From contig OZ017767.1 in the NCBI GenBank assembly GCA_963969345.1, positions 11,104,471 to 11,168,470 on the forward strand: a stretch of 64,000 bases of DNA, in the 5' to 3' direction. A program made the position numbers and the translations under genes. Positions within the stretch are counted from its first letter, which is position 1, and every line of letters starts with the position of its first letter. Positions 1 to 64,000 of the stretch are shown piece by piece. Source of the stretch: Turbatrix aceti. Taxonomy: Eukaryota; Nematoda; Chromadorea; Rhabditida; Panagrolaimidae. The notes under the pieces were generated by a model. The model was given only the letters and a program-made list of their open reading frames with translations, made no database searches and had not been told where the DNA came from.

Positions 1-2
1 GA

Positions 3-829
3 TCAATCGTAACTCCCAACAAGAGCAATCGCGCTGAAATCCACGCTTTCCAGTCGGGAGCAAAGCTTCTCAACTTCTTTTCCGACATCTGAAAAGAAAG
101 TCTCCTGCGTCGTCGGTCCCAGGGGTCTGGCAAAGTTGTACTGCCCGCTGAATTCGAAGAGCGTGTCATCGATGTTGACGAGAGCGATGAAATGGTGAGG
201 AACGTGGTCGGCGTCGTCGGCGGGGGTATCTCCGCTTCGGGCGCAGGCATCATGAGCTGCTGCGAGATCCGCGTCGTTGGCGAGAAGATCGGACCTTTCG
301 TCGAACGACTTTTCTCTTGCAGAGGTCAACCATTTTTCGAATGGACCGTTTCCTAAAATTTTTTGGAACAAAAAAATTTTTTATGTAAATTTTTTTAAAA
401 CCCACCAAGATCGATTTTGTCAGATAAATTGGCAAGAACGTGGAAAAGAGCAAAGGTACCACACGCATTGATGATTTTCTGTTTCATAAAAAATATTTTA
501 GACGGATTTTTATAGCCTTCAGCGGTCAGAGCTTCGTACTGGGGAGATATAAAATTGATTCCCTAAAATTTCTGATGGAAGAATAAAAAAACAGGAAACC
601 AACATTTTTAAAGTCAGGAAAGCATAGAATGACGCCGAGGTGAGGCTGGGGGAGGAATGATAGACTTTCATCGTCGAAGCCAAAGATGTCAGCCGTCGTA
701 ACACCTTTCACGCCGATTGCCCGGATGAACTGCAGGAAAATTAGAAAAAAAATGGAAAATTTTGTACAAAACAAATACCTTGTCCATGGTTTCTGGATTG
801 GATTCCAGTTGAAGCCATCGAGCTGCCAT
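3..829 (-). CDS. ubiquitin carboxyl-terminal hydrolase, UCH-L1/L3 type (peptidase C12)
   Basis: Four exons on the minus strand (829-779, 729-604, 562-406, 352-3) join in frame to 227 aa, close to the 230 aa of UCH-L3. The start WLQLESNPETMDK matches the family opening. The motif FMKQKIINACGTFALFH holds the oxyanion Gln and catalytic Cys, and HHFIALVNID holds the catalytic His. The enzyme family removes small adducts from the ubiquitin C-terminus in the cytosol. One oddity: after the His the family normally has LYELDG, whose Asp completes the triad; here it reads LFEFSG, so the Asp position is Ser. All introns have GT-AG ends. The start was chosen because it gives the conserved N-terminus. The gene lies downstream of alpha-tubulin on the same strand, with about 415 bp between them. 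Identity is secure; activity is uncertain because of the Asp change. Confidence 0.9.
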
Positions 830-1244
830 CTGTGAATCTATAACGGGAAAAGGGGAAAAAACGTAAACAAAGTGAAAAAAGATATAAAAACACAAGTTTT
901 GATCGTAAAATGCAAAAAGATCGTAATTTATTACTATTATACTGAGGCGGTCAACAAAAAATGTTACGGCACGCAATTACGTTCGATGAACGTAATCGTC
1001 ATCATTTTTTGGATTCAAAAAGTAACGATTGTTTACGTCCTTTTTTTCTGGCGTTATGTCCCCAAACTTTTGTGTTTTTTTTAAAAACCGACGTTCCAAT
1101 GGAATCTGTAGAATCTCAGTTCTGAACCATGCGAAATTATTTATAACTGGTTTACAGCAGATGCAGTAACAAAAAACGATGACAAAAAAATAATAAATTA
1201 AGCACGGCAAGAAAAAATAAACGATCAGCAGGTGAATTAGTTGT

Positions 1245-2941
1245 TTAGTATTCGTCATCTTCGACGCCGTCGAGCGAGTCGGTGCAGACCTCTTCGTAGT
1301 CCTTCTCGAGAGCAGCAAGATCCTCGCGGGCCTCGGAGAATTCACCCTCTTCCATGCCTTCTCCGACGTACCAGTGGACGAAAGCGCGCTTCGAGTACAT
1401 GAGGTCGAACTTGTGATCGAGGCGTGCCCAGGCCTCGGCGATGGCGGTCGTGTTGGAGAGCATGCAGACAGCACGCGGGACCTTGGCAAGATCGCCTCCG
1501 GGGACGACGGTCGGGGGCTGGTAGTTGATGCCGACCTTGAAGCCGGTGGGGCACCAGTCGACAAATTGGACGGAACGGTTGGTCTTGATGGCCGAAATGG
1601 CACCGTTGACGTCCTTCGGCACGACATCGCCTCGGTAGAGCAGGCAGACGGCCATGTACTTGCCGTGGCGCGGGTCGCACTTGACCATCTGGTTGGAAGG
1701 CTCAAAGCAGGCGGTTGTGATCTCCTGGACGGAGAGGCTCTCGTGGTAGGCCTTATCGGCCGAGATTACGGGTGCGTAGGTCGCGAGAGGGAAGTGAATT
1801 CGCGGATAGGGGACCAAGTTGGTCTGGAACTCGTTGAGGTCGACGTTCAGAGCTCCATCGAAGCGAAGGGAGGCCGTAATCGACGAAACAACCTAAAAAT
1901 AACGCTAATAATAAGATTTTGAATGAAAAATCGGTCTCGCAACGAAAAACATTTTCGTATAGAAACCAACGCGCTTGTAAAATTTAGGCCAAAAAATGAG
2001 GTCAAACCTGAGAAATCAGACGATTGAGATTGGTATACGACGGGCGTTCAATAGCCAGGTTACGACGACAAATATCGTAAATAGCCTCGTTGTCGACCAT
2101 GAAAGAGCAATCTGAATGCTCGAGAGTCGTATGCGTCGTGAGAACAGAGTTGTACGGCTCAACGACGGCAGTCGACACCTGGGGTGCCGGATAGACCGAA
2201 AATTCGAGCTTGCTCTTCTTGCCGTAGTCGACGGAGAGACGTTCCATGAGGAGGGAGGTGAAGCCTGATCCTGTGCCTCCACCGAATGAGTGGAAGATGA
2301 GGAAGCCCTGGAGACCGGTACAGTTGTCGGCGATACGGCGGACACGGTCGAGGACAGGATCGATGATTTCCTTGCCGACGGTGTAGTGGCCACGAGCGTA
2401 GTTGTTGGCGGCATCTTCCTTGCCGGTGATTAGCTGTTCGGGGTGGAAGAGGGTTTTGTACGTGCCGGTGCGGATTTCGTCTGAAAATAGGGTATATTAA
2501 AAAAAAGTAAAATTAAGTTGAAATTCACAAAAAAAAGAAAAAGATATGCGCACGCGTAACATATTCCGTTCGAGACCTTTGAAAGATTAGATGTGGTCTT
2601 GGATGGAAAATCATACTTTTCCACTTGAGACCACATTTTTTACTGTTTCGCAGGTTTTTTTTTCAAAAAAAATGTCGCGTTTTGGCCTATTTGAAGCCCA
2701 AAAATATCCACCTACCAATAACCGTCGGTTCGAGGTCAACCATGACAGCGCGAGGAACGTGACGACCGTTTCCCGTTTCCGAGAAAAAAGTGCTGAACGA
2801 ATCATCGCCCTGCTCGTGAGCGGTTTCTGACGGCAAATGTCCGTCGGGCTGGATGCCGTGCTCGAGGCAGTAGAGCTCCCAGCAAGCGTTGCCAATCTGA
2901 ACACCTGCTTGGCCGACGTGGATCGAGATGACTTCACGCAT
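1245..2941 (-). CDS. alpha-tubulin
   Basis: Three exons (2941-2716, 2480-2008, 1892-1245) give 448 aa, the usual alpha-tubulin length. The protein starts [20 protein letters not shown], has the GTP-binding loop GGGTGSG, and ends DGVEDDEY with the C-terminal Tyr used in the detyrosination cycle. It pairs with beta-tubulin to build microtubules. The N-terminal luminal loop reads [16 protein letters not shown] and contains no lysine, so the usual acetylation site Lys40 is missing. Codon use is strongly GC-ending compared with the AT-rich surroundings, which suggests high expression. A 367-bp MITE begins 66 bp upstream of the start codon and probably lies in the promoter or 5' UTR. Confidence 0.97.
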
Positions 2942-3007
2942 GTTGGAAATTGTTTTCAATTTCCTACAAGAAAACGATTTTCTGTTTGAAATACGTTCAA
3001 TTACATC

Positions 3008-3374
3008 CAGGGTGGCGAAACTCCCATGGGAATTAGAAATAAGGGAATTATCCCATGGGATTCCCATGGGAGTCCCATGGGAGTCCCCGGGGGTATTTTT
3101 TGGTACGTTTAAAAAAGTACATGTTTATACAAAAAAGGTATCCAAAAACACACTTATTTTATTAATGTAATAAAATCAACAATGAAAATAAAATCATTTC
3201 CCTAATTTGAAAGAAAAAAACACGCTCCTGCGTAAAATAACGGTGATATTTTAGGCGGGATCGCGCATTTTCAAAATTCCGTGGGGAATTATCCCGTGAT
3301 AGATGGGAATCCCGGGATAATTCCCGGGATATTTCCCATGGGACTCCCATGGGAATCCCCTCTTCGCCACCCTG
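3008..3374 (+). mobile_element. hAT-like MITE, family 1, copy A (367 bp)
   Basis: The element has perfect terminal inverted repeats CAGGGTGGCGAA / TTCGCCACCCTG and an 8-bp target duplication ATTACATC at 3000-3007 and 3375-3382. Eight-bp duplications and CAGGG termini are typical of hAT transposons. It encodes no transposase. Both ends are packed with the palindrome CCCATGGGA. By eye it is base-for-base the same as the element at 49679-50045, in opposite orientation, so both moved recently. Confidence 0.93.
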
Positions 3375-3382
3375 ATTACATC

Positions 3383-4556
3383 AATAAAAAAAATGAACGC
3401 GATGGTCGACAAAAAAAAGTGGTCGTAAAACAACAACAACAGCGACTGACCCCCTCTTTGTGGCCCAAAAATTTTTTGCGGCTGTCGGTGACTGACAGAG
3501 CTCTGGCGACAGCAAACCACGAGCATTTGGGTGGTTTTTCGCCAGGGCATACATAAATGGACAGGGTTGCGGGACAGAAAAAAGCAAGCAATCATCAAAA
3601 CCGGGTGGATAGGGAAAATTAGGAAGAGCCGCCTTTTTTCTCGACTGCACGCCACTTTCAGGCGACCGACCAGTCGATAGGCTTGGCCCATCGTGTCGTC
3701 GTCGTCGTCTGACCGCCTAGAGGCAGACTGACTCATTTTAATGGTCCTACAGAACAAAAAAAAGCAAAGCAAGGCAGGCAGATGGCTGAAAAATGAGCTA
3801 GCACGCGTCCAAGATCATTTCATGCGCTTCCAAGGAATTTTTTTTGCTTTAATTTCAAGGAAAGCCTAGCCTTGGCCCGGTGAAAAGAAAGACGGGCGCA
3901 TCCAAAAAAAAAAGGTTTTTTTAATCAGTAGGCAAAAAACGCCGAGGACAAGAATTCACAAAGACGACGAAAAGCAAAAGCAAAAGTTGCGCGCGCGCGG
4001 GCTCCGCTCCGTAAAAAAATAAAGAAAGAAAGAAAGCGGAAAGCGACTTCAACAATCGTTGTTTTACCCTCAAAGGAAGGCGTGGGAGAAGGTCATCTCA
4101 CAGCAGCCTAGACGACTGACTTCGCCTGCGCGGCTGCCTTGTATCAGATTTAGCGCGCCGATTTCCTGTTTACCTCAGGTCATTTGAATTTTTGACGAAA
4201 AAGGCAAAAAAAAAGATATGAAATACTATAAAATGAAAAATGATAAAATTACGCGTGAAAAAGCAAAAAAAATGCGATTACAAATGGATTATCGTATTAC
4301 CGTATCAAAAATAACGATAAACGAAAGATTGTATCGTAACTTCCCATTTTTGTATTTTACCTTGAATATTGGACCGACCTTTGTGATTACAATCAGTTAC
4401 TTTTTTTCCCGACGAGCGCAACAAATTTTTTTTTTATAAATACAAGTGAACATGCAAGTTACGATAGAAAATTATTTTTAAAAATAAATAAAAATGGTCT
4501 GGTTGAGCTGCGAGCTGCAGTCGCGGGAGTGAGTCAGGAAATTATGAGTCAGAGCA
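3383..4556. other. intergenic, no gene recognised
   Basis: Spacer between the tubulin upstream region and the 3' end of KXD1. It holds runs of A, an AAAG microsatellite near 4020-4035 and short open frames without recognisable motifs. A minus-strand frame at 3251-3772 partly runs through the MITE and is not treated as a gene. Confidence 0.5.
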
Positions 4557-5083
4557 TCACTGGTCTTCGTCTTCTTCATTGGGAGGATTGAATTCCGACT
4601 CTGCAAAAAAAGAGAAGAAAACAAAATGATGATAAGAAAATCGTGGGCGCTCGCTCGCTTACCAGCTGTCTTGTAAATCTCAGGATAGCGTTCAGCAAGG
4701 GTTTTCTTCATTTCTTTGAGCTTTCGAAAAACCCATTCAAGATCATCCTTCGCTCCCGTGATGAGATCCTTGTGGGCTTGGATGTCGGTATTCACGCGCT
4801 CGAATCTCTTAGCACTCAGATCGACACAGTTTATCAGCATTTCATTTGTTTTTTCGAGACGCAAGAGTCTGAAATTTTTGAGTTCAGGGATTAAAAAAAA
4901 TGTGTAAAAAAATAGAACGAACGCTTTTTTCTGGGTTTTTATGATGTCGTCGATGTTGTCGTCGTCGACCTGGGTGAGAATCGCGTCAATGAAGTTCTCT
5001 TCACGAACCGGCGATCCGGCATCCGAGCTGGCTCTCGATGTAACTTCCTGCGAAGTTGTCGGTTGATTGGGTAGAGAATCCAT
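4557..5083 (-). CDS. kxd-1: KXD1-like BORC subunit (KxDL protein)
   Basis: Three exons (5083-4923, 4868-4663, 4600-4557) give 136 aa. The exon 1/2 junction produces KKALLRLEKTNEMLINCVDL, which matches the FEKTNEMLLNFNNLS core of KXD1. The KxDL-type helix follows (AKDDLEWVFRKLKEMKKTL), predicted coiled coil. KXD1 is a subunit of BORC, the complex on lysosomes that recruits Arl8 for kinesin-driven movement. The N-terminus is polar and probably disordered; the C-terminus is acidic (NEEDEDQ). The gene is divergent from the small mitochondrial gene at 5651 and shares a 567-bp intergenic region with it. Confidence 0.85.
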
Positions 5084-5353
5084 GAAAAATAACCACAAGT
5101 ATGCCAAAATCGAAAAATTGAACGTAATCGACCGCAAAAGAAATTTAAAAGTGCACGCACGTTGCGAACTTTTCGCAGCTTGCCGGCAACGTGAAATAAA
5201 ATGTGCGCCAATCAACTTTTTTTTCTGGTTTTTCGTGTTTTTTTTATTTTCGACGCTCGTTTTTGTTCGTTTCCAATTGTTTTTTTGCCTTTTCAATTTC
5301 AAATCAACGGTAAGGAACAATTCTTGCAGATAGCCTTTAACTTGAGTGCCGTA

Positions 5354-5373
5354 TACGTCAGTCAAGTGACGTA
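5354..5373. promoter_or_regulatory. paired inverted CRE-like sites
   Basis: TACGTCA and TGACGTA face each other with a 6-bp spacer between the divergent starts of the KXD1-like and NDUFB1-like genes. TGACGTA is the core recognised by CREB/ATF bZIP factors. Function is inferred only from motif and position. Confidence 0.4.
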
Positions 5374-5650
5374 TCCCATTTTATGGTAGTTGAACGCACA
5401 CTCTTCTATCACCTACGCAAGCAGACCGCAATCTACATTTATCCGTTGATTGCCGGTAGCATAATTTTTATTGACTGGAATCATACCCGTCAGTGGAAGC
5501 GAGGAGAAAAGGTATCTGTCCTCGACGAAATTCTTGGTGAAAATCGATCGATTGGCGTACCACCGACGAAGACAACAAACGTCTAACTTTTTTTGACTGT
5601 CGGTGAGTGTGTTTTTTTTTCTTACTGGATTTTTCATTGCTGTTTTAGAC

Positions 5651-5912
5651 ATGGGAACGTTCACTGCTAGCTACCTGGTCAAGAAGGCCTTTGAGAACAA
5701 GCGTCATTTTCTCGCCGTTCCTCTCGTCTTTTACTTCGGTGAGTTTTTTTATTACAAAAAAGATTTCAAAAAAAATTATGCTATTTTGTCTTCCAGGTCA
5801 ATGCTGGGAGAACGCAGGCGTCTATAAGCGTGAAATGATGAAGGGAAAGAGCCGACTCTTCGCCGATCGCATCGCTGCCATCCCGAAGGGACAAGATCCA
5901 TGGTCGTACTAG
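5651..5912 (+). CDS. small NDUFB1 (MNLL)-like complex I subunit
   Basis: Two exons (5651-5738, 5797-5912) encode 67 aa. An N-terminal amphipathic part leads into a single hydrophobic segment (HFLAVPLVFYFG), then a basic tail with KSRLFADR and a final DPWSY. This resembles the short single-pass NDUFB1 subunit, where VLVPMGFVIG is followed by NKSMLFKREL and VTW. That subunit is an accessory part of the membrane arm of mitochondrial complex I. A further intron (GTGAGT near 5603 to TTTTAG just before the ATG) probably splits the 5' UTR. The assignment rests on a short alignment by eye; another small mitochondrial membrane protein is possible. Confidence 0.6.
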
Positions 5913-6778
5913 ATTGGCTCAGTTCTCTGTAGGTATCGTCTTCTTATTTTTTTTCTCTGGCTATTCGATTCAACCGACATTTGATGTGACTTTTGTTTGG
6001 TCTGTCGATGCTGGGTTTTTATAAAGAAAAATAGTTACGAGTTTTTTTGGAAATTGACGGTTGGGTGTTATCGGCATGCATGCCGAAAATAGGGGAGGTT
6101 TCTCAAAATGCAGCATTTTTGGAAAAAAATTAATTGTATTGAAAATTCTTGCACGAAAAAAAAAACGATTTTTCCGTGTAAGCTTCGGAAAAATCGTTAA
6201 TAAAACGGTCCCAAATGGAAAAGTATATTTTTCATGTGCGCAAAACCACCGCAGTACGACAAGTTTTACCGCGGTACAACAAGATCGACGACCTCTGTAA
6301 CATTTTCTTGGTATATCTCGGTAAAACTTCGATTACCGCGATAAAATTTTTTTGTCTGTTGTAAAGCGCTGCTTGCGCATTGTTTTTCGTTGTTGTTCTT
6401 GTTTTCATGTCTTATTTTAATTTTCTACATTTTATTTTCCAGAATGAGCCGCAAATGCCAAAAAAAGACGAAAGGCTGCACGTGCTTTCTCAAAATAACC
6501 CCGGTGATGGGAAGTACCCCATGATGGGATGATTCCCAGGGGACTCCCATGGGAATACCTTTTTTGCCCCCCTGGTACTGTAGAAAGCTCCGTGATTTTT
6601 TATATTACTGTGGACAGTAAGATCTCATGCCAAAAAAATTAGCATTCGATCAATAAAAAATGCGTTGATTGAAAGATTCAGATTCAGAAATAGTCTTGAA
6701 GAGACTCGGCACACACAACATCGGCTTCAACAAGCTACGCCCTGTTGTTGCCGTGTCGACGCCCCCGAAAGAGTCATC
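5913..6778. other. intergenic with a decayed family-1-like MITE end
   Basis: No gene seen. Near 6515-6572 the sequence has CCCATGATGGGATGATTCCC and then GGGGACTCCCATGGGAATAC followed by CCCCCCTGG. This resembles the right terminus of the 367-bp MITE family but is diverged. I could not find its left end or a target duplication. Confidence 0.4.
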
Positions 6779-8303
6779 ATGATGGGGTTCAAACACATAC
6801 GTGACGCCCATGAGCGGCTGGACTATTATCATGGGCTCATCGACAAGAGTGACCTCGAGATACTTCTTGTCGAAGAGGGGGACTTTCTTCTGCGTATCCG
6901 GGAAGATCACAAGACAAGAAGGCCTGTGATCTCATGCATGTATGACAAAAATTTGAAGAGTGATGTAAGTGAACGACGAAACAAACAGGCGACGTTGATC
7001 ATAGGACATATTTTTTAGAAAGGAATCGTGCACTGTGACGTCAAGAGGGCAAAGAAGAGCAGTTGGACTCTCGATGGTACGGGCACATCCCAAAGCATCG
7101 CTGCCTTGGTCAAGCACTACGTCAAGTACAAGCACCCTGTACGAATAAGCATTCCAAACGCGCGGAAACGCGTCTATCTCCTCCGCCCCATCAGACGGGC
7201 GTCTTGGGAACTCGATGAAAACGACATCACCAAGAAAAAGAAAATCGGCCAAGGCGAGTTTGGTGAAGTTATGGCCGGCACGCTTTTGCTCAAAACACGC
7301 AAGAAAGTTGACGTTGCAATTAAAATCGTGAGTTGTACAACAAAACAGGTTTTTAAATAGTGACTGTTCGTTTTAGGCCAAACCCGGTACGAATCAGAAC
7401 AAGGTTGCCGAGTTCTTCACCGAAGCTCGCCTGATGCGCAGTTTCGACCACCCCAACGTCGTCAAACTCTACGGTGTCGTCTATGAACCTATCATGCTGG
7501 TCATGGAACTCATTCCGGAAGGAAGCCTGGACAAATATCTGAAGAAAAACCGGGGAAGTGTGACGGACGACGAAAAACTCGATCGCATGGTCATGGGTGC
7601 TGCTTGGGGGTTCGAGTATCTCCACAGCAAGGTTTGTTGACAAAACAGGCTTGCATAAATATAATTTTTTCAGAATTGCATCCACAGGGACATTGCCTGT
7701 CGCAACTGTCTTGTCTCGAAGAAGGAAGTGAAGATCAGCGACTTTGGCCTGACAAAGAAGGGCGTGACCTACATCCTCAAAGAAATATGCAACCTCCCAG
7801 TCAGATGGATGTCGCCTGAAACTTTGGACTCTGGAAAGTACACTCAGAAATCAGATGTTTTCAGCTTTGGCATCATGATTTGGGAGATCTTTGCCGACGG
7901 CACAGAACCCTTTCTTGGAATGACAAACGAGGAAGTTCAAAAGGCGGTTGTTGAAGGTCTCAGGCCTGAATTCGACGACGCATCCGATGAACTCATCGAT
8001 TTTGTCAACAACAAGATGTGGGAAGAAGATCCGGACGACCGACTGACCATGTCCGAGATCTGCCGCGGTCTCGAGAAACTGGTGTCGAAGGAACCAAAGA
8101 TCCCGGCCGCGAACAAAAAGATCATCAGGGCACTCAATAAGGCCGATACCACTTGTTCGACAGAATGCTCTCGAGAAGAAACAATAGCCACACTCGAAGA
8201 AGACGTCAATAAACCAACGAAAAAGAAGCCAAGAATTAAAAAGTCAAGAAGTAAAACGTCGTCCCAGACAACTATCACGAGCAGCGAAACCACGGAAGAC
8301 TGA
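6779..8303 (+). CDS. SH2 domain non-receptor tyrosine kinase, Fer/Fps-like nematode group
   Basis: Four exons (6779-6964, 7019-7327, 7377-7631, 7674-8303) give 459 aa. An SH2 domain starts near residue 16 (YYHGLIDKSDLEILL) and includes the phosphotyrosine-binding DFLLRI. The kinase domain starts near residue 125 with IGQGEFGEV, the ATP-binding Lys in VDVAIKI, the catalytic loop IHRDIACRN, DFG and WMSPE, so all key residues are present. The C-terminal ~60 aa are rich in Lys, Ser and Thr and look disordered. There is no F-BAR or SH3 domain, which matches the short SH2-kinase proteins expanded in nematodes. It should phosphorylate tyrosines in the cytoplasm; the substrate is unknown. The ATG pair at 6779 was chosen as it lies just before the SH2 domain. 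Confidence 0.92.
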
Positions 8304-8721
8304 TTTGCATGATCTGATACTCACTTTCTATTCATTCTTAGTCAGGAATGAGAAATTCACATGTGATTGAATAAACAAAAAGGTAAATATTCCCGTGATA
8401 CCCATGGGATTGGATTCACCTTCAAATTCCTCTCAAAATTCTTTGCGTTTTTATACCAAAAATAAAACTGCATCTGATGGGTCTTTTTTTCCTTTAAAAA
8501 AATACAGACTTCGGCACACGCATGCATGTCCGACATCTCCCGCGCTTTTTGCTGCTCTTTACTAAATAATTGCATTTTATTGATTTTTGAGGGGAATTTG
8601 GGAGATAACGTGAATTTTCCCCGGGGAATATATTACAATTTGAGTTTCTATTCATTTATTGTTCAAATTGTAATAAATTAATTTCTACATAAATTTACAC
8701 CAAACCGTAAAAAGTACATGA
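8304..8721. other. spacer between convergent genes
   Basis: Holds the 3' ends of the kinase and ShKT genes. GATACCCATGGGATTGG near 8397 and TTCCCCGGGGAA near 8616 resemble family-1 MITE end motifs, but no intact termini are visible. Confidence 0.4.
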
Positions 8722-9871
8722 TTAACAAAGGTTGCACGACTTCGCGCAGTGCTTCTTCTTGTACTCGACGGTGTAATACGTGGACGAGCAGAATCCCTTG
8801 CGGTTCCAGTTTGCGCATCCCGGATTTGAGTCCTGGCAGTTGGCCGTCGATGGCTTGATGGCATCGGGTCCGCATCTACGGCACGACTTTGCGCAGTACC
8901 GTGTCATGTAGTCGTAGTACGTAGGGTGTGTGCAGAGGTTGAGTCGGGAATCGCAGTTGCTCGCTACGTCGACGCATGAATCGTCTGTTACGGTGTTGTC
9001 GATAACGCCGTTGTCGATATTGTCGGGAGCGACGCCGATCTCGAGCGCGGTCTGGACTGTGCAGTAGCCACAGGTGCGGGCGCAGCGAGTCTTCATCGTG
9101 GCTTCCTGGGCGGGATTCGTGCAGAGACCCTTCATCGATCCGCAGTCAGGTGAGCTATCTTTGCACTCGTGGTGCTGGCAGAGGCCGCATGAACCCGCGC
9201 AGTACTTGCCCATGATGTCGGGTTCGCTCTTGCACTTTTCGAGATTCTTCTGGCAGTCGATGAGGCCGGAGGTGTCGTCTTGGCATCTGAAATTGAGTGT
9301 TTTGGGTCCTGGCACGATTTTTTTTAAACAGGAGGACTTACGCGTAGTTGATGTGCTCACAGCAGATTCCACACTGCTTGCTGCAGGATTTGGCAACGTC
9401 TTCGAGTCCTGGAAGATCACAACGGGGATCGCGACGCCCGGTAACCGGGTCAGGATTAGTGAAGATAAGTTTGCACTTGGAGGATCCACGCTCATCGCTG
9501 CAGGCTTGGGCATTGGTCAAAAATGTGAAGTTATCGTAACTCTGGCAGCGGATGCGTCCCGAGGGGTTGGGGTTCGTCGGCGGGACTGGCTTGACCGGGA
9601 TCGTGGGCAGGGCAATTTCGGGCGACGGAAGAGGAACTTCTTCAGGTGCATGAGACGCTTCGATTTCGATATTCGGAATGCTTTCTTCAGTCGTGGGAAT
9701 TTCAAGTGTCACCTCCGAAGCCTCCAGAGGCCCATCAGTGGTTTCAAGATTCTCGGGCAGGTTTCTGGATCGCTGGCGTTGGGAGTCAGTCAGAGCTTCG
9801 GTGAAGATGTCAATGGCCAGTGCCGTGGATACGGTCACTGCCAGGACGCAGACCAGCCACTTGGTCATCAT
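8722..9871 (-). CDS. secreted multi-ShKT domain protein
   Basis: Two exons (9871-9342, 9286-8722) give 364 aa. A signal peptide (MMTKWLVCVLAVTVSTALA) is followed by an acidic Ser/Thr/Pro linker to about residue 100, then about five consecutive six-cysteine modules. Each ends in the ShKT pattern C-x3-C-x2-C, for example CSKQCGIC, CAGSCGLC, CARTCGYC, CAKSCRRC and CAKSCNLC at the C-terminus. ShKT modules are common in secreted nematode proteins, often beside enzyme domains, but no enzyme domain is present here. The intron splits the first module. A TATA box lies at 9963-9970 on this strand. Likely an extracellular or cuticle-associated binding protein; the target is unknown. Confidence 0.9.
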
Positions 9872-9962
9872 TTTTCTGCAAAAAAAAGATTGCTAATAAA
9901 GTGGAAAACTGAAGGATGGTGAAGTGGATATTTTTGGATGATTATGTAAGCTTTCAGTTTCT

Positions 9963-9970
9963 CTTTTATA
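9963..9970 (-). promoter_or_regulatory. TATA box of the ShKT gene
   Basis: GTATAAAAG on the minus strand, about 95 bp upstream of the ATG at 9871. Position fits a core promoter with a short 5' UTR. Confidence 0.55.
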
Positions 9971-11436
9971 CGTTATCCATTTCAGGGTGGTCAACGTGGT
10001 GGTCACTCAAGGTGACCAAACATACGCATGGGATGGACAGAGGATTATGAAAGATGAGTAAACACCTGGATGCTTACAGCTTGCTGTTGGTAATTTTTAC
10101 AGCGTATTTCTTCGTTTTTTTTGAGCACTTTTGTTTTTTTGTAGTGAAATTTTTTTTCAATTTTGTGTAATAATTTTTTTCTGCAGGTAAATGTTTTTTT
10201 AAACTTTTTAGAAAGAAAATACTTTTTTTTAAATTAAAAATGCGCTTGCATTGAAAATGAGTTTGAACACATTTTCTTTGTTCAACGAACAATTTTTGAA
10301 AAATAAATAAATGTTGCCAAATATAGGATATTTTTCGTTGTTCTGTTTCAGTCAGATCACATTGGCTACGCACAGTGGATTATTTGTTCGCGGTAATTTA
10401 GAAAAACTATTTTTAGAACGTTTATCAACAAAATCCATTGTTTGGCTCTGTTTCATAATTGGTATTGCGCACAGGTGATTTAAAAATACCATTTTTAGGA
10501 ATATTTTTGTATTTGGAAGATTTTATATCGCTAAAGCGGAAAAAAAAAGTAAATATCAGGATCAGGATTATCAACGAGCAGATTTTTTCGCATTTGGCCT
10601 GCTATCAAATCCATGCTCATCCTGTTCTTTGTGAAAAAAACATTACTGTCTTGTAAAAAAATTTCAAACTTGCCACTACGAGTCAAAATTTTTCTGATGT
10701 GCGTTAATGATTGTATTATAAAAAATATTTACCGTTTACCCAAAGAATTTGACTTCAAATGTTTTTAATTGTATAAAATTTTTCTATTAAAAATGCAATG
10801 TTGACAAAAAAAAATTTGTACACTGCCCCTACTTTTTATTCTTTTTCAACGTTCGAGCAAAATCAATTGCCGTGAAATTAGCTAAACCGGCTACTTGGCA
10901 GAAAAACGAACAATTACTGTCTGTACCGTCTTTTTGACAAAATAAGTACAAAACCGGCTTTTTTTTCTGAATGAACAATCCGTCCTTTTATCCTCAACTT
11001 GCACTTCCTGACCGTTACCATATTTTTTTATTATTGTATCATGCAGTAGTATAAATCATTCAATCGTCGATATCGGACATTCAGCGGTCAACGACGAGTG
11101 CGTTTTAATTTTGAGACACGCGCTATGAATGGTAACAATGGCTACAATGTCGAAGCGTCTAAGGTAATTATGAGATCCGCACGTGTACGTAATAATAAAA
11201 TTGTATGAGGCAGGAGAGCGGAGGAAACGCGTAAAAGAAAACGAAAATTATCTAAAATTTGAGCGAAAGTCAGCAGTTTCGCACGGTGACCTGTCTCTCT
11301 CCACCTTTTTTCGTGGTAATAAACTGGACGTAATTAAATATTACGATAAAAATTTTGGAAACAAAAATTTATCTACATAGATTTGAAGTGCTGTGTTAGT
11401 GTAAATTTATTTAGTTATATTTTGGGGTGTCAAGTC
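9971..11436. other. AT-rich intergenic region
   Basis: No open frame with recognisable features. Long A and T runs dominate. An AGTATAAATC motif near 11049 could be a TATA box, but no gene start fits it directly; it lies nearly 400 bp before the Grd-domain gene. Confidence 0.5.
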
Positions 11437-13046
11437 ATGCTCAAAATGTTGAGGGTCTTGACGCTACTTTTTTTGGCTTTTGGATTTGTAAGGGGATTTT
11501 TCTTCAACACAAGTCCAAATTGCAATTGTCAGCCGGCCGCTCCGCCACCACCCTGCTCGGCTCCCAGACCTCCAAGTTGTGGGGGGTCGAGCAGCTATGC
11601 GCCCTTCCAATACGGCCCCCCTCCACCCCCGCCCCAGACTTTTGTACCCCAGCCGGGCCCGGTGCCCATCCCCTACTCCCCCCAGGGACCCTATGCCCCC
11701 CAGGCACCCTACGCACCCCAAGCCCCCTACCTGCCCCAACAATCCTACGTACAGGCTCAACAACAGACCTACTACGGCCCAGCGGCTCCCATCGTTCAGC
11801 CTGTGGCAACTGAAGGCTACACCCTTCCAACCGACGCTGAAAGCGCTATTGCAGCTCCTGGAACCTCACCAAACGATGAACCTATCGAAGACTCCAGGTA
11901 CAATCAACATGATCAGGACCTGGAATCACCTGGATCTGAAGACCAGGTAAGCGGTGTTAAAACTGTTTTCTATAAAAAAATTTTGTTGTAGAATATGTTA
12001 CAAACCGAAAGCGATCTCTTCCAGGCAAGGCTTTGCATTCCGGTTATATTTTTTGCCGCTTAAATGCCGTTTAAATGCAAATTTGCAAAATAACCGACAT
12101 TATACGGTCGAATATTGCTGGCCGCTTATATCGCAAAAAATAACCGGGTAGGATATGAAGTTAGAATAAAGTCAAAGAAAATAACCGTCTCAGTTTTGGA
12201 CAGGTTGCATAAAAATTTGAAAATAACCGAGTCATTTTTTTCATTTTCAGTCGAATGTCCCCCTTTTTGGTCCAAATTTGCACGCTTATTTTACGTTTTT
12301 TATGCGGTTCATGATTTAGGGGGACGGTTAAAAAAGTCGAAAATAACCGCCGTATAACCCGGTTATTTTAAGTCGCGGAAAATAACCGGGCCGTATAACC
12401 CGGTTATTTTCGGGAAATGAAAATAACCGAATAACCGACCCGGTTATTCGTCATTCCGTTCCGCTTCGTTATATAACCGGAATGCAAAGCCTTGCTTCCA
12501 GGAATACGATGACGTAGTTGAGGGTCGAAAAGCAGTACACGCGGCCAAGAAAAATAAACCTCACAAAAAACCGTCAATTAAAGACGCCACCGACGATGTT
12601 GACGATTTTTTTGAAGCCGGAAAAAGTGTGATTTCCACGATCAAGCCAGGTGTGATGCACGACGACGACGGCAGAGACTTTGGCGACGAGGAGGTTCAGG
12701 AAAACTTTCAAATGGATGCCAGAACACCTGTTCATGACAGGGTCAACGACGAGGAAGATGCGGATGATGATGTCAGGTGCGCGAGTCAGGAGTTGAAGTT
12801 GCTGATGGCTAATGTGAGTTTCAAAAATTTAAAATTATTTTTTTCGGCATTATAATTTTTTAGAACATTGTTTCGTCTCCAACAATCTCCAAACAACTGA
12901 TCTTCAGCGCCGGAAAAAAGCATTTCAAAAAGTCGGTCGACGTTGTTTGTTCACGCAACAAATTTAGTTATACAGTCGTGTCAAGCAAAGTTTACTGCGA
13001 AATAACCAGGGCCCCAGTCACGTGCTTTGCATTCTTCCAGCCATGA
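11437..13046 (+). CDS. secreted ground-like (Grd) domain protein interrupted by a MITE-derived intron
   Basis: The model uses 11437-11946, 11992-12024, 12502-12813 and 12864-13046, all phase 0, 345 aa. A signal peptide (MLKMLRVLTLLFLAFGFVRG) leads into a Pro/Gln/Tyr-rich region (GPYAPQAPY repeats), an acidic linker and a C-terminal Grd domain. That domain starts near CASQELKLLMANNIVSSPT and contains VVCSRNKFSYTVV and a final CFAFFQP. Grd proteins are secreted, hedgehog-related nematode proteins, many linked to cuticle or sensory-organ matrix. A 469-bp transposon sits inside what was the second exon. Reading across the site without the element and one duplication copy gives an open frame; without splicing, a stop follows 14 codons into the element and the Grd domain is lost. 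The start could also be the ATG at 11446. Confidence 0.82.
12026..12494 (+). mobile_element. hAT-like MITE, family 2 (469 bp), probable GC-AG intron
   Basis: Terminal inverted repeats are CAAGGCTTTGCATTCCGG / CCGGAATGCAAAGCCTTG, flanked by the 8-bp duplication CTTCCAGG (12018-12025 and 12495-12502). There is no transposase. The interior holds a dozen or so copies of ATAACCG/CGGTTAT, several joined as palindromes such as AACCCGGTT. The left junction reads CCAG|GCAAGG and the right reads GCTTCCAG|GAAT, so cutting at 12025 and 12501 removes the element plus one duplication copy and rebuilds the exon exactly. Confidence 0.92.
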
Positions 13047-13290
13047 ACGAGACAAAAATGTTTTTTATCCTGCTGGACACGCACATGTAATAAACCCAAC
13101 GATATAGGTTCACATTTATGCGACATTTGCCGGCCAGTATCTTCTTCACTTTTTGAAACTACAATTTTAGCTGTCTTATAAAAATGTACCTTTCCGTGCA
13201 CTGGCAAACAATAAATGTTTAATTTTTGGATAAAAAATTTATTTGGATAAAAAAATACTTACAACAAAAAATATTACGACCGGATGGATC

Positions 13291-13674
13291 CTACACGGTA
13301 GAAACAAAACAATTAGGATTAAAGCTTTTTAAAGATGAATTCTTTTTTTCTTCACCACCACCAAATTTCAAATCGTAGAGCATGTTGTTCCAGATCATGG
13401 GTTCGATGCTGCTGCACTTGCTGTTTGAAAAATTATCGGCAAAACCTTCGTTTCGAAAAATCTGAGTCACAACGGCGGCATCGATGGACGACAAATCGTC
13501 GGCGGAATTTAGCGATCGACAGCAGAAAAATAAGTGTCCCATAAACCACCGCCTAATACCATTACAATACGTACATACACAAATAAACAATGTTGAAATT
13601 ACAAATAGCAAAACGCAAAACGTAGCTAGGGAATTTGAAAAATTAGTCACCGGATGAGGCGACTCTTCGTGCAT
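13291..13674 (-). CDS. small single-pass membrane protein, unknown
   Basis: A single open frame of 127 aa. A hydrophobic segment near residues 15-38 (SLATFCVLLFVISTLFICV) is followed by CTYCNGIRRWF, which may be palmitoylated. The C-terminal ~80 residues are soluble and Ser/Asn-rich with GGGEEKK near the end. I recognise no family. It might be one exon of a larger gene. Support is the length, a start codon before a clean membrane segment, and no competing gene. Confidence 0.4.
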   Translation of the reverse strand: MHEESPHPVTNFSNSLATFCVLLFVISTLFICVCTYCNGIRRWFMGHLFFCCRSLNSADDLSSIDAAVVTQIFRNEGFADNFSNSKCSSIEPMIWNNMLYDLKFGGGEEKKNSSLKSFNPNCFVSTV

Positions 13675-16600
13675 TTTTGGGTCTAATTTTTCGGAGTAAC
13701 GTCCAACTTTCTACCAAATGATTTTTCATGTACGGGATGAATTGTCGCTTTTTTCGGCAGAGGGGGGCTTTTCTGTCGTCTACCGCCGACAACAGAGAAC
13801 CGAGAAAAGCGACTGTGTTTTCGCTTTGTCAAAAAGATATTATACATGCTATCTGTCTATCTATCGGTCGTCGGTGCAATGGATGCCGTGGTAACTTCCC
13901 GGTTCGTGCTTGCTTGACAGAAGAAGAAGCTTTGGCAGACTCCCACCCAGTCACGCCTGGTATTATCCTGCCAAGAATGGAATGAAGTGCGGGGGGAACG
14001 AGAAACAGTTGTAAGAGAAACAAATGCTCCTTCTTCTTCATCATCATCTTTTTTTGGGTAACACGGCACACCAGCCAACTGTCATGTGGATTTGCGAAGA
14101 ACAAATGAGTACATGTAATACCCGCAGGCGTAAACAATTTTTTAGTGTCTTCGAAAGCTGAATACATATTTAGCGACACATTCATCAAAACTGTGGTAAA
14201 TTTGGACTATTAAGTACATGAAAAAAATGGAGCAACAAAAAACAGAAAATCTCAATACTAAATGCAAAAAAATGGTGATCTGGGTATATTATTGGAGGAT
14301 TTTGGTGTAAAATATGCATGCACATTGACCGCGACTGGTGTAGGAATACCCGTGCTACAACCGTCGTATTTCACTGGGACAATACGACAACAATTGGGTC
14401 AGAGCCAAATTCAAATATTCCAAGCCTTGCGCTCCGCGCAGACGCTGCAAAAACCAGATTCCCAGCGATAAGGTTTGGAGCAACTGCGACAGGTGTGAAT
14501 GCCACCCGGAAGGGCACGGTGAAGCGCTAGCATTCTCAAAGAATGCGACACTGGCATTTGTTTATTTACATATATGAAGATATACATGGGATATACATAC
14601 ATGGTAAATGGATACAAGGGATGGGCTGGGAACGTTCGCATTTATTCGTGGTTGTTCGCAAACAGTTTTGTAATTTATTTGTTACGCGAACAAACATTAA
14701 CAATAATCTGTTCGTTGTTTGTTTCTTCGCGAAATTTGTTCGTGTTGTTTGTTCGCGATTTAAAAAAAATTAAAAAATGATCGTGTTCGTTAGATTTTTT
14801 AAATAAAATTGTCAAGATATTTGTGTTCGTCCAAAAACGAAAAAAAACGATTGTTTACTTTTTTTCTGGTTCTAATGTTTTTGAATTACAGTTCAAAAAA
14901 ACATTTTTCCGCACTGTAAAATTATTTAAATGTAAGTGGTAGTTTTTTTAATTTTCTCGATCAAAAGTTCCTCCAAAAACGGTTTTTTTGAACCCAAGGT
15001 CGTTTTTTTTCGCACTTCGAATAAAAAATTATCCGAAAAGTATGCTGCTTATTTTACGAGCACTTATTTCCGTTAATCATCGCTTTCCTGCTATTTTTTA
15101 TGTTTCGTTAATCTAAAGTAATAAAAATTAATGCCTTTAAGGGGAAATTAATTTGAATACGTTCTTTGGAAGCTTAAAAATTGTAACATTCTGCAAAAAA
15201 ATACATGTTGCTTGTTCGTTTTCTTCCAAAATCAAAAACAGAACCAAAAAAGTGGCATGACGAACCCTTTCTATGTCGTCAAAAAGGTTTAGACTGCTCG
15301 GCACCAAAACAAATAATTTAATTCAAAAAAGAAGTACAAATGGATTAAAAAAGTGCGTAAAATATAGGGAAATGCATTTCAGAGTTATTTTTATCCAAAC
15401 CCAAAAGAGACAATGAGATGAAAACACAGACTAAACTTACAAGCAACACACAACTGCCAAAACTAGGAGAGTTCCGGGTAGCCAGACTTTCACAATGCTG
15501 TTGAAAAATATAATACATGTGCAGGATGTAGGCAATACCTGCATATGTATATCTACAATCATGCCAACAAACCTTTTATTTTTTTGATAGACGTTTAGAA
15601 AAACTGAACAAAAGTGCATGATAAATGTGTCCATGCGGCCGGAAAAAACCTGTCGCAACCTCTGTACTTCTTCAGCAAAAAACATTTTTAACGAAAAAAA
15701 AGAAAAACGTTAGTAAGATCAAAAAGTTTTGAAAATTTCAGCATAAAAAACATTTTGCTCGCGAACATGTTCAAACAGCGAAATTTGCTCAATCATAATT
15801 TTTTTCCAACTTTTTCTGTGTTTAAAATAAAACCATTTTATTTTTTTACCAATAATATTTTTGTACTATTTATAATCTGCAAAATTTTTCAGTGGCGAGG
15901 CTCAAATGTCTGATGTCAAAGACTCTTTCCAAAAAAAGACCTTTTAATCCTAGTCATCTTGCACTCATGAATAATTTACACATGCAAAGCGATTGATAGT
16001 CCAAATTAATTTGGCAACAACAAAAAAAGGCCCAACAAAAATCCCTGATTTCTATGAACTGTGACGAAAATAGGTGTTGACTATTTTTCAATTAACTTAA
16101 ATGCCTAAGTTAGACCAGATACATACATTTGTTCTGACAGCTGAATGCCAATAAAACAAAGTTTTTTGTAGTACAAATTGTTTGTTATCCTGTATGTGCA
16201 TAAATCTGCAATTATGACAGTTTGCTGAAAGCTTTTTTTTTTACTAATGCTTTGGGCAATCGTTTTTTTGCCATTCGCAAAAAAATTATGTCAGTGACAG
16301 AATTTTTTTGCTCCGAGATGCCATTTTGAATTACGTAATGTACAAAAAAACTTGGTTAGTTTTTGCAGAAAAAAATGTTATCGACATGTTTTATATTTAT
16401 TTTCTGCCCTAAAAAATTATGCACGCATTTCGTTTCCTCTCATTTTTTTTGATGTTAGGCATTTTTTTGTCTGAATGACCAATGTTTGATATCACGAGGT
16501 GCCCTATGCCCCGTGGCATTAGTTGCCATGTTATGTTTACTGCTTAATTTTTTCCTCTTTCCTTTCTTTATTTTTTTTGTAAGGGGGAGTGGGGTTACGT

Positions 16601-17322
16601 TCTGTGATAGCAGAACATATAAGACGCAAGCAATCATCAAAATGCCAAAAACCGCTCAGTATCATCTGCGCCATCATCACTATTGTTTGCCCAAACTATT
16701 AGCCTGGGGCACCGGAGGCAGACCCAGCAGCACCGGAATGACGGATGCAAGAGGCATTGTTTTTTTTCCTGCTTAACAATGCATTTTTTGGAGTGTCAAT
16801 TTTAATTTATAGGTGCCTAGCGGGTTTTTTACAACTCATGAAAAAAGTCTTATACGTACTTTTTTTCATTTGAAAATACATATAGTAAGCTGTAAAAATT
16901 CGCTTTATCTCTTTTCCGTTCGTCAAAGCACCAAGCTCCCTTTGACCAATTCAGAATCCTTATTTCGTGTTCCGTTTCAAGCCCTCATTGCTGCCCTCTC
17001 GACTGATAAAGTCGGGCTAAATTTGAGTTGTCCCGTGTTTGTGTGTGTTTTATCAAATTGCCGAGTAGACAGCGGACATTTGGACATTTGGACAAAATGA
17101 GACGAGACGAGACCTTTTTTAGTATCCAGTAGTAGCTGGCACTTTCGATTGCAACATGCTGTAAACGTGTCTTTTTTTCTTGCAGTAGACCTTGAAAAAA
17201 ACTTTTGGAAAAGTTGCATTTATCTATTTATTTATTTATTTTTCGCCGTGTATCCAGCCTACAGCATCTCGTATCAGGGTGACTCCTCACCAAATGTGAG
17301 AGTTCCACCGACGACGTCAAAC
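13675..17322. other. long intergenic region, few supported genes
   Basis: Mostly AT-rich. 14636-14770 repeats GTTCGC/GCGAAC words and looks like decayed repeat DNA. A minus-strand frame at 14641-14411 contains CRSCSKPYRWESGFCSVC, a zinc-ribbon-like pattern, but has no supporting exons. A possible small gene lies at 15437-15685. Nothing else is convincing. Confidence 0.4.
15437..15685 (-). CDS. possible small membrane protein
   Basis: An 82-aa frame starting MFFAEEVQRLRQVFSGRMDT and ending in a hydrophobic stretch VWLPGTLLVLAVVCCL at the extreme C-terminus, like a tail-anchored protein. An alternative reading splices GTTGGC...ATGCAG inside it. No family recognised; this could be chance. Confidence 0.25.
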   Translation of the reverse strand: MFFAEEVQRLRQVFSGRMDTFIMHFCSVFLNVYQKNKRFVGMIVDIHMQVLPTSCTCIIFFNSIVKVWLPGTLLVLAVVCCL

Positions 17323-18390
17323 ATGTCTCTGGAAGTTTTTCTACGTGACGCTACAATTATATTCATCGTCGGATGCGCAACAGTTTTGGTGCTCATCGTA
17401 TGCTGTCTTTTTGCCATGATTGTATCGTTGACGTTTGATTGCTGGTGGCATTTGAGCGATTTTCTTGGTAGGTTTTTTTAAAATAACAAAAATATTCTTT
17501 TTCTTTTTGGAAGTTTTCTAAGAAATCATTTTTTTGGTCTAAAAAAGCGCATGATTATCAAAAAGTGCATTAATGATTTATAGGCATAAAAATTTTGTCT
17601 GTCATAAAAAATTATGTGTTCCCAGAATAAAAAAAGGGATATGTTGAATGAATAGTGTAAAGTTGTGCACTCAAAGGAGGGGAAAAATACGCATACAACT
17701 TCCTATTTTTTACGGTCAATTACTGTTCGGTTTTTTGGTGCTGGAAACCATAATTTATTGTATAAAATGTAACCCTATTTTGTTTTACAATGTTTCCAAA
17801 TTTTTTGTTTCTATTTTTTTATTAAAAAAATTGATTTGCACAAAATTTTTTGAATAAAATATTTACTCGAAATGTTTTACTTAAAAGGGATATATGATAT
17901 AAGTATCCCACTTGAGACCAGAAAAGTTCCGAGTTTAATACTTTGAAAATCAAGTGCTTTTGTTCTTTGCACTTAGTTTTTTTTGGTTTTTACTCATTGG
18001 ACCAAACTTAAAAAACGATTCTGCTGATACAATCGTCAACTGACAATCACGAGTCGTAATTCACACAAAAAAATTGAATTGAAAAACAACCATCAAATTT
18101 TAATTTCCCTCATGTCATGATTTTTTAACAGCAATTTTACGATCATTGAACAATTATATTCCCCCAAAACCAATTGTTTAGGCTTATAAAATCCCTGTAA
18201 GAAAATAAAAATAACAAATATCGAGCCAAACAGATAAATGTAATCATAATATTTTACAGGCTACTGCATCGCCATCGACAATGACACAGAGAATCTCATT
18301 CAATCTAGCGGAAGAAGAAACAGAGTATGGTTTCCGTGGATTGTTCGAGTCAATAAAAAAAGACAAACTCCGTCAGATGTTTATGTGTGA
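17323..18390 (+). CDS. small membrane protein, unknown
   Basis: Two exons (17323-17467, 18260-18390) give 91 aa. A membrane segment DATIIFIVGCATVLVLIVCC continues to LFAMIVSLTFDCWWHL, then a basic tail (SSGRRNRVWFPWIVRVNKK). The exons are joined by a 792-nt intron with GTAGGT and TTTTACAG ends in matching phase. A longer upstream reading (YSISYQGDSSPNVRVPP) suggests one more 5' exon after the CCAG at 17260, so the start is uncertain. No family recognised. Confidence 0.4.
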
Positions 18391-19178
18391 CACGTCAGAT
18401 GTGTATGTGTATACTGTAAATTATGGTTAATAAAAGCTTTTTTATGAATAATAAAATTAAGAAAAAAACCAGAAATTATTTACAAGTCTATTTGGCAGAG
18501 ACCAATGTTTTTTTAAAGATTTAAAAAAAAAATTTGAGAACTGTAATCCAAAATTTGACGTATTGATGTAAGTCTTTGAGCACTCTGTCTGTTTTAATCA
18601 TTAAACTATGTTTAACTTTTATCAGTCAATAGTGCAAAAATTTTGTGCGTCAGTAAATACTTGGCGTTTTTGCAAAACACAGGTTTACGACCACCGTGCC
18701 AACAGACTTTATCAGTAGCTACGAAGCCTACTTTTTCGTGTAAACACCCTCTCCTTCAGGCATTTGCACGTCGGCTGTAGTCTACCGTTTTGAGCATTGC
18801 TCTTTGTTTCTGTTTGTGAATAATGCTAGTAGAAGTTGAATCACTGTTATAGAAAAATTTTAATCACTTTAATAATTGGCGTAAAACGTGTAGACTACAA
18901 TTGTTATTTTTCCACCTGTTTCTGATCAGGAAAAGGGCAATTTGACAACCTTTTCTGTGTAAACAAATGCTCAAACAAACAAAAAAGAAATTCTTACGGG
19001 AATTCAATACAATAGACTCCAACCGCGGAACTCTTTTCTATTCAGTACGATACCTATTCAGTATTTTGCTAGATCAATTTTTTTCTGAACTACGTCAAAG
19101 ATCAGAATTGATCTTGTTTTATATTATCTACAAATGTTACTTTATCGAATTCCTTTTACAGTTTATTTTCCGGCAAGC
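18391..19178. other. intergenic region
   Basis: AT-rich spacer. No gene or clear repeat seen. A TTTTACAG at 19154-19161 just before the DUF229 start may end a 5' UTR intron. Confidence 0.4.
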
Positions 19179-21404
19179 ATGATTCGTCAAAAATTCACCG
19201 TTGTGTATATATTCCTGGCAGCACTGACGTTCTTTTTTCTGACTGGCATAATTGGCAAGTCAGGTGAATACCAGAATAGGTTTTGGGTATCAAAGACGCA
19301 GGCTAGCGCTCTGGTAGACGTGAAAATTAGTGAACCAGAAATGGTTGCACCCCTGCCCCGACTTGATGCGATTAATTATGATTGGATGAGACCGATTGAC
19401 TATTCCCATTCTCATCCTTTTGAAAATATGTGCCGTTATCCGGTGTTGAATAAACGTAAGTCAATCGCCTAAATATTTGAAAAAGTTCAAATTCACACAA
19501 AAAAGTTTTAGAGGAACCCGATCTGGCACATCACGTTTCCCATTATCGAACGTTCAATTGCACTTTATCATCGCCTCGAAAAATAACTGTATTCCAAGAT
19601 AAGAATAATGAAATGTACATCCATCAACTGCAGAACAAAAAAGGAAGTTACAAATGCTACGCGGCCAAACTCCTTGGAACGCTGAAACCCGCTAAAGACA
19701 CAATCGAAATCGAACCATATTTTGAAGTTCCAATTGGAAAACCATTTGTCGTTGGCTACGATCAATTTGTCCTTGAATGCTTCCAAGCAAACAATACAAT
19801 ACGCAGTTCTGGACCTTACGTTAGAAATCAAAATACTGTTTTAGAATCAAAACGTTACGTTGAAAAAACTGATGCTGTCTATCGAAATGCTTTCAACTGG
19901 GTTCCGCCAAAGCCGTCTGTTAAACCGCCGCCATCAAACGTTCCAAAAAAGTACAGCATCGTAATTTTGGCCTTAGAATCCATATCTCGGACTCAGTTTC
20001 TTCGGCACATGCCTTCGACTTTCAAAATCATGCAAGACTTGGGTTTTAACTTTTTCACCGGATTCACAAAAGTCGGTGATAACAGTCTCATTAATTTGAA
20101 TACCTTATTGACTGGTCACGTCTACAAAGCAAAAGATCGAGGATTTAATGGCATTATTTCCAATGATACTGAAATACCCCAGGACATGAAGGGCATTGAG
20201 ACTTTTCCGACAGCGTTGTTTACCCGCGCAAAGTATGGTGGCTATGTCACAATGTGGAACGATGAAATTGGCCTCAGAGGCTATGGTCTGTATCATTACT
20301 ATCACTGGAACGGGTTTCAGAAACCGATTGCAAATTATTACTATCGACCGTTTTATCAGTTTATGTACAGCGTTAAGCGTGCTGCAAAGCAGATATGCGA
20401 CGATGATGGTCCGTTTGTCCCGAGATATTTTCGTCCGCTATCTGCATTTTCGACACGATACGCCAATAAAACGCACTTCTCATTCAATTTTATATCACGT
20501 TGGACTCACGAAAATCCAAGCAACTTGGAAAATTATGATAACATTTTAGCACAAGTGCTAAACGATTTTAAGCTGGCTGGTGTGTTTGACAATACCGTTG
20601 TCGTTATTATGGGTGATCATGGTAATCGTATCGTAAGTTTTCTTTTTTTCTAATTTTAATAAAGATAACGAAATTGTTTTTCAGGATGGAATTCAGTATA
20701 AATACAGCGGTCGGATAGAAGAGCGAACACCATTTTTGGGCATTTATTTGCCCTTCAAATTTTCGGCAGAGTATCCAGAAAAGGTCAAAAATTTAAAAAT
20801 CAATCAAAATCGGTTAATCTCCCATTTTGACATTTTTGAAACACTAAGCGATGTGCTGGACATTACTCTTGATGAGTCGAAACATCCACAAACAAAAACA
20901 CATGGCATCAGCTTGTTTGACAAAATTCCCCGCGACCGCGACTGTCATTCGGCGTTGATTCCCCCGAATTTCTGTCTCTGTATGGAAGATCCCAGCAGTT
21001 CTACTAGTCGTAATCTGACTGAAACTAACTACCATGCTCATCTAAATCAAACGCTGGATATTTATTTCCAGAAGTTGACAACGATCGTTCCGTGCATAGC
21101 AAACATCAGCACAGATAACCTGTCAAAGCCGACGTTTTGGACGATTTCTAAGATGGTTCGAAGCGGTGTGAGATATATGAAGGATAATTGGAATCCGATG
21201 AAAAGAGAAGCTGCAGAATTGGAAATGACAAGTGATATAAGTGTCCAATCAACAGATGGCAGGATTCTGAAAGGCAATGCAAAAATAAGACTGTTTTGGA
21301 TGCCTAATTTTTACAAAATGGAAATGAATGTGGCGCCTCTGGTTTCTTTTGATTCGTGTAAAGGTGTGTTTGTGTTGGAGAATGTTTGTCAATGTTTTGC
21401 ATAG
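19179..21404 (+). CDS. DUF229 family protein (alkaline phosphatase/sulfatase-like fold), membrane-anchored
   Basis: Three exons (19179-19455, 19512-20632, 20685-21404) give 705 aa. An N-terminal signal anchor (FTVVYIFLAALTFFFLTGII) points to a type II membrane or secreted protein. The central region has the DUF229 features VILALESISRTQFLRHMPST, then SLINLNTLLTGHV, an aromatic HYYHWNGF block, and the late metal-site motif VVVIMGDHGNR split from the rest by an intron. The C-terminal third has several Cys residues, including CHSALIPPNFCLC. DUF229 proteins are expanded in nematodes and share the sulfatase/phosphatase fold; their substrates are mostly unknown. The Asp-His of GDHG suggests metal binding is kept. 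An upstream TTG-initiated extension is possible but less likely. Confidence 0.88.
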
Positions 21405-21813
21405 TCCATGGTATGCAGACAGGTGTATATGCTATGTAGATAAAAAAAAAACTATACATATTTATTACAAGTGACAGATTACAGGGGTTGTTCTAAAATA
21501 GAAAATAAAGTATAAAATAATTATACATCACATTTCACAAAAAAATTAATCATTTATGTACATACATACTTCCTGATACGCTTGAAACCAATTAATGATT
21601 TTGTTCTCATGTTGGCTTTATTTATCCATAGATAACCCAATGTAATTACATATGTGATTAAAATTTGGTTGAAAGTATTGTTCGACTCGTCATCAGTCTC
21701 ACATCAGTAATGATCCGATTAAATGCGTACTACTGCTGATCATAGAGAGGATTTCTCTTGTTGTTGCTCATTTTTATATCATTTGTCACATCCTTATACA
21801 GGGGGTATTGGGT
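21405..21813. other. intergenic region
   Basis: AT-rich; contains the 3' UTR of the DUF229 gene and the core promoter of the next gene. Nothing else seen. Confidence 0.4.
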
Positions 21814-21821
21814 TATATAAA
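21814..21821 (+). promoter_or_regulatory. TATA box
   Basis: TATATAAA inside a short palindrome GGGGGTATTGGGTTATATAA...TACCCCC. It lies 51 bp before the ATG at 21865, which favours that start over the upstream ATGs at 21847 and 21853. Confidence 0.6.
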
Positions 21822-21864
21822 TACCCCCTGTATAACTAAAGTAAGTATGTTTATGTTTGCGACC

Positions 21865-22473
21865 ATGCAGTACTCATTGCTGGTTGTCGGCCTATTTTTT
21901 GTCCTTGCCACTACTGTAGGTGCCGAAAGCGGTGAGGCCGATCAAGTATCCCAGACAGATTACGTGTCTTGGGACTATGATTCTATTGAACAACTGGTGA
22001 GAAAAAATAACAAATGTCTTATCACTAATTTTCGTTTTTAGGAAATGGCTTATACCGTAACCAACATCTACAACTTTTACTTCAATGATACCAACACTCT
22101 GCTTCTCGTTGATTTTGACAATGTCACCTGTGGGCTGACTATGAACAAAACTGTCCAGGTCTGCGACTACTTCCTCACCTGGGGCTATTCAGACTGCCTC
22201 AAAAATGCGTCAACGGATGCTGATTTCACACTTGTGCAGGACAGTCGGAAGAAGCGTAAGGCCAGCAAGAAATCCAAGGCCAAGTCTACGAGTAGCAAGG
22301 AATGCAATCCCTCTGTAGAACAAAAACCAACCAAGCGTGTTAACATCATGCTTAATGAATACCAAATTGGTCTGACGACAAATTATTCTCTTGTTTTTGA
22401 GGGAAAGAAAGAACACGAAGTGTCTCTGTACTACAATTACGCCCTGAACCCGTACTATCAGGCATCAGGATAG
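21865..22473 (+). CDS. small secreted protein with dibasic linker, family member A
   Basis: Two exons (21865-21996, 22042-22473) give 187 aa. A signal peptide (MQYSLLVVGLFFVLATTVGA) is followed by an N-terminal domain with paired cysteines (VTCGLTM..., VCDYF, YSDCLKN). Then comes a basic stretch KKRKASKKSKAK that could be a furin-type processing site, then KECNP and a beta-rich, Tyr-rich C-terminal domain. The protein is clearly related to those at 58249 and 62649: all three share a phase-0 intron at the same place, just before the motif (A-Y/N)-x-V-x-N-I-Y-N. I do not recognise the family. It could be a secreted effector or processed precursor; that is inference. Confidence 0.75.
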
Positions 22474-23141
22474 TTTGATAATGAAAGTTTATGTTTTTTG
22501 GCATAATTTATTGGCGTTCACAATAAATTTTTTTCATGAATCTGGGATTAAGCGAGTGATTCATTCGGTTGATTAATTGTGTGCGCTCAATATTGTACAG
22601 AGAAAAAGTGCGTATTATTGGATAATTGGTGCATTTTGTACCTTCGTGTATGTAACTCACCAGCAATACAAAAATATAGAAAATCCGGTTTTCAAAAAAA
22701 AGTGTTGCACAAAACTTTGATCTCGGAATTTTGTGTTGAGCATGAAAGCAAATGTTTGAGTTTGTAAACAAAGCTAAATTTACTATACAAATAAAGCAAA
22801 CAAAAATTTGTTTGAAATTAAGGCAAATTCACTTTTTTCATGAAAAGGTGTAGAAAATATTGGGGTAAAAATTTTTCGACAATAGTATAAATAATTTTTT
22901 ACCATTGTTTGCTGACACATCAATTTTTATACAAAATACTGAAATGCAGAAAATTCATTACTTTAATAGTCCACTTTCATCTTTCTGAATTGGATGCAGT
23001 GACTCAGAATCAGAGTCAAAATGCTATTTTGGATATCAAGCAAGTAGTCAGCATTATTACCCTAAATCTAATTGTACTATGCGTCGTGTGTATAAAAGCA
23101 CAACGATTGGCATAAATGGTTAAAACGAAAAAGCCATCCGA
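22474..23141. other. intergenic region
   Basis: AT-rich; short open frames only. The frame at 22909-23115 lies upstream of the GPCR but has no clear link to it. Confidence 0.4.
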
Positions 23142-24386
23142 ATGTCGGGACGATCATCGCTTCGGTTTACCGAGTGTTGGCAGAATACAACTGCCGACCA
23201 TCTTGCCATCAAGGTGAGTTTTCTTTACGCACTAATGTAAACTATATTTCACTTTTTTTAATTTTAGCAAGTAAAAGAAAAAACTCTAATTGTGATACGC
23301 AACATTTTTGGACTTGCCACGCTTCCATTTGCTGTCATCGGTCTAATCGTTACCGTAATATTTTTTATCGCAGTCTGTCGTTTGATCAAGAAGCGTCAAG
23401 TCAGTCGGAAATGCTTTACGCTAATCCTCAACAGATCTACCGGTGACGTCATTACATGCACAGCAGCGGTTTTGAACGCATGCTATATTGTGTCGCATGA
23501 TAAACCGTCGTGGGTTTTTTGTTTGGAACACAAATGATAGAGTATTTCCAGATTGTTTTCAGTGTCGCGTATGTCTTCATTTTTGACACTTTTATAATTT
23601 CGTCATTTTGGTCAGCTACCATTTCCTACTGCTTGCTAAGTGTTGTCAAATTTCTCGCTGTTGCGAAGCCATTTTATCACAAATCACTTTTCACAATGAA
23701 AAAATGTGTATATCTGGTTATTGTGAGTTGGCTTATATTCGGACTTGTTTCGAGTTTGTACGGAATTCATCATGCTTTGCTGAAAATCGAGTTTATTCAT
23801 CGATGGTCTGACTGCAGACTTGAAACGTGCACCAGAAAGATGTATCAAATTCGAGATATCATGCTGGTTTTGGTTTATTTTGGAACTATTTTTTGCTTTT
23901 TAGGAACAGGTTTGTATTTATTTTGAAAGCGAGTTTGGGATTTTTTTTAATTTTTTTTGTAAATAAGTTTTAGGAGCTTACATTCTACAAGCTAGAAGAT
24001 TCACCCGAACGTTTCAAATTTCAACACATTTTCCGATGTGGAAACTGGGACTCAACGTTGCAACCTTTGCTTTTTTTAACGCTTTTTATGTCGTTTGGAT
24101 CATTAATTCACTCTTTTTTGGCCCTGTATGCCATTTTGTTACACACTTCGACGAGATGATGCTTCAACATGGACTTATACGCATTTTGCTTATTCTCCGA
24201 ATTATCTCCGATCCAATTGTCGCATTTGCATCTGATCATCGAATCCGGCGGGTTATGCTTGCTGTTATTGGCTGTCATCAGCGACCATTGGATAGGTCTC
24301 ACATCTCGCAGCCGAGCAGTAGTACGGCAGTAAGTGTTGTGCCAAACACAATCCGTCAAAAGGTGTCAATTGTTTCAGCTATTTAG
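23142..24386 (+). CDS. rhodopsin-like GPCR, nematode chemoreceptor type
   Basis: Four exons (23142-23213, 23268-23513, 23552-23909, 23974-24386) give 362 aa. A short glycosylatable N-terminus (Asn-Thr-Thr) leads into TM1 (FGLATLPFAVIGLIVTVIFF). TM2 follows CFTLILNRSTGDVITC, resembling the LNRxxxD pattern of srx/srsx-like receptors. TM3 ends in VVKFLAVAKPFYH in place of DRY. Later segments include TM4 VYLVIVSWLIFGLVSS and TM7 RIISDPIVAFASDHRIRR, where SDP sits near the usual NPxxY. The tail is Ser-rich. One intron is only 38 nt. Likely a seven-transmembrane sensory receptor; I cannot place the subfamily. The 3' UTR runs into a large foldback repeat. Confidence 0.82.
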
Positions 24387-24407
24387 TCTTTGTTGTGTTA
24401 GTCGCTG

Positions 24408-24949
24408 TTTTTCGACGTCGATTGATGTATAACACAGAAAAATTGAGGTGCCTTTCTTTGACCATAGCCAGGTTTTTATCGCGCGCACTTGGTGCAAACA
24501 CCTTTTTTTGCGTCATTGACCGAAAAAGACGTGGGCGCGCGTAACAGGAGTCATGTTCAAAAAAAAGCCCTGAAGCCAATTTTTGTTTTATGTGCTCACG
24601 GTCACCTGGGTGTGTTCAGGCATGTCCTAAATATTGTTTTTAGCGACTTGCGCTGATCATCCGATTATTTTGTGTATTGTCACTGGCATTAAAAAAACAT
24701 GAAACTGAAATATCGTAATTTACCGCTTCAATTATCTGATAAGGAGCGCAAGTCGCTAAAAACAATTTTTGGGACCTGTCTAAACATACCCAGGTGACCG
24801 TAAGCACATAAAACAAAAGCGCCCACGTCTTTTTCGGTCAATGACGAAAAAAAGGGTGTTTGTACCTAGTGCGCGCGATAAAAACCTGGCTATGGTCAAA
24901 GAAAGGCACCTCAATTTTTCTGTGTTATACATCAATCGACGTCGAAAAA
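24408..24949. repeat. foldback (inverted-repeat) element
   Basis: Two long arms are inverted copies. The left starts TTTTTCGACGTCGATTGATG and the right ends ATCAATCGACGTCGAAAAA. They share the reverse-complement blocks around GCCAGGTTTTTATCGCGCGCAC and TTTTAGCGACTTGCGCT. The loop is about 90 nt. The left arm has about 45 nt of extra sequence (near 24540-24587). The element begins 22 bp after the GPCR stop. Confidence 0.8.
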
Positions 24950-25510
24950 GATGGGGAAACCGATTCTGGCATCAAAACTGCCTGGAAGATTCTCCCTCGG
25001 GCGCTGCAGCCAATTTTGTGACGGTAAATAACGGTAAAACATCAACCATCAAGTTTTTCATAAAAATCAGATGTTTTTTGAGAAATCTGAATACACCAGT
25101 CGATTTCTCGTGCCAAAATACCCCCGGAAACCACAAATTAGATTTTTCCAACTATAAAAATATTCATTTCGGAAACTCGACAAAGGTGTTTTTTTACCAA
25201 GTGCGCGCCATACAAGCCTAGTGTTGGTCAAATAAAGGGACATAATTTTTTTTGTGTAATACCTCAATCGACGTCAAAAAAGACGGGCTTTCAGATTCCG
25301 GTGTCAAAACCCGCTGGAGGATCCTCTCTCGGATGCCACAGCCAATTTTTGACGGTAAAAACAGGTAAATCGAAGAAAATCAATTTTTTCAAAAAAGTCA
25401 GATGTTTTTTGAAAAATCGGAATACACCAGTCGATTTCTCGTGCCAAGATACCCCTGTATGCCAAAAATCAGATTTTTAGAAGCAGTTTGAAATTTTGAC
25501 GTCGAAACAT
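24852..25510. repeat. two diverged tandem units of about 330 bp
   Basis: The right foldback arm continues into a unit that is repeated from about 25181. Both units contain a GGTGTTT...AGTGCGCGC start, CCTCAATCGACGTC, a GCCAATTTT block and AATACACCAGTCGATTTCTC followed by GTGCCAA. They are fairly diverged, so this is an older tandem duplication of the element interior. Confidence 0.75.
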
Positions 25511-26025
25511 TCGAGAAGCCCTAGCTCCAGAATCCGGCATCTGAAAAATCTATTATGGCCCATTTGGAGTCTCCCATAGGCCCCCCTACAACTTGGGCAC
25601 AAAACATTTGAAGTTGTAAATTAGCTGGGTCGCCGACCTCAAATCGGCTCGCAGAGTCCCTTTTAATAAAGGGTGGCTTGTAAGGACTGAGTGCAGATAC
25701 AAGGCCGCGTGCTACAAAAAGAATATAGCGTCTGTTGCCTTCTTTGCACCTGTTTTTACATGATTTTGATTTAATATGCAAACATGTTGTATCTTAAATT
25801 CTGATTAATCAACGATAGTTGTTTGGGTACATTATGAAAAAGAATGCCGTGCTTTTCATTTTTTAAGATGTCATTAAAAAAATTTAATTTATTCGAGGTG
25901 TCTATTTAATATGAAGCTGCAAAAGATTTATTTTTTCCAACAAGGTATCTTTCAGTCAACTGATGTATTTCAAAATACAATTACAAGAAAGCAAAACACA
26001 AATATGAATTATCGCAGAAAAAATG
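25511..26025. other. intergenic region
   Basis: Contains a short GC-richer stretch (25550-25700) of unknown origin, possibly repeat-derived. No gene recognised. Confidence 0.35.
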
Positions 26026-27715
26026 TCAAAACCTATTTTGGCTATTAATCGTTGCGACCAAAATACTATTACTGTTTTTGCTCACAAATGTTTGAAAAAA
26101 CATTTCGGACAAAAGCCCACGGTACGGCTTAATCATGTACAACGTAATAGATAGCTGAGTTGCACTTTTAAACATTAGTAAAAAAATTGTTCCATTAACA
26201 ATATAAAATGAATCCTTGATATTAAACCCCGTTACAACGAACAATACCGTCAGTGGCACGGTACAACATAAAGTAAACGCAACAATTTGAACAATATTGT
26301 ACTTAAGCAGCATTTTGTAATTGTTCATCGATAGTGTGGCAGCATTTGAATTTTTCATATTTAACAGGCGGCGAGCGCTGAGGACACAGATGACCACTGC
26401 CACTAACGTGTGCAAAATAGGGCCTAGAATCGAAAAACCAACTCGGCTTACAAAAGTCACTCTGTCAACGACGAAGAATGTAGGATTACTGTAATAAGGA
26501 CGGTAGTAGGATGGATCTTCTGCTTCAGCGACGGCAATGAATATGGCTTTGTCATGAGGATATAGTTCCAGAAAAAATGAAGCAATGGCGCTGCTGCCAA
26601 ATCCCATGGCAAAATGACTAAACAAAAAATATTTGGATTCGCCGAGTCGTTTCCATTTTCCCCAGCAGGTCTGCAAGTTGTATACATAAATTTATACCTA
26701 AAGTTGATATCCTAACTTACGATTAAATATCGATAATAAAAATTTCCGAAAATAGATTGTACGTTGTTGCAGGCGCAGAACATGAATAAATGCCTAGCGG
26801 ACGGTCGGATTTATTCCGCCTCGCGACAGCAGCTTGCGCTCGCGATCGCATTCGGGAAGCAGCGCAAGTGTGAGAATTCAAAGCGCCGTTTGACACCCGG
26901 GCTGGCCACCCTGTCAAACGTAGGCTAAAAAAATGTCTAGATTCCGGCTCAGCGTCGCTACCATCAACGCACGCTCACTGCTGACGGATTTTGAAGAGGC
27001 CATTCGCAAAACGCTGACGCCGTCGTTCTTTTCTCCAACACTGGCGAAGAACTTCAGGAAATGCTGTCGGATATGGCCATCATCTGCAAGGACGTCGGAC
27101 TGGAAGTCAACGTCAAGAAGACGCAGTGGATGGTACAGAAATGGCGGGATCAGCGACCTATCTCCTCCGGACTTCTCCTCAAGGACATCGAGGACGATTT
27201 CGAGCTCTCCCTCCACTTTACGCTGGGTCGATTCGCTCAACTCGGTGTTCAACAAGACGAAAACCAGACCACAGCAACGATGGGAAGAAGAAATCGCGCC
27301 CAAAACGAATCGAGACATTTACACCGAGATATATGCGTGTTAATTGAAAAGATAGATATTGATCGTCAAAACCGGTGACGATACCTCCAAATAAAGGTGA
27401 CAAGACGATTGGCTTGAAGCACCAATGAACCATGTGCTGAGCGTAGCACCAAATAGCTTGGTTGAGCATAGAACACTGAAATCCTCTAAACTGCAACGGT
27501 CGTTTGGCAATGCAGAATATTGTAGTCTCTCTTTCGTGCGTCGTGGCAGCCAACACTGGCCGCACCAAAACCGCTTCTCCGATCAGTTGATTTTCCACGG
27601 GTGGCAGCACGAATAATATGGTGTTAATTATGGTCATTATGTTGTAATAAACATTCATGACCGGCACAAAGCCAGTTTTTACTTCGTCGTAAGACGGAGT
27701 TTTGAACATCGACAT
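26026..27715 (-). CDS. nematode chemoreceptor GPCR (sri/srh-like) with a LINE in its intron
   Basis: Two exons (27715-27380, 26670-26026) give 326 aa, the usual size of this receptor group. The motif KPIVLSPLFGGI joined to TCWGKWKRLGES across the intron resembles the (Q)PVPLxPIxAGYxxG region of Sri/Srh receptors. Later segments include GFSILGPILHTLVAVVICVL, YNIVQIVAFTLCCTVPLTVL and SATQLSITLYMIKPYRGLL. The junction donor (ATC|GTCACC) is weak, and a loop after TM1 (residues ~35-70) is longer and more polar than expected. It may hide an unrecognised intron or a small insertion. The 709-nt intron holds a degenerate non-LTR retrotransposon. Function as a sensory receptor is likely but the gene may be damaged. 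Confidence 0.65.
26757..27345 (+). mobile_element. internally deleted non-LTR retrotransposon (LINE) fragment
   Basis: A plus-strand frame opens with MSRFRLSVATINARSLLTD, typical of the start of LINE endonucleases. After about 25 residues it jumps, with a frame change, into ADAVVLFSNTGEELQEMLSD and DVGLEVNVKKTQ, which matches the YADD block and following KKT motif of LINE reverse transcriptases. The catalytic Asp-Asp is degraded to Asp-Ala. Everything between endonuclease start and RT palm is missing. It lies in a GPCR intron on the opposite strand. Dead copy. Confidence 0.8.
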
Positions 27716-28097
27716 TGAAAAATTCTTGTAAGAATTCTCAGACTTGTTTCTAACATGTATTTAGTTTTCTTATACGGCACTTAGACTAATCAACGGAACA
27801 CCTGTTTTGTGTAATGCAGCATTTTTACCTTTGGCGTTTGTGACTCAACAGTGCGAAAACAACGAAAAAGTATATTACGCAGTCAAAATGAATGTTTACC
27901 TCCCGAAAAAATTACAAAACATCTGTAAAATGCTTTTGATTATTGTGGACGAAAACAAATTATGCACTTTTTTAACACTTGCTAAACTATAATTTTTTTC
28001 CAACAAATTTTTATGCCAGTACAAAAATGAAGAGAATTTAATTGATTTTTTAGGCGCAGACAAAAATCTCTCTTTTGCGCTGTCCAAGCCAACACTG

Positions 28098-28334
28098 GCC
28101 AAACCATTCTTCTCACTTGGTCAGCCAAAAGAAAGGTTTTTTGTCAGTGTGGCTGTGTACCCGCTTTTTTCGCGAATAAATTAACTACGCAAAAAGTTCG
28201 TCCGGGTGGTAATTTTTCACGAGTAGCAAATAAATGCTACCACCTACATATACTAACATGTATTTTTTTTGGCAGTTTTTTGGCAGCAAATAAAAGAAGG
28301 GTTTTTCGACTGACCAAGTGAATAATGGTTTGGC
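28098..28334. repeat. small TIR element (about 237 bp)
   Basis: Imperfect inverted termini share GCCAAACCATT and CACTTGGTCAG and are about 45 bp long. There is no coding capacity. I did not find a convincing target duplication. Confidence 0.6.
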
Positions 28335-28795
28335 TCATGTTTGTTAATTGGTTGCGCGAGTTGCCGCAACTTGCGGGCACTATCTGGCTGTGAACTTTAG
28401 CTGCTTTTTTCATAAAAAGAGTTTGGAATGCCATTTTCAAAATAAAAAAATACAGTTGCTATGACTTTTTGTTTCAAAATCACTGAAATTCTGCAGGTGT
28501 AATTTTTTTGTAGAATTTCTATCCAACGCAAATTATATGTTCTCGTGTAGAGTTCGACAGAATAAATATTATTGCAATCACTTTGTGTGTTGCTTATCAT
28601 TGACATGTATATAAATGTCAGTGGAATGTATAACAACCTGCACAGGAAAAGAAAAGACTAGTTATGATGATTATGTTCCGTGTGTTAACGTCATGTTAAA
28701 AAAGTACATGAGCATTGCATTTTCTGAAACAATTCATTCTCTTGATCAGATTTTTGTCAAAAAAGTGCTTCAAGAAGGTGAAAGATCTCGAAGTT

Positions 28796-30393
28796 ATGGT
28801 TTTAATTGATCCAGTGCTATTCAATGTCACACAACTTGGTATCGGTTTCTTCTGCGTATTTTTTGCATTCTTGACACAAAGCTTCATCGAGCAGACCGTC
28901 ATCGACGGTGAATATGAAGCCGGCCACGTTTCGAAGCATGCAGGATTTATCAGGTAACAAATATTATTTTTAAAATACAAATAATAAATTTTTCTTCAGT
29001 TTAGCAATTGTTTATTTTGTCTTTACGTTTTCCAATTTTATTACCCCGCCTGTGGTCGCTGTTTTTGGAGCAAAATGGGCAATGGCACTTGCTGCTCTTG
29101 CGTACGCTCTATTCCAAGCGGGATTCCTCTTCATCAATGACGCTTTCCTCTACGCGTCTTCGGTGCTCCTTGGCCTGGGTTGCGGGATTCTCTGGACCGC
29201 GCAGGGCAAGTATCTGGCTCTGAACTCGACGTCTAAGACTGCGGGTCGTAATAGTGCTATTTTCTGGGGCATTCTGCAGGCGTCACTCATAACCGGTGGC
29301 ATTTTTCTGTACATACAGTTTGGTGGCATGGATGCTTCGCAGAAAATTCCAAATTCAACGGTACACGTTGTCTACGCGGTTTTTACGGCTGTTTCGGTGA
29401 TTGGAGTGATTACACTCGCTTTGCTGAGGGTGCCTCAAAAAAATGAGGAAATTGTGACAGCTTGTGAAAATGAGCTTACGATCAGTCAGCTTGTTGGTAC
29501 GTTTTGGTGACAATTAAAAAAAATTAAAAATTTTCTTAAACATTTTTTTGCTGAAATATTTTTAAATCCAAGTTTAGAAATAATTTTATAGAAAAAATTT
29601 TACTCAAATATAAAAAAATACATAAATTGATTCAAAATAAAAAAAACCTAATTTCAATTTTTTTTAGTTTCGACACTAAAACTCGCAACAAGCAAACGCA
29701 TCATAATGTACGTGCCCGGATTCATGTATTCTGGAATAGAGTTGTCATTCTACAGTGGGATTTATCCAACATGCGTTTCTCATACCCTTAAACTTGGATC
29801 CAATACCTACCGACTTTTGGCGCTGAACAGCATCGTCACCGGTGTTGGCCAAACGACAGGTACATAACTAATTTTTGACCCCCAAACGCGCTTCATTTTT
29901 CTTCAGCAGTATTTTTTCTCACATTCATGAGCGAAAAAGCACGACGTATCGGTCCTAGCAAGATTGTCCTGTTTGGAAGCAGTATTCATCTCGTCGCTTT
30001 CATCGCCACATTTTTGTTTTTTCCCTTCGAAGCCCCGCTGAACAAGACAAACGAAGTTGGCATCATCCAGCCAAGCATTGTTGCAGCTCTCATCATTGGA
30101 TTTCTCGTTGGTCTGGGCGATGCATGTTGGAATACCCAGATTTTTGCAGTCCTGGTCTCTCGATATCAGACACAAGCCGCACAGGCTTTTGCATTGTTCA
30201 AATTTTTTCACGTAATTATTTTAACTTTTTTAAAATTATGTAATTTGACAATGAATTTTAGTCCCTTCTCGCGTGTGCTGCTTTTTTTTACAGCACAGTG
30301 CTACAGTTGCAATGGCATTTACTTATACTTATTGTTGTTGGCACTGTTGGAACCATCGGTTTCTGGGCTGCCGAAAACCTGACAAAAAATTAA
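28796..30393 (+). CDS. UNC-93-like multipass membrane protein (MFS-related)
   Basis: Five exons (28796-28953, 29000-29496, 29668-29859, 29907-30211, 30262-30393) give 427 aa. The opening NVTQLGIGFFCVFFAFLTQS matches the UNC-93 family start, where a conserved N-(I/V)-x-Q-L-G precedes TM1. About eleven to twelve hydrophobic segments follow, with LLGLGCGILWTAQGKYLAL as the family hallmark and GFLVGLGDACWNTQIF in the second half. C. elegans UNC-93 regulates a two-pore potassium channel in muscle; related proteins act in trafficking and transport. The role of this paralog is unknown. The start ATG at 28796 gives the conserved N-terminus. Confidence 0.9.
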
Positions 30394-30516
30394 ATACATG
30401 GCTATCATCTTGTTTTGGTGCTACTGTCAAATACGGCAATTTTAAATATTTATATATTTTGTGTTACCATTTACAAAAATTAAACAATACGTTTTTGAAG
30501 ATGCTAGCAATTGTGA

Positions 30517-31176
30517 TTAGTGGCAACCCCCGCAACCTTTGCCTTTTCCGCCTTTTCCTCCTTTACCATTTCCGCAGCCATGCTTTCCGCCGTGTCCATG
30601 GTTTCCATGATGACCATGGTGCCCGTGATGTCCATGGCCTCCATGACCTCCATGACAGCCTCCGCCTTGTTGAGGGGATCCATGAACGCCCTGGCCAATG
30701 GGGGGTCCGCCCTGTTGAGGATTTCCGTGAACGCCTTGACCAATTGGAGGACCACCTTGTTGGGGATTTCCATGCACACCTTGCCCGATTGGGGGTCCGC
30801 CTTGATAGGTAGGTCCATTGACGCCTTGACCGATTGGGGGTCCGCCTTGATAGGTAGGTCCATTAACGCCTTGACCAATTGGGGGTCCGCCTTGATAGGT
30901 AGGTCCGTTAACGCCTTGACCGATTGGGGGTCCGCCTTGTGGATATGGAGGTCCATTCACTCCTTGTCCAATTTGTGGTCCTTGTGGGTAATAAGGCCCT
31001 CCAATTTGAGGTCCCTGTGGATAAGGAGGTCCATTCACACCTTGCCCAATTTGTGGACCCTGTGGATACGGCGATCCATTGGAACCTTGCCCAATTGACG
31101 GATACAAAGGCTGGGATCCTTGCCCGATAGGGATACCTTGAAGATCGTGGGCTGGAGATATCGTGTTGTAGCTCAT
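30517..31176 (-). CDS. Gly/Pro/Gln repeat protein with His-Gly tail
   Basis: One 219-aa frame on the minus strand. After about 25 residues the protein is a tandem array of 12-15 residue repeats of the type GPPIGQGVNGPTYQG. The first units are of a YPQGPQ type, then GVNGPTYQG, then GVHGNPQQG, so the array grew in blocks. It ends in a His-Gly tract (GGHGHHGHHGHHGNHGHGG) and a Cys/Lys/Gly tail. There is no signal peptide in this reading; a 5' exon after the TATA box at 31274 could add one. It resembles structural or cuticle-type low-complexity proteins. The repeat is protein-coding, not a CRISPR or satellite. Confidence 0.7.
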   Translation of the reverse strand: MSYNTISPAHDLQGIPIGQGSQPLYPSIGQGSNGSPYPQGPQIGQGVNGPPYPQGPQIGGPYYPQGPQIGQGVNGPPYPQGGPPIGQGVNGPTYQGGPPIGQGVNGPTYQGGPPIGQGVNGPTYQGGPPIGQGVHGNPQQGGPPIGQGVHGNPQQGGPPIGQGVHGSPQQGGGCHGGHGGHGHHGHHGHHGNHGHGGKHGCGNGKGGKGGKGKGCGGCH

Positions 31177-31273
31177 CTGAAAACTTAAACTTAAACTAAA
31201 TTCAGGTTAATTAATTAAACACCGACTCGATCAATGACTTTCACTCGTTAAACAATCACGTTGATTCAACAAA

Positions 31274-31281
31274 CTTATATA
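31274..31281 (-). promoter_or_regulatory. TATA box of the Gly/Pro repeat gene
   Basis: TATATAAG on the minus strand, about 100 bp upstream of the ATG at 31176. Confidence 0.45.
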
Positions 31282-31843
31282 TTGTTTATTCAGTCAGCAC
31301 ACAGGAATACTCGACCCCGGCTGCAACCTATTATATGAAAGTGAAACTGAGTTTTGTGCGTAAATGTATTAAAAACTGCTAAAAAAATTACAAAGCCGCA
31401 ATGCTTATCAGTAGGGCGTTTACCGCTGCAACAAGGAGTTTTTTTGTCTTACCTGCTGTTATCAGTGTAGTTTAATGCTGCACACAGAAGAGCGTCACGA
31501 TCATTGACGTTGTTTAATAATTTGTAAATGTAAATGCATTGACAATTAATGACGTGTGTTTATGAATCATCATGCGTCATCACATCATTTCAGTGTTGAT
31601 CAAGATCTCAATTTATTTATGACGTGGGTTGCGCAAAAAAATTGTTTGTTACAAGGTATTTCAAAATGAACTTGTCATGTTTACAAGGGGGTGACAAGAG
31701 TGAACAGAAGTCTCACCTTTCCACGAAAAAATATTTAACAAAAGCAGAGGCACGAAGAAAAACCTTGTGTAAATATTTAATTTCATGTTTATTTGCCAGG
31801 ATGTTGAACAATTGTACGATGAGGAAAGCAATTGACTGGGTAC
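31282..31843. other. intergenic region between divergent promoters
   Basis: Short repeats of TGACG/CGTCA occur between 31490 and 31625. No gene seen; both flanking genes have TATA boxes facing outward. Confidence 0.4.
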
Positions 31844-31850
31844 TATAAAA
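31844..31850 (+). promoter_or_regulatory. TATA box
   Basis: TATAAAA followed by GCAGCATTG, 69 bp upstream of the ATG at 31913. Confidence 0.6.
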
Positions 31851-31912
31851 GCAGCATTGTTTTCAGTCAAAAACACAATTTTAACTCTTTGACAGTTTTC
31901 AACACAGACACG

Positions 31913-32352
31913 ATGGGTGAACCGCCACGTCCCAACATTATTGACGAGTAAGTATTTTTTGCTAAATTATTTTTGTTACAGAAAAATTTTTTAGACTTGC
32001 GCATCCAATCTACACGATCGAGCGCAAGATCGGTGAAGCTATTTTCCCAGAAGGAGCCGGTGGCTACGGTCCTGAAGGCGGCTACGGTCCGGGAAACGAA
32101 GGAGGCTATGGTCCAGGTCCGGGCGAGTTCAACAACGGCCCTGACCGCTTTGATGGCCCGCGTGAAGGATTTGGACCTGATGGCGGATTCGGCCCAGGTG
32201 GAAACTTTGGACCTGGCGGAAACGATGGATTCAACAATGGAGGTTTTGGACCTGGAGGCAATGATGGCTTTGGTCCTCGACCCGATGGTCCTGAAGGTGG
32301 ATTCCGTGATGGTGAATTCCGTGATGATGGCTTCCGTGATGGAGGATTCTGA
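31913..32352 (+). CDS. small Gly/Asp/Phe-rich protein, copy 1
   Basis: Two exons (31913-31947, 31995-32352) give 130 aa. The N-terminus MGEPPRPNIIDELAHPIYTI is followed by repeats built from GGYGP, FGPGG and a final FRDGGF. No signal peptide. The 35-nt first exon and the N-terminal sequence match those of the next gene, so the two are tandem duplicates. Low-complexity Gly-rich composition suggests a structural or phase-separating role, but this is inference. Confidence 0.7.
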
Positions 32353-32880
32353 GAACATTGGAAGATAAAAATTTTTATGTCTTCGTTGTACTAAGAATTA
32401 CTTTTTTGAAGCAATGCATAAATTTGTTTCATACTTGTATTCTAACCACTTTGTATATCCCGTGATGTATTAATTTGAAATTTTAATAAATGACATTTTT
32501 TTTGTGTTTGCCTAATATTATTGTTGATTTCAAAACAGAACCCCTTACACATGAAACGGATTATCAACAATTTGTTTTATCATACTCGATTCTCAAACAG
32601 TGTTCTTCACTCAGCTTTTTTTTGTCGGATGTTTTTTTTAGTTGATGTCTGTTGTCATAGTTTCGGATACGGTATTTACAAACGTCAACATGTTTACTTT
32701 TGGCTCAACTACCATGGCCACGCGACCACTGAAATCACTGTTCTGTTTCCAAGGGCATTCGCCGTATGGTTGCCAGCAGCAATGCATAGTTATCGGTTAT
32801 TTGCCCTTTTTTGGCTCCACATTCGTCACTTGTTCCGACAAGTATTGTAAAAAGCGTTACAAATCTTCTTGTTTCCAAAA

Positions 32881-33303
32881 ATGGGCGACCACCCTGAAAG
32901 AAATATCATCGAAGAGTACATATACTTTTTTAACCGGAACCAAAATATACTGTAATTTTTCAGAATAGCTCATCCTGTTGAAACAATCAAACGTGCAATC
33001 ATGGAACGAGACGGCCCAGAAGATCGTCGTGGTTTTGGAGGTATTTTTTTTTATTGCAAACTTAAAAAGATAAACCTATTTTTTGTAGAACCACGTGACT
33101 TTGATGGTCCGAGAGGAGACCGAGATGGGTTTGACGGCCCTCCGGATGATCGTAATCGAGATGGATTTGGTAACGACCGTGGCGATGATCGTGGTGATCT
33201 TGGAGGCGATTTCCGTGGCGAAGGCGACTGTCGGTGCGACGGCAGAGGCCCCGGAGATGGGGACCGTTTCCGTGACGACCGTGGACCTCAAGGAGGATTC
33301 TGA
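32881..33303 (+). CDS. small Gly/Asp/Arg-rich protein, copy 2
   Basis: Three exons (32881-32915, 32964-33040, 33089-33303) give 108 aa. It starts MGDHPERNIIEEIAHPVETI, parallel to copy 1, with the same 35-nt first exon. It has an extra intron and a charged repeat region (DGPRGDRDGFDGPPDDRNRD) ending PQGGF. The change from neutral FGPGG to charged DRD repeats shows fast divergence after duplication. Confidence 0.7.
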
Positions 33304-33841
33304 AGCGTTTATTGACGCTTGAATAAAAAAATTTCTAACGTTAACTGTAATATTTAATATACCGTAATAACCACAATAATTAACCATATATGAACATTAC
33401 TGTAAATTTTGTCGTAATAAAAATTAATATTTATATTCCACTCGAGATCAAACAGAATCGAACAGCGCATGCCATTCGTGTCGAGAGTTGGCACGAATGC
33501 GTGTACACTTTTTTGTATGACTTTTTCAACTCAACCAATTGTCGCTACGCGAGCCCATTTTTCCCTCGCAATGCGCAAGCGCGTCCCGGTCCCCCCGCAA
33601 TTCCCACAATGGCGGGAGGTCCGCCCCTTCGCGCGCGTGTCCTCCTCTCCTAATTCTTATTGTTGTTCCTTTTTTCAATTTTCTTTTCGTTATTCTTCGT
33701 TCCCCTCAAATTAGGCCCCGCTATTCCTGCCTAATTTGACTTTTGTTGTTCTCGACGGGATAAACTTACTCCCACTACACTCTCTCGGCTACCAAGCGCA
33801 GCGACGTTTTCCTCTCCTTTTTCAGTGGCAGCGCAACATTG

Positions 33842-33898
33842 TGGTGCATCGGTCGGGAATCGAACCCGGGCCGCCCGCGTGGCAGGCGAGCATTCTAC
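33842..33898 (-). other. tRNA-Gly(GCC) 3' segment with CCA, at the primer-binding site
   Basis: On the minus strand this reads GTAGAATGCTCGCCTGCCAC, the anticodon arm with GCC, then the T arm GGGTTCGAATCCC and the 3' end GATGCACCA. The 5' third of the tRNA is missing. CCA is added after transcription, so the segment came from a tRNA molecule, not a tRNA gene. Its place right after the LTR is that of a primer-binding site (normally about 18 nt). Confidence 0.85.
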
Positions 33899-33908
33899 GA
33901 TTGCCTCG

Positions 33909-34257
33909 AAACAATCATACGCAGCCTGCGTCTACGTCAGCTTTACGGACGGCTCTTCACCGAATCTATTCTTCGCGAAGAGCCGAATCGCGCCCAAGAA
34001 GCAAGTGACTTTCCCGCGTCTCGAACTTCTGGGAATTCTCACCGGAGTTCGCATCAAGAAATCGTTGGACAACCTCGGCTTCCGCAACTCGCGCACCATT
34101 CTCTGGACCGACTCCGTCTGCTGCTACCACTGGATCAACTCCGGCCAGCCTCAACCCAACTTCGTGCAGCAGCGCTTCAACGAAATCAACAGCGTGCCGG
34201 GACTGGAAGTCCGCTTCACCCAAACGCACAAAAATCCCGCCGATCTTCGGACACGTG
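33909..34257 (+). pseudogene. BEL/Pao pol fragment (RT/RNase H connection)
   Basis: The frame reads YAACVYVSFTDGSSPNLFFA, then KSRIAPKKQVTFPRLELLGI and ILWTDSVCCYHWI, ending in THKNPADLRTRE. This is the BEL/Pao Pol region with the typical PRLELLA, WTDS and NPAD motifs. It covers about 115 residues, with no reverse transcriptase catalytic block or integrase. It starts a few bases after the tRNA segment and stops at the right LTR. Confidence 0.85.
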
Positions 34258-34588
34258 AGCCCAATCCCTACTTTTCTTCTCGTTATTCTTCGTACCCCTC
34301 AAATTAGGCCCCGTTATTCCTGCCTAATTTGACTTTTGTTGTTCTACTTTATTTGTGTCGATGGGATAAACTTACTCCCACTACACTCGCTCGGCTACCA
34401 CGCGCAACGACGAGCTGTCTGCGCGCCCCTACAACTATCAACCAGGATTACCGCTCCGACGCATCCGGTTAGGTCATTTTTCTCCTTTTCCCTTTCTTTT
34501 CCTCTCCTTTTTCAGTGGCAGCGCCACACAATTTTTAAAATTCATTGATTTATTTATTAACAAATTAAAACAAAAAAATCAGAAGTGA

Positions 34589-36677
34589 TCATGCTTCGCT
34601 TTCATCAGGGAGTTCGCCATTGGGTTTTTCTTGTTCCTCTTCGGAGGAAGACACCGCGTATTCGCTGTCTTCATCTTCTTCGTCGTCATCAGAATCCTCT
34701 GGATACAGGGTCTTCAAGAATTCCTGTCGCTCCAGTTCAGTCATAGCCGCCAGTCTGGCTTTGAGAGCTTCGGCGTCGGCAAGTGTCTTTTCTGTGTACG
34801 ATGGACCGATGTTCACGCGAACGGGAATCTTTTGTCGGGGGAGATCGAAGCGATCCATGGGGTTGCACATCATGTCGTACTCCAGGATAAAGGATGCGTA
34901 GTTGGCGGCAACAGCTGCTCGGATGCGGCAGTCGAAGGTGACTTCAATGGCTGGGGGCGAGATGAGTTTTGTGACTTTGCTAAAAAATTAGTCGTTTGTT
35001 TGCAAAATTCAAAATCATTACGAAAGCAGAATCAAAGAACGTGAGCGCGCTAAAGGTCCATAAAACGAAAATAATTTAAAAATTATTCGTCGCGGGACCA
35101 TCCAAATTTTTTTTAAATTAAAATTTTCGCGTTATTTTTTCGTGATTTAAAAAAATACCCACCAATCGCTTTCCTCGAGGAGAACGTTATCAGTAGGCGG
35201 CAGGACGTCACTGATGGTGACCGACTTGGATGACGTCTCCAACTTGAAGCTTGCCACCTTGTTGATGAGTTCGACAGTTGCGGTGTTGTCTACTTCATCG
35301 GGTGGCGCAGCTTTGAAGTTGACAAAAAATATTGCAGGAGAAAAGTTGACAAAGTGAAGCACAAATTGACAGACTTTGTCCTTGACAAGCTGATCGGCGC
35401 GATGGAGCCTGATCTCTGGCACACAGTTGGAAGCGATGAGCCGGATGCGAAAACCCGTAGACGATGGCATGTAGTCGAGGCGCTGCAGGATTTGTAGGCA
35501 TTCGTTGCACCTATCCGCCGAGTTGTTGATCAGCTTGACGTGCGGCAGCGTGGAATTGAGCACCTGGAAGATTTTTGAAAGGTTATTTCAGGTGTTTAAA
35601 AAAATGAACAAAAAACTTTTGGATTTTTTCAGGTTTAAAAAAAAGAAAAATAAAAAAAACAACATTTTTTGAGTCTCGAAACGAAACACTTCGGTACCAA
35701 AAACGAATTTATTATGCAGAAAAAATCGTTTTAGGACCTGTTTTTGCCGTAACAAGAATTTAATCATTTTTCGGGATTTGAAGTGAAATTTTTTTTATTG
35801 GGATTTGAGTCTTATACCGAAAAAATTTGTTTGCTTTTTTGAGTTTACAAACGAATTTTTTTTTAGTTTTTGGTCTTTAAACGAAAAAATTAGATATGTT
35901 TATTTTCCTATAAAAACCAACCTGAGTGCAGTCCTCAACAAACTGATCGTAAGTCCGATGGGTGGTAGAAGGCGTCGCGAGAACCTCCTCGTCGGTGAGT
36001 TCCCGTACATCGTAATCCCTGAGCTCATCTTCATCGCAAAACGTAAAAACAGGAGCATCCGGCTGCTTAGGACGGCTAAAAATTTTTGACAGCCCAAATC
36101 GATCGGTCGCAGGCACCCGCGATGGCGTGCGGGCGCTGGACTGACTCTGTCGACGCTCGTTGGTCTCCTTGGCTTCGAGGGCGAGCTGTTCAGCTTCTTC
36201 GATGTCGTTGATGGCACGGACGTGGTTTCGGACAGCTTCGAAGTAGGGATCGGGCTCGGGTTCCGGCTCGTCCCAGGTCTCGTCTGCGGCGTGATCCTCG
36301 TAGCCGGCATCCTGGCTTGAATACTTGCAGAGCAGGCAGAGGAGTCGTATTTTGTCACCGTGACCACGCCTAGTCATCACCATGCCTGCAAAAGTTATCA
36401 AAAAAAATTTTCATCCACAAATTAAAAAAAAATGAAACATACCACAAATCGGACACTGGACACATACCTGACACCTCGCGCCCTGATTCCTCACCTGAGC
36501 AATCGAGAGGACGTCAAAGCAATTTGGACAGAACGTAACATCACTCGTCGGACGGACACAAACCGGACAACGCAGCTTTTTGCAGTCCCGGCAGAGAAGT
36601 AGCTTTTCCAGGGGCTGGTAAACGCAGCACGAGCACTTGTAGAACACTCCTCGGTCCGGTAAGTAGGGTGGTGCCAT
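34589..36677 (-). CDS. dnc-4: dynactin subunit 4 (p62)
   Basis: Four exons (36677-36443, 36385-35922, 35563-35163, 34979-34589) give 496 aa, near the 460-aa human DCTN4. The N-terminus is a cysteine-rich RING-like zinc region (YKCSCCVYQP, CRDCKKLRCPVC, FCPNCFDVLS, CQVCVQCPICG). It is followed by MVMTRRGHGDKIRLLCLLC, which corresponds to the family's second Cys block (RCLHCxWTSRD). The middle has an acidic, Ser-rich linker. The last exons form the beta-sandwich part (KVTKLISPPAIEVTFDCRIR) and a strongly acidic tail. The protein is part of the pointed-end complex of dynactin, which links dynein to cargo. Confidence 0.88.
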
Positions 36678-37154
36678 CGCTGACGGGATAACACCAACGG
36701 CTGGCAGGCAGGATCAATCAGAAACAGCAAGATCAGAAAAAAAGAAAAAATCGAGGTTTTTAAAAATTCGCGGTGGGAACATGCGTTTTGCAAAATTCGT
36801 TCACGTGTTGGGCAGCCAAAGTGCGCACGCGCTTGTCAAATAAAACCCTTTTTTCAACATTTTAACAATGCTTTATTACGCCAAAATCAATGCATATAAA
36901 AATATTATTAGGTAGTTCGGAATGTAAAATGTGATCTACAGGTGCAAGATTTGTCAGAATAACGTGAAAACATTTTTTTATCGTAAAAACTGAGAATTAC
37001 GATCAAAACGGTTCTTTTTTTCGCCATTCTGACAAATTCAAAGTTACGAAAAAAATTTGTTTTCACGTTATTCTGACAAACCTTGTACCTTACGTCTCGA
37101 ATGACTAAATACTCGAAGACCGATATGCAATGTTAGTACCTATAAATTCGAAGC
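36678..37154. other. intergenic region with a small foldback MITE
   Basis: Contains the upstream region of the dynactin gene and the TIR element at 36941-37089. No gene seen. Confidence 0.5.
36941..37089. repeat. 149-bp foldback MITE
   Basis: Termini GGTGCAAGATTTGTCAGAAT and ATTCTGACAAACCTTGTACC form inverted repeats of about 34 bp with two mismatches, extending into AACGTGAAAACA. No coding capacity. Target duplication not clear. Confidence 0.75.
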
Positions 37155-40100
37155 TTATGGAAAATCGCTAAAGGACAAATCGTTACAGGAAAAGCTTCGA
37201 ATTTGCCGGCAGTTGAGAACCCAAGCGCGTCTGGCGTCCAGAGTCGCGAAGCAGGGCTGACCGACGTATTCAGAATCAACAAAGTAATGGAAAGCTGAGA
37301 CGTGACGATTCCGCGATGTCTTCACCTGATCCGGTGACACCACAGAAGTGTATCCGAATCTTAGGACTTCAGGTGACAGGGATCGGGCACGATATTTCTT
37401 GATTTGACGCTTGGCAGCGATGACTGCGTCCTCGGCTTCGCGGCAGCATTTGGCAATTGAGCTGGCACATCGACTGGGATCGAAGACGTCGTGCAGCCAG
37501 CGGCGACCTTTTCGATGGAAGTCGACGTGCCGTTCGCAAAGGTTGTAGAAATGTACACGGTGCATGGCATTGAGGTGGACGTTCAGGGGCCGAATTGACT
37601 CGAAAAGTTTGATACTGAAGTGCGCGGGGGGAAGCTTGTATCGAGATCGAATGGACTGCTTCAGGGATTCAATTCGCTTGTCCAGGGGCTGAAATTAGAA
37701 AACACGAGTGAGAAATTTATATTAAAAAAATTGAGCATAGTAACGATGCCTCAGATAACTTGAGCTGAATTACTGTATTTAAACAACAAATGTTATTTTC
37801 CAAACATGCTGACGTTATTTGGAACTAGAGCCATTATTTGGTCAATTTACAGTAATCTAGAACAAGTTATCGAATTTTGTAAGTATCCTAGTATCCTTAG
37901 AACAAAACACCAACCGTTTTCAAAAACTGCAAAGCCCACTCAACATGCGGCGGCTTTGGTTTCGGCGGTGAAACGGGTCTCGCGATGTTTTTCAAAAACA
38001 ACTGATTCAGCGCCTCTTCCTGCTTCTTCCGCAACGCAACCACCTCGTACGTAATCGGCTTCACGTATTCCTGAATCAGGATCTTCACCTGTGGTCTCGG
38101 CGGTGGTCGTGGACTGAACGCACGTGGAGTCGCCACCACGGTAACTGCTGACGTCGACGGACCAGGAGTGCATTCTTCCCTTACCTGGTGATCCAAGTCG
38201 ACATCGATTTCCGTCACAGAGTTGAGATCTTCATGCGGGTCAGGTCCATGGCCGAATTCTTCCTCCAATCGTTGTTCAAATCTTCTGTCAGCAGCATTCA
38301 GATCGGGCTCGACAGGGGTGTCCGTAGATTCGACTCTTTCAATCGTAACAGCAAGGGAGCCATGCTTTTCCGGGCTGCTTGGAGCCACCGGCGGATGATA
38401 GCGCTCGGTGTCGTCCTCATTTGTATCCAGCCTCACCGGTGAGGGAACATCAGGTACGTGATCCATAAAATCGTCAACCGGGGTGTCAATTCGGGATTCA
38501 TTGGTGATGGATTGAATGTCGTCAGAGGAGCTTGACTCATCCTCAGATTCATCCCAGAATCTCCGACGCCTTCTTGTCGCTCCAGCACTCGACGATCGAG
38601 CAGACGACTCCGGTCGGGATGGAACAACCCGTGCTGCGAGGCGTTCCCGGATGTCGGACAGACGCTTGGATGACGGCAGTACCTGGGAGATGTTCTTGCC
38701 ATCAGGATCCCGCATTACCGCTTTTGATCCATCGCCCAGCGAGTACTGACCAGGCCAGAGACTCTTCGTAGCGCCGATTTCAAGGCTCCGAATAATGCTT
38801 TCGTTGTCGGGAAAGATGACCGAGTCCTTGTTGATTGCTTCGTCGAGAGGAGCACCAAAATCATCGTCATGCAGGTCGTTGTCAACAGTCGATATGCGAT
38901 TCAAAAATTTTTGAAAGCTGTTTTCAAGTGATAAGTTGTGGCTCATCAATAAGCCAGCTTCAATTGGGAAGTAAGGTTCGAGGCTGATGACTTTGGAGTT
39001 CAAACGCCGAGTGATGTAGACTCGACTTTGACTGAAATTCGGCCTCTTTTTACCACCAAAGACCAATTCCTTGATCGCGTTGACTTTAATCTGCCATTCG
39101 GAACTCGTGTCCTCGACGACCTCGCTGTACATGTTCTGTGGATAGCATAAGATAACGTCAAACAGATTCGTTTGAAGCTCTTCGCCCTCCATGTAGATAT
39201 TGGTCCAGTATTCTCCAACAAAGACAAACTTGGCGTAATGCCTGTAGACATTCATGGACACCGCGTAGCATCCGATGTACTTGAGAGCGTCGAGGGTGGT
39301 CGCAAAGCTCCGGGTGGCCCTGGAAGGCGCCATGGATGGTGGTAGGGGCTTGACGCCCTTTCTGCTCGCCAGAAGAGACGGTTTTTTTGACTGAGCAGCC
39401 GCAGGTGCTGGTTGTTGGAATTTCTTCCTTTTGACCGCCTTGTTCCAGGTGACGGGACGCCACTTTGTTCGTAGCATACGAAGGTAGTTGTACACCATGC
39501 GGATAGGCAGGACAGCTCCGTACCTGGCCTCAGGTCGGAGCTCGTTGATCTGAGCATGGTTGTTGATGAACCTGAGCTGAAGAAGGTACTCGAAGGGTCG
39601 GTCCTCGGCAACGGAGAGTTCGAACACGTTGAACCGGCTGGTGAAGCCTCGGAAAGACATTTTCTTGATTTTTGAATCATCCGCGAGCGCTGGAGGCTTC
39701 GCAGGGATGAAAATCCCGACTTCGGAGGTGGGAAACGAAAAGCAGACCCTCTGGGCACCGGTAGGAGAGCGTTGACTGAAGGTGAACTTGGAAATCTTTT
39801 CATCGGCCTCGATCTTGGTGAAACGAGTCTTGTAGGCGACCGGAGATCTGACAAAAGCCGGATGACGGTTTCGGACCGGGCTCTGACTCCTGGATAGCCG
39901 AAGACGTGGGATACCAAACCGAGATCCAGCTGAGACGATCGAATACGGTGGAGGAGGGGTCATTGATCGGCGGCCACGCACGATCTTGATCCGCTGCCGT
40001 CGAGCACCACGACGAGTCTTGATCTTGCGAAGAAAAGGCTCAATTTGATGGTCGAGGGTCTCGAGTTCAGCCCGGAGGCAGGCAGGTGAGGGATACGAGT

Positions 40101-41735
40101 TGTAAAAGACCAGTGGACGAATTGTGGAAGACTTGAACGAATAATTGACGGCCGTACGATTGTTCCAAAGCTCGAAATTACCGTAGAGCCGCTGGCAGAT
40201 GTGGACCAGAGGCACGGTCTCCGGCAACGAACGCTTGACAGTGACACGGTTGAGGGTTGGGGCGATGACGGATACCAGCTTGTTTGCGTTGTGGCCAAGC
40301 TGAAATTGGGATTTCAGGAAAATTAGTAAAAAAAAATCGTTTTGAGACAAATAAATCTTGTTTTTATTTTTTAGGTATTTCTGATTTCAAAAAATTTCGC
40401 TGTAAGATCCGCCGAATACGGTTTTTACAAAAAATAATCAGAAAAATAATCGTGGTGTAAGATAATTAAACTACATACCACAGTTTTTACAGTTTTCGTT
40501 GTAGGACGAGTTAGTTCCGTTTTTTTGAATTGTCGATGTAAAAATTTTTTGTTCACAAAAAACTCACCAATCTCAGATCAGGCAGCCTTGCGATAAACTT
40601 TTTGTACAACGGATTGGGAAAATGAACAACCGTGGAAAAAGCCTGGCTATACTGCATGTTTGAATCATACCGTCGTCTCTGATTCGTTGTCGACTTCAGC
40701 GCAGTCGTTGACCGCTCGACCAGTTCGTGATCCGATCGCCTGCACGCTTCGCACTCGTCGTCCGGGCAGACGTCCAAGGTAGTCCCGCGTTTGGCAACAT
40801 CCGGATTGTTGAGTGCCAGGGCTTCGTGCGGCGTGAGACGGCAGTCAAACTGGCTGATGAGATAGGCACGCAGCGTTCGCTCAAACCAGGACCTTTCAGA
40901 GACCGTGAAGCGCATGAACGATGCCGTTGAAAAATAATCCATCAGAGTAGGCAGTTTTTGGGTTGCCATGAGTGGAGCCTGTGTGGGCAGTGTGAAGTTG
41001 GAATCCTCTACGCCGTCGATCATGCCTTCTCCACCGACATCGCTCAGATCGGATTCTGAGTCGTCGGTGTTGTTGTTGGCTGCCACCGGCCGTCGACGTT
41101 TTCGCTGGACTGGAGGCTTGGAGGGGCCGGGGGCTTTCGAGGGGCCGGGGGTTGTCGAGGGGCCGGGGGCTTTCGAGCGGCCCGGGACTGGCTCCGGGGC
41201 ACGTTCAGGCGGCATGACAGGTGTTGGGACGCTTTTTTCGCAGTCCTGAAAAAATTCTGACTTTAGAAAAACTTTATTTGAGGGATGCGGAGTTTGAATT
41301 TACGATCGTAACCTTTGTCAATTCGAAAACAAAGAGACGCGCACTAAAATATTCTTGCGTCTGGTTCATAAATCAAAAGGTAAAGCGACGCCGGCGACAC
41401 GCGTAAATGCCAACTTTTTGGTGTCAACATCGGAGAGCGTCAAAAATTGGAAAATCGGACAAAAGTTACGACAATAATAAAAATAGGTAAAAAACCGTAA
41501 TCGCAGGCAAAAAATTTTTTTTTTCACTAAATAAATTTTGAGGCGCGCTCCAAAAAAAAATCAGAAAATTTCTCACCTGAGTCTGGCCAGCATTTTGCCG
41601 CTGGCTACTGACACTCGTGACCAAAGTCGATTCAGCCGGCACTGCACTCGCAGAAGGAGAACCCACCGACATGACGATCAGGTCATCGTCGGACGATGCC
41701 GAAGTAGCAGACGTGGTTACGTTATCCGTTTCCAT
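37155..41735 (-). CDS. large protein of unknown function, 1251 aa
   Basis: Four exons (41735-41577, 41245-40568, 40299-37915, 37688-37155), all phase 0. Residues 1-100 are Ser/Pro-rich with repeats of GPSKAPGPS and a basic KRRRP that may be a nuclear signal. A globular part follows (LPTLMDYFSTASFMRFTVSE) with CPDDECEACRRSD, a possible metal site. The long third exon has basic segments (KTRRGARRQRIKIVRGRRS), a well-ordered region (IGCYAVSMNVYRHYAKFVFV, NLFDVILCYPQNMYSEVVED), then a long acidic, Ser-rich stretch. The last exon is compact and His/Arg/Cys-rich (HRVHFYNLCERHVDFHRK). I do not recognise any domain. Alternating ordered and charged regions suggest a nuclear scaffold, but that is a guess. 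The exon 3 donor (ACG|GTTGGT) was chosen because it alone keeps the last exon open. Confidence 0.7.
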
Positions 41736-43851
41736 TATTTCTGAAAAAAATTAATTGGAAAACAAAATCGTCGGTGCTAACAACTAGCGCCGAAAGAGAC
41801 CAAAGTCTGTACAGTGTACACCCCGGCTAATGTCAGTCCCTCCCACAAATTTCCTTCTTTCAAGGCAATTAGCAACTTACACAAATAAAAGGCAGACAGA
41901 CTGCGCAATAAATATCACTCTGGGCAAGATGATTTGAAGCTCGCGCCGACGAAGAAAAAAAGAGAGAAGAGAAATGTCGATGAAAGCGCAGTCACTCATA
42001 CAGAGATCAGGAGTTGAAGGTGGTGCGGAGAAGCAGGGAAGAGATGGCAGTCAGTCGTCGGATAGTTGTGTTTTTTATTGCCGGAATAGAAAAACAACAA
42101 CATTCCGCCTCGGACGGCGAAGAAGAGAATGCTCGATCGCGAGGGCCTGAAAAATGTGAAACCACATTTACGTCTCGTGATGAGGAAACCAACAGAATTA
42201 TGATAGGACACGAAATAACCAGGATAAAGCTAAAGCAACAATGCTTCTTCATTTTTGCAAAAAAAATTAGCTTTTCCAACTGCGCGCGTTCGTGGTGGGA
42301 GCATCGAAAAGGAGAATTCTGTACGAACTCACTATCGCAAGGTGTAAACGATGCTTATTAGGTTAATTGGGTGGAAAAAGTATTAGGATCCCCCTGTGGT
42401 AATACATAATTACTTTAATAATAGTAAAAAAAGTATTTTACTTGAAATTTGATAATGTACCAGCTAATGAGCATTATAATTATTGTTGGTAGCTGTTGAA
42501 ACAGCTATGATGTGAGACGGTAGTGATGCACATGGCACAATACATATTATAAAGATACTGGGGGATGAAAATACCACAAAATCGAAGAAAAAAAACGAAA
42601 AACGGCGTGAAGTGCAAAAAAAGTGTCACAAATATTTCGAATTTCGTTGCAAGATTAAGCCCACTATCTATAGGCGTACTGTTATTTCCTTCCAAAAGTA
42701 TGCTTTGTTTTTTTTGTGCAGCTGCAACCGCTTTGCTTCACTTTGTAGTCGACTTGCATCATTCATATTTTTTGGCTCTTTATTCCCATCCTCGTTCAAA
42801 CTGAACCAATGGGATGGGAATCATGGGATCTGTTTGTCCATGAGAACGCTGGAAAGCAAACATCTTTTCTCTGTGTGCCAGCGATTTTTCCCAATCCAGG
42901 TTGTCGAACTGATGCCCATGCCGACACGATTCAGTGAGCAACATCGTATAGACTTCAAAGTAGGTCAGGAAGTTAGTAAGCGTCCACTTCTTTGTTCGAA
43001 ATGCAAAATATTGCAGTGTCGATATTCCCACCTTGCAAATAAATCAGTGTCTATACGTCGCGTCGCGGCTCTTTGCCAGTCTGTTCGCGACGACCTATCC
43101 TTTTTCTGACGATCCAATCGCATGTCCAATCGCAAGTTATTGCTGTCTCGAGTTATTGCTGTATTGCTGTCTAGGATCCTACAAAGATGTAGTAAGTCTT
43201 TTTTTCGTTTCTGAAAAATATGTCAAGTTGATTTGTTCTTGTAGAACTTTTATATACCAAAAACATCGAGCCTTGTGGTTTTTTTTTTGGGGGGGGGGAA
43301 ACTTTTTTTGTATCAAAAACAAGTGTATGGACGGGCCGGATGTTTCTCTGTCCGGCTTCTTGTCTTTTTCAAGGAAAACAAATTATACAATTTTTTTGGG
43401 GGATGAGTGTTTACAGGTCGGGTCCATTAGGTTCTATTCGGTATGGGCCAGCCCGATTTGTCAAAAAGCGTTTGACTGCGCTCGACCATATTTGCAAGTA
43501 ACTTGCAACTGTTTATTATTTTTGAATTGTTGTGTTTTTTACTGTTTTTTTGCTCTTGATTTTGTGATACACTGTTTTTGATTCCACCCACAAACTTATA
43601 ACTTGGTAAGGACATGTTTATGTGATACTTCAAAGGATGACAAATTGACAGCAAAACATACATGCTAGAACACGAAAATAGGTAACGGGGTAACTGACAG
43701 TTGATGAATGAGGTTTCCCAGCTGACAGGTTTGTTGTTCCTTTTTGTTAGGCTGAATTCAATGCGTTGTTTTCAATTTCATTGCAGCCGGCGTTGTCATC
43801 TTATCTGAAGCGAGACATTTTTGTTTTCACCGTTTATCTGTAGCCCGGAAC
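41736..43851. other. long intergenic region
   Basis: No gene recognised. Overlapping short frames at 42480-43110 and 43033-43581 lack motifs and splice support. There is a G9 run at 43291-43299. Confidence 0.4.
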
Positions 43852-44106
43852 TTACTTTCCGAAACCGGGGCGAACCGGAACGGGGCGAAGGGGTGGCGGA
43901 GGAGGTCGGAAAACCGGAGGAGGTGCTCTCACAGGAGGAGGAGGGGGAGCTCTCACGGCGGCTTTGATTTGTTGTTTCTCGATGGCACGCGTAGCTGCCT
44001 GGAGTCTCTGCTTTTCGAGCTCGAGTTGGGCCACACGTGAAAGCTGACCGCTGACGGAGACGAAGAGGGCGCAGAAGATGAGGACAAGGATGCTGAAGAC
44101 CTTCAT
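43852..44106 (-). CDS. small secreted proline-rich peptide
   Basis: One exon of 84 aa. A signal peptide (MKVFSILVLIFCALFVSVSG) is followed by a charged helix QLSRVAQLELEKQRLQAATR and a Pro/Arg tail (APPPPPVRAPPPVFRPPPPP) ending RPGFGK. A TATA box lies at 44161. Pro/Arg-rich tails occur in some antimicrobial peptides and in cuticle peptides; neither role can be shown here. Confidence 0.7.
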   Translation of the reverse strand: MKVFSILVLIFCALFVSVSGQLSRVAQLELEKQRLQAATRAIEKQQIKAAVRAPPPPPVRAPPPVFRPPPPPLRPVPVRPGFGK

Positions 44107-44160
44107 GTTGGGTGCTGTACCAAACAACAGGTAGGTGGTGATCATTGCAAATTTTCTTTC

Positions 44161-44169
44161 CTTTATATA
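44161..44169 (-). promoter_or_regulatory. TATA box of the proline-rich peptide gene
   Basis: TATATAAAG on the minus strand, about 55 bp upstream of the ATG. Confidence 0.6.
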
Positions 44170-44575
44170 CTCTTTTGACTTCCGAGGCCTTTGCACCCTA
44201 TTAATTATTGGTTGTCATAGATCAACGTTAACGTGTTCCAGTAAGTACTCATGTGTCCTCGTTGTAGTCTAGGTATAAACGTACATACACTACTTTTTGA
44301 CATGCATCTTTTTTTCCATTGCTTTCATTAACGCTGATCGTTGATTAGTGAGATTAATGACCGATAAGTGGAAGTAGTTTAGCGTACGCCTTTTGTGCAA
44401 ATGACTTGTTTGCTGAAGAATTGTGCGTCAGATGGATGCGTAGAAATTTGAGTTTAACTTTTTTATGATTTTATTTTGTCTATAAACAGACAAAATAAAA
44501 TTGTGCGTCAGACTTTCTTCCTTATCGTTGTGATTCAAATTCTCTTATCATTTTATCATTACGTCCGGTTGTTAA

Positions 44576-46597
44576 CTACGCGGCAAGAAAGAAAGTTGTT
44601 AGCACTAAAACAAAGAATGTGACAAGACTGAGGGAAGCCGCATGAGAAGCTCCTCCGATCGTTACTGTTGCCGCTGGAGTGGGAAGTTGTAGCGCCGGTT
44701 CAAACTTATTATAGTCGTGCTCGCCGTTGAGAAAGTTAACGAGCATCTGCAGTGCCGGGCCTGGACGATCATTAGGTACAAAGTGACCGGATCCCTGTAA
44801 TAATTTTTAAGATCATTCTAATTATGGAATATCGATTCTACCTTGACAGTCAACACGTCGATGTAGAATTTATCATTGGTACCGTTGACGTTTGTGTAGT
44901 AGTTTTGGTAATAGCCAGCCAGACGTTGTCGGAAGTTCCACGTTGTTCGATCTTCTTTTTGGAATCCCCATGTTTTGGCAATGTTGTCGATGTGCCAAGC
45001 ATCACCTAAGAAATTGCAGACTGTATCGACCTGAATATTGGGGCATTATTTATAGCTTTATATTTTCTGAACCCACATCGCCGTTGTAGACAAGCACGTG
45101 GAATCCGGGGACAGGTGTGTCTGGCATAGTAGCAATGCTAATGATTTTATCAAATTGTGTGTTCGTGTTGAAATATGTGGTGAGGTAGTTTTTGAATAGA
45201 TCATCACTATAAAGTGCTCAATGCCTCAAATAATCAAAAAACATCAACTTACTTGCAGTCCTGCCACTGCACTTCAGATAATATCCAATTTTGGTCAACG
45301 TGGAAAGCATTTTGAACGGCTTCATTGTTAAGGTAGATCGTAGCGCCATTCGCGTTCCAACAAGGGTATCCGAATTGGCTGTCAGTGGAGTTGTAGTTCA
45401 ATGAATTCTGAATTCAGTATTTTTATAACTTTTTGTATAACATCAGTTTACCGCTGTTTGAAGACCACCTGTGTAAGCTGCCCTAACAGTGGGTCTCATG
45501 GTGCGCGCTTGCCGATAGCTTTTTAGCAGCTTGTGTTGGAACGTGCTTTCACCCTGGAACGTGTTTGTCGCATTTGTACCGTAACAGCTTTGATAGAAGT
45601 TATAAGAATCGTAACTGAAAAAAAAAGTTTTTAACCTGCTTTAAAAGAAGTTTGAACCGACTTGCTCATTTGAGCGGGAACGTATTTAGCTGTCAAATTA
45701 CCACAAGCATCAGTTCCGTTATTTCCCTCCGTTCCGACGCTGACGTGTTGTGAAAATTTACAATCTTCTAGGAGATTTACTGTATTGCATCCACAGACAG
45801 CAAGAATTTCAGTCCACTGATCGATTCCGATGAGACCGTGGTAGTAACTCCAGTAAACGAGAGAATCGTACAGTACAGGAACATTCATGTATCCGTTTCC
45901 AATAGCAACACCCTTGAAATTAGAGTTTGGATAACTGCCAGCTACGATAGATTCAAGAATCCTTTGTGTGACAGTAGGGATGTAGATGCCTGCATACGAT
46001 TCGCCAGTGATATACCATGTTCGGTTTTGATATCGTGTCTGGACGCGGGCAAAGAAGTCAGCGATGGCATCGTGATTGAGCTGTGCGGTAAGATCGTCGC
46101 CGACTGTGTACCCGGTGATGTTATCGGTGTCGTATGAAAATCCAACACCGATGGGGGATTCGATTGCTATTACATTAGCTCGCTGAAACTTTTATTCATC
46201 CAACTACTTGTTTTTTTCTACAAACCTTATTCCACGCATAAATGTTCTCATAGAGACTGAGTCCATCCTGATTGACATAGAAAGGACCGAGTTCCTCAAA
46301 CAATCCACCAACTGAACTGCATCCCGGACCACCGGTGAACCAGACGACCAAAGGATCGTTTTCAGGGGTTTCAGACTGCGATTCCACAAGCCAATAAAAC
46401 ATCTTCAAAGTACCATTTTCATTTGCATTCAGGTATCCTGAGTACTGATTAAAGTTGATCTTGAATGTCACATTGGGCAGAAGCGTGATCCTATCGTCTT
46501 CACCAATAGCCAGGATAGGCGACGTCAGCAACGACAAAATGACACATCCGGTAACGAAGCTCAAACTCGCAATTGTCTGCAACCAAGTTGCCGCCAT
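44576..46597 (-). CDS. serine carboxypeptidase (S10), copy 1
   Basis: Seven exons (46597-46226, 46182-45662, 45614-45452, 45407-45253, 45206-45077, 45030-44842, 44794-44576) give 582 aa. A signal peptide is followed by the substrate-binding start DDRITLLPNVTFKINFNQYS, the oxyanion motif TGGPGCSS, and the catalytic triad in GESYAG (Ser), YNGDVD (Asp) and KGSGHFVPNDRP (His). Many Asn-x-Ser/Thr sites suggest glycosylation. The C-terminus is a hydrophobic tail (SLVTFFVLVLTTFFLAA) that could be a GPI signal or membrane anchor. S10 enzymes trim C-terminal residues in lysosomes or the gut lumen. It is the last of three tandem copies on the minus strand. Confidence 0.93.
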
Positions 46598-46970
46598 TGT
46601 AGGAAACACAAATGAGAAGAGCTTGTCAGTCAAACAAAGCAAGCATTCCTCCTCAATCTCTTCTTATCACGTCTTACTCTGGGGTGTGGCGACCATCGGG
46701 AAACGCGGATGAAATCATTAATGGTAGTATGTAAGGTTTCAGCTTCTCTCGTATCGGATGGGGGACGGGGGCAGAGGTAACAATTTTTTTATAGTTGGCG
46801 TTGCTTTTTTGTTTTTTTTGGCCAAACGTGAAAATTTGGTCTGATGTTGAAGACGATGACGCAGATATTTATAGTGATAAAATTATATGTCTCATATCTT
46901 TTGATGCTTCAAAGTGTTTGTATTTTACAACCTTTTCAATTGTTGCACTTTTAGCATTATCAAGCGTTAA

Positions 46971-49005
46971 TTACATGGCTAGAAACAATGTTGTTAGCAC
47001 AAAAGCGAAGAATGTGACAAGACTGAAGGAAGCCGCATGAGAAGCTCCTCCGATCGTTACTGTTGCCGCTGGAGTGGGAAGTTGTAGCGCCGGTTCAAAC
47101 TTATTATAGTCGTGCTCGCCGTTGAGAAAGTTAACGAGCATCTGCAGTGCCGGGCCTGGACGATCATTAGGTACAAAGTGACCGGATCCCTGTAATAATT
47201 TTTAAGATCATTCTAATTGTAGAATATCGATTCTACCTTGACAGTCAACACGTCGATGTAGAATTTATCATTGGTACCGTTGACGTTTGTGTAGTAGTTT
47301 TGGTAATAGCCAGCCAAACGTTCACGGAAGTTCCACGTTGTGCGATCTTCTTTTTGGAATCCCCATGTTTTGGTAATGTTGTCGATGTGCCAAGCATCAC
47401 CTAAGAAATTGCAGACGGTGTCAACCTGAATATTGGAATATTATTTATGGATTTATATTATATTATCTGAACCCACATCGCCGTTGTAGACAAGCACGTG
47501 GAATCCGGGGACAGGCGTATTCGGCATGGTAGCAATGCTGATGATTTTATCAAATTGTGTGTTCGTGTTCCAGTATGTAGTGGGATAGTTATAGCCTATC
47601 GGATCACTGTAAAATAGGTGTGCATTAAATGTTCATAACTGCAGGTAAGTAACACTGAAACTTACCTGCAGTCCTCCCAAACTGTTTCAGATAGAATCCA
47701 AGTTTGGTCAATGTGGAAAGCATTTTGAACAGCTTCATTATTGAGATAAATTTCAACACCATCCTCGTTCCAGCACGGGTATCCGAATTGACTGTCTGTG
47801 GAATTGTAGTTTAACGAATTCTAAATATTAGTTCTGATGCTACTTCTCAGATATTTAATAACTTACCGCTGTTTGAAGACCTCCTGTATAAGCTGCTCTA
47901 ACAGCGGGTCTCAAAAGACGTTCTTTTCTGTAGTTTTTAAGCAGCTGATGTTGAGTTGTGCTTTTACTCTTGAATGTGTTTGTTGCATTTGTACCGTAAC
48001 AACTTTGATAGAAGTTATATGAGTCGTAGCTAAAAATTTGGGTCATTTACCGACTAAAAATAATTTTAAACTTACTAGCTTTCTTGATTTGGAATGTATT
48101 CATTGGTGAGGTCTCCACAATCATTTGTGCCATTGTAAGTATTGAAGTCAATATGCTGTGAAAATTTACAATCTTCTAGGAGATTTACTGTATTGCATCC
48201 ACATACAGCAAGAATTTCAGTCCACTGATCGATTCCGATGAGACCGTGGTAGTAACTCCAGTAAACGAGAGAATCGTACAGTACAGGAACATTCATGTAT
48301 CCGTTTCCAATAGCAACACCCTTGAAATTAGAGTTTGGATAACTGCCAGCTACGATAGATTCCAGAATCCTTTGTGTGACAGTAGGGATGTAGATGCCTG
48401 CATACGATTCGCCAGTGATATACCATGTTCGGTTTTGATATCGTGTCTGGACGCGGGCAAAGAAGTCAGCGATGGCATCGTGATTGAGCTGTGCGGTAAG
48501 ATCGTCGCCGACTGTGTACCCGGTGATGTTATCGGTGTCGTATGAAAATCCAACACCGATGGGGGATTCGATTGCTATTACATTAGCTCGCTGAAACTTT
48601 TATTCATCCAACTACTTGTTTTTTTCTACAAACCTTATTCCACGCATAAATGTTCTCATAGAGACTGAGTCCATCCTGATTGACATAGAAAGGACCGAGT
48701 TCTTCAAACAATCCACCGACTGAACTGCATCCCGGACCACCTGTGAACCAAACGACCAAAGGATCGTTTTCAGGGGTTTCAGACTGCGATTCCACAAGCC
48801 AATAAAACATCTTCAAAGTACCATTTTCATTAGCATTCAGGTATCCTGAGTACTGATTAAAGTTGATCTTGAATGTCACATTGGGCAGAAGCGTGATCCT
48901 ATCGTCTTCACCAATAGCCAGGATGGGCGACGTCAGCAACGACAAAATGACACATCCGGTAACGAAGCTTAAGCGCGCAGTAGTCTGCAACCGAACTGCA
49001 GCCAT
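46971..49005 (-). CDS. serine carboxypeptidase (S10), copy 2
   Basis: Seven exons parallel to copy 1, running from the ATG at 49005 to the TAA at 46971. The signal peptide region is MAAVRLQTTARLSFVTGCV. The oxyanion motif TGGPGCSS, GESYAG, YNGD and GSGH are all present, and the C-terminus is a hydrophobic tail ending LFLAM. The first exon, the first intron and most of the second exon are nearly identical to copy 1, while the exon 2 end and the third exon differ clearly (HIDFNTYNGTNDCGDLTNEY versus HVSVGTEGNNGTDACGNLTA). This patchiness points to gene conversion. Expected to be active. Confidence 0.92.
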
Positions 49006-49678
49006 TGTCGCAATCACTACTGAGTGCTCGCAACACGATGCTTTTAGCGATTTAAGCATGTTTCTTAGATGGGTTATCACCTTTTCTTCCGTATGGGTGT
49101 GGTGTCAACCAATTTATTGTTTAATGAAAGGATGCATTTTATGGTTTTTTTGTTTATTGCACTCTTTTTTTCACAGGAAAAGTATATGAAGGGAAGGAAG
49201 CCATAATTGATTGTATTATGTTTGCATTGTAGCCAAATTATTGTCATTCACACTTGCGTGGCAAGCTTTACGACTTAGTTCACGGTTATCAAACATGCTT
49301 TCTTATCAGACGGTTATTTTTGACATTTTTTTATTGAAGCATCCGGAGATGGATCAGCGATAGTAAAAATACTTTATTTTTGAATTCCGATTTTTTTATT
49401 GACGCACTAGCTATAGGGAAATCACGTCATGCTTTTTAGCTAATCTGTTTACCTCTTGTCAGTCACCCCGACTATGATTGTTATCATTCGAGATACACAA
49501 GCTTTAAAGGTATTTCTATGAGTCACAATCAAGAAGTCATGCTCCGTTCACGGTGGCTGCAGGTTGGGGGAGCTGTAGATCGGGGTCAAATTTGCTGTAA
49601 TCATGGGTACCGTTCAGAAAGTTGACAAGCATCTGAAGCGCAGGTCCGGGTCGGTCGTTTGGAACCATGTGTCCTGAT

Positions 49679-50045
49679 CAGGGTGGCGAAGAGGGGATTC
49701 CCATGGGAGTCCCATGGGAAATATCCCGGGAATTATCCCGGGATTCCCATCTATCACGGGATAATTCCCCACGGAATTTTGAAAATGCGCGATCCCGCCT
49801 AAAATATCACCGTTATTTTACGCAGGAGCGTGTTTTTTTCTTTCAAATTAGGGAAATGATTTTATTTTCATTGTTGATTTTATTACATTAATAAAATAAG
49901 TGTGTTTTTGGATACCTTTTTTGTATAAACATGTACTTTTTTAAACGTACCAAAAAATACCCCCGGGGACTCCCATGGGACTCCCATGGGAATCCCATGG
50001 GATAATTCCCTTATTTCTAATTCCCATGGGAGTTTCGCCACCCTG
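49679..50045 (-). mobile_element. hAT-like MITE, family 1, copy B (367 bp)
   Basis: Inverted termini CAGGGTGGCGAA / TTCGCCACCCTG with the 8-bp duplication GTCCTGAT at 49671-49678 and 50046-50053. The sequence is the reverse complement of the element at 3008-3374, with no difference found by eye over 367 bp. It lies in the last exon of carboxypeptidase copy 3, ten bases after the exon start. Seamless splicing is not available: the 5' junction would be GA, not GT or GC. Confidence 0.95.
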
Positions 50046-51572
50046 GTCCTGATCCCTGTAATGACACAGTAGTTTGTGTTATCTGAAGATACCGAGGACT
50101 TTATACCTTCACAGTGACGACGTCAATGTAGAAGTTGTCCGTGCTTCCTGCAACTGGCTTTGAAAATGTCTGAGCGAACCCTGCTAAGCGTTGTCGGAAG
50201 TTCCATTGACTTCGGTCCGTGGATGTGAAATTGTGAGTCTTCGTGATGTTGTCGAGATGCCAAGCATCTCCGAGGAAGTTACACACCGTATCTACCTACA
50301 TTTTTGTTACGCAAAATATCTTTGTTTTTTCAACTCACGTCTCCATTGTAAACCAAAACTCTGAAATTGGGTACAACACTAGTTTGCGTAGCGACTTGGA
50401 TAATCTCGTCAAATTGTTCGTTCGTAGTGATGTACGTCATGTTATAGCTGTTGAAGAGGTCATTGCTAGATAAGAAAGTCAAATATATCGATTAGATAAA
50501 TAGTGAAAATTCCTACTTGCACGATTGCCACGTTGTTTCAGACAGGATCCAAGTTTCATCGACATGTATTGCTTCTTGGACGTCCCTTCGATTCAGGTAC
50601 GTGTGTGCCGCGTATCCATTCCAGCACGGATACCCGAATTGGTTGTCGGTAGAGTTATAGTTTATATAATTCTGAAACAGTCCACGTTTTTGAAGACGCT
50701 AGGCTTAATGACAAACTAACCGCAGTTTGTAGTGGTCCACTTCGAGCTGCTTTTGGACCAGGAATATGTTGATAATTCAACAAGGCGTGATAATTTTTAG
50801 TTGACGACGCATCGGCTGCATTACCGTAACAACTTTGGTAAAAGTTGTAGGGATCGTAACTGAAAACACCCATGTATGTTGTATTTCAACTTTTCCTTAC
50901 TTGTCGGCTGCTTCGTGAGGGACGTATCCTGTGGCGAGCTCGCCACATTTGTCGTTTCCAGGAAATGAAAAGTTATACAAGTTGACGTGACTCGAAAACT
51001 TGCAGTCATTAATTGTGCTTACTGTGTTGCAGTTACACGTATATAGAAGATCTTTCCATTGGTCTATTCCGATGATACCGTGGTAATAGCTCCAGTAGAC
51101 GAGGCTGTCAAACAAGGCACCGACGTTCATGTAGCCGTTGCCAATGGCGATGCCTTTGAAGTTTTCGTTTGGAAAACTGCCGTTCTGAATGGATTCCAGA
51201 ACCCGGGTAGTCAGGGTAGGAATGTAGACTCCGGCATACGATTCACCTGTGATGTACCAAGATCGGTTTTGGTACTGAGGCTGAACACGAGCGAAGAAGT
51301 CGGCAAGGGCGTCGTGGTTTAGCTTGGCAATGTTGTCATCACCGGTGATTACCTCGGAAATGTTGTCTGCGTTGTAGGAAAACCCTGTTCCAATTGGGGA
51401 TTCAATGAATAGGAGGTTGGCCCGCTGAAAAACATAGCTTAGGAATTCGAAGTTCAAAATGTTTAACCTTATTCCACCCATAAATATTTTCATAGAGACT
51501 TTGACCATCCTGATTGACGTAAAACGGTCCCAGTTCAGCAAACATGCCGAATAGACCACTGCACCCGGGGCG

Positions 51573-51638
51573 GGGCATTCTGCTGAAGTCCCTCTGGCTG
51601 TGGATCCACACAGCCAGAAGGTCTTCAGCAGAATGCCC
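51573..51638. repeat. 66-bp palindrome in a coding exon
   Basis: GGGCATTCTGCTGAAG at the left is repeated inverted as CTTCAGCAGAATGCCC at the right. Arms are about 30 bp with two mismatches around a short GATCC centre. It lies in exon 1 of carboxypeptidase copy 3 where copies 1 and 2 have no palindrome. It is the kind of product expected from a template switch during replication. Confidence 0.85.
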
Positions 51639-51851
51639 TGACTGGGACTCAAGCAACCAGTAGAAAACTTTTAGCGAACCGTTATTGCCGCCGTCCAGGT
51701 ACCCGGAATATTGATTGAAGTCGATTTTAAACGTGACATCGGGAAGTAGTGTTATCCTATCGTATTCGCCAACACATTCTGCCGTTGGTAACACAATTGA
51801 GGCAATAATTGTTGCGATGACGACGAGTGTCCTCAACCATATTCCGGCCAT

Positions 51852-53144
51852 GGTGGGGAAGAGCAGTGAGACAAATAAAATAAGCAATTCAGCTCAATTC
51901 TGTTAGTTGTCGTCTTATCAATGATTTTTGCACAACTCTGATCGGAATGCATTGACTGAAAATTTGTCATTGCCTTGGATACATTTTTGCAACGGACAAT
52001 TGTTTATGAATACTCCATTAAAAAATAGTGCAGTTGTGTTTATAGAAAAACGCTGATATCACAAAAAAATATAAAAAACACATAAACATTACCGACTAAA
52101 AAAACAAACAATTGTAAACAATGGACTTTCAAGTTATTGTATAATTGTTACAACATAAAATTGCTATCAATTGACATTATGCTGAATAAGAGTTTTGGGT
52201 TTTTGAGTGTTTTTTTCTGGCCGGAATTCGTAAATTTATCTTTTTTTTATAAATGAATACTACAAAATTATATTTAGTTCAAAAATAAATCCTACAAACC
52301 TACAAACATTAATTGCTCCGAAGACCCTACCCGGACCCGAAAATTTCGGGTACCCGACCCGAAAACTCTAAATTTCTGCTTTCTGTAAAAAAAACTTCAT
52401 ACATAAAAAAGTTCAAAAACAGATAATCAATTACACGTACAACACACAATGGACACTCAGAAGATGATGATAGCCGATCTTACGTAGAGGAGCTCATCCG
52501 GAACATATGCCGGGGCCGATGTACGCCAAATCTAGTTGAGCAACTTAATGTCCAGTCGCACCAAAGAGCTTGCCTTGCGTGATGAGCTTCTCTCGTCCGA
52601 GTTCGGGTCGGGTACCCGACAGCACTGTGTATTTCTATGATTATGGTGGCCGAGTTGAATTGTGTGACATAACCCTTTGCTGTATCCTAAAACAAAAAAA
52701 TTTTTTTATTGTTCTGGATACATTTTTTCGATGTGAAAATTATATTACAATTGGGAAGTGTGAATTTTTTTGCAAGTCGACGGACAGTACATGAGCTTTA
52801 GCATCGCTTTTAAAGTTTAAACTAGGTTTTGACATTGCTAAGGTTCTTATCAGCAATACTAAAGCACAAACATTAAGTTCAGGGATGTTGGTTTAGGTAT
52901 TCACTTCCTGTGCATCAATGCATTGCTGATAAAATTTTTGACTTTAAAAATCACTTTTTTTATCGCATCTCATACTCTCTTTTTAGGGGGAGGATTTTGT
53001 TATTTTTTAATTGCAAAAAAATACAATGTACTATTTTCCTGAAAAATACAATAGAATGTAAACCCTTTTGATTGAAATTACAGCATTTGGGAATATTTCA
53101 TTGTTAAGCTTCCCCCTCTTTGAATTAATAAAAATTGTTGCGAG
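51852..53144. other. intergenic region with a GGGTACCC repeat
   Basis: AT-rich apart from the repeat at 52325-52631. No gene seen. Confidence 0.4.
52325..52631. repeat. GGGTACCCGA-rich repeat, probable MITE, copy 1
   Basis: Left part has ACCCGGACCCGAAAATTTCG followed by GGTACCCGACCCGAAAACTC. Right part has GAGTTCGGGTCGGGTACCCG then ACAGCACTG. The two blocks are inverted relative to each other about 300 bp apart. A related block lies at 63731-63848, ending ACAACACTG. Exact termini and duplication are unclear. Confidence 0.55.
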
Positions 53145-53152
53145 TATAAAAG
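53145..53152 (+). promoter_or_regulatory. TATA box
   Basis: TATAAAAG, 60 bp upstream of the ATG at 53205. Confidence 0.6.
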
Positions 53153-53204
53153 TCGGCTTCAAACTTTATTTTATTATACTCTGTAATACACAGTCTACTG
53201 TACC

Positions 53205-53629
53205 ATGAAGTTTATCGTCGCAGTTTTCTTTCTTACCGTTGTTGCCATTGTATCGTCGAAAAATAAACATAAAAAGGTTGTTACTTCTGCACCGGCAGAC
53301 AATGAGCAATTTGATCAGGATCTGTCCTGTGATACATGTCTGAATATACTTTTCTATTCTCCAGAGAACGTACACGTAAGTATTTACATAAACGTTTATT
53401 ATCGAACATTACAAACAGCGCTGTCTTTAGAGTGTATCAACCTCTTGTAAAAATATAAAATCAGAAAAAAATCGCTTGGCTTGCGATTCATTCGTATCGG
53501 CTCATGGAGCTGAAGCAGTTCGAAGTGCTAGTGCAAAAGAAAGACCTAGCGTCTTCTGCAGTCGTACTCTCGGATATGAATGTCACAGTTTATTGTTTGA
53601 TTGAATTTAACAACAATGCATTGATGTGA
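53205..53629 (+). CDS. small secreted protein, possibly saposin-like
   Basis: Two exons (53205-53375, 53465-53629) give 111 aa. A signal peptide (MKFIVAVFFLTVVAIVSS) leads into a basic region KNKHKKVV and then DLSCDTCLNILFYSPENVH. The CxxC is like the start of a saposin-B fold, but only one further Cys follows (TVYCLIEF), so the usual six-Cys pattern is incomplete. A poly(A) signal AATAAA lies just after the stop. Function unknown. Confidence 0.65.
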
Positions 53630-53892
53630 TTACAAAATAAAGCAATCTCAAAAAACAGCTAAAAAAACTGGAGTGAATTTAATCTTTATGGATGTTTGAG
53701 AAACGGTGTCTGTTTTAGTCTTTAGTTATCACCAAATGATTCAAACGGTTGAAAGCTCTTTTTTTGTTTGCATTTATTGTTATCGATTATACACATTTCT
53801 TACACAATACATAGCAAGGAATGTTTTCAATACATACTAAAGATTGTTAATTCAAACTTTGTAATCGTGGCCTCGAAAGTGCAGACTTCACA

Positions 53893-54128
53893 TCAGTGAT
53901 GTTCTCCGCCACGATGACAAGACGAACCACCATGGTCCTTGTGGCCATCTCCACCTTTGTTACCTGGACCACCGGGACCTTTTCCTTCGTGGTGACCAGG
54001 AGAGTGGTCCGGACCATCTCGATCTCCCGGGCGGTTAGGACCTTTTGTTTCGTCTAAAAACGATGTTGTTTAGATTAAAATGTTTACAATGTGTTTTCAT
54101 TACCATGGCGGTTGTCTGGATGCGGCAT
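53893..54128 (-). CDS. small Gly/His/Asp-rich protein
   Basis: Two exons (54128-54104, 54053-53893) give 61 aa: MPHPDNRHDETKGPNRPGDR and onward through GHHEGKGPGGPGNKGG to SSCHRGGEHH. The short first exon followed by a Gly/Asp-rich second exon resembles the pair at 31.9-33.3 kb. The 5' UTR probably has an intron ending TTTTCAG. Function unknown. Confidence 0.6.
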
Positions 54129-55122
54129 ATCTTACGTTTGAAAATAATCTGAAAACAGGAACAACAGAGTACAAACAATCGCTTACACTGTTTTTGGGAA
54201 CAACTGAACTAATATGCAAACGCAGATAAAGTATTTATGTTGGCAGCATTGCTGATGGCAACTACACGGAACGCCCTTAGAGACCGTTTGTTGATACTTT
54301 GCCGTGACAGTCTGTTGGAAATACATTGCCATGGAACATGTTTTCGTCCAAGTATCTAAAACACTTCATTGCACAAAACCATGACAACTATTTGAGCCGA
54401 CTTTGATCCTCAAAAATCATTACATTTTTTAAAAATGTAAAAATTTTTGATTTTCATTATTTTTAAAAATACATCACAAAACTTATTCTTAAAGTTTTTT
54501 TTGTAAGATTCTTTGCACCAATAGGCAAACTTTTAGTAAGGTTTATAGAAAAACAACAAATAAATAAATTCAAGAATTTAGCGTGGGCACATACAATATC
54601 CCGTTGCTTCATGTTTTTGAACAATTTATTCATCAAAAAACAGCACCAAACTGATTTTTAAAGATTATAAATATCGCTCGTGTGATTATTATTTTTGAAA
54701 TTTTTTGCTGCTTACATAAAAAGATGCTTTAGATTCACAATAATCATTCACTCTGATATTTGTGCATTAAAGCCTATTGTCCTGGTTTTTTTAGTGATTA
54801 TTGCTTTATCAGGATAAAAAGATGTATGTGATGTAACCGGTTGATGGTGGACCGATAAGTGCACTTTTTTCTGAAAAATTTTCCCCCAGGAAAATTCCGT
54901 TTTGGAAATCTTGCAGAAAAAATCTAAGAGTTGCATTTATAGTGCAAATCAAATTTTGGGCATTGGGTGCATTCATAAATCCACAAAGACATTTATTGAG
55001 TAAATGTGTTAAGGGGCATCCATATCAACATAAATTTCATAAATATCACAACAATCCTTCATAATTGTAGTAAATGCGTTCCACAAAATTTGATTTTGTA
55101 TTCGTGATAGTCACCCAAGGTA

Positions 55123-55305
55123 ATCTGTAAATGGGTTTACAGCGTCTGTACATTTAAAAATACAGACAAAAATACGGACCATTTAATTTAACGGGTCTTA
55201 TCTGTGCAGACTCTGGAAATGATCTGCACAGACTCTGTATTTTGTCCGTATTTCATCTGTAAATCACGCTTAAATGTACATTTAAGAAGTGATTTACCTA
55301 TAGGT
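55123..55305. repeat. foldback repeat with CTGTAAAT/GTACATTTAA words
   Basis: CTGTACATTTAAAAATACAG near 55146 is mirrored by CTGTAAATCACGCTTAAATG near 55257, with nested pairs of GTCCGTATTT/AAATACGGAC and TGCAGACTCTG/CAGAGTC. The same words recur at 58110-58255, where they meet the 3' end of a secreted-protein gene. Confidence 0.6.
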
Positions 55306-56306
55306 ATACCAATTTTTTCGCTCAAAACAGTATTTCTGAAAATAACTACAAATACCACAAAAAAACACTTTTTTGACGTTTTGCACTTGTAATAGTGCGC
55401 CGCAACGTGCAAAAAGCTCCCGATTATTTTTCCCGTTTGAAATTAAAGTTAACAAAAGTAAAAGAGGCTACCATTTCAACAGCGTAGTACTGTGGATGCC
55501 GTGAATAACTTTTGCTGGTTTAATTTTCGAAATAAATTTTTCCCGTTTGGAGCTGAGTGGTGCAATCATTGGCTACCATTATACAGCGAAAACTGTGGAT
55601 GCCATGAAAACCATCCAACCCCAATTTTTGAACCGACCTGATAGATGAATTTCACTGATGCGCGAGTTGATCGCCCGTCAAGGGAGTTGTCGATGGCAGA
55701 TGGGTTGCTCGTCTGAGACGATATCGCGTCGTAGGAGTCTGTAATTGAAAAAATACGTTATTATTTTTTATATTGCAATCTAAATAAATACCCAGCCCGT
55801 ATTTTTTTTCAAAAAAAACTCACAAAATCCTAAAACATCTGAAACACATTATTAAAATTTTCGTTTTTATATTTTTTTCGAAATTTTAATTGCCCCGAAA
55901 CATACCGAATTGTCCTGAAACTTAGTTACAGCTTATTTTTTTTTCTATTTTTTTGTAACAACAAAACAAAACTTACGGCAATAATACCTAAAAGCGACAA
56001 AAATTAGACGACAAGCGCGCTTCGGACAAAACTACAAAGTAGGTATAGAAGGGTTTTGGCAACCCATTTCACCATTTTTCTCACAAAAGTTTAATAACAT
56101 CAAATGACAACTACAAAATAACAATAAAAAAGCCAAATTCATAGATATTCAAGGGTTTGTAAACCCGTCACCTCCAAAAAGATAGTAATTTATTTACAAA
56201 AAAACCACATTCACCCATTTTGCCAAAACAAACTCACAGAAATCTGAAAACATGATTCTCATCCCGTTTTTTTGCAAAATAAATAAATCACGGCTAAAAA
56301 ACTTAC

Positions 56307-56784
56307 TGCCAAGCACGTTGATTTCGAGGTCCCCTTCATTGCAGTCGGTTTACCTAAAAACAGAAGATTTAGTTGGGTTTCTAAGTTTTTCTTCAAACTT
56401 GCATTAAATTCGGAGAGAACCAGATTTTGACGTCATCTGAAACTTTGGGTGAAAACAATAACGAAGCCCAAAAATTAGTATGCCCTCAATTTCATGCCAA
56501 CTGCCTTTCAACCAATTTTTTTCCCTTTTCTGCGATTGTGAAACCGATCTTGGCCCCCATCTGTCGCTGCGCAATCCTACCTAACAAATCGCAAGTACTT
56601 ATCACACAACCGCAAAAAAGGTCAAAAACCGAGTGAAACTTGGTTGGTTATCAAAAAAATCGTCTTTATACCCCAAAACTTTGAAAAGTTAAAAAACTTA
56701 CATTGGTAGCATCATAACATCGATGTTAGCATTGAGAAAGTTGCCCATGAATTGCAATCGCTTGGAGGACGTCGCCGGAGGAAT
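56307..56784 (-). pseudogene. exon-like gene fragments, left arm of inverted duplication
   Basis: On the minus strand, exon-like blocks at 56784-56702 (after TTTCAG, before GTAAGT) and 56353-56307 (TTTTTAG to GTAAGT) can be read as PPATSSKRLQFMGNFLNANI and KPTAMKGTSKSTCLA. A further block lies at 55743-55630. A similar, inverted and diverged copy lies at 61498-61571 and from 61941. The parent gene is not recognised, and no start or full frame is visible. Confidence 0.4.
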
Positions 56785-57108
56785 CTGAAACAAAAAACAA
56801 ATAAATTAACGCCAAAAAACATCAATTAGAACACGCCCGAGAAAAAAAAGAACATAGAAAAAAAACAAAGTTCGACTGATCAACCCGAGCGCAGCGAAGT
56901 AACATTCGCGTTGAGACTCCTCAACAATCGAAAAGTCGCAGAATGCGCAAGTCGTAAAATTAATTTGACGAAATTAATTTGAAAATTCCAAAACATTGGT
57001 TTTTGAATATATATTTTTATGTTTTCAATGTTGACAAAATAGAATCGATTATTGTCTTTCAAATAGTCCTACTCGCGTTTTACAAAATTTTTATTTTTGA
57101 CAAAATTC

Positions 57109-57770
57109 AAGGAGGTGTACTAGAACAATCATTACTCGCCCGAAAATAAAGCTAAATACCCAGTTCAAAGTGATTTCAAAGCACAACTAAATTCTCTATC
57201 TGGTAAAAATATGAAATTCTGTCATTATTACTTCAAAGTTACCGTAAAATTGAAATTTCCGACAACATTCTGATAATCGGAACGTTTTCGGAACTTTTTC
57301 GAAGCGTAATCCAAAAACTAAAATCAGCATCGCATTCTACAGTATCTTTTACATCTGGAGTGATTGTTTCAGGATTTTATCTTTTTTCCGCGCGCCAGTG
57401 CAAATTTTCTTCTGAACCCCACTTTTTTTGATGAACGAACTCCAAAATTTTTCAAAGTAGGGTTTGGCAAAAAAATCGGCATGGGGCGCATTTATACCGG
57501 ATTTTTACGAATAGATATAACCTGGGGTAGAAATGAACGCAGAATCCAATGGCGTACTCAGTTTTTTGATCAAAGTTCTAAAAACTTCCGAAAACCTAAA
57601 TTTTCTTAGAAAATTTTTTTGGAACCGTTTTTTTCGACATTTCTAAGTTGACATGGTATACTTTTTTGTAAAAAATAAGTTAGTGAATTTTGTTGGGCTT
57701 CAGAATTGCTTTTAATTTTGTTTCCAGCTCGTTTTATTCGCATGCAGTGATTTTTCTACCACACCTCCTT
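57109..57770 (-). repeat. 0.65-kb TIR element, copy 1 (inverted)
   Basis: Ends are AAGGAGGTGTACTAGAA and TTCTACCACACCTCCTT. Interior landmarks in reverse complement include GAGTACGCCATT and CAAACCCTACTTTGAAAAAT. The same unit occurs twice in the other orientation at 59495 and 60520. No transposase frame. Confidence 0.75.
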
Positions 57771-58248
57771 CAATTTTGATAATTTTGACGAAATCAAAAA
57801 AATCATACGTGCCATTTGAAAGTACACATTTTACTTATCATGTACCAAAATTTTTGAAAACAAAACTCAATTATTGATCGAGTTGTGATTTTTTATTTAA
57901 AATGTCCTCGAATTCAGCAGTTTTCGAACTCGATAAGCTTTTATGCACATATCGACAGGAATGAACGATTATCATTTTTTGAATTGCAATTTATAGTTTC
58001 AACGACGGTTTGAAAACAGAGGGTAACAAAACAAAAAACACGAATTCTCATTTTAAGGGCATGTTTCCTTGATTATCCTTATCTGTGGATTAGATTATCT
58101 GTATATCTGTACATTTAACAGTTAAGCTTTTTACTCTGTACATTTTACATAACTCCCGTTTTAATATGTACAGAGCCTGTAAACGGTCGGTTAAATGTGC
58201 AGAGTCTGTAAACCGTGTGTAAAATGTGCAGACTCTGTAAATTTACAT

Positions 58249-58825
58249 TTAACAGACCTTGGGCAGGTTGATAGTATCGCCATCCTTATAAATAGAACCT
58301 GCTATAGGTAATGTCTCGCTGCCTTTTGCCTTCAAAGGATTGCACTCTTTGGTCGTCGTTGTTTTCTTTGACTTGGAAGATGAACTGGTTTTAGCTGCCT
58401 TTCTTTTTTTTCGACCTTTTGATTTTGACTTGGTGGTAGTATTTTTCCCGGATATTATTTCAATAACTCCGGTCACATTTGATGACAGATCACGCTCACA
58501 TTCTGACTCATCAAAGACCGCCTCGAAGAACACGGCTCCAAAGGCGGGATTTGAAGCGCTGTAAAACTCCGAAAGGTTAGAAACAGTTTTTATGAATACT
58601 GTCTGGGTTGCTTCGTCGGAGAGGGTGTTATAGGCGTTGATAATTTTGTAAGCCAGGTGCTAAAACCGTGAAGATGGACAAGGAATTCTATTGCAAAAAA
58701 CTCACCAAGGCATCAGCAGGAGCTAACTCAACTTGAACAAGGTCGGTTGGCAAATTACCGTTACATGATTGACCGGCCGTTAGAGTAAGAAGCAAGAGCA
58801 AAATAAGGAAAAAACATTTGCCCAT
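58249..58825 (-). CDS. small secreted protein with dibasic linker, family member B, truncated C-terminus
   Basis: Two exons (58825-58706, 58659-58249) give 176 aa. A signal peptide (MGKCFFLILLLLLTLTAGQS) leads to the family N-terminal domain (HLAYKIINAYNTLSDEATQT), a long basic stretch KSKSKGRKKRKAAKTSSSSK, and KECNP as in member A. The intron is at the same position as in members A and C. After KECNP only about 30 residues remain, and the last codons (LPKVC, stop) run into repeat sequence at 58110-58255. The Tyr-rich C-terminal domain of A and C is missing, so the end was probably replaced by the repeat. The gene lies between the arms of the inverted duplication. Confidence 0.7.
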
Positions 58826-58872
58826 CGCATTGAAATTTTGTTAGAATGTTGTTAAAACATGAGAGAAAACAG

Positions 58873-58878
58873 TTTATA
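58873..58878 (-). promoter_or_regulatory. TATA box
   Basis: TATAAA on the minus strand, 48 bp upstream of the ATG at 58825. Confidence 0.55.
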
Positions 58879-59317
58879 ACATTTTGTGAACAATCTGATC
58901 GGATTAAGTTTTTCTGACAGCAATTACATTTGTTGTCGTTATTAAGGTTCCTGTATTAAAAGGGCATAATGATTTTAAGAGGATAATATTGTCACACTAG
59001 GGTCACGTACACTGAGAAAAAATTTTTATGTCAGTTTTCAAAACTGACACTTTTTGTACAAAAAAACAGCCAAATTTTGGCTGTTTTCAAAACAGCCATT
59101 TTCTTGTCAGGAAAAACTGACATATTACAAAAGCTCAGTTTTTCAAACTGGGTTGTTGAGGGTTTTATGTGGCATTCTGCATATGCAAATGTTTTCTTGT
59201 GTTCCCAGCATCGTTTAAAAAGTGGATTTATCATCTTTGGGTGAAAATGATAGGAGATAAGGCATCTGGTTTCAGCCGCGGCGAAAATGAAAAAAAGCCC
59301 AGCTTTTTCCAAAATAG

Positions 59318-59390
59318 CGATGCTGGTAGGGGGTAGGACTGCGAAGCTGAGGGTGTGCGGTTCGAGTCCCGCAATACGAAAATTTTTTTT
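59318..59390 (+). ncRNA. tRNA-like pol III unit (decayed tRNA or SINE head)
   Basis: A perfect B box GGTTCGAGTCC at 59359-59369 lies in a T-arm-like hairpin (TGCGG/CCGCA with an 8-nt loop), about 30 bases after an A-box-like GCTGGTAGGGGGTAGG. A T8 run at 59383 could terminate pol III. The acceptor stem does not pair and the T loop is one base too long, so it is not a normal tRNA. Confidence 0.4.
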
Positions 59391-59494
59391 ATGGTGTTTT
59401 TCTATTGTATTCGGCATTTCTAGTTTTTTGGCAAGCAAAAATACAAATGTTCGAACAATTTTGATTGCCGAAATCGGCCAAAATTGTCGAATTT

Positions 59495-60148
59495 GAGGGA
59501 GGTATGGTAAAAAAATCGTTGTGAGTGAACCAAAAGAGCTAAAAATGCGTGGGACAGCAATTCTGAAGCGCAATAAAATTCTCTAACTAATTTTGAAAAA
59601 AAATATACACTTTGTCACTTTGAAAGTTTCGAAAAAATTGAAATTTCCGAAACAAATTAGGTTTTCGAAATTTTTTAGAACCCGAGTCACAAAACTGATA
59701 GCACCATTGTATTCTGCGTTCATTTTTACCCCTGAGCCTAAATTTTCAAAAAAATGCATAACAAACGCGCCGTTTGTTGATTTTTTTGCCGAACCCTACT
59801 TTGAAAATTTTTGTTGCCTGGAACTCAAAAAAAGTAGGGTTCAGGAGAAATTATACACCGGCGCGTCGGAAAGAGAAAAAATTCTGAAACACCGCCCTTA
59901 GACGTAAAAGATGCTGCGGAATCTAATTTTGATATTCGTTTTTTGATCCGGTTTCGAAAATGTTTCGAAATTTTCGAAACAAAATTTTTGTTTCAAAAAT
60001 TTAATTTTTTCTTGCACTTGCCTAATCATTAAGGTAGGACTAAATATAATCGTTAGAAAGAAAATTTTGTTGCGCGTCGAATGCATTTTGGATTGGGTTT
60101 CGATCTTTATTACGTACATAAATATGATTTTTCTAGTACACCCTACTC
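59495..60148 (+). repeat. 0.65-kb TIR element, copy 2
   Basis: Starts GAGGGAGGTATGGTAAAAAA and ends CTAGTACACCCTACTC. Shares the interior AGCAATTCTGAAGCG, AAATTAGGTTTTCG and CCGAACCCTACTTTGAAAAT with copies 1 and 3. It is the most diverged copy. Confidence 0.7.
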
Positions 60149-60519
60149 AAATTTGTCACAAATGCCAACTTTGCAAAACGGGAATCGCCTCATTTGAAAG
60201 ATGATGCTTGATTCTATTTGTACCAAAAAAAGGAAGACAATAGACAATAAACGCTCATTGTTTTGAATTTTTTAAATAAATTTAATTCAACCGACTTTTG
60301 TCCAGAGCTCCAAAGCGCACCAGACTGCCGAGGCTTTCGCATGTTGCGCGCGCGAGTCAATGCATTTTGAAGATGTGGATTTCGCACCAAATTACAAAAA
60401 CATGTAACTCAGCCCAAAATTCAGTTTTTTTTATGAAATTTTGTTTACAGACAGTTTCAGGGGTGTTCTTTATGCTGACATAATTCTTTTTTTTAATTCG
60501 TTCAAAATTGACAAAATCG
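60149..60519. other. spacer between element copies
   Basis: Non-coding, AT-rich, with one GC-rich patch near 60345-60355. No gene seen. Confidence 0.4.
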
Positions 60520-61170
60520 AAGGAGGTATGGTAGAAAAATCGCGGCGCATAAACAAAATGAGCTAGGAAGGCAAACAAAAGCAATTCTGAAGCGAAACAA
60601 AATTCTCTAACTGATTTTGAAGAAAAAACTATACCTTATCACCTTAGAAGTTTTGAAAAAAATGAAATTTCTGAGAAAAATTAGGTTTTCGGAACTTTTT
60701 AGAACTCAATTTAAAAAACTGAGTACGCCATTCGCTTCAGCGTTCATTTCTGCCCCGGACCCTAACTTTTCGCGTAAATGCATTTCGAACGCGACCCATG
60801 CCGATTTTTTTACCGAACCCTACTTTGAAAAATTTTGGTGTTTGCTCAACAAAAAAAGGGAGGTTCAGGAGAAAATTTGCACTGGCGCGCGGAAAAAATA
60901 TAAAATTCTGAAACAATCGCTCCAGATGTAAAAGATACTGTAGAATGCGATGCCGATTTTAGTTTTTGGATTACGCTTCGAAAAAGTTTTGAAAATTCAT
61001 ATTTCAGGAAAATTTTTTGGAAGTTTGAGTTTCTCAGGCATTTGAAAAATATGGTGAAGCATGTGCATATTTTTACTGGATAGAGAATTTTGTTGCGCTT
61101 CGAATTCATTTTTTACTGCATGTGTAGCTTTATTTTTTACCAAGTAATGAATTTTCTAGTACACCTCCTT
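60520..61170 (+). repeat. 0.65-kb TIR element, copy 3
   Basis: Starts AAGGAGGTATGGTAGAAAAA and ends TTCTAGTACACCTCCTT. It is closest to copy 1 (57109-57770) read in reverse, as expected if both belong to the arms of the inverted duplication. Confidence 0.75.
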
Positions 61171-62060
61171 TAATTTTGTCAAAAATGAAAATTTTGAAAA
61201 ACGCCAGTAGCCCAGTTCGAACGACAATACGTGATTCTATTTTGTCAAAACAAAAAATTTACAAATATCTATTCAAAAACCTAAGTTTTCGAATTTAGAA
61301 ATAAATTTCGTCCAATTAATTTTACAAATAGCGCGTTCTGCGACTTTTCCGTTGTTGAGGAGTCTCAACACGAATGTTGCGTCGCAGCGCTCGGCTTGAT
61401 CAGCCCAACTTTGTTCTTTTTTTGTCTATGTTCTTTTTTTCTCGTTCGTGTTGTAATTGTTGTTTTTTTAGCGTGAATTGTTTTGGTTTTGTTTCAGACT
61501 CTTCCGGCGACACCCTCCAAGCATGTACAACCTACCGGCACCCTTATCCGAGCGAACCTTCCTCCACTGACGTAGGTTTTTGAATTTTTCCAAGTTTTGG
61601 GGCGGTTTCACTATTTTTTGTATACCAACCAAGTTTTAATCATTTTTTTCCCTTTTATGCGATTGTGCCATGAGAGTTCTGCAAATTGTTAGGTAGGATT
61701 GCGCTGCGACAGCTGGGGTGCCAAGATTTGGCTTCACAATTGCAAAAAAAGGTGAAAAATGATTGAAGGGCAGTTGGCATCAAATTTTTTGATAAAAAAT
61801 GGCTGGGGTTTTATTTTGTATTCAGTAATTCTTCCAAGCTTTCAGATTACTTCACATAGCCTTCATACACTCTTGCCTGCATGCAAAATGTAAGTTTTTG
61901 GAAAAAAATTGAAAACCGAGCTAATTTTCTTGATTTTTAGGCCCAATCGGCTTCATCAACGGTCAAGGGGCAGCGGTGAAATCGACGTTGACGGCGACGA
62001 CATGATGAACTCGACAACGGCTACTGCAAGCTCTGGCCTCACGGTGACACTCCAGAACAG
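61171..62060 (+). pseudogene. exon-like gene fragments, right arm of inverted duplication
   Basis: Matches the left arm in reverse order. Shared blocks include GTTGAGGAGTCTCAAC (61353 and its complement near 56915), TTGTTAGGTAGGATTGCGC (61687 and near 56575) and the exon-like piece 61498-61571 (TLPATPSKHVQPTGTLIRAN), which aligns with PPATSSKRLQFMGNFLNANI in the left arm. A second piece starts at 61941 after TTTTTAG. No intact frame links them. Confidence 0.45.
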
Positions 62061-62648
62061 TAACAGACGAGCAAACAGCTCCACAAGAACGACAAATTCC
62101 GCTGATTTTTTGTGTATGCTTTTTTGTTGATTATTTGTTTGATAATGATAAATTATGATGTAAACTACGGTTTGAATGGCACAATAGGGGGTAATCAATG
62201 GCAAAAAGCAGGGCAACGAAAAAGCGCGGGAAAAACCCATTTGTCAGTTTTTGTGGCCAAATGTGTCAGTTTTAACAGCCAGAAATGTGTCAGAGAAAAC
62301 TGTCGTTTTTGGAAATAGCACAAAAACAGCCAAATTTGGCTGTTTTTCCTGACATGATTTTTTTCAGTGTATAGTGCAACAAATTTTGTTAAGTTGTTTG
62401 TTTTTTGATGCACTATACATACATATTAAAAATATTTAATTGACTAGTCAGAGATTCCATTAAATATTTTTAATAAGTATTCAGAGTGCAGACATTTTTT
62501 AAACTGCCATTATTCCATCGTCTCAGAATAACAAAACAATTATCATGTGTGTTCATTCTTATTTATACTCCAATCAACATAATAAAGTTAATCAGTTAAC
62601 ACAGATAAACGATTAATGCTTTGTTAAATTTTTTTCCAGTATATTTAT

Positions 62649-63339
62649 TTAATAATATCCCCAGTAATAATGCAGTTCCTCGTAATAATTTGGATCCCAC
62701 CAGGATGGTACTGAGTACGTAACGGTTTGTGTAGAAGTCGTTCCATCTGTACTGTAGATTGTATATGAATAGGTTGTGCTTATTATTCCACTGGATTCGC
62801 TTATTGACATATTCTGAAATAATTTCAGATATACAAAAATTAAAAACAACATATTTATTAGGTGCTTACAAATCGAGATGTCGGTGTTTTCTCAGCAAAC
62901 ACATTGCACGACCCATCGTCTTCAACTGCATTTTTGGGCTTTGTAAACATGCTTCGCTTTTTACGTTTTCCAGTAGTCTTAAATTTAGATTCCGTGAAGG
63001 ATGCCAGAGTTGAAATACTTTTTTGACAGTTTGTCAATCCAACTTCAATGTTAAAATTGCAATTTTCGGTTAGAAGTATATTAATACTACATGAAACGTT
63101 AAAAATGTTAGTCAAAATAACCGTATTTGTTGTTCCAGATACAAATTTATTGTAGATGTTTACGACAGAATTGGCCAAAAACTAAAATTTATGTTCGATA
63201 AACTAAATAATGTAGTAATGCATACCACTTGCGAATTGGTGTTAAAATCATCCTGAAGTGACAAAAAATCTGAAGACACCGACTGAAATACACAATTGAA
63301 ATACAATAGAACAACCAGAAGCTGCCAACGTATCTCCAT
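62649..63339 (-). CDS. small secreted protein with dibasic linker, family member C
   Basis: Three exons (63339-63226, 63181-62870, 62813-62649) give 196 aa. A signal peptide (MEIRWQLLVVLLYFNCVFQS) is followed by the family N-terminal domain (FLANSVVNIYNKFVSGTTNT, VSCSINILL, NCNFNIEVGLTNCQKS), a basic linker TGKRKKRS, CNVFAEKTPTSRF and the beta/Tyr-rich C-terminal domain (STTYSYTIYSTDGTTSTQTV) ending HYYWGYY. The cysteine spacing and first intron position match members A and B. The extra intron before NMSISESS is not in A. Function unknown; the KRKKRS site could allow furin-type cleavage. Confidence 0.75.
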
Positions 63340-64000
63340 GACGTGCGGCTGGCTTCTGATGTGTTCTAGCAATATAAACGAACAATTTATGAGTACACCA
63401 AAGTAATCCCAATGATGAGGTTGATGTTTAGTTCCCCCTACATACATTTTTTTTGAAATGCAATTCATTCCATATTTGTATGTATGTAGTATGCTGCAAA
63501 ATTACAAAATGCTTGCGCGGTTGTGTATGTGCTTTGTGTGTTTGTTTGTCCCTTACGAAAAATTTAAAAATGTAAGAGATGATTATTGTGAATCTTACGA
63601 AATCGCTGCAAACACAAATGCGTTAGCAATGTGTCTGAAGAATGCTTTTTGGCAAACGGGGTTTTCCAGGTTGCAACCTCCCTGGAAATTTTGCTACCCT
63701 GGTGAAAATGCAGTTAAGTAGATTGGAATGACCGAACCCGACCTGAAATTTCGGGTTTTCGGGTCGGGTACCTGAAACTTCGAGTCGGGTATCCGAAATT
63801 TCGGGTTCGGGTTGGGTACCCGGAAGTTTCGGGTACCTGACAACACTGCTTATAAGTAGCCGGATCGTACAAATTCCCCATTTTGTCCGCGTCTACACAT
63901 GATGCGACACAAGAGAAAATACTCTCTTTTCGGTTAGTGGTCAGACCGGTATGTCAGATGGTATAGCTAATTCCATTAGCCTTATGGTTAGAGATAGGAC
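63340..64000. other. window end, repeat-containing
   Basis: Upstream region of the secreted gene, then the GGGTACCC-type repeat at 63731-63848. Short open frames (for example 63458-63721) lack recognisable features. Confidence 0.4.
63731..63848. repeat. GGGTACCCGA-rich repeat, copy 2
   Basis: Five or more variants of TTTCGGGT(A)CC(C)GAA in tandem, ending GGGTACCTGACAACACTGC. It parallels the right block of the repeat near 52631 (GGGTACCCGACAGCACTG). Confidence 0.6.

Follow-up and report, generated by a model that had tools for sequence, protein, structure and literature searches.

A very recent, probably disruptive hAT MITE insertion in a Ground-like gene of Turbatrix aceti, with a candidate latent GC-AG intron

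In Caenorhabditis elegans, Tc1 insertions are partly spliced out of mutant mRNA, and they resemble the locus described here as nematode exon insertions with cryptic splicing around a DNA transposon; they differ in that Tc1 is a Tc1/mariner element with a 2-bp target and in that its splicing is imprecise. Maize Ds elements, in turn, make 8-bp duplications. Ds (hAT) elements acting as introns are the subject of Dennis 1988, Wessler 1991 and Giroux 1994, going by their titles in the reference list of PMC3260210, and on those titles Ds is likewise a small non-autonomous hAT element in an exon that can be removed from RNA, the difference being that splicing is reported there, whereas here it is predicted, in a nematode and with a GC donor that arises at the junction.

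With regard to intron gain more generally, introner families in which the target duplication supplies one of the splice sites or both are described in PMC9860276, in the main text of which the string 'nematod' has 0 occurrences. As characterised there, they share with our element a non-autonomous DNA transposon structure, terminal inverted repeats (TIRs), target duplications and splice sites partly derived from the duplication, while yielding many introns per family, whereas in the present family the geometry is known from a single coding copy among 28 full ones, its splicing being predicted. A 2012 review (PMC3443670) describes, as a mechanism of intron gain, the insertion of a transposon at AGGT, whose two copies then act as donor and acceptor: as at our locus, the duplicated site gives acceptor and donor and removal restores the coding sequence, while here the element supplies the second donor base (GC, not GT). 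A table of that review names Caenorhabditis for tandem duplication and for intronization, not for transposon insertion, and a survey of intron gain and loss in nematodes (PMC9169325) discusses why the source sequences of gained introns went unfound. A literature search for a hAT introner in a nematode gave no such paper among the matches listed. The locus presented here is a candidate member of this already known kind of intron gain.

The window (the whole stretch of 64,000 nucleotides analysed) holds the element within a predicted Ground-like gene, with the following features (splice-site scores are from a first set of sites, with those from a stricter set in brackets; a slash marks the splice junction):

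11437-11946, plus strand: exon 1 of the Ground-like gene, an open frame ending at a GT donor CAG/GTAAGC, score 7.4
11947-11991, plus strand: predicted 45-nt GT-AG intron 1, acceptor TTGTAG 5.9 (5.4)
11992-12024, plus strand: 33-nt 5' piece of exon 2, encoding NMLQTESDLFQ in phase 0, upstream of the element
12018-12025, plus strand: left target site duplication CTTCCAGG, 8 bp
12025-12026, plus strand: candidate GC donor AG/GCAAGG, made of the last base of the duplication and the first base of the element
12026-12494, plus strand: hAT MITE of 469 bp, with a single departure from the family majority
12026-12049, plus strand: left TIR CAAGGCTTTGCATTCCGGTTATAT, perfect over 24 bp
12061-12063, plus strand: first in-frame stop on retention (TAA), the 13th codon past the junction
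12235-12250, plus strand: decoy acceptor within the element, TTTTTTTCATTTTCAG, 9.2 (8.2); a stop precedes the domain
12304-12319, plus strand: second decoy acceptor, ending in ATTTAG, 8.4 (9.2); a stop precedes the domain
12471-12494, minus strand: right TIR, perfect over 24 bp
12495-12502, plus strand: right target site duplication CTTCCAGG, 8 bp, of which the AG at 12500-12501 is the candidate acceptor, 2.6 (0.8)
12502-12813, plus strand: remainder of exon 2, with an acidic part and the start of the Ground-like domain (frame, Pfam match)
12864-13046, plus strand: last exon, which completes the Ground-like domain and contains the stop (frame, Pfam match)

When 12025-12501 (477 nt, a multiple of three) is taken out as a GC-AG intron, an open frame of 345 aa results, in which the Ground-like domain (PF04155) is matched over profile positions 1-73 of 73 (E 1.5e-16, 61.2 bits, cut-off 35.4). 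The initial annotation had placed the element, its 8-bp duplications and its junctions correctly to the base and within the predicted coding sequence of a Grd (Ground-like) gene, and its reading of the geometry also holds, with an acceptor derived from the duplication and a removal that restores the exon in phase 0 with the full domain. The stop that it predicted in the unspliced element is there and in frame, at the 13th codon after the junction and not at the 14th. By eye, the product of exon 1 has a hydrophobic N-terminus resembling a signal peptide, plus a proline-rich part. Among the gene's eight relatives, seven are nematode proteins by name, including those of Halicephalobus, Aphelenchoides, Acrobeloides and Bursaphelenchus, and the downstream intron (12814-12863) was recovered with 7/8 homologues by spliced protein alignment. 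The acidic stretch around the insertion, used in an attempt to infer the structure before insertion, aligns poorly with the homologues, and a search of the assembly with the joined flanks for a second haplotype with an empty site matched only the two halves of this locus. It is very unlikely that the gene is dispensable or was already non-functional, its transcripts being of no consequence: nine further Ground-like matches in the genome searched (59.9 Mb, 28 contigs) would fit such a reading, but they are only 29-40% identical, the gene is open outside the insertion, and its domain is 74% identical to a Halicephalobus protein (covering 23% of the query).

The element is without coding capacity of its own (the longest stop-to-stop frame wholly within the 469 bp is 87 aa), and at this locus its complementary arm is perfect over 25 nt, since the flanking G and C pair too. 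Searching the genome at the DNA level gave at least 57 candidates, 40 of which were scored, and a TIR pattern search with up to three mismatches gave 80 matches. Exact 8-bp duplications flank 26 of the 28 full-length copies examined, the exceptions being L042 (mismatched) and L048 (an N on one side), and the commonest bases in the duplication are G-T-T-G-C-A-A-C, with both strands counted, which forces a palindrome. The copies are near-identical, 25/28 having 0-5 differences from the majority, and the insertion in the window is very recent, because this copy has a single difference from the majority and is identical to five other copies over the 469 bp, without private changes.

On its sequence relationships the window element is classed as a hAT MITE, because a 3097-bp relative (L067, 1059-4155; C1:11758558-11761654) shares its TIRs, has its own exact 8-bp duplication (AGCGGTAT) and carries a frame encoding the hAT dimerisation domain (PF05699, E 7.3e-11). 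The hAT-like assignment of the initial annotation is thus borne out by these features and by the duplications of the 26 copies, and the alternative that the MITE is not a hAT element was ruled out on the same TIRs, duplication and domain. Transposase for the MITE is likely to be supplied by this relative. Two related elements of 1233 bp (L064:1426-2658 and L069:1254-2486) have a variant end, CGTGG; their flanking 8-mers are one sequence in opposite orientations, and both are probably nested in a larger duplicated unit.

Exact restoration of an exon with a GC donor requires a duplication that ends in AGG on the coding strand. Duplications with AGG, in either orientation, number 2/26, against 1.17 expected from positional base frequencies, and in a genome-wide pattern search with exact element ends AGG directly precedes the end at two places, in the window and in L046. 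AGG preceded the end at 0 of the 11 places with one mismatch in the genome, the search having covered ends with at most one change. The family shows no sign of favouring AGG targets and no introner-like enrichment, and the recurrent splice geometry with many intron-acting copies by which an introner is recognised is not found; a family-wide introner was rejected on the AGG counts. The element is a real repeat, with 28 full copies examined, and across the family the splice geometry, at two places, is roughly as frequent as chance would make it.

Exon status was examined for 25 of the 27 other full copies (all except L006 and L048), with up to five frames per copy. One copy (L058:1501-1969) lies within an exon of a glycosyltransferase 92 (GT92) gene, with Pfam support across the insertion point, and its duplication, GATACAAG, is without AGG. 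Two others, also without AGG, are in likely coding exons: L040:1501-1957, flanked on both sides by frames for a multi-pass membrane protein with no Pfam match, and L059:1501-1969, in a Ly6-like frame that is rich in cysteine and matches QVR below the cut-off. For L043 and L051, which have no Pfam match, insertion in a coding exon is possible only. The proposal that the element creates introns in the manner of introner-like elements finds no support in the rest of the family, with AGG not enriched and the coding-exon copies L058, L040 and L059 lacking the geometry. Taking 0.0225 per strand and a total of four or five coding copies, we calculate a probability of roughly one in ten for the geometry to arise in one or more of them.

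Some further copies deserve mention in their own right. In the second copy with an AGG duplication (L046:1493-1977), ATTTCAGG is followed by TAAAC, and the duplicated site may have been an acceptor or a CAG/GTAAAC donor. A shortened copy (L072:1425-1719) lies within an NRF/acyltransferase gene, with flanking frames that match Acyl_transf_3 at 4-40 (weakly) and 188-314; the middle of the domain seems to be lost beside the element. The copy L006:1501-1969 is within a long open frame which by eye resembles part of a retroelement.

For the scoring of splice sites, homologous proteins were aligned to genes in the window with a small spliced aligner, and 22 donors and 23 acceptors were picked by hand. 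Shifted duplicates and joins judged to be artefacts were dropped from the 42 alignment rows for this first set; where joins shared an acceptor, the shorter was kept even with fewer alignments (in two genes, 47 nt with 9 alignments was preferred to 95 nt with 14). One donor (gagcaa/GTCGG) was dropped and its acceptor kept, one 41-nt intron came from a single earlier alignment round, and three rows with GC donors were dropped (471 nt with 10 alignments, 74 nt with 2 and 88 nt with 2). The stricter set comprises 12 introns of 42-59 nt, each with clear ends and the support of 7 or more alignments, with identical duplicates counted once. Both sets draw on a small number of genes, most of which belong to a single tandem carboxypeptidase family, and the sites, being from near copies, are not independent. 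On the minus strand, positions 44000-52000 of the window hold a tandem array of three serine carboxypeptidase (S10) genes, of which two are very much alike. The 471-nt join was judged a likely artefact at a gene end, and spliced alignment found introns of 115 and 235 nt in a tubulin gene; in view of this join and these introns, the data do not establish that the species lacks GC donors or long introns.

The GC donor is of strong consensus, scoring 7.4 with the first set and 5.3 with the stricter one when the C is left unpenalised, and the GT donor at 11947 scores 5.2 with the stricter set. The acceptor at 12501 is neither comparable with the real acceptors nor the best locally: with the first set, 21 of the 23 real acceptors, each left out in turn, score higher than its 2.6 and two score lower (1.4 and 2.1; range 1.4-11.0), and with the stricter set its 0.8 falls under all 12 left-out values (1.5-9.8). 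The stricter set thus strengthens the verdict against 12501. Besides the two decoys listed above, a third acceptor within the element, TTTTAAG at 12372, scores 5.4 (4.5). All six joins of the two upstream donors to 12250, 12319 and 12372 run into a stop before the domain, and both joins to 12501, from the GC donor and from the GT donor at 11947, reach the Ground-like domain. The predicted RNA fold (z -6.0) places the whole GC donor in paired positions within the TIR stem; such a stem could hide the donor and could also bring the two ends of the element together.

The interpretation in the initial annotation is thus supported in part. Its claim that the MITE appears to have become an intron is unsupported: the copy has no private changes, its acceptor is weak, better decoys lie within it and its donor is in a predicted stem. 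That the GC-AG intron is removed in most transcripts, so that a hAT MITE would have given the gene a functional intron, is in our view unlikely. The exact restoration of phase 0 with an intact Ground-like domain and the AG/GCAAGG donor context favour it, and both the AGGT mechanism (PMC3443670) and the use of duplication-derived splice sites (PMC9860276) offer precedents as described; against it stand the weak acceptor beside strong internal decoys, the donor within the predicted stem, a family without AGG enrichment, a copy that shows no adaptation, and a length of 477 nt compared with 42-59 nt in the 12 strict introns, tempered by the tubulin introns.

The initial annotation overlooked a second in-frame route that needs no GC donor, in which splicing runs from the GT donor at 11947 to the acceptor copy at 12501 and leaves out the 33 nt of 11992-12024. 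Those 33 nt could be intronic, had CTTCCAG been the original acceptor, in which case the insertion would have copied a 3' splice site that was already there and made an old intron longer, with none gained. Such a splice would give a 334-aa product from a donor scoring 7.4, and the shortfall of the putative old acceptor shrinks in the stricter set (4.0 for CTTCCAG at 12024 against 5.4 for TTGTAG at 11991). With the first set, however, 12024 falls below 11991 (2.8 against 5.9), the old intron would have been 78 nt against 45 nt, where the stricter set spans 42-59 nt, and the internal decoys lie between this donor and 12501 after the insertion. TTGTAG is favoured as the original acceptor by intron length and score, modestly in the stricter set, where the contrast between the two is weaker, and we consider the second route improbable.

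The explanation that we favour, and hold to be reasonably probable, is a recent and probably disruptive hAT MITE insertion that carries a latent, possibly minor, precise GC-AG intron. A non-autonomous hAT MITE would have landed very recently in a coding exon of the Ground-like gene, in a target that by chance contained CAG/G. The 45-nt intron 1 would probably still be removed, and the element would then be mostly retained or spliced to the strong internal acceptors at 12250 and 12319; either outcome would bring a premature stop before the Ground-like domain, and such transcripts may be subject to nonsense-mediated decay. The allele is probably reduced or null, because the premature stop precedes the domain either way, while the GC-AG geometry would amount to a latent intron that may give a minor, exactly restored mRNA. 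Arguing against disruption, the gene is intact on precise removal, as a tolerated insertion would leave it, the context of the GC donor equals that of the GT donor at 11947 when the C is unpenalised, and the splice models rest on few genes.

More broadly, the ends of the MITE (CAAGG...CCTTG) might make each insertion after a coding CAG/G a near-consensus, exon-restoring GC-AG intron, with this gene spliced in that way: a de novo intron from the last burst of transposition, in a phylum where the sources of recent gains were hard to find. We regard this as distinctly doubtful. If RNA shows retention or decoy splicing, the locus amounts to an ordinary disruptive MITE insertion and serves as a caution, since chance alone should produce perfect splice geometry at a target duplication roughly once in a family as large as this one. 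Precise splicing in RNA would make the locus a direct, datable case of the birth of an intron from a cut-and-paste transposon in a nematode.
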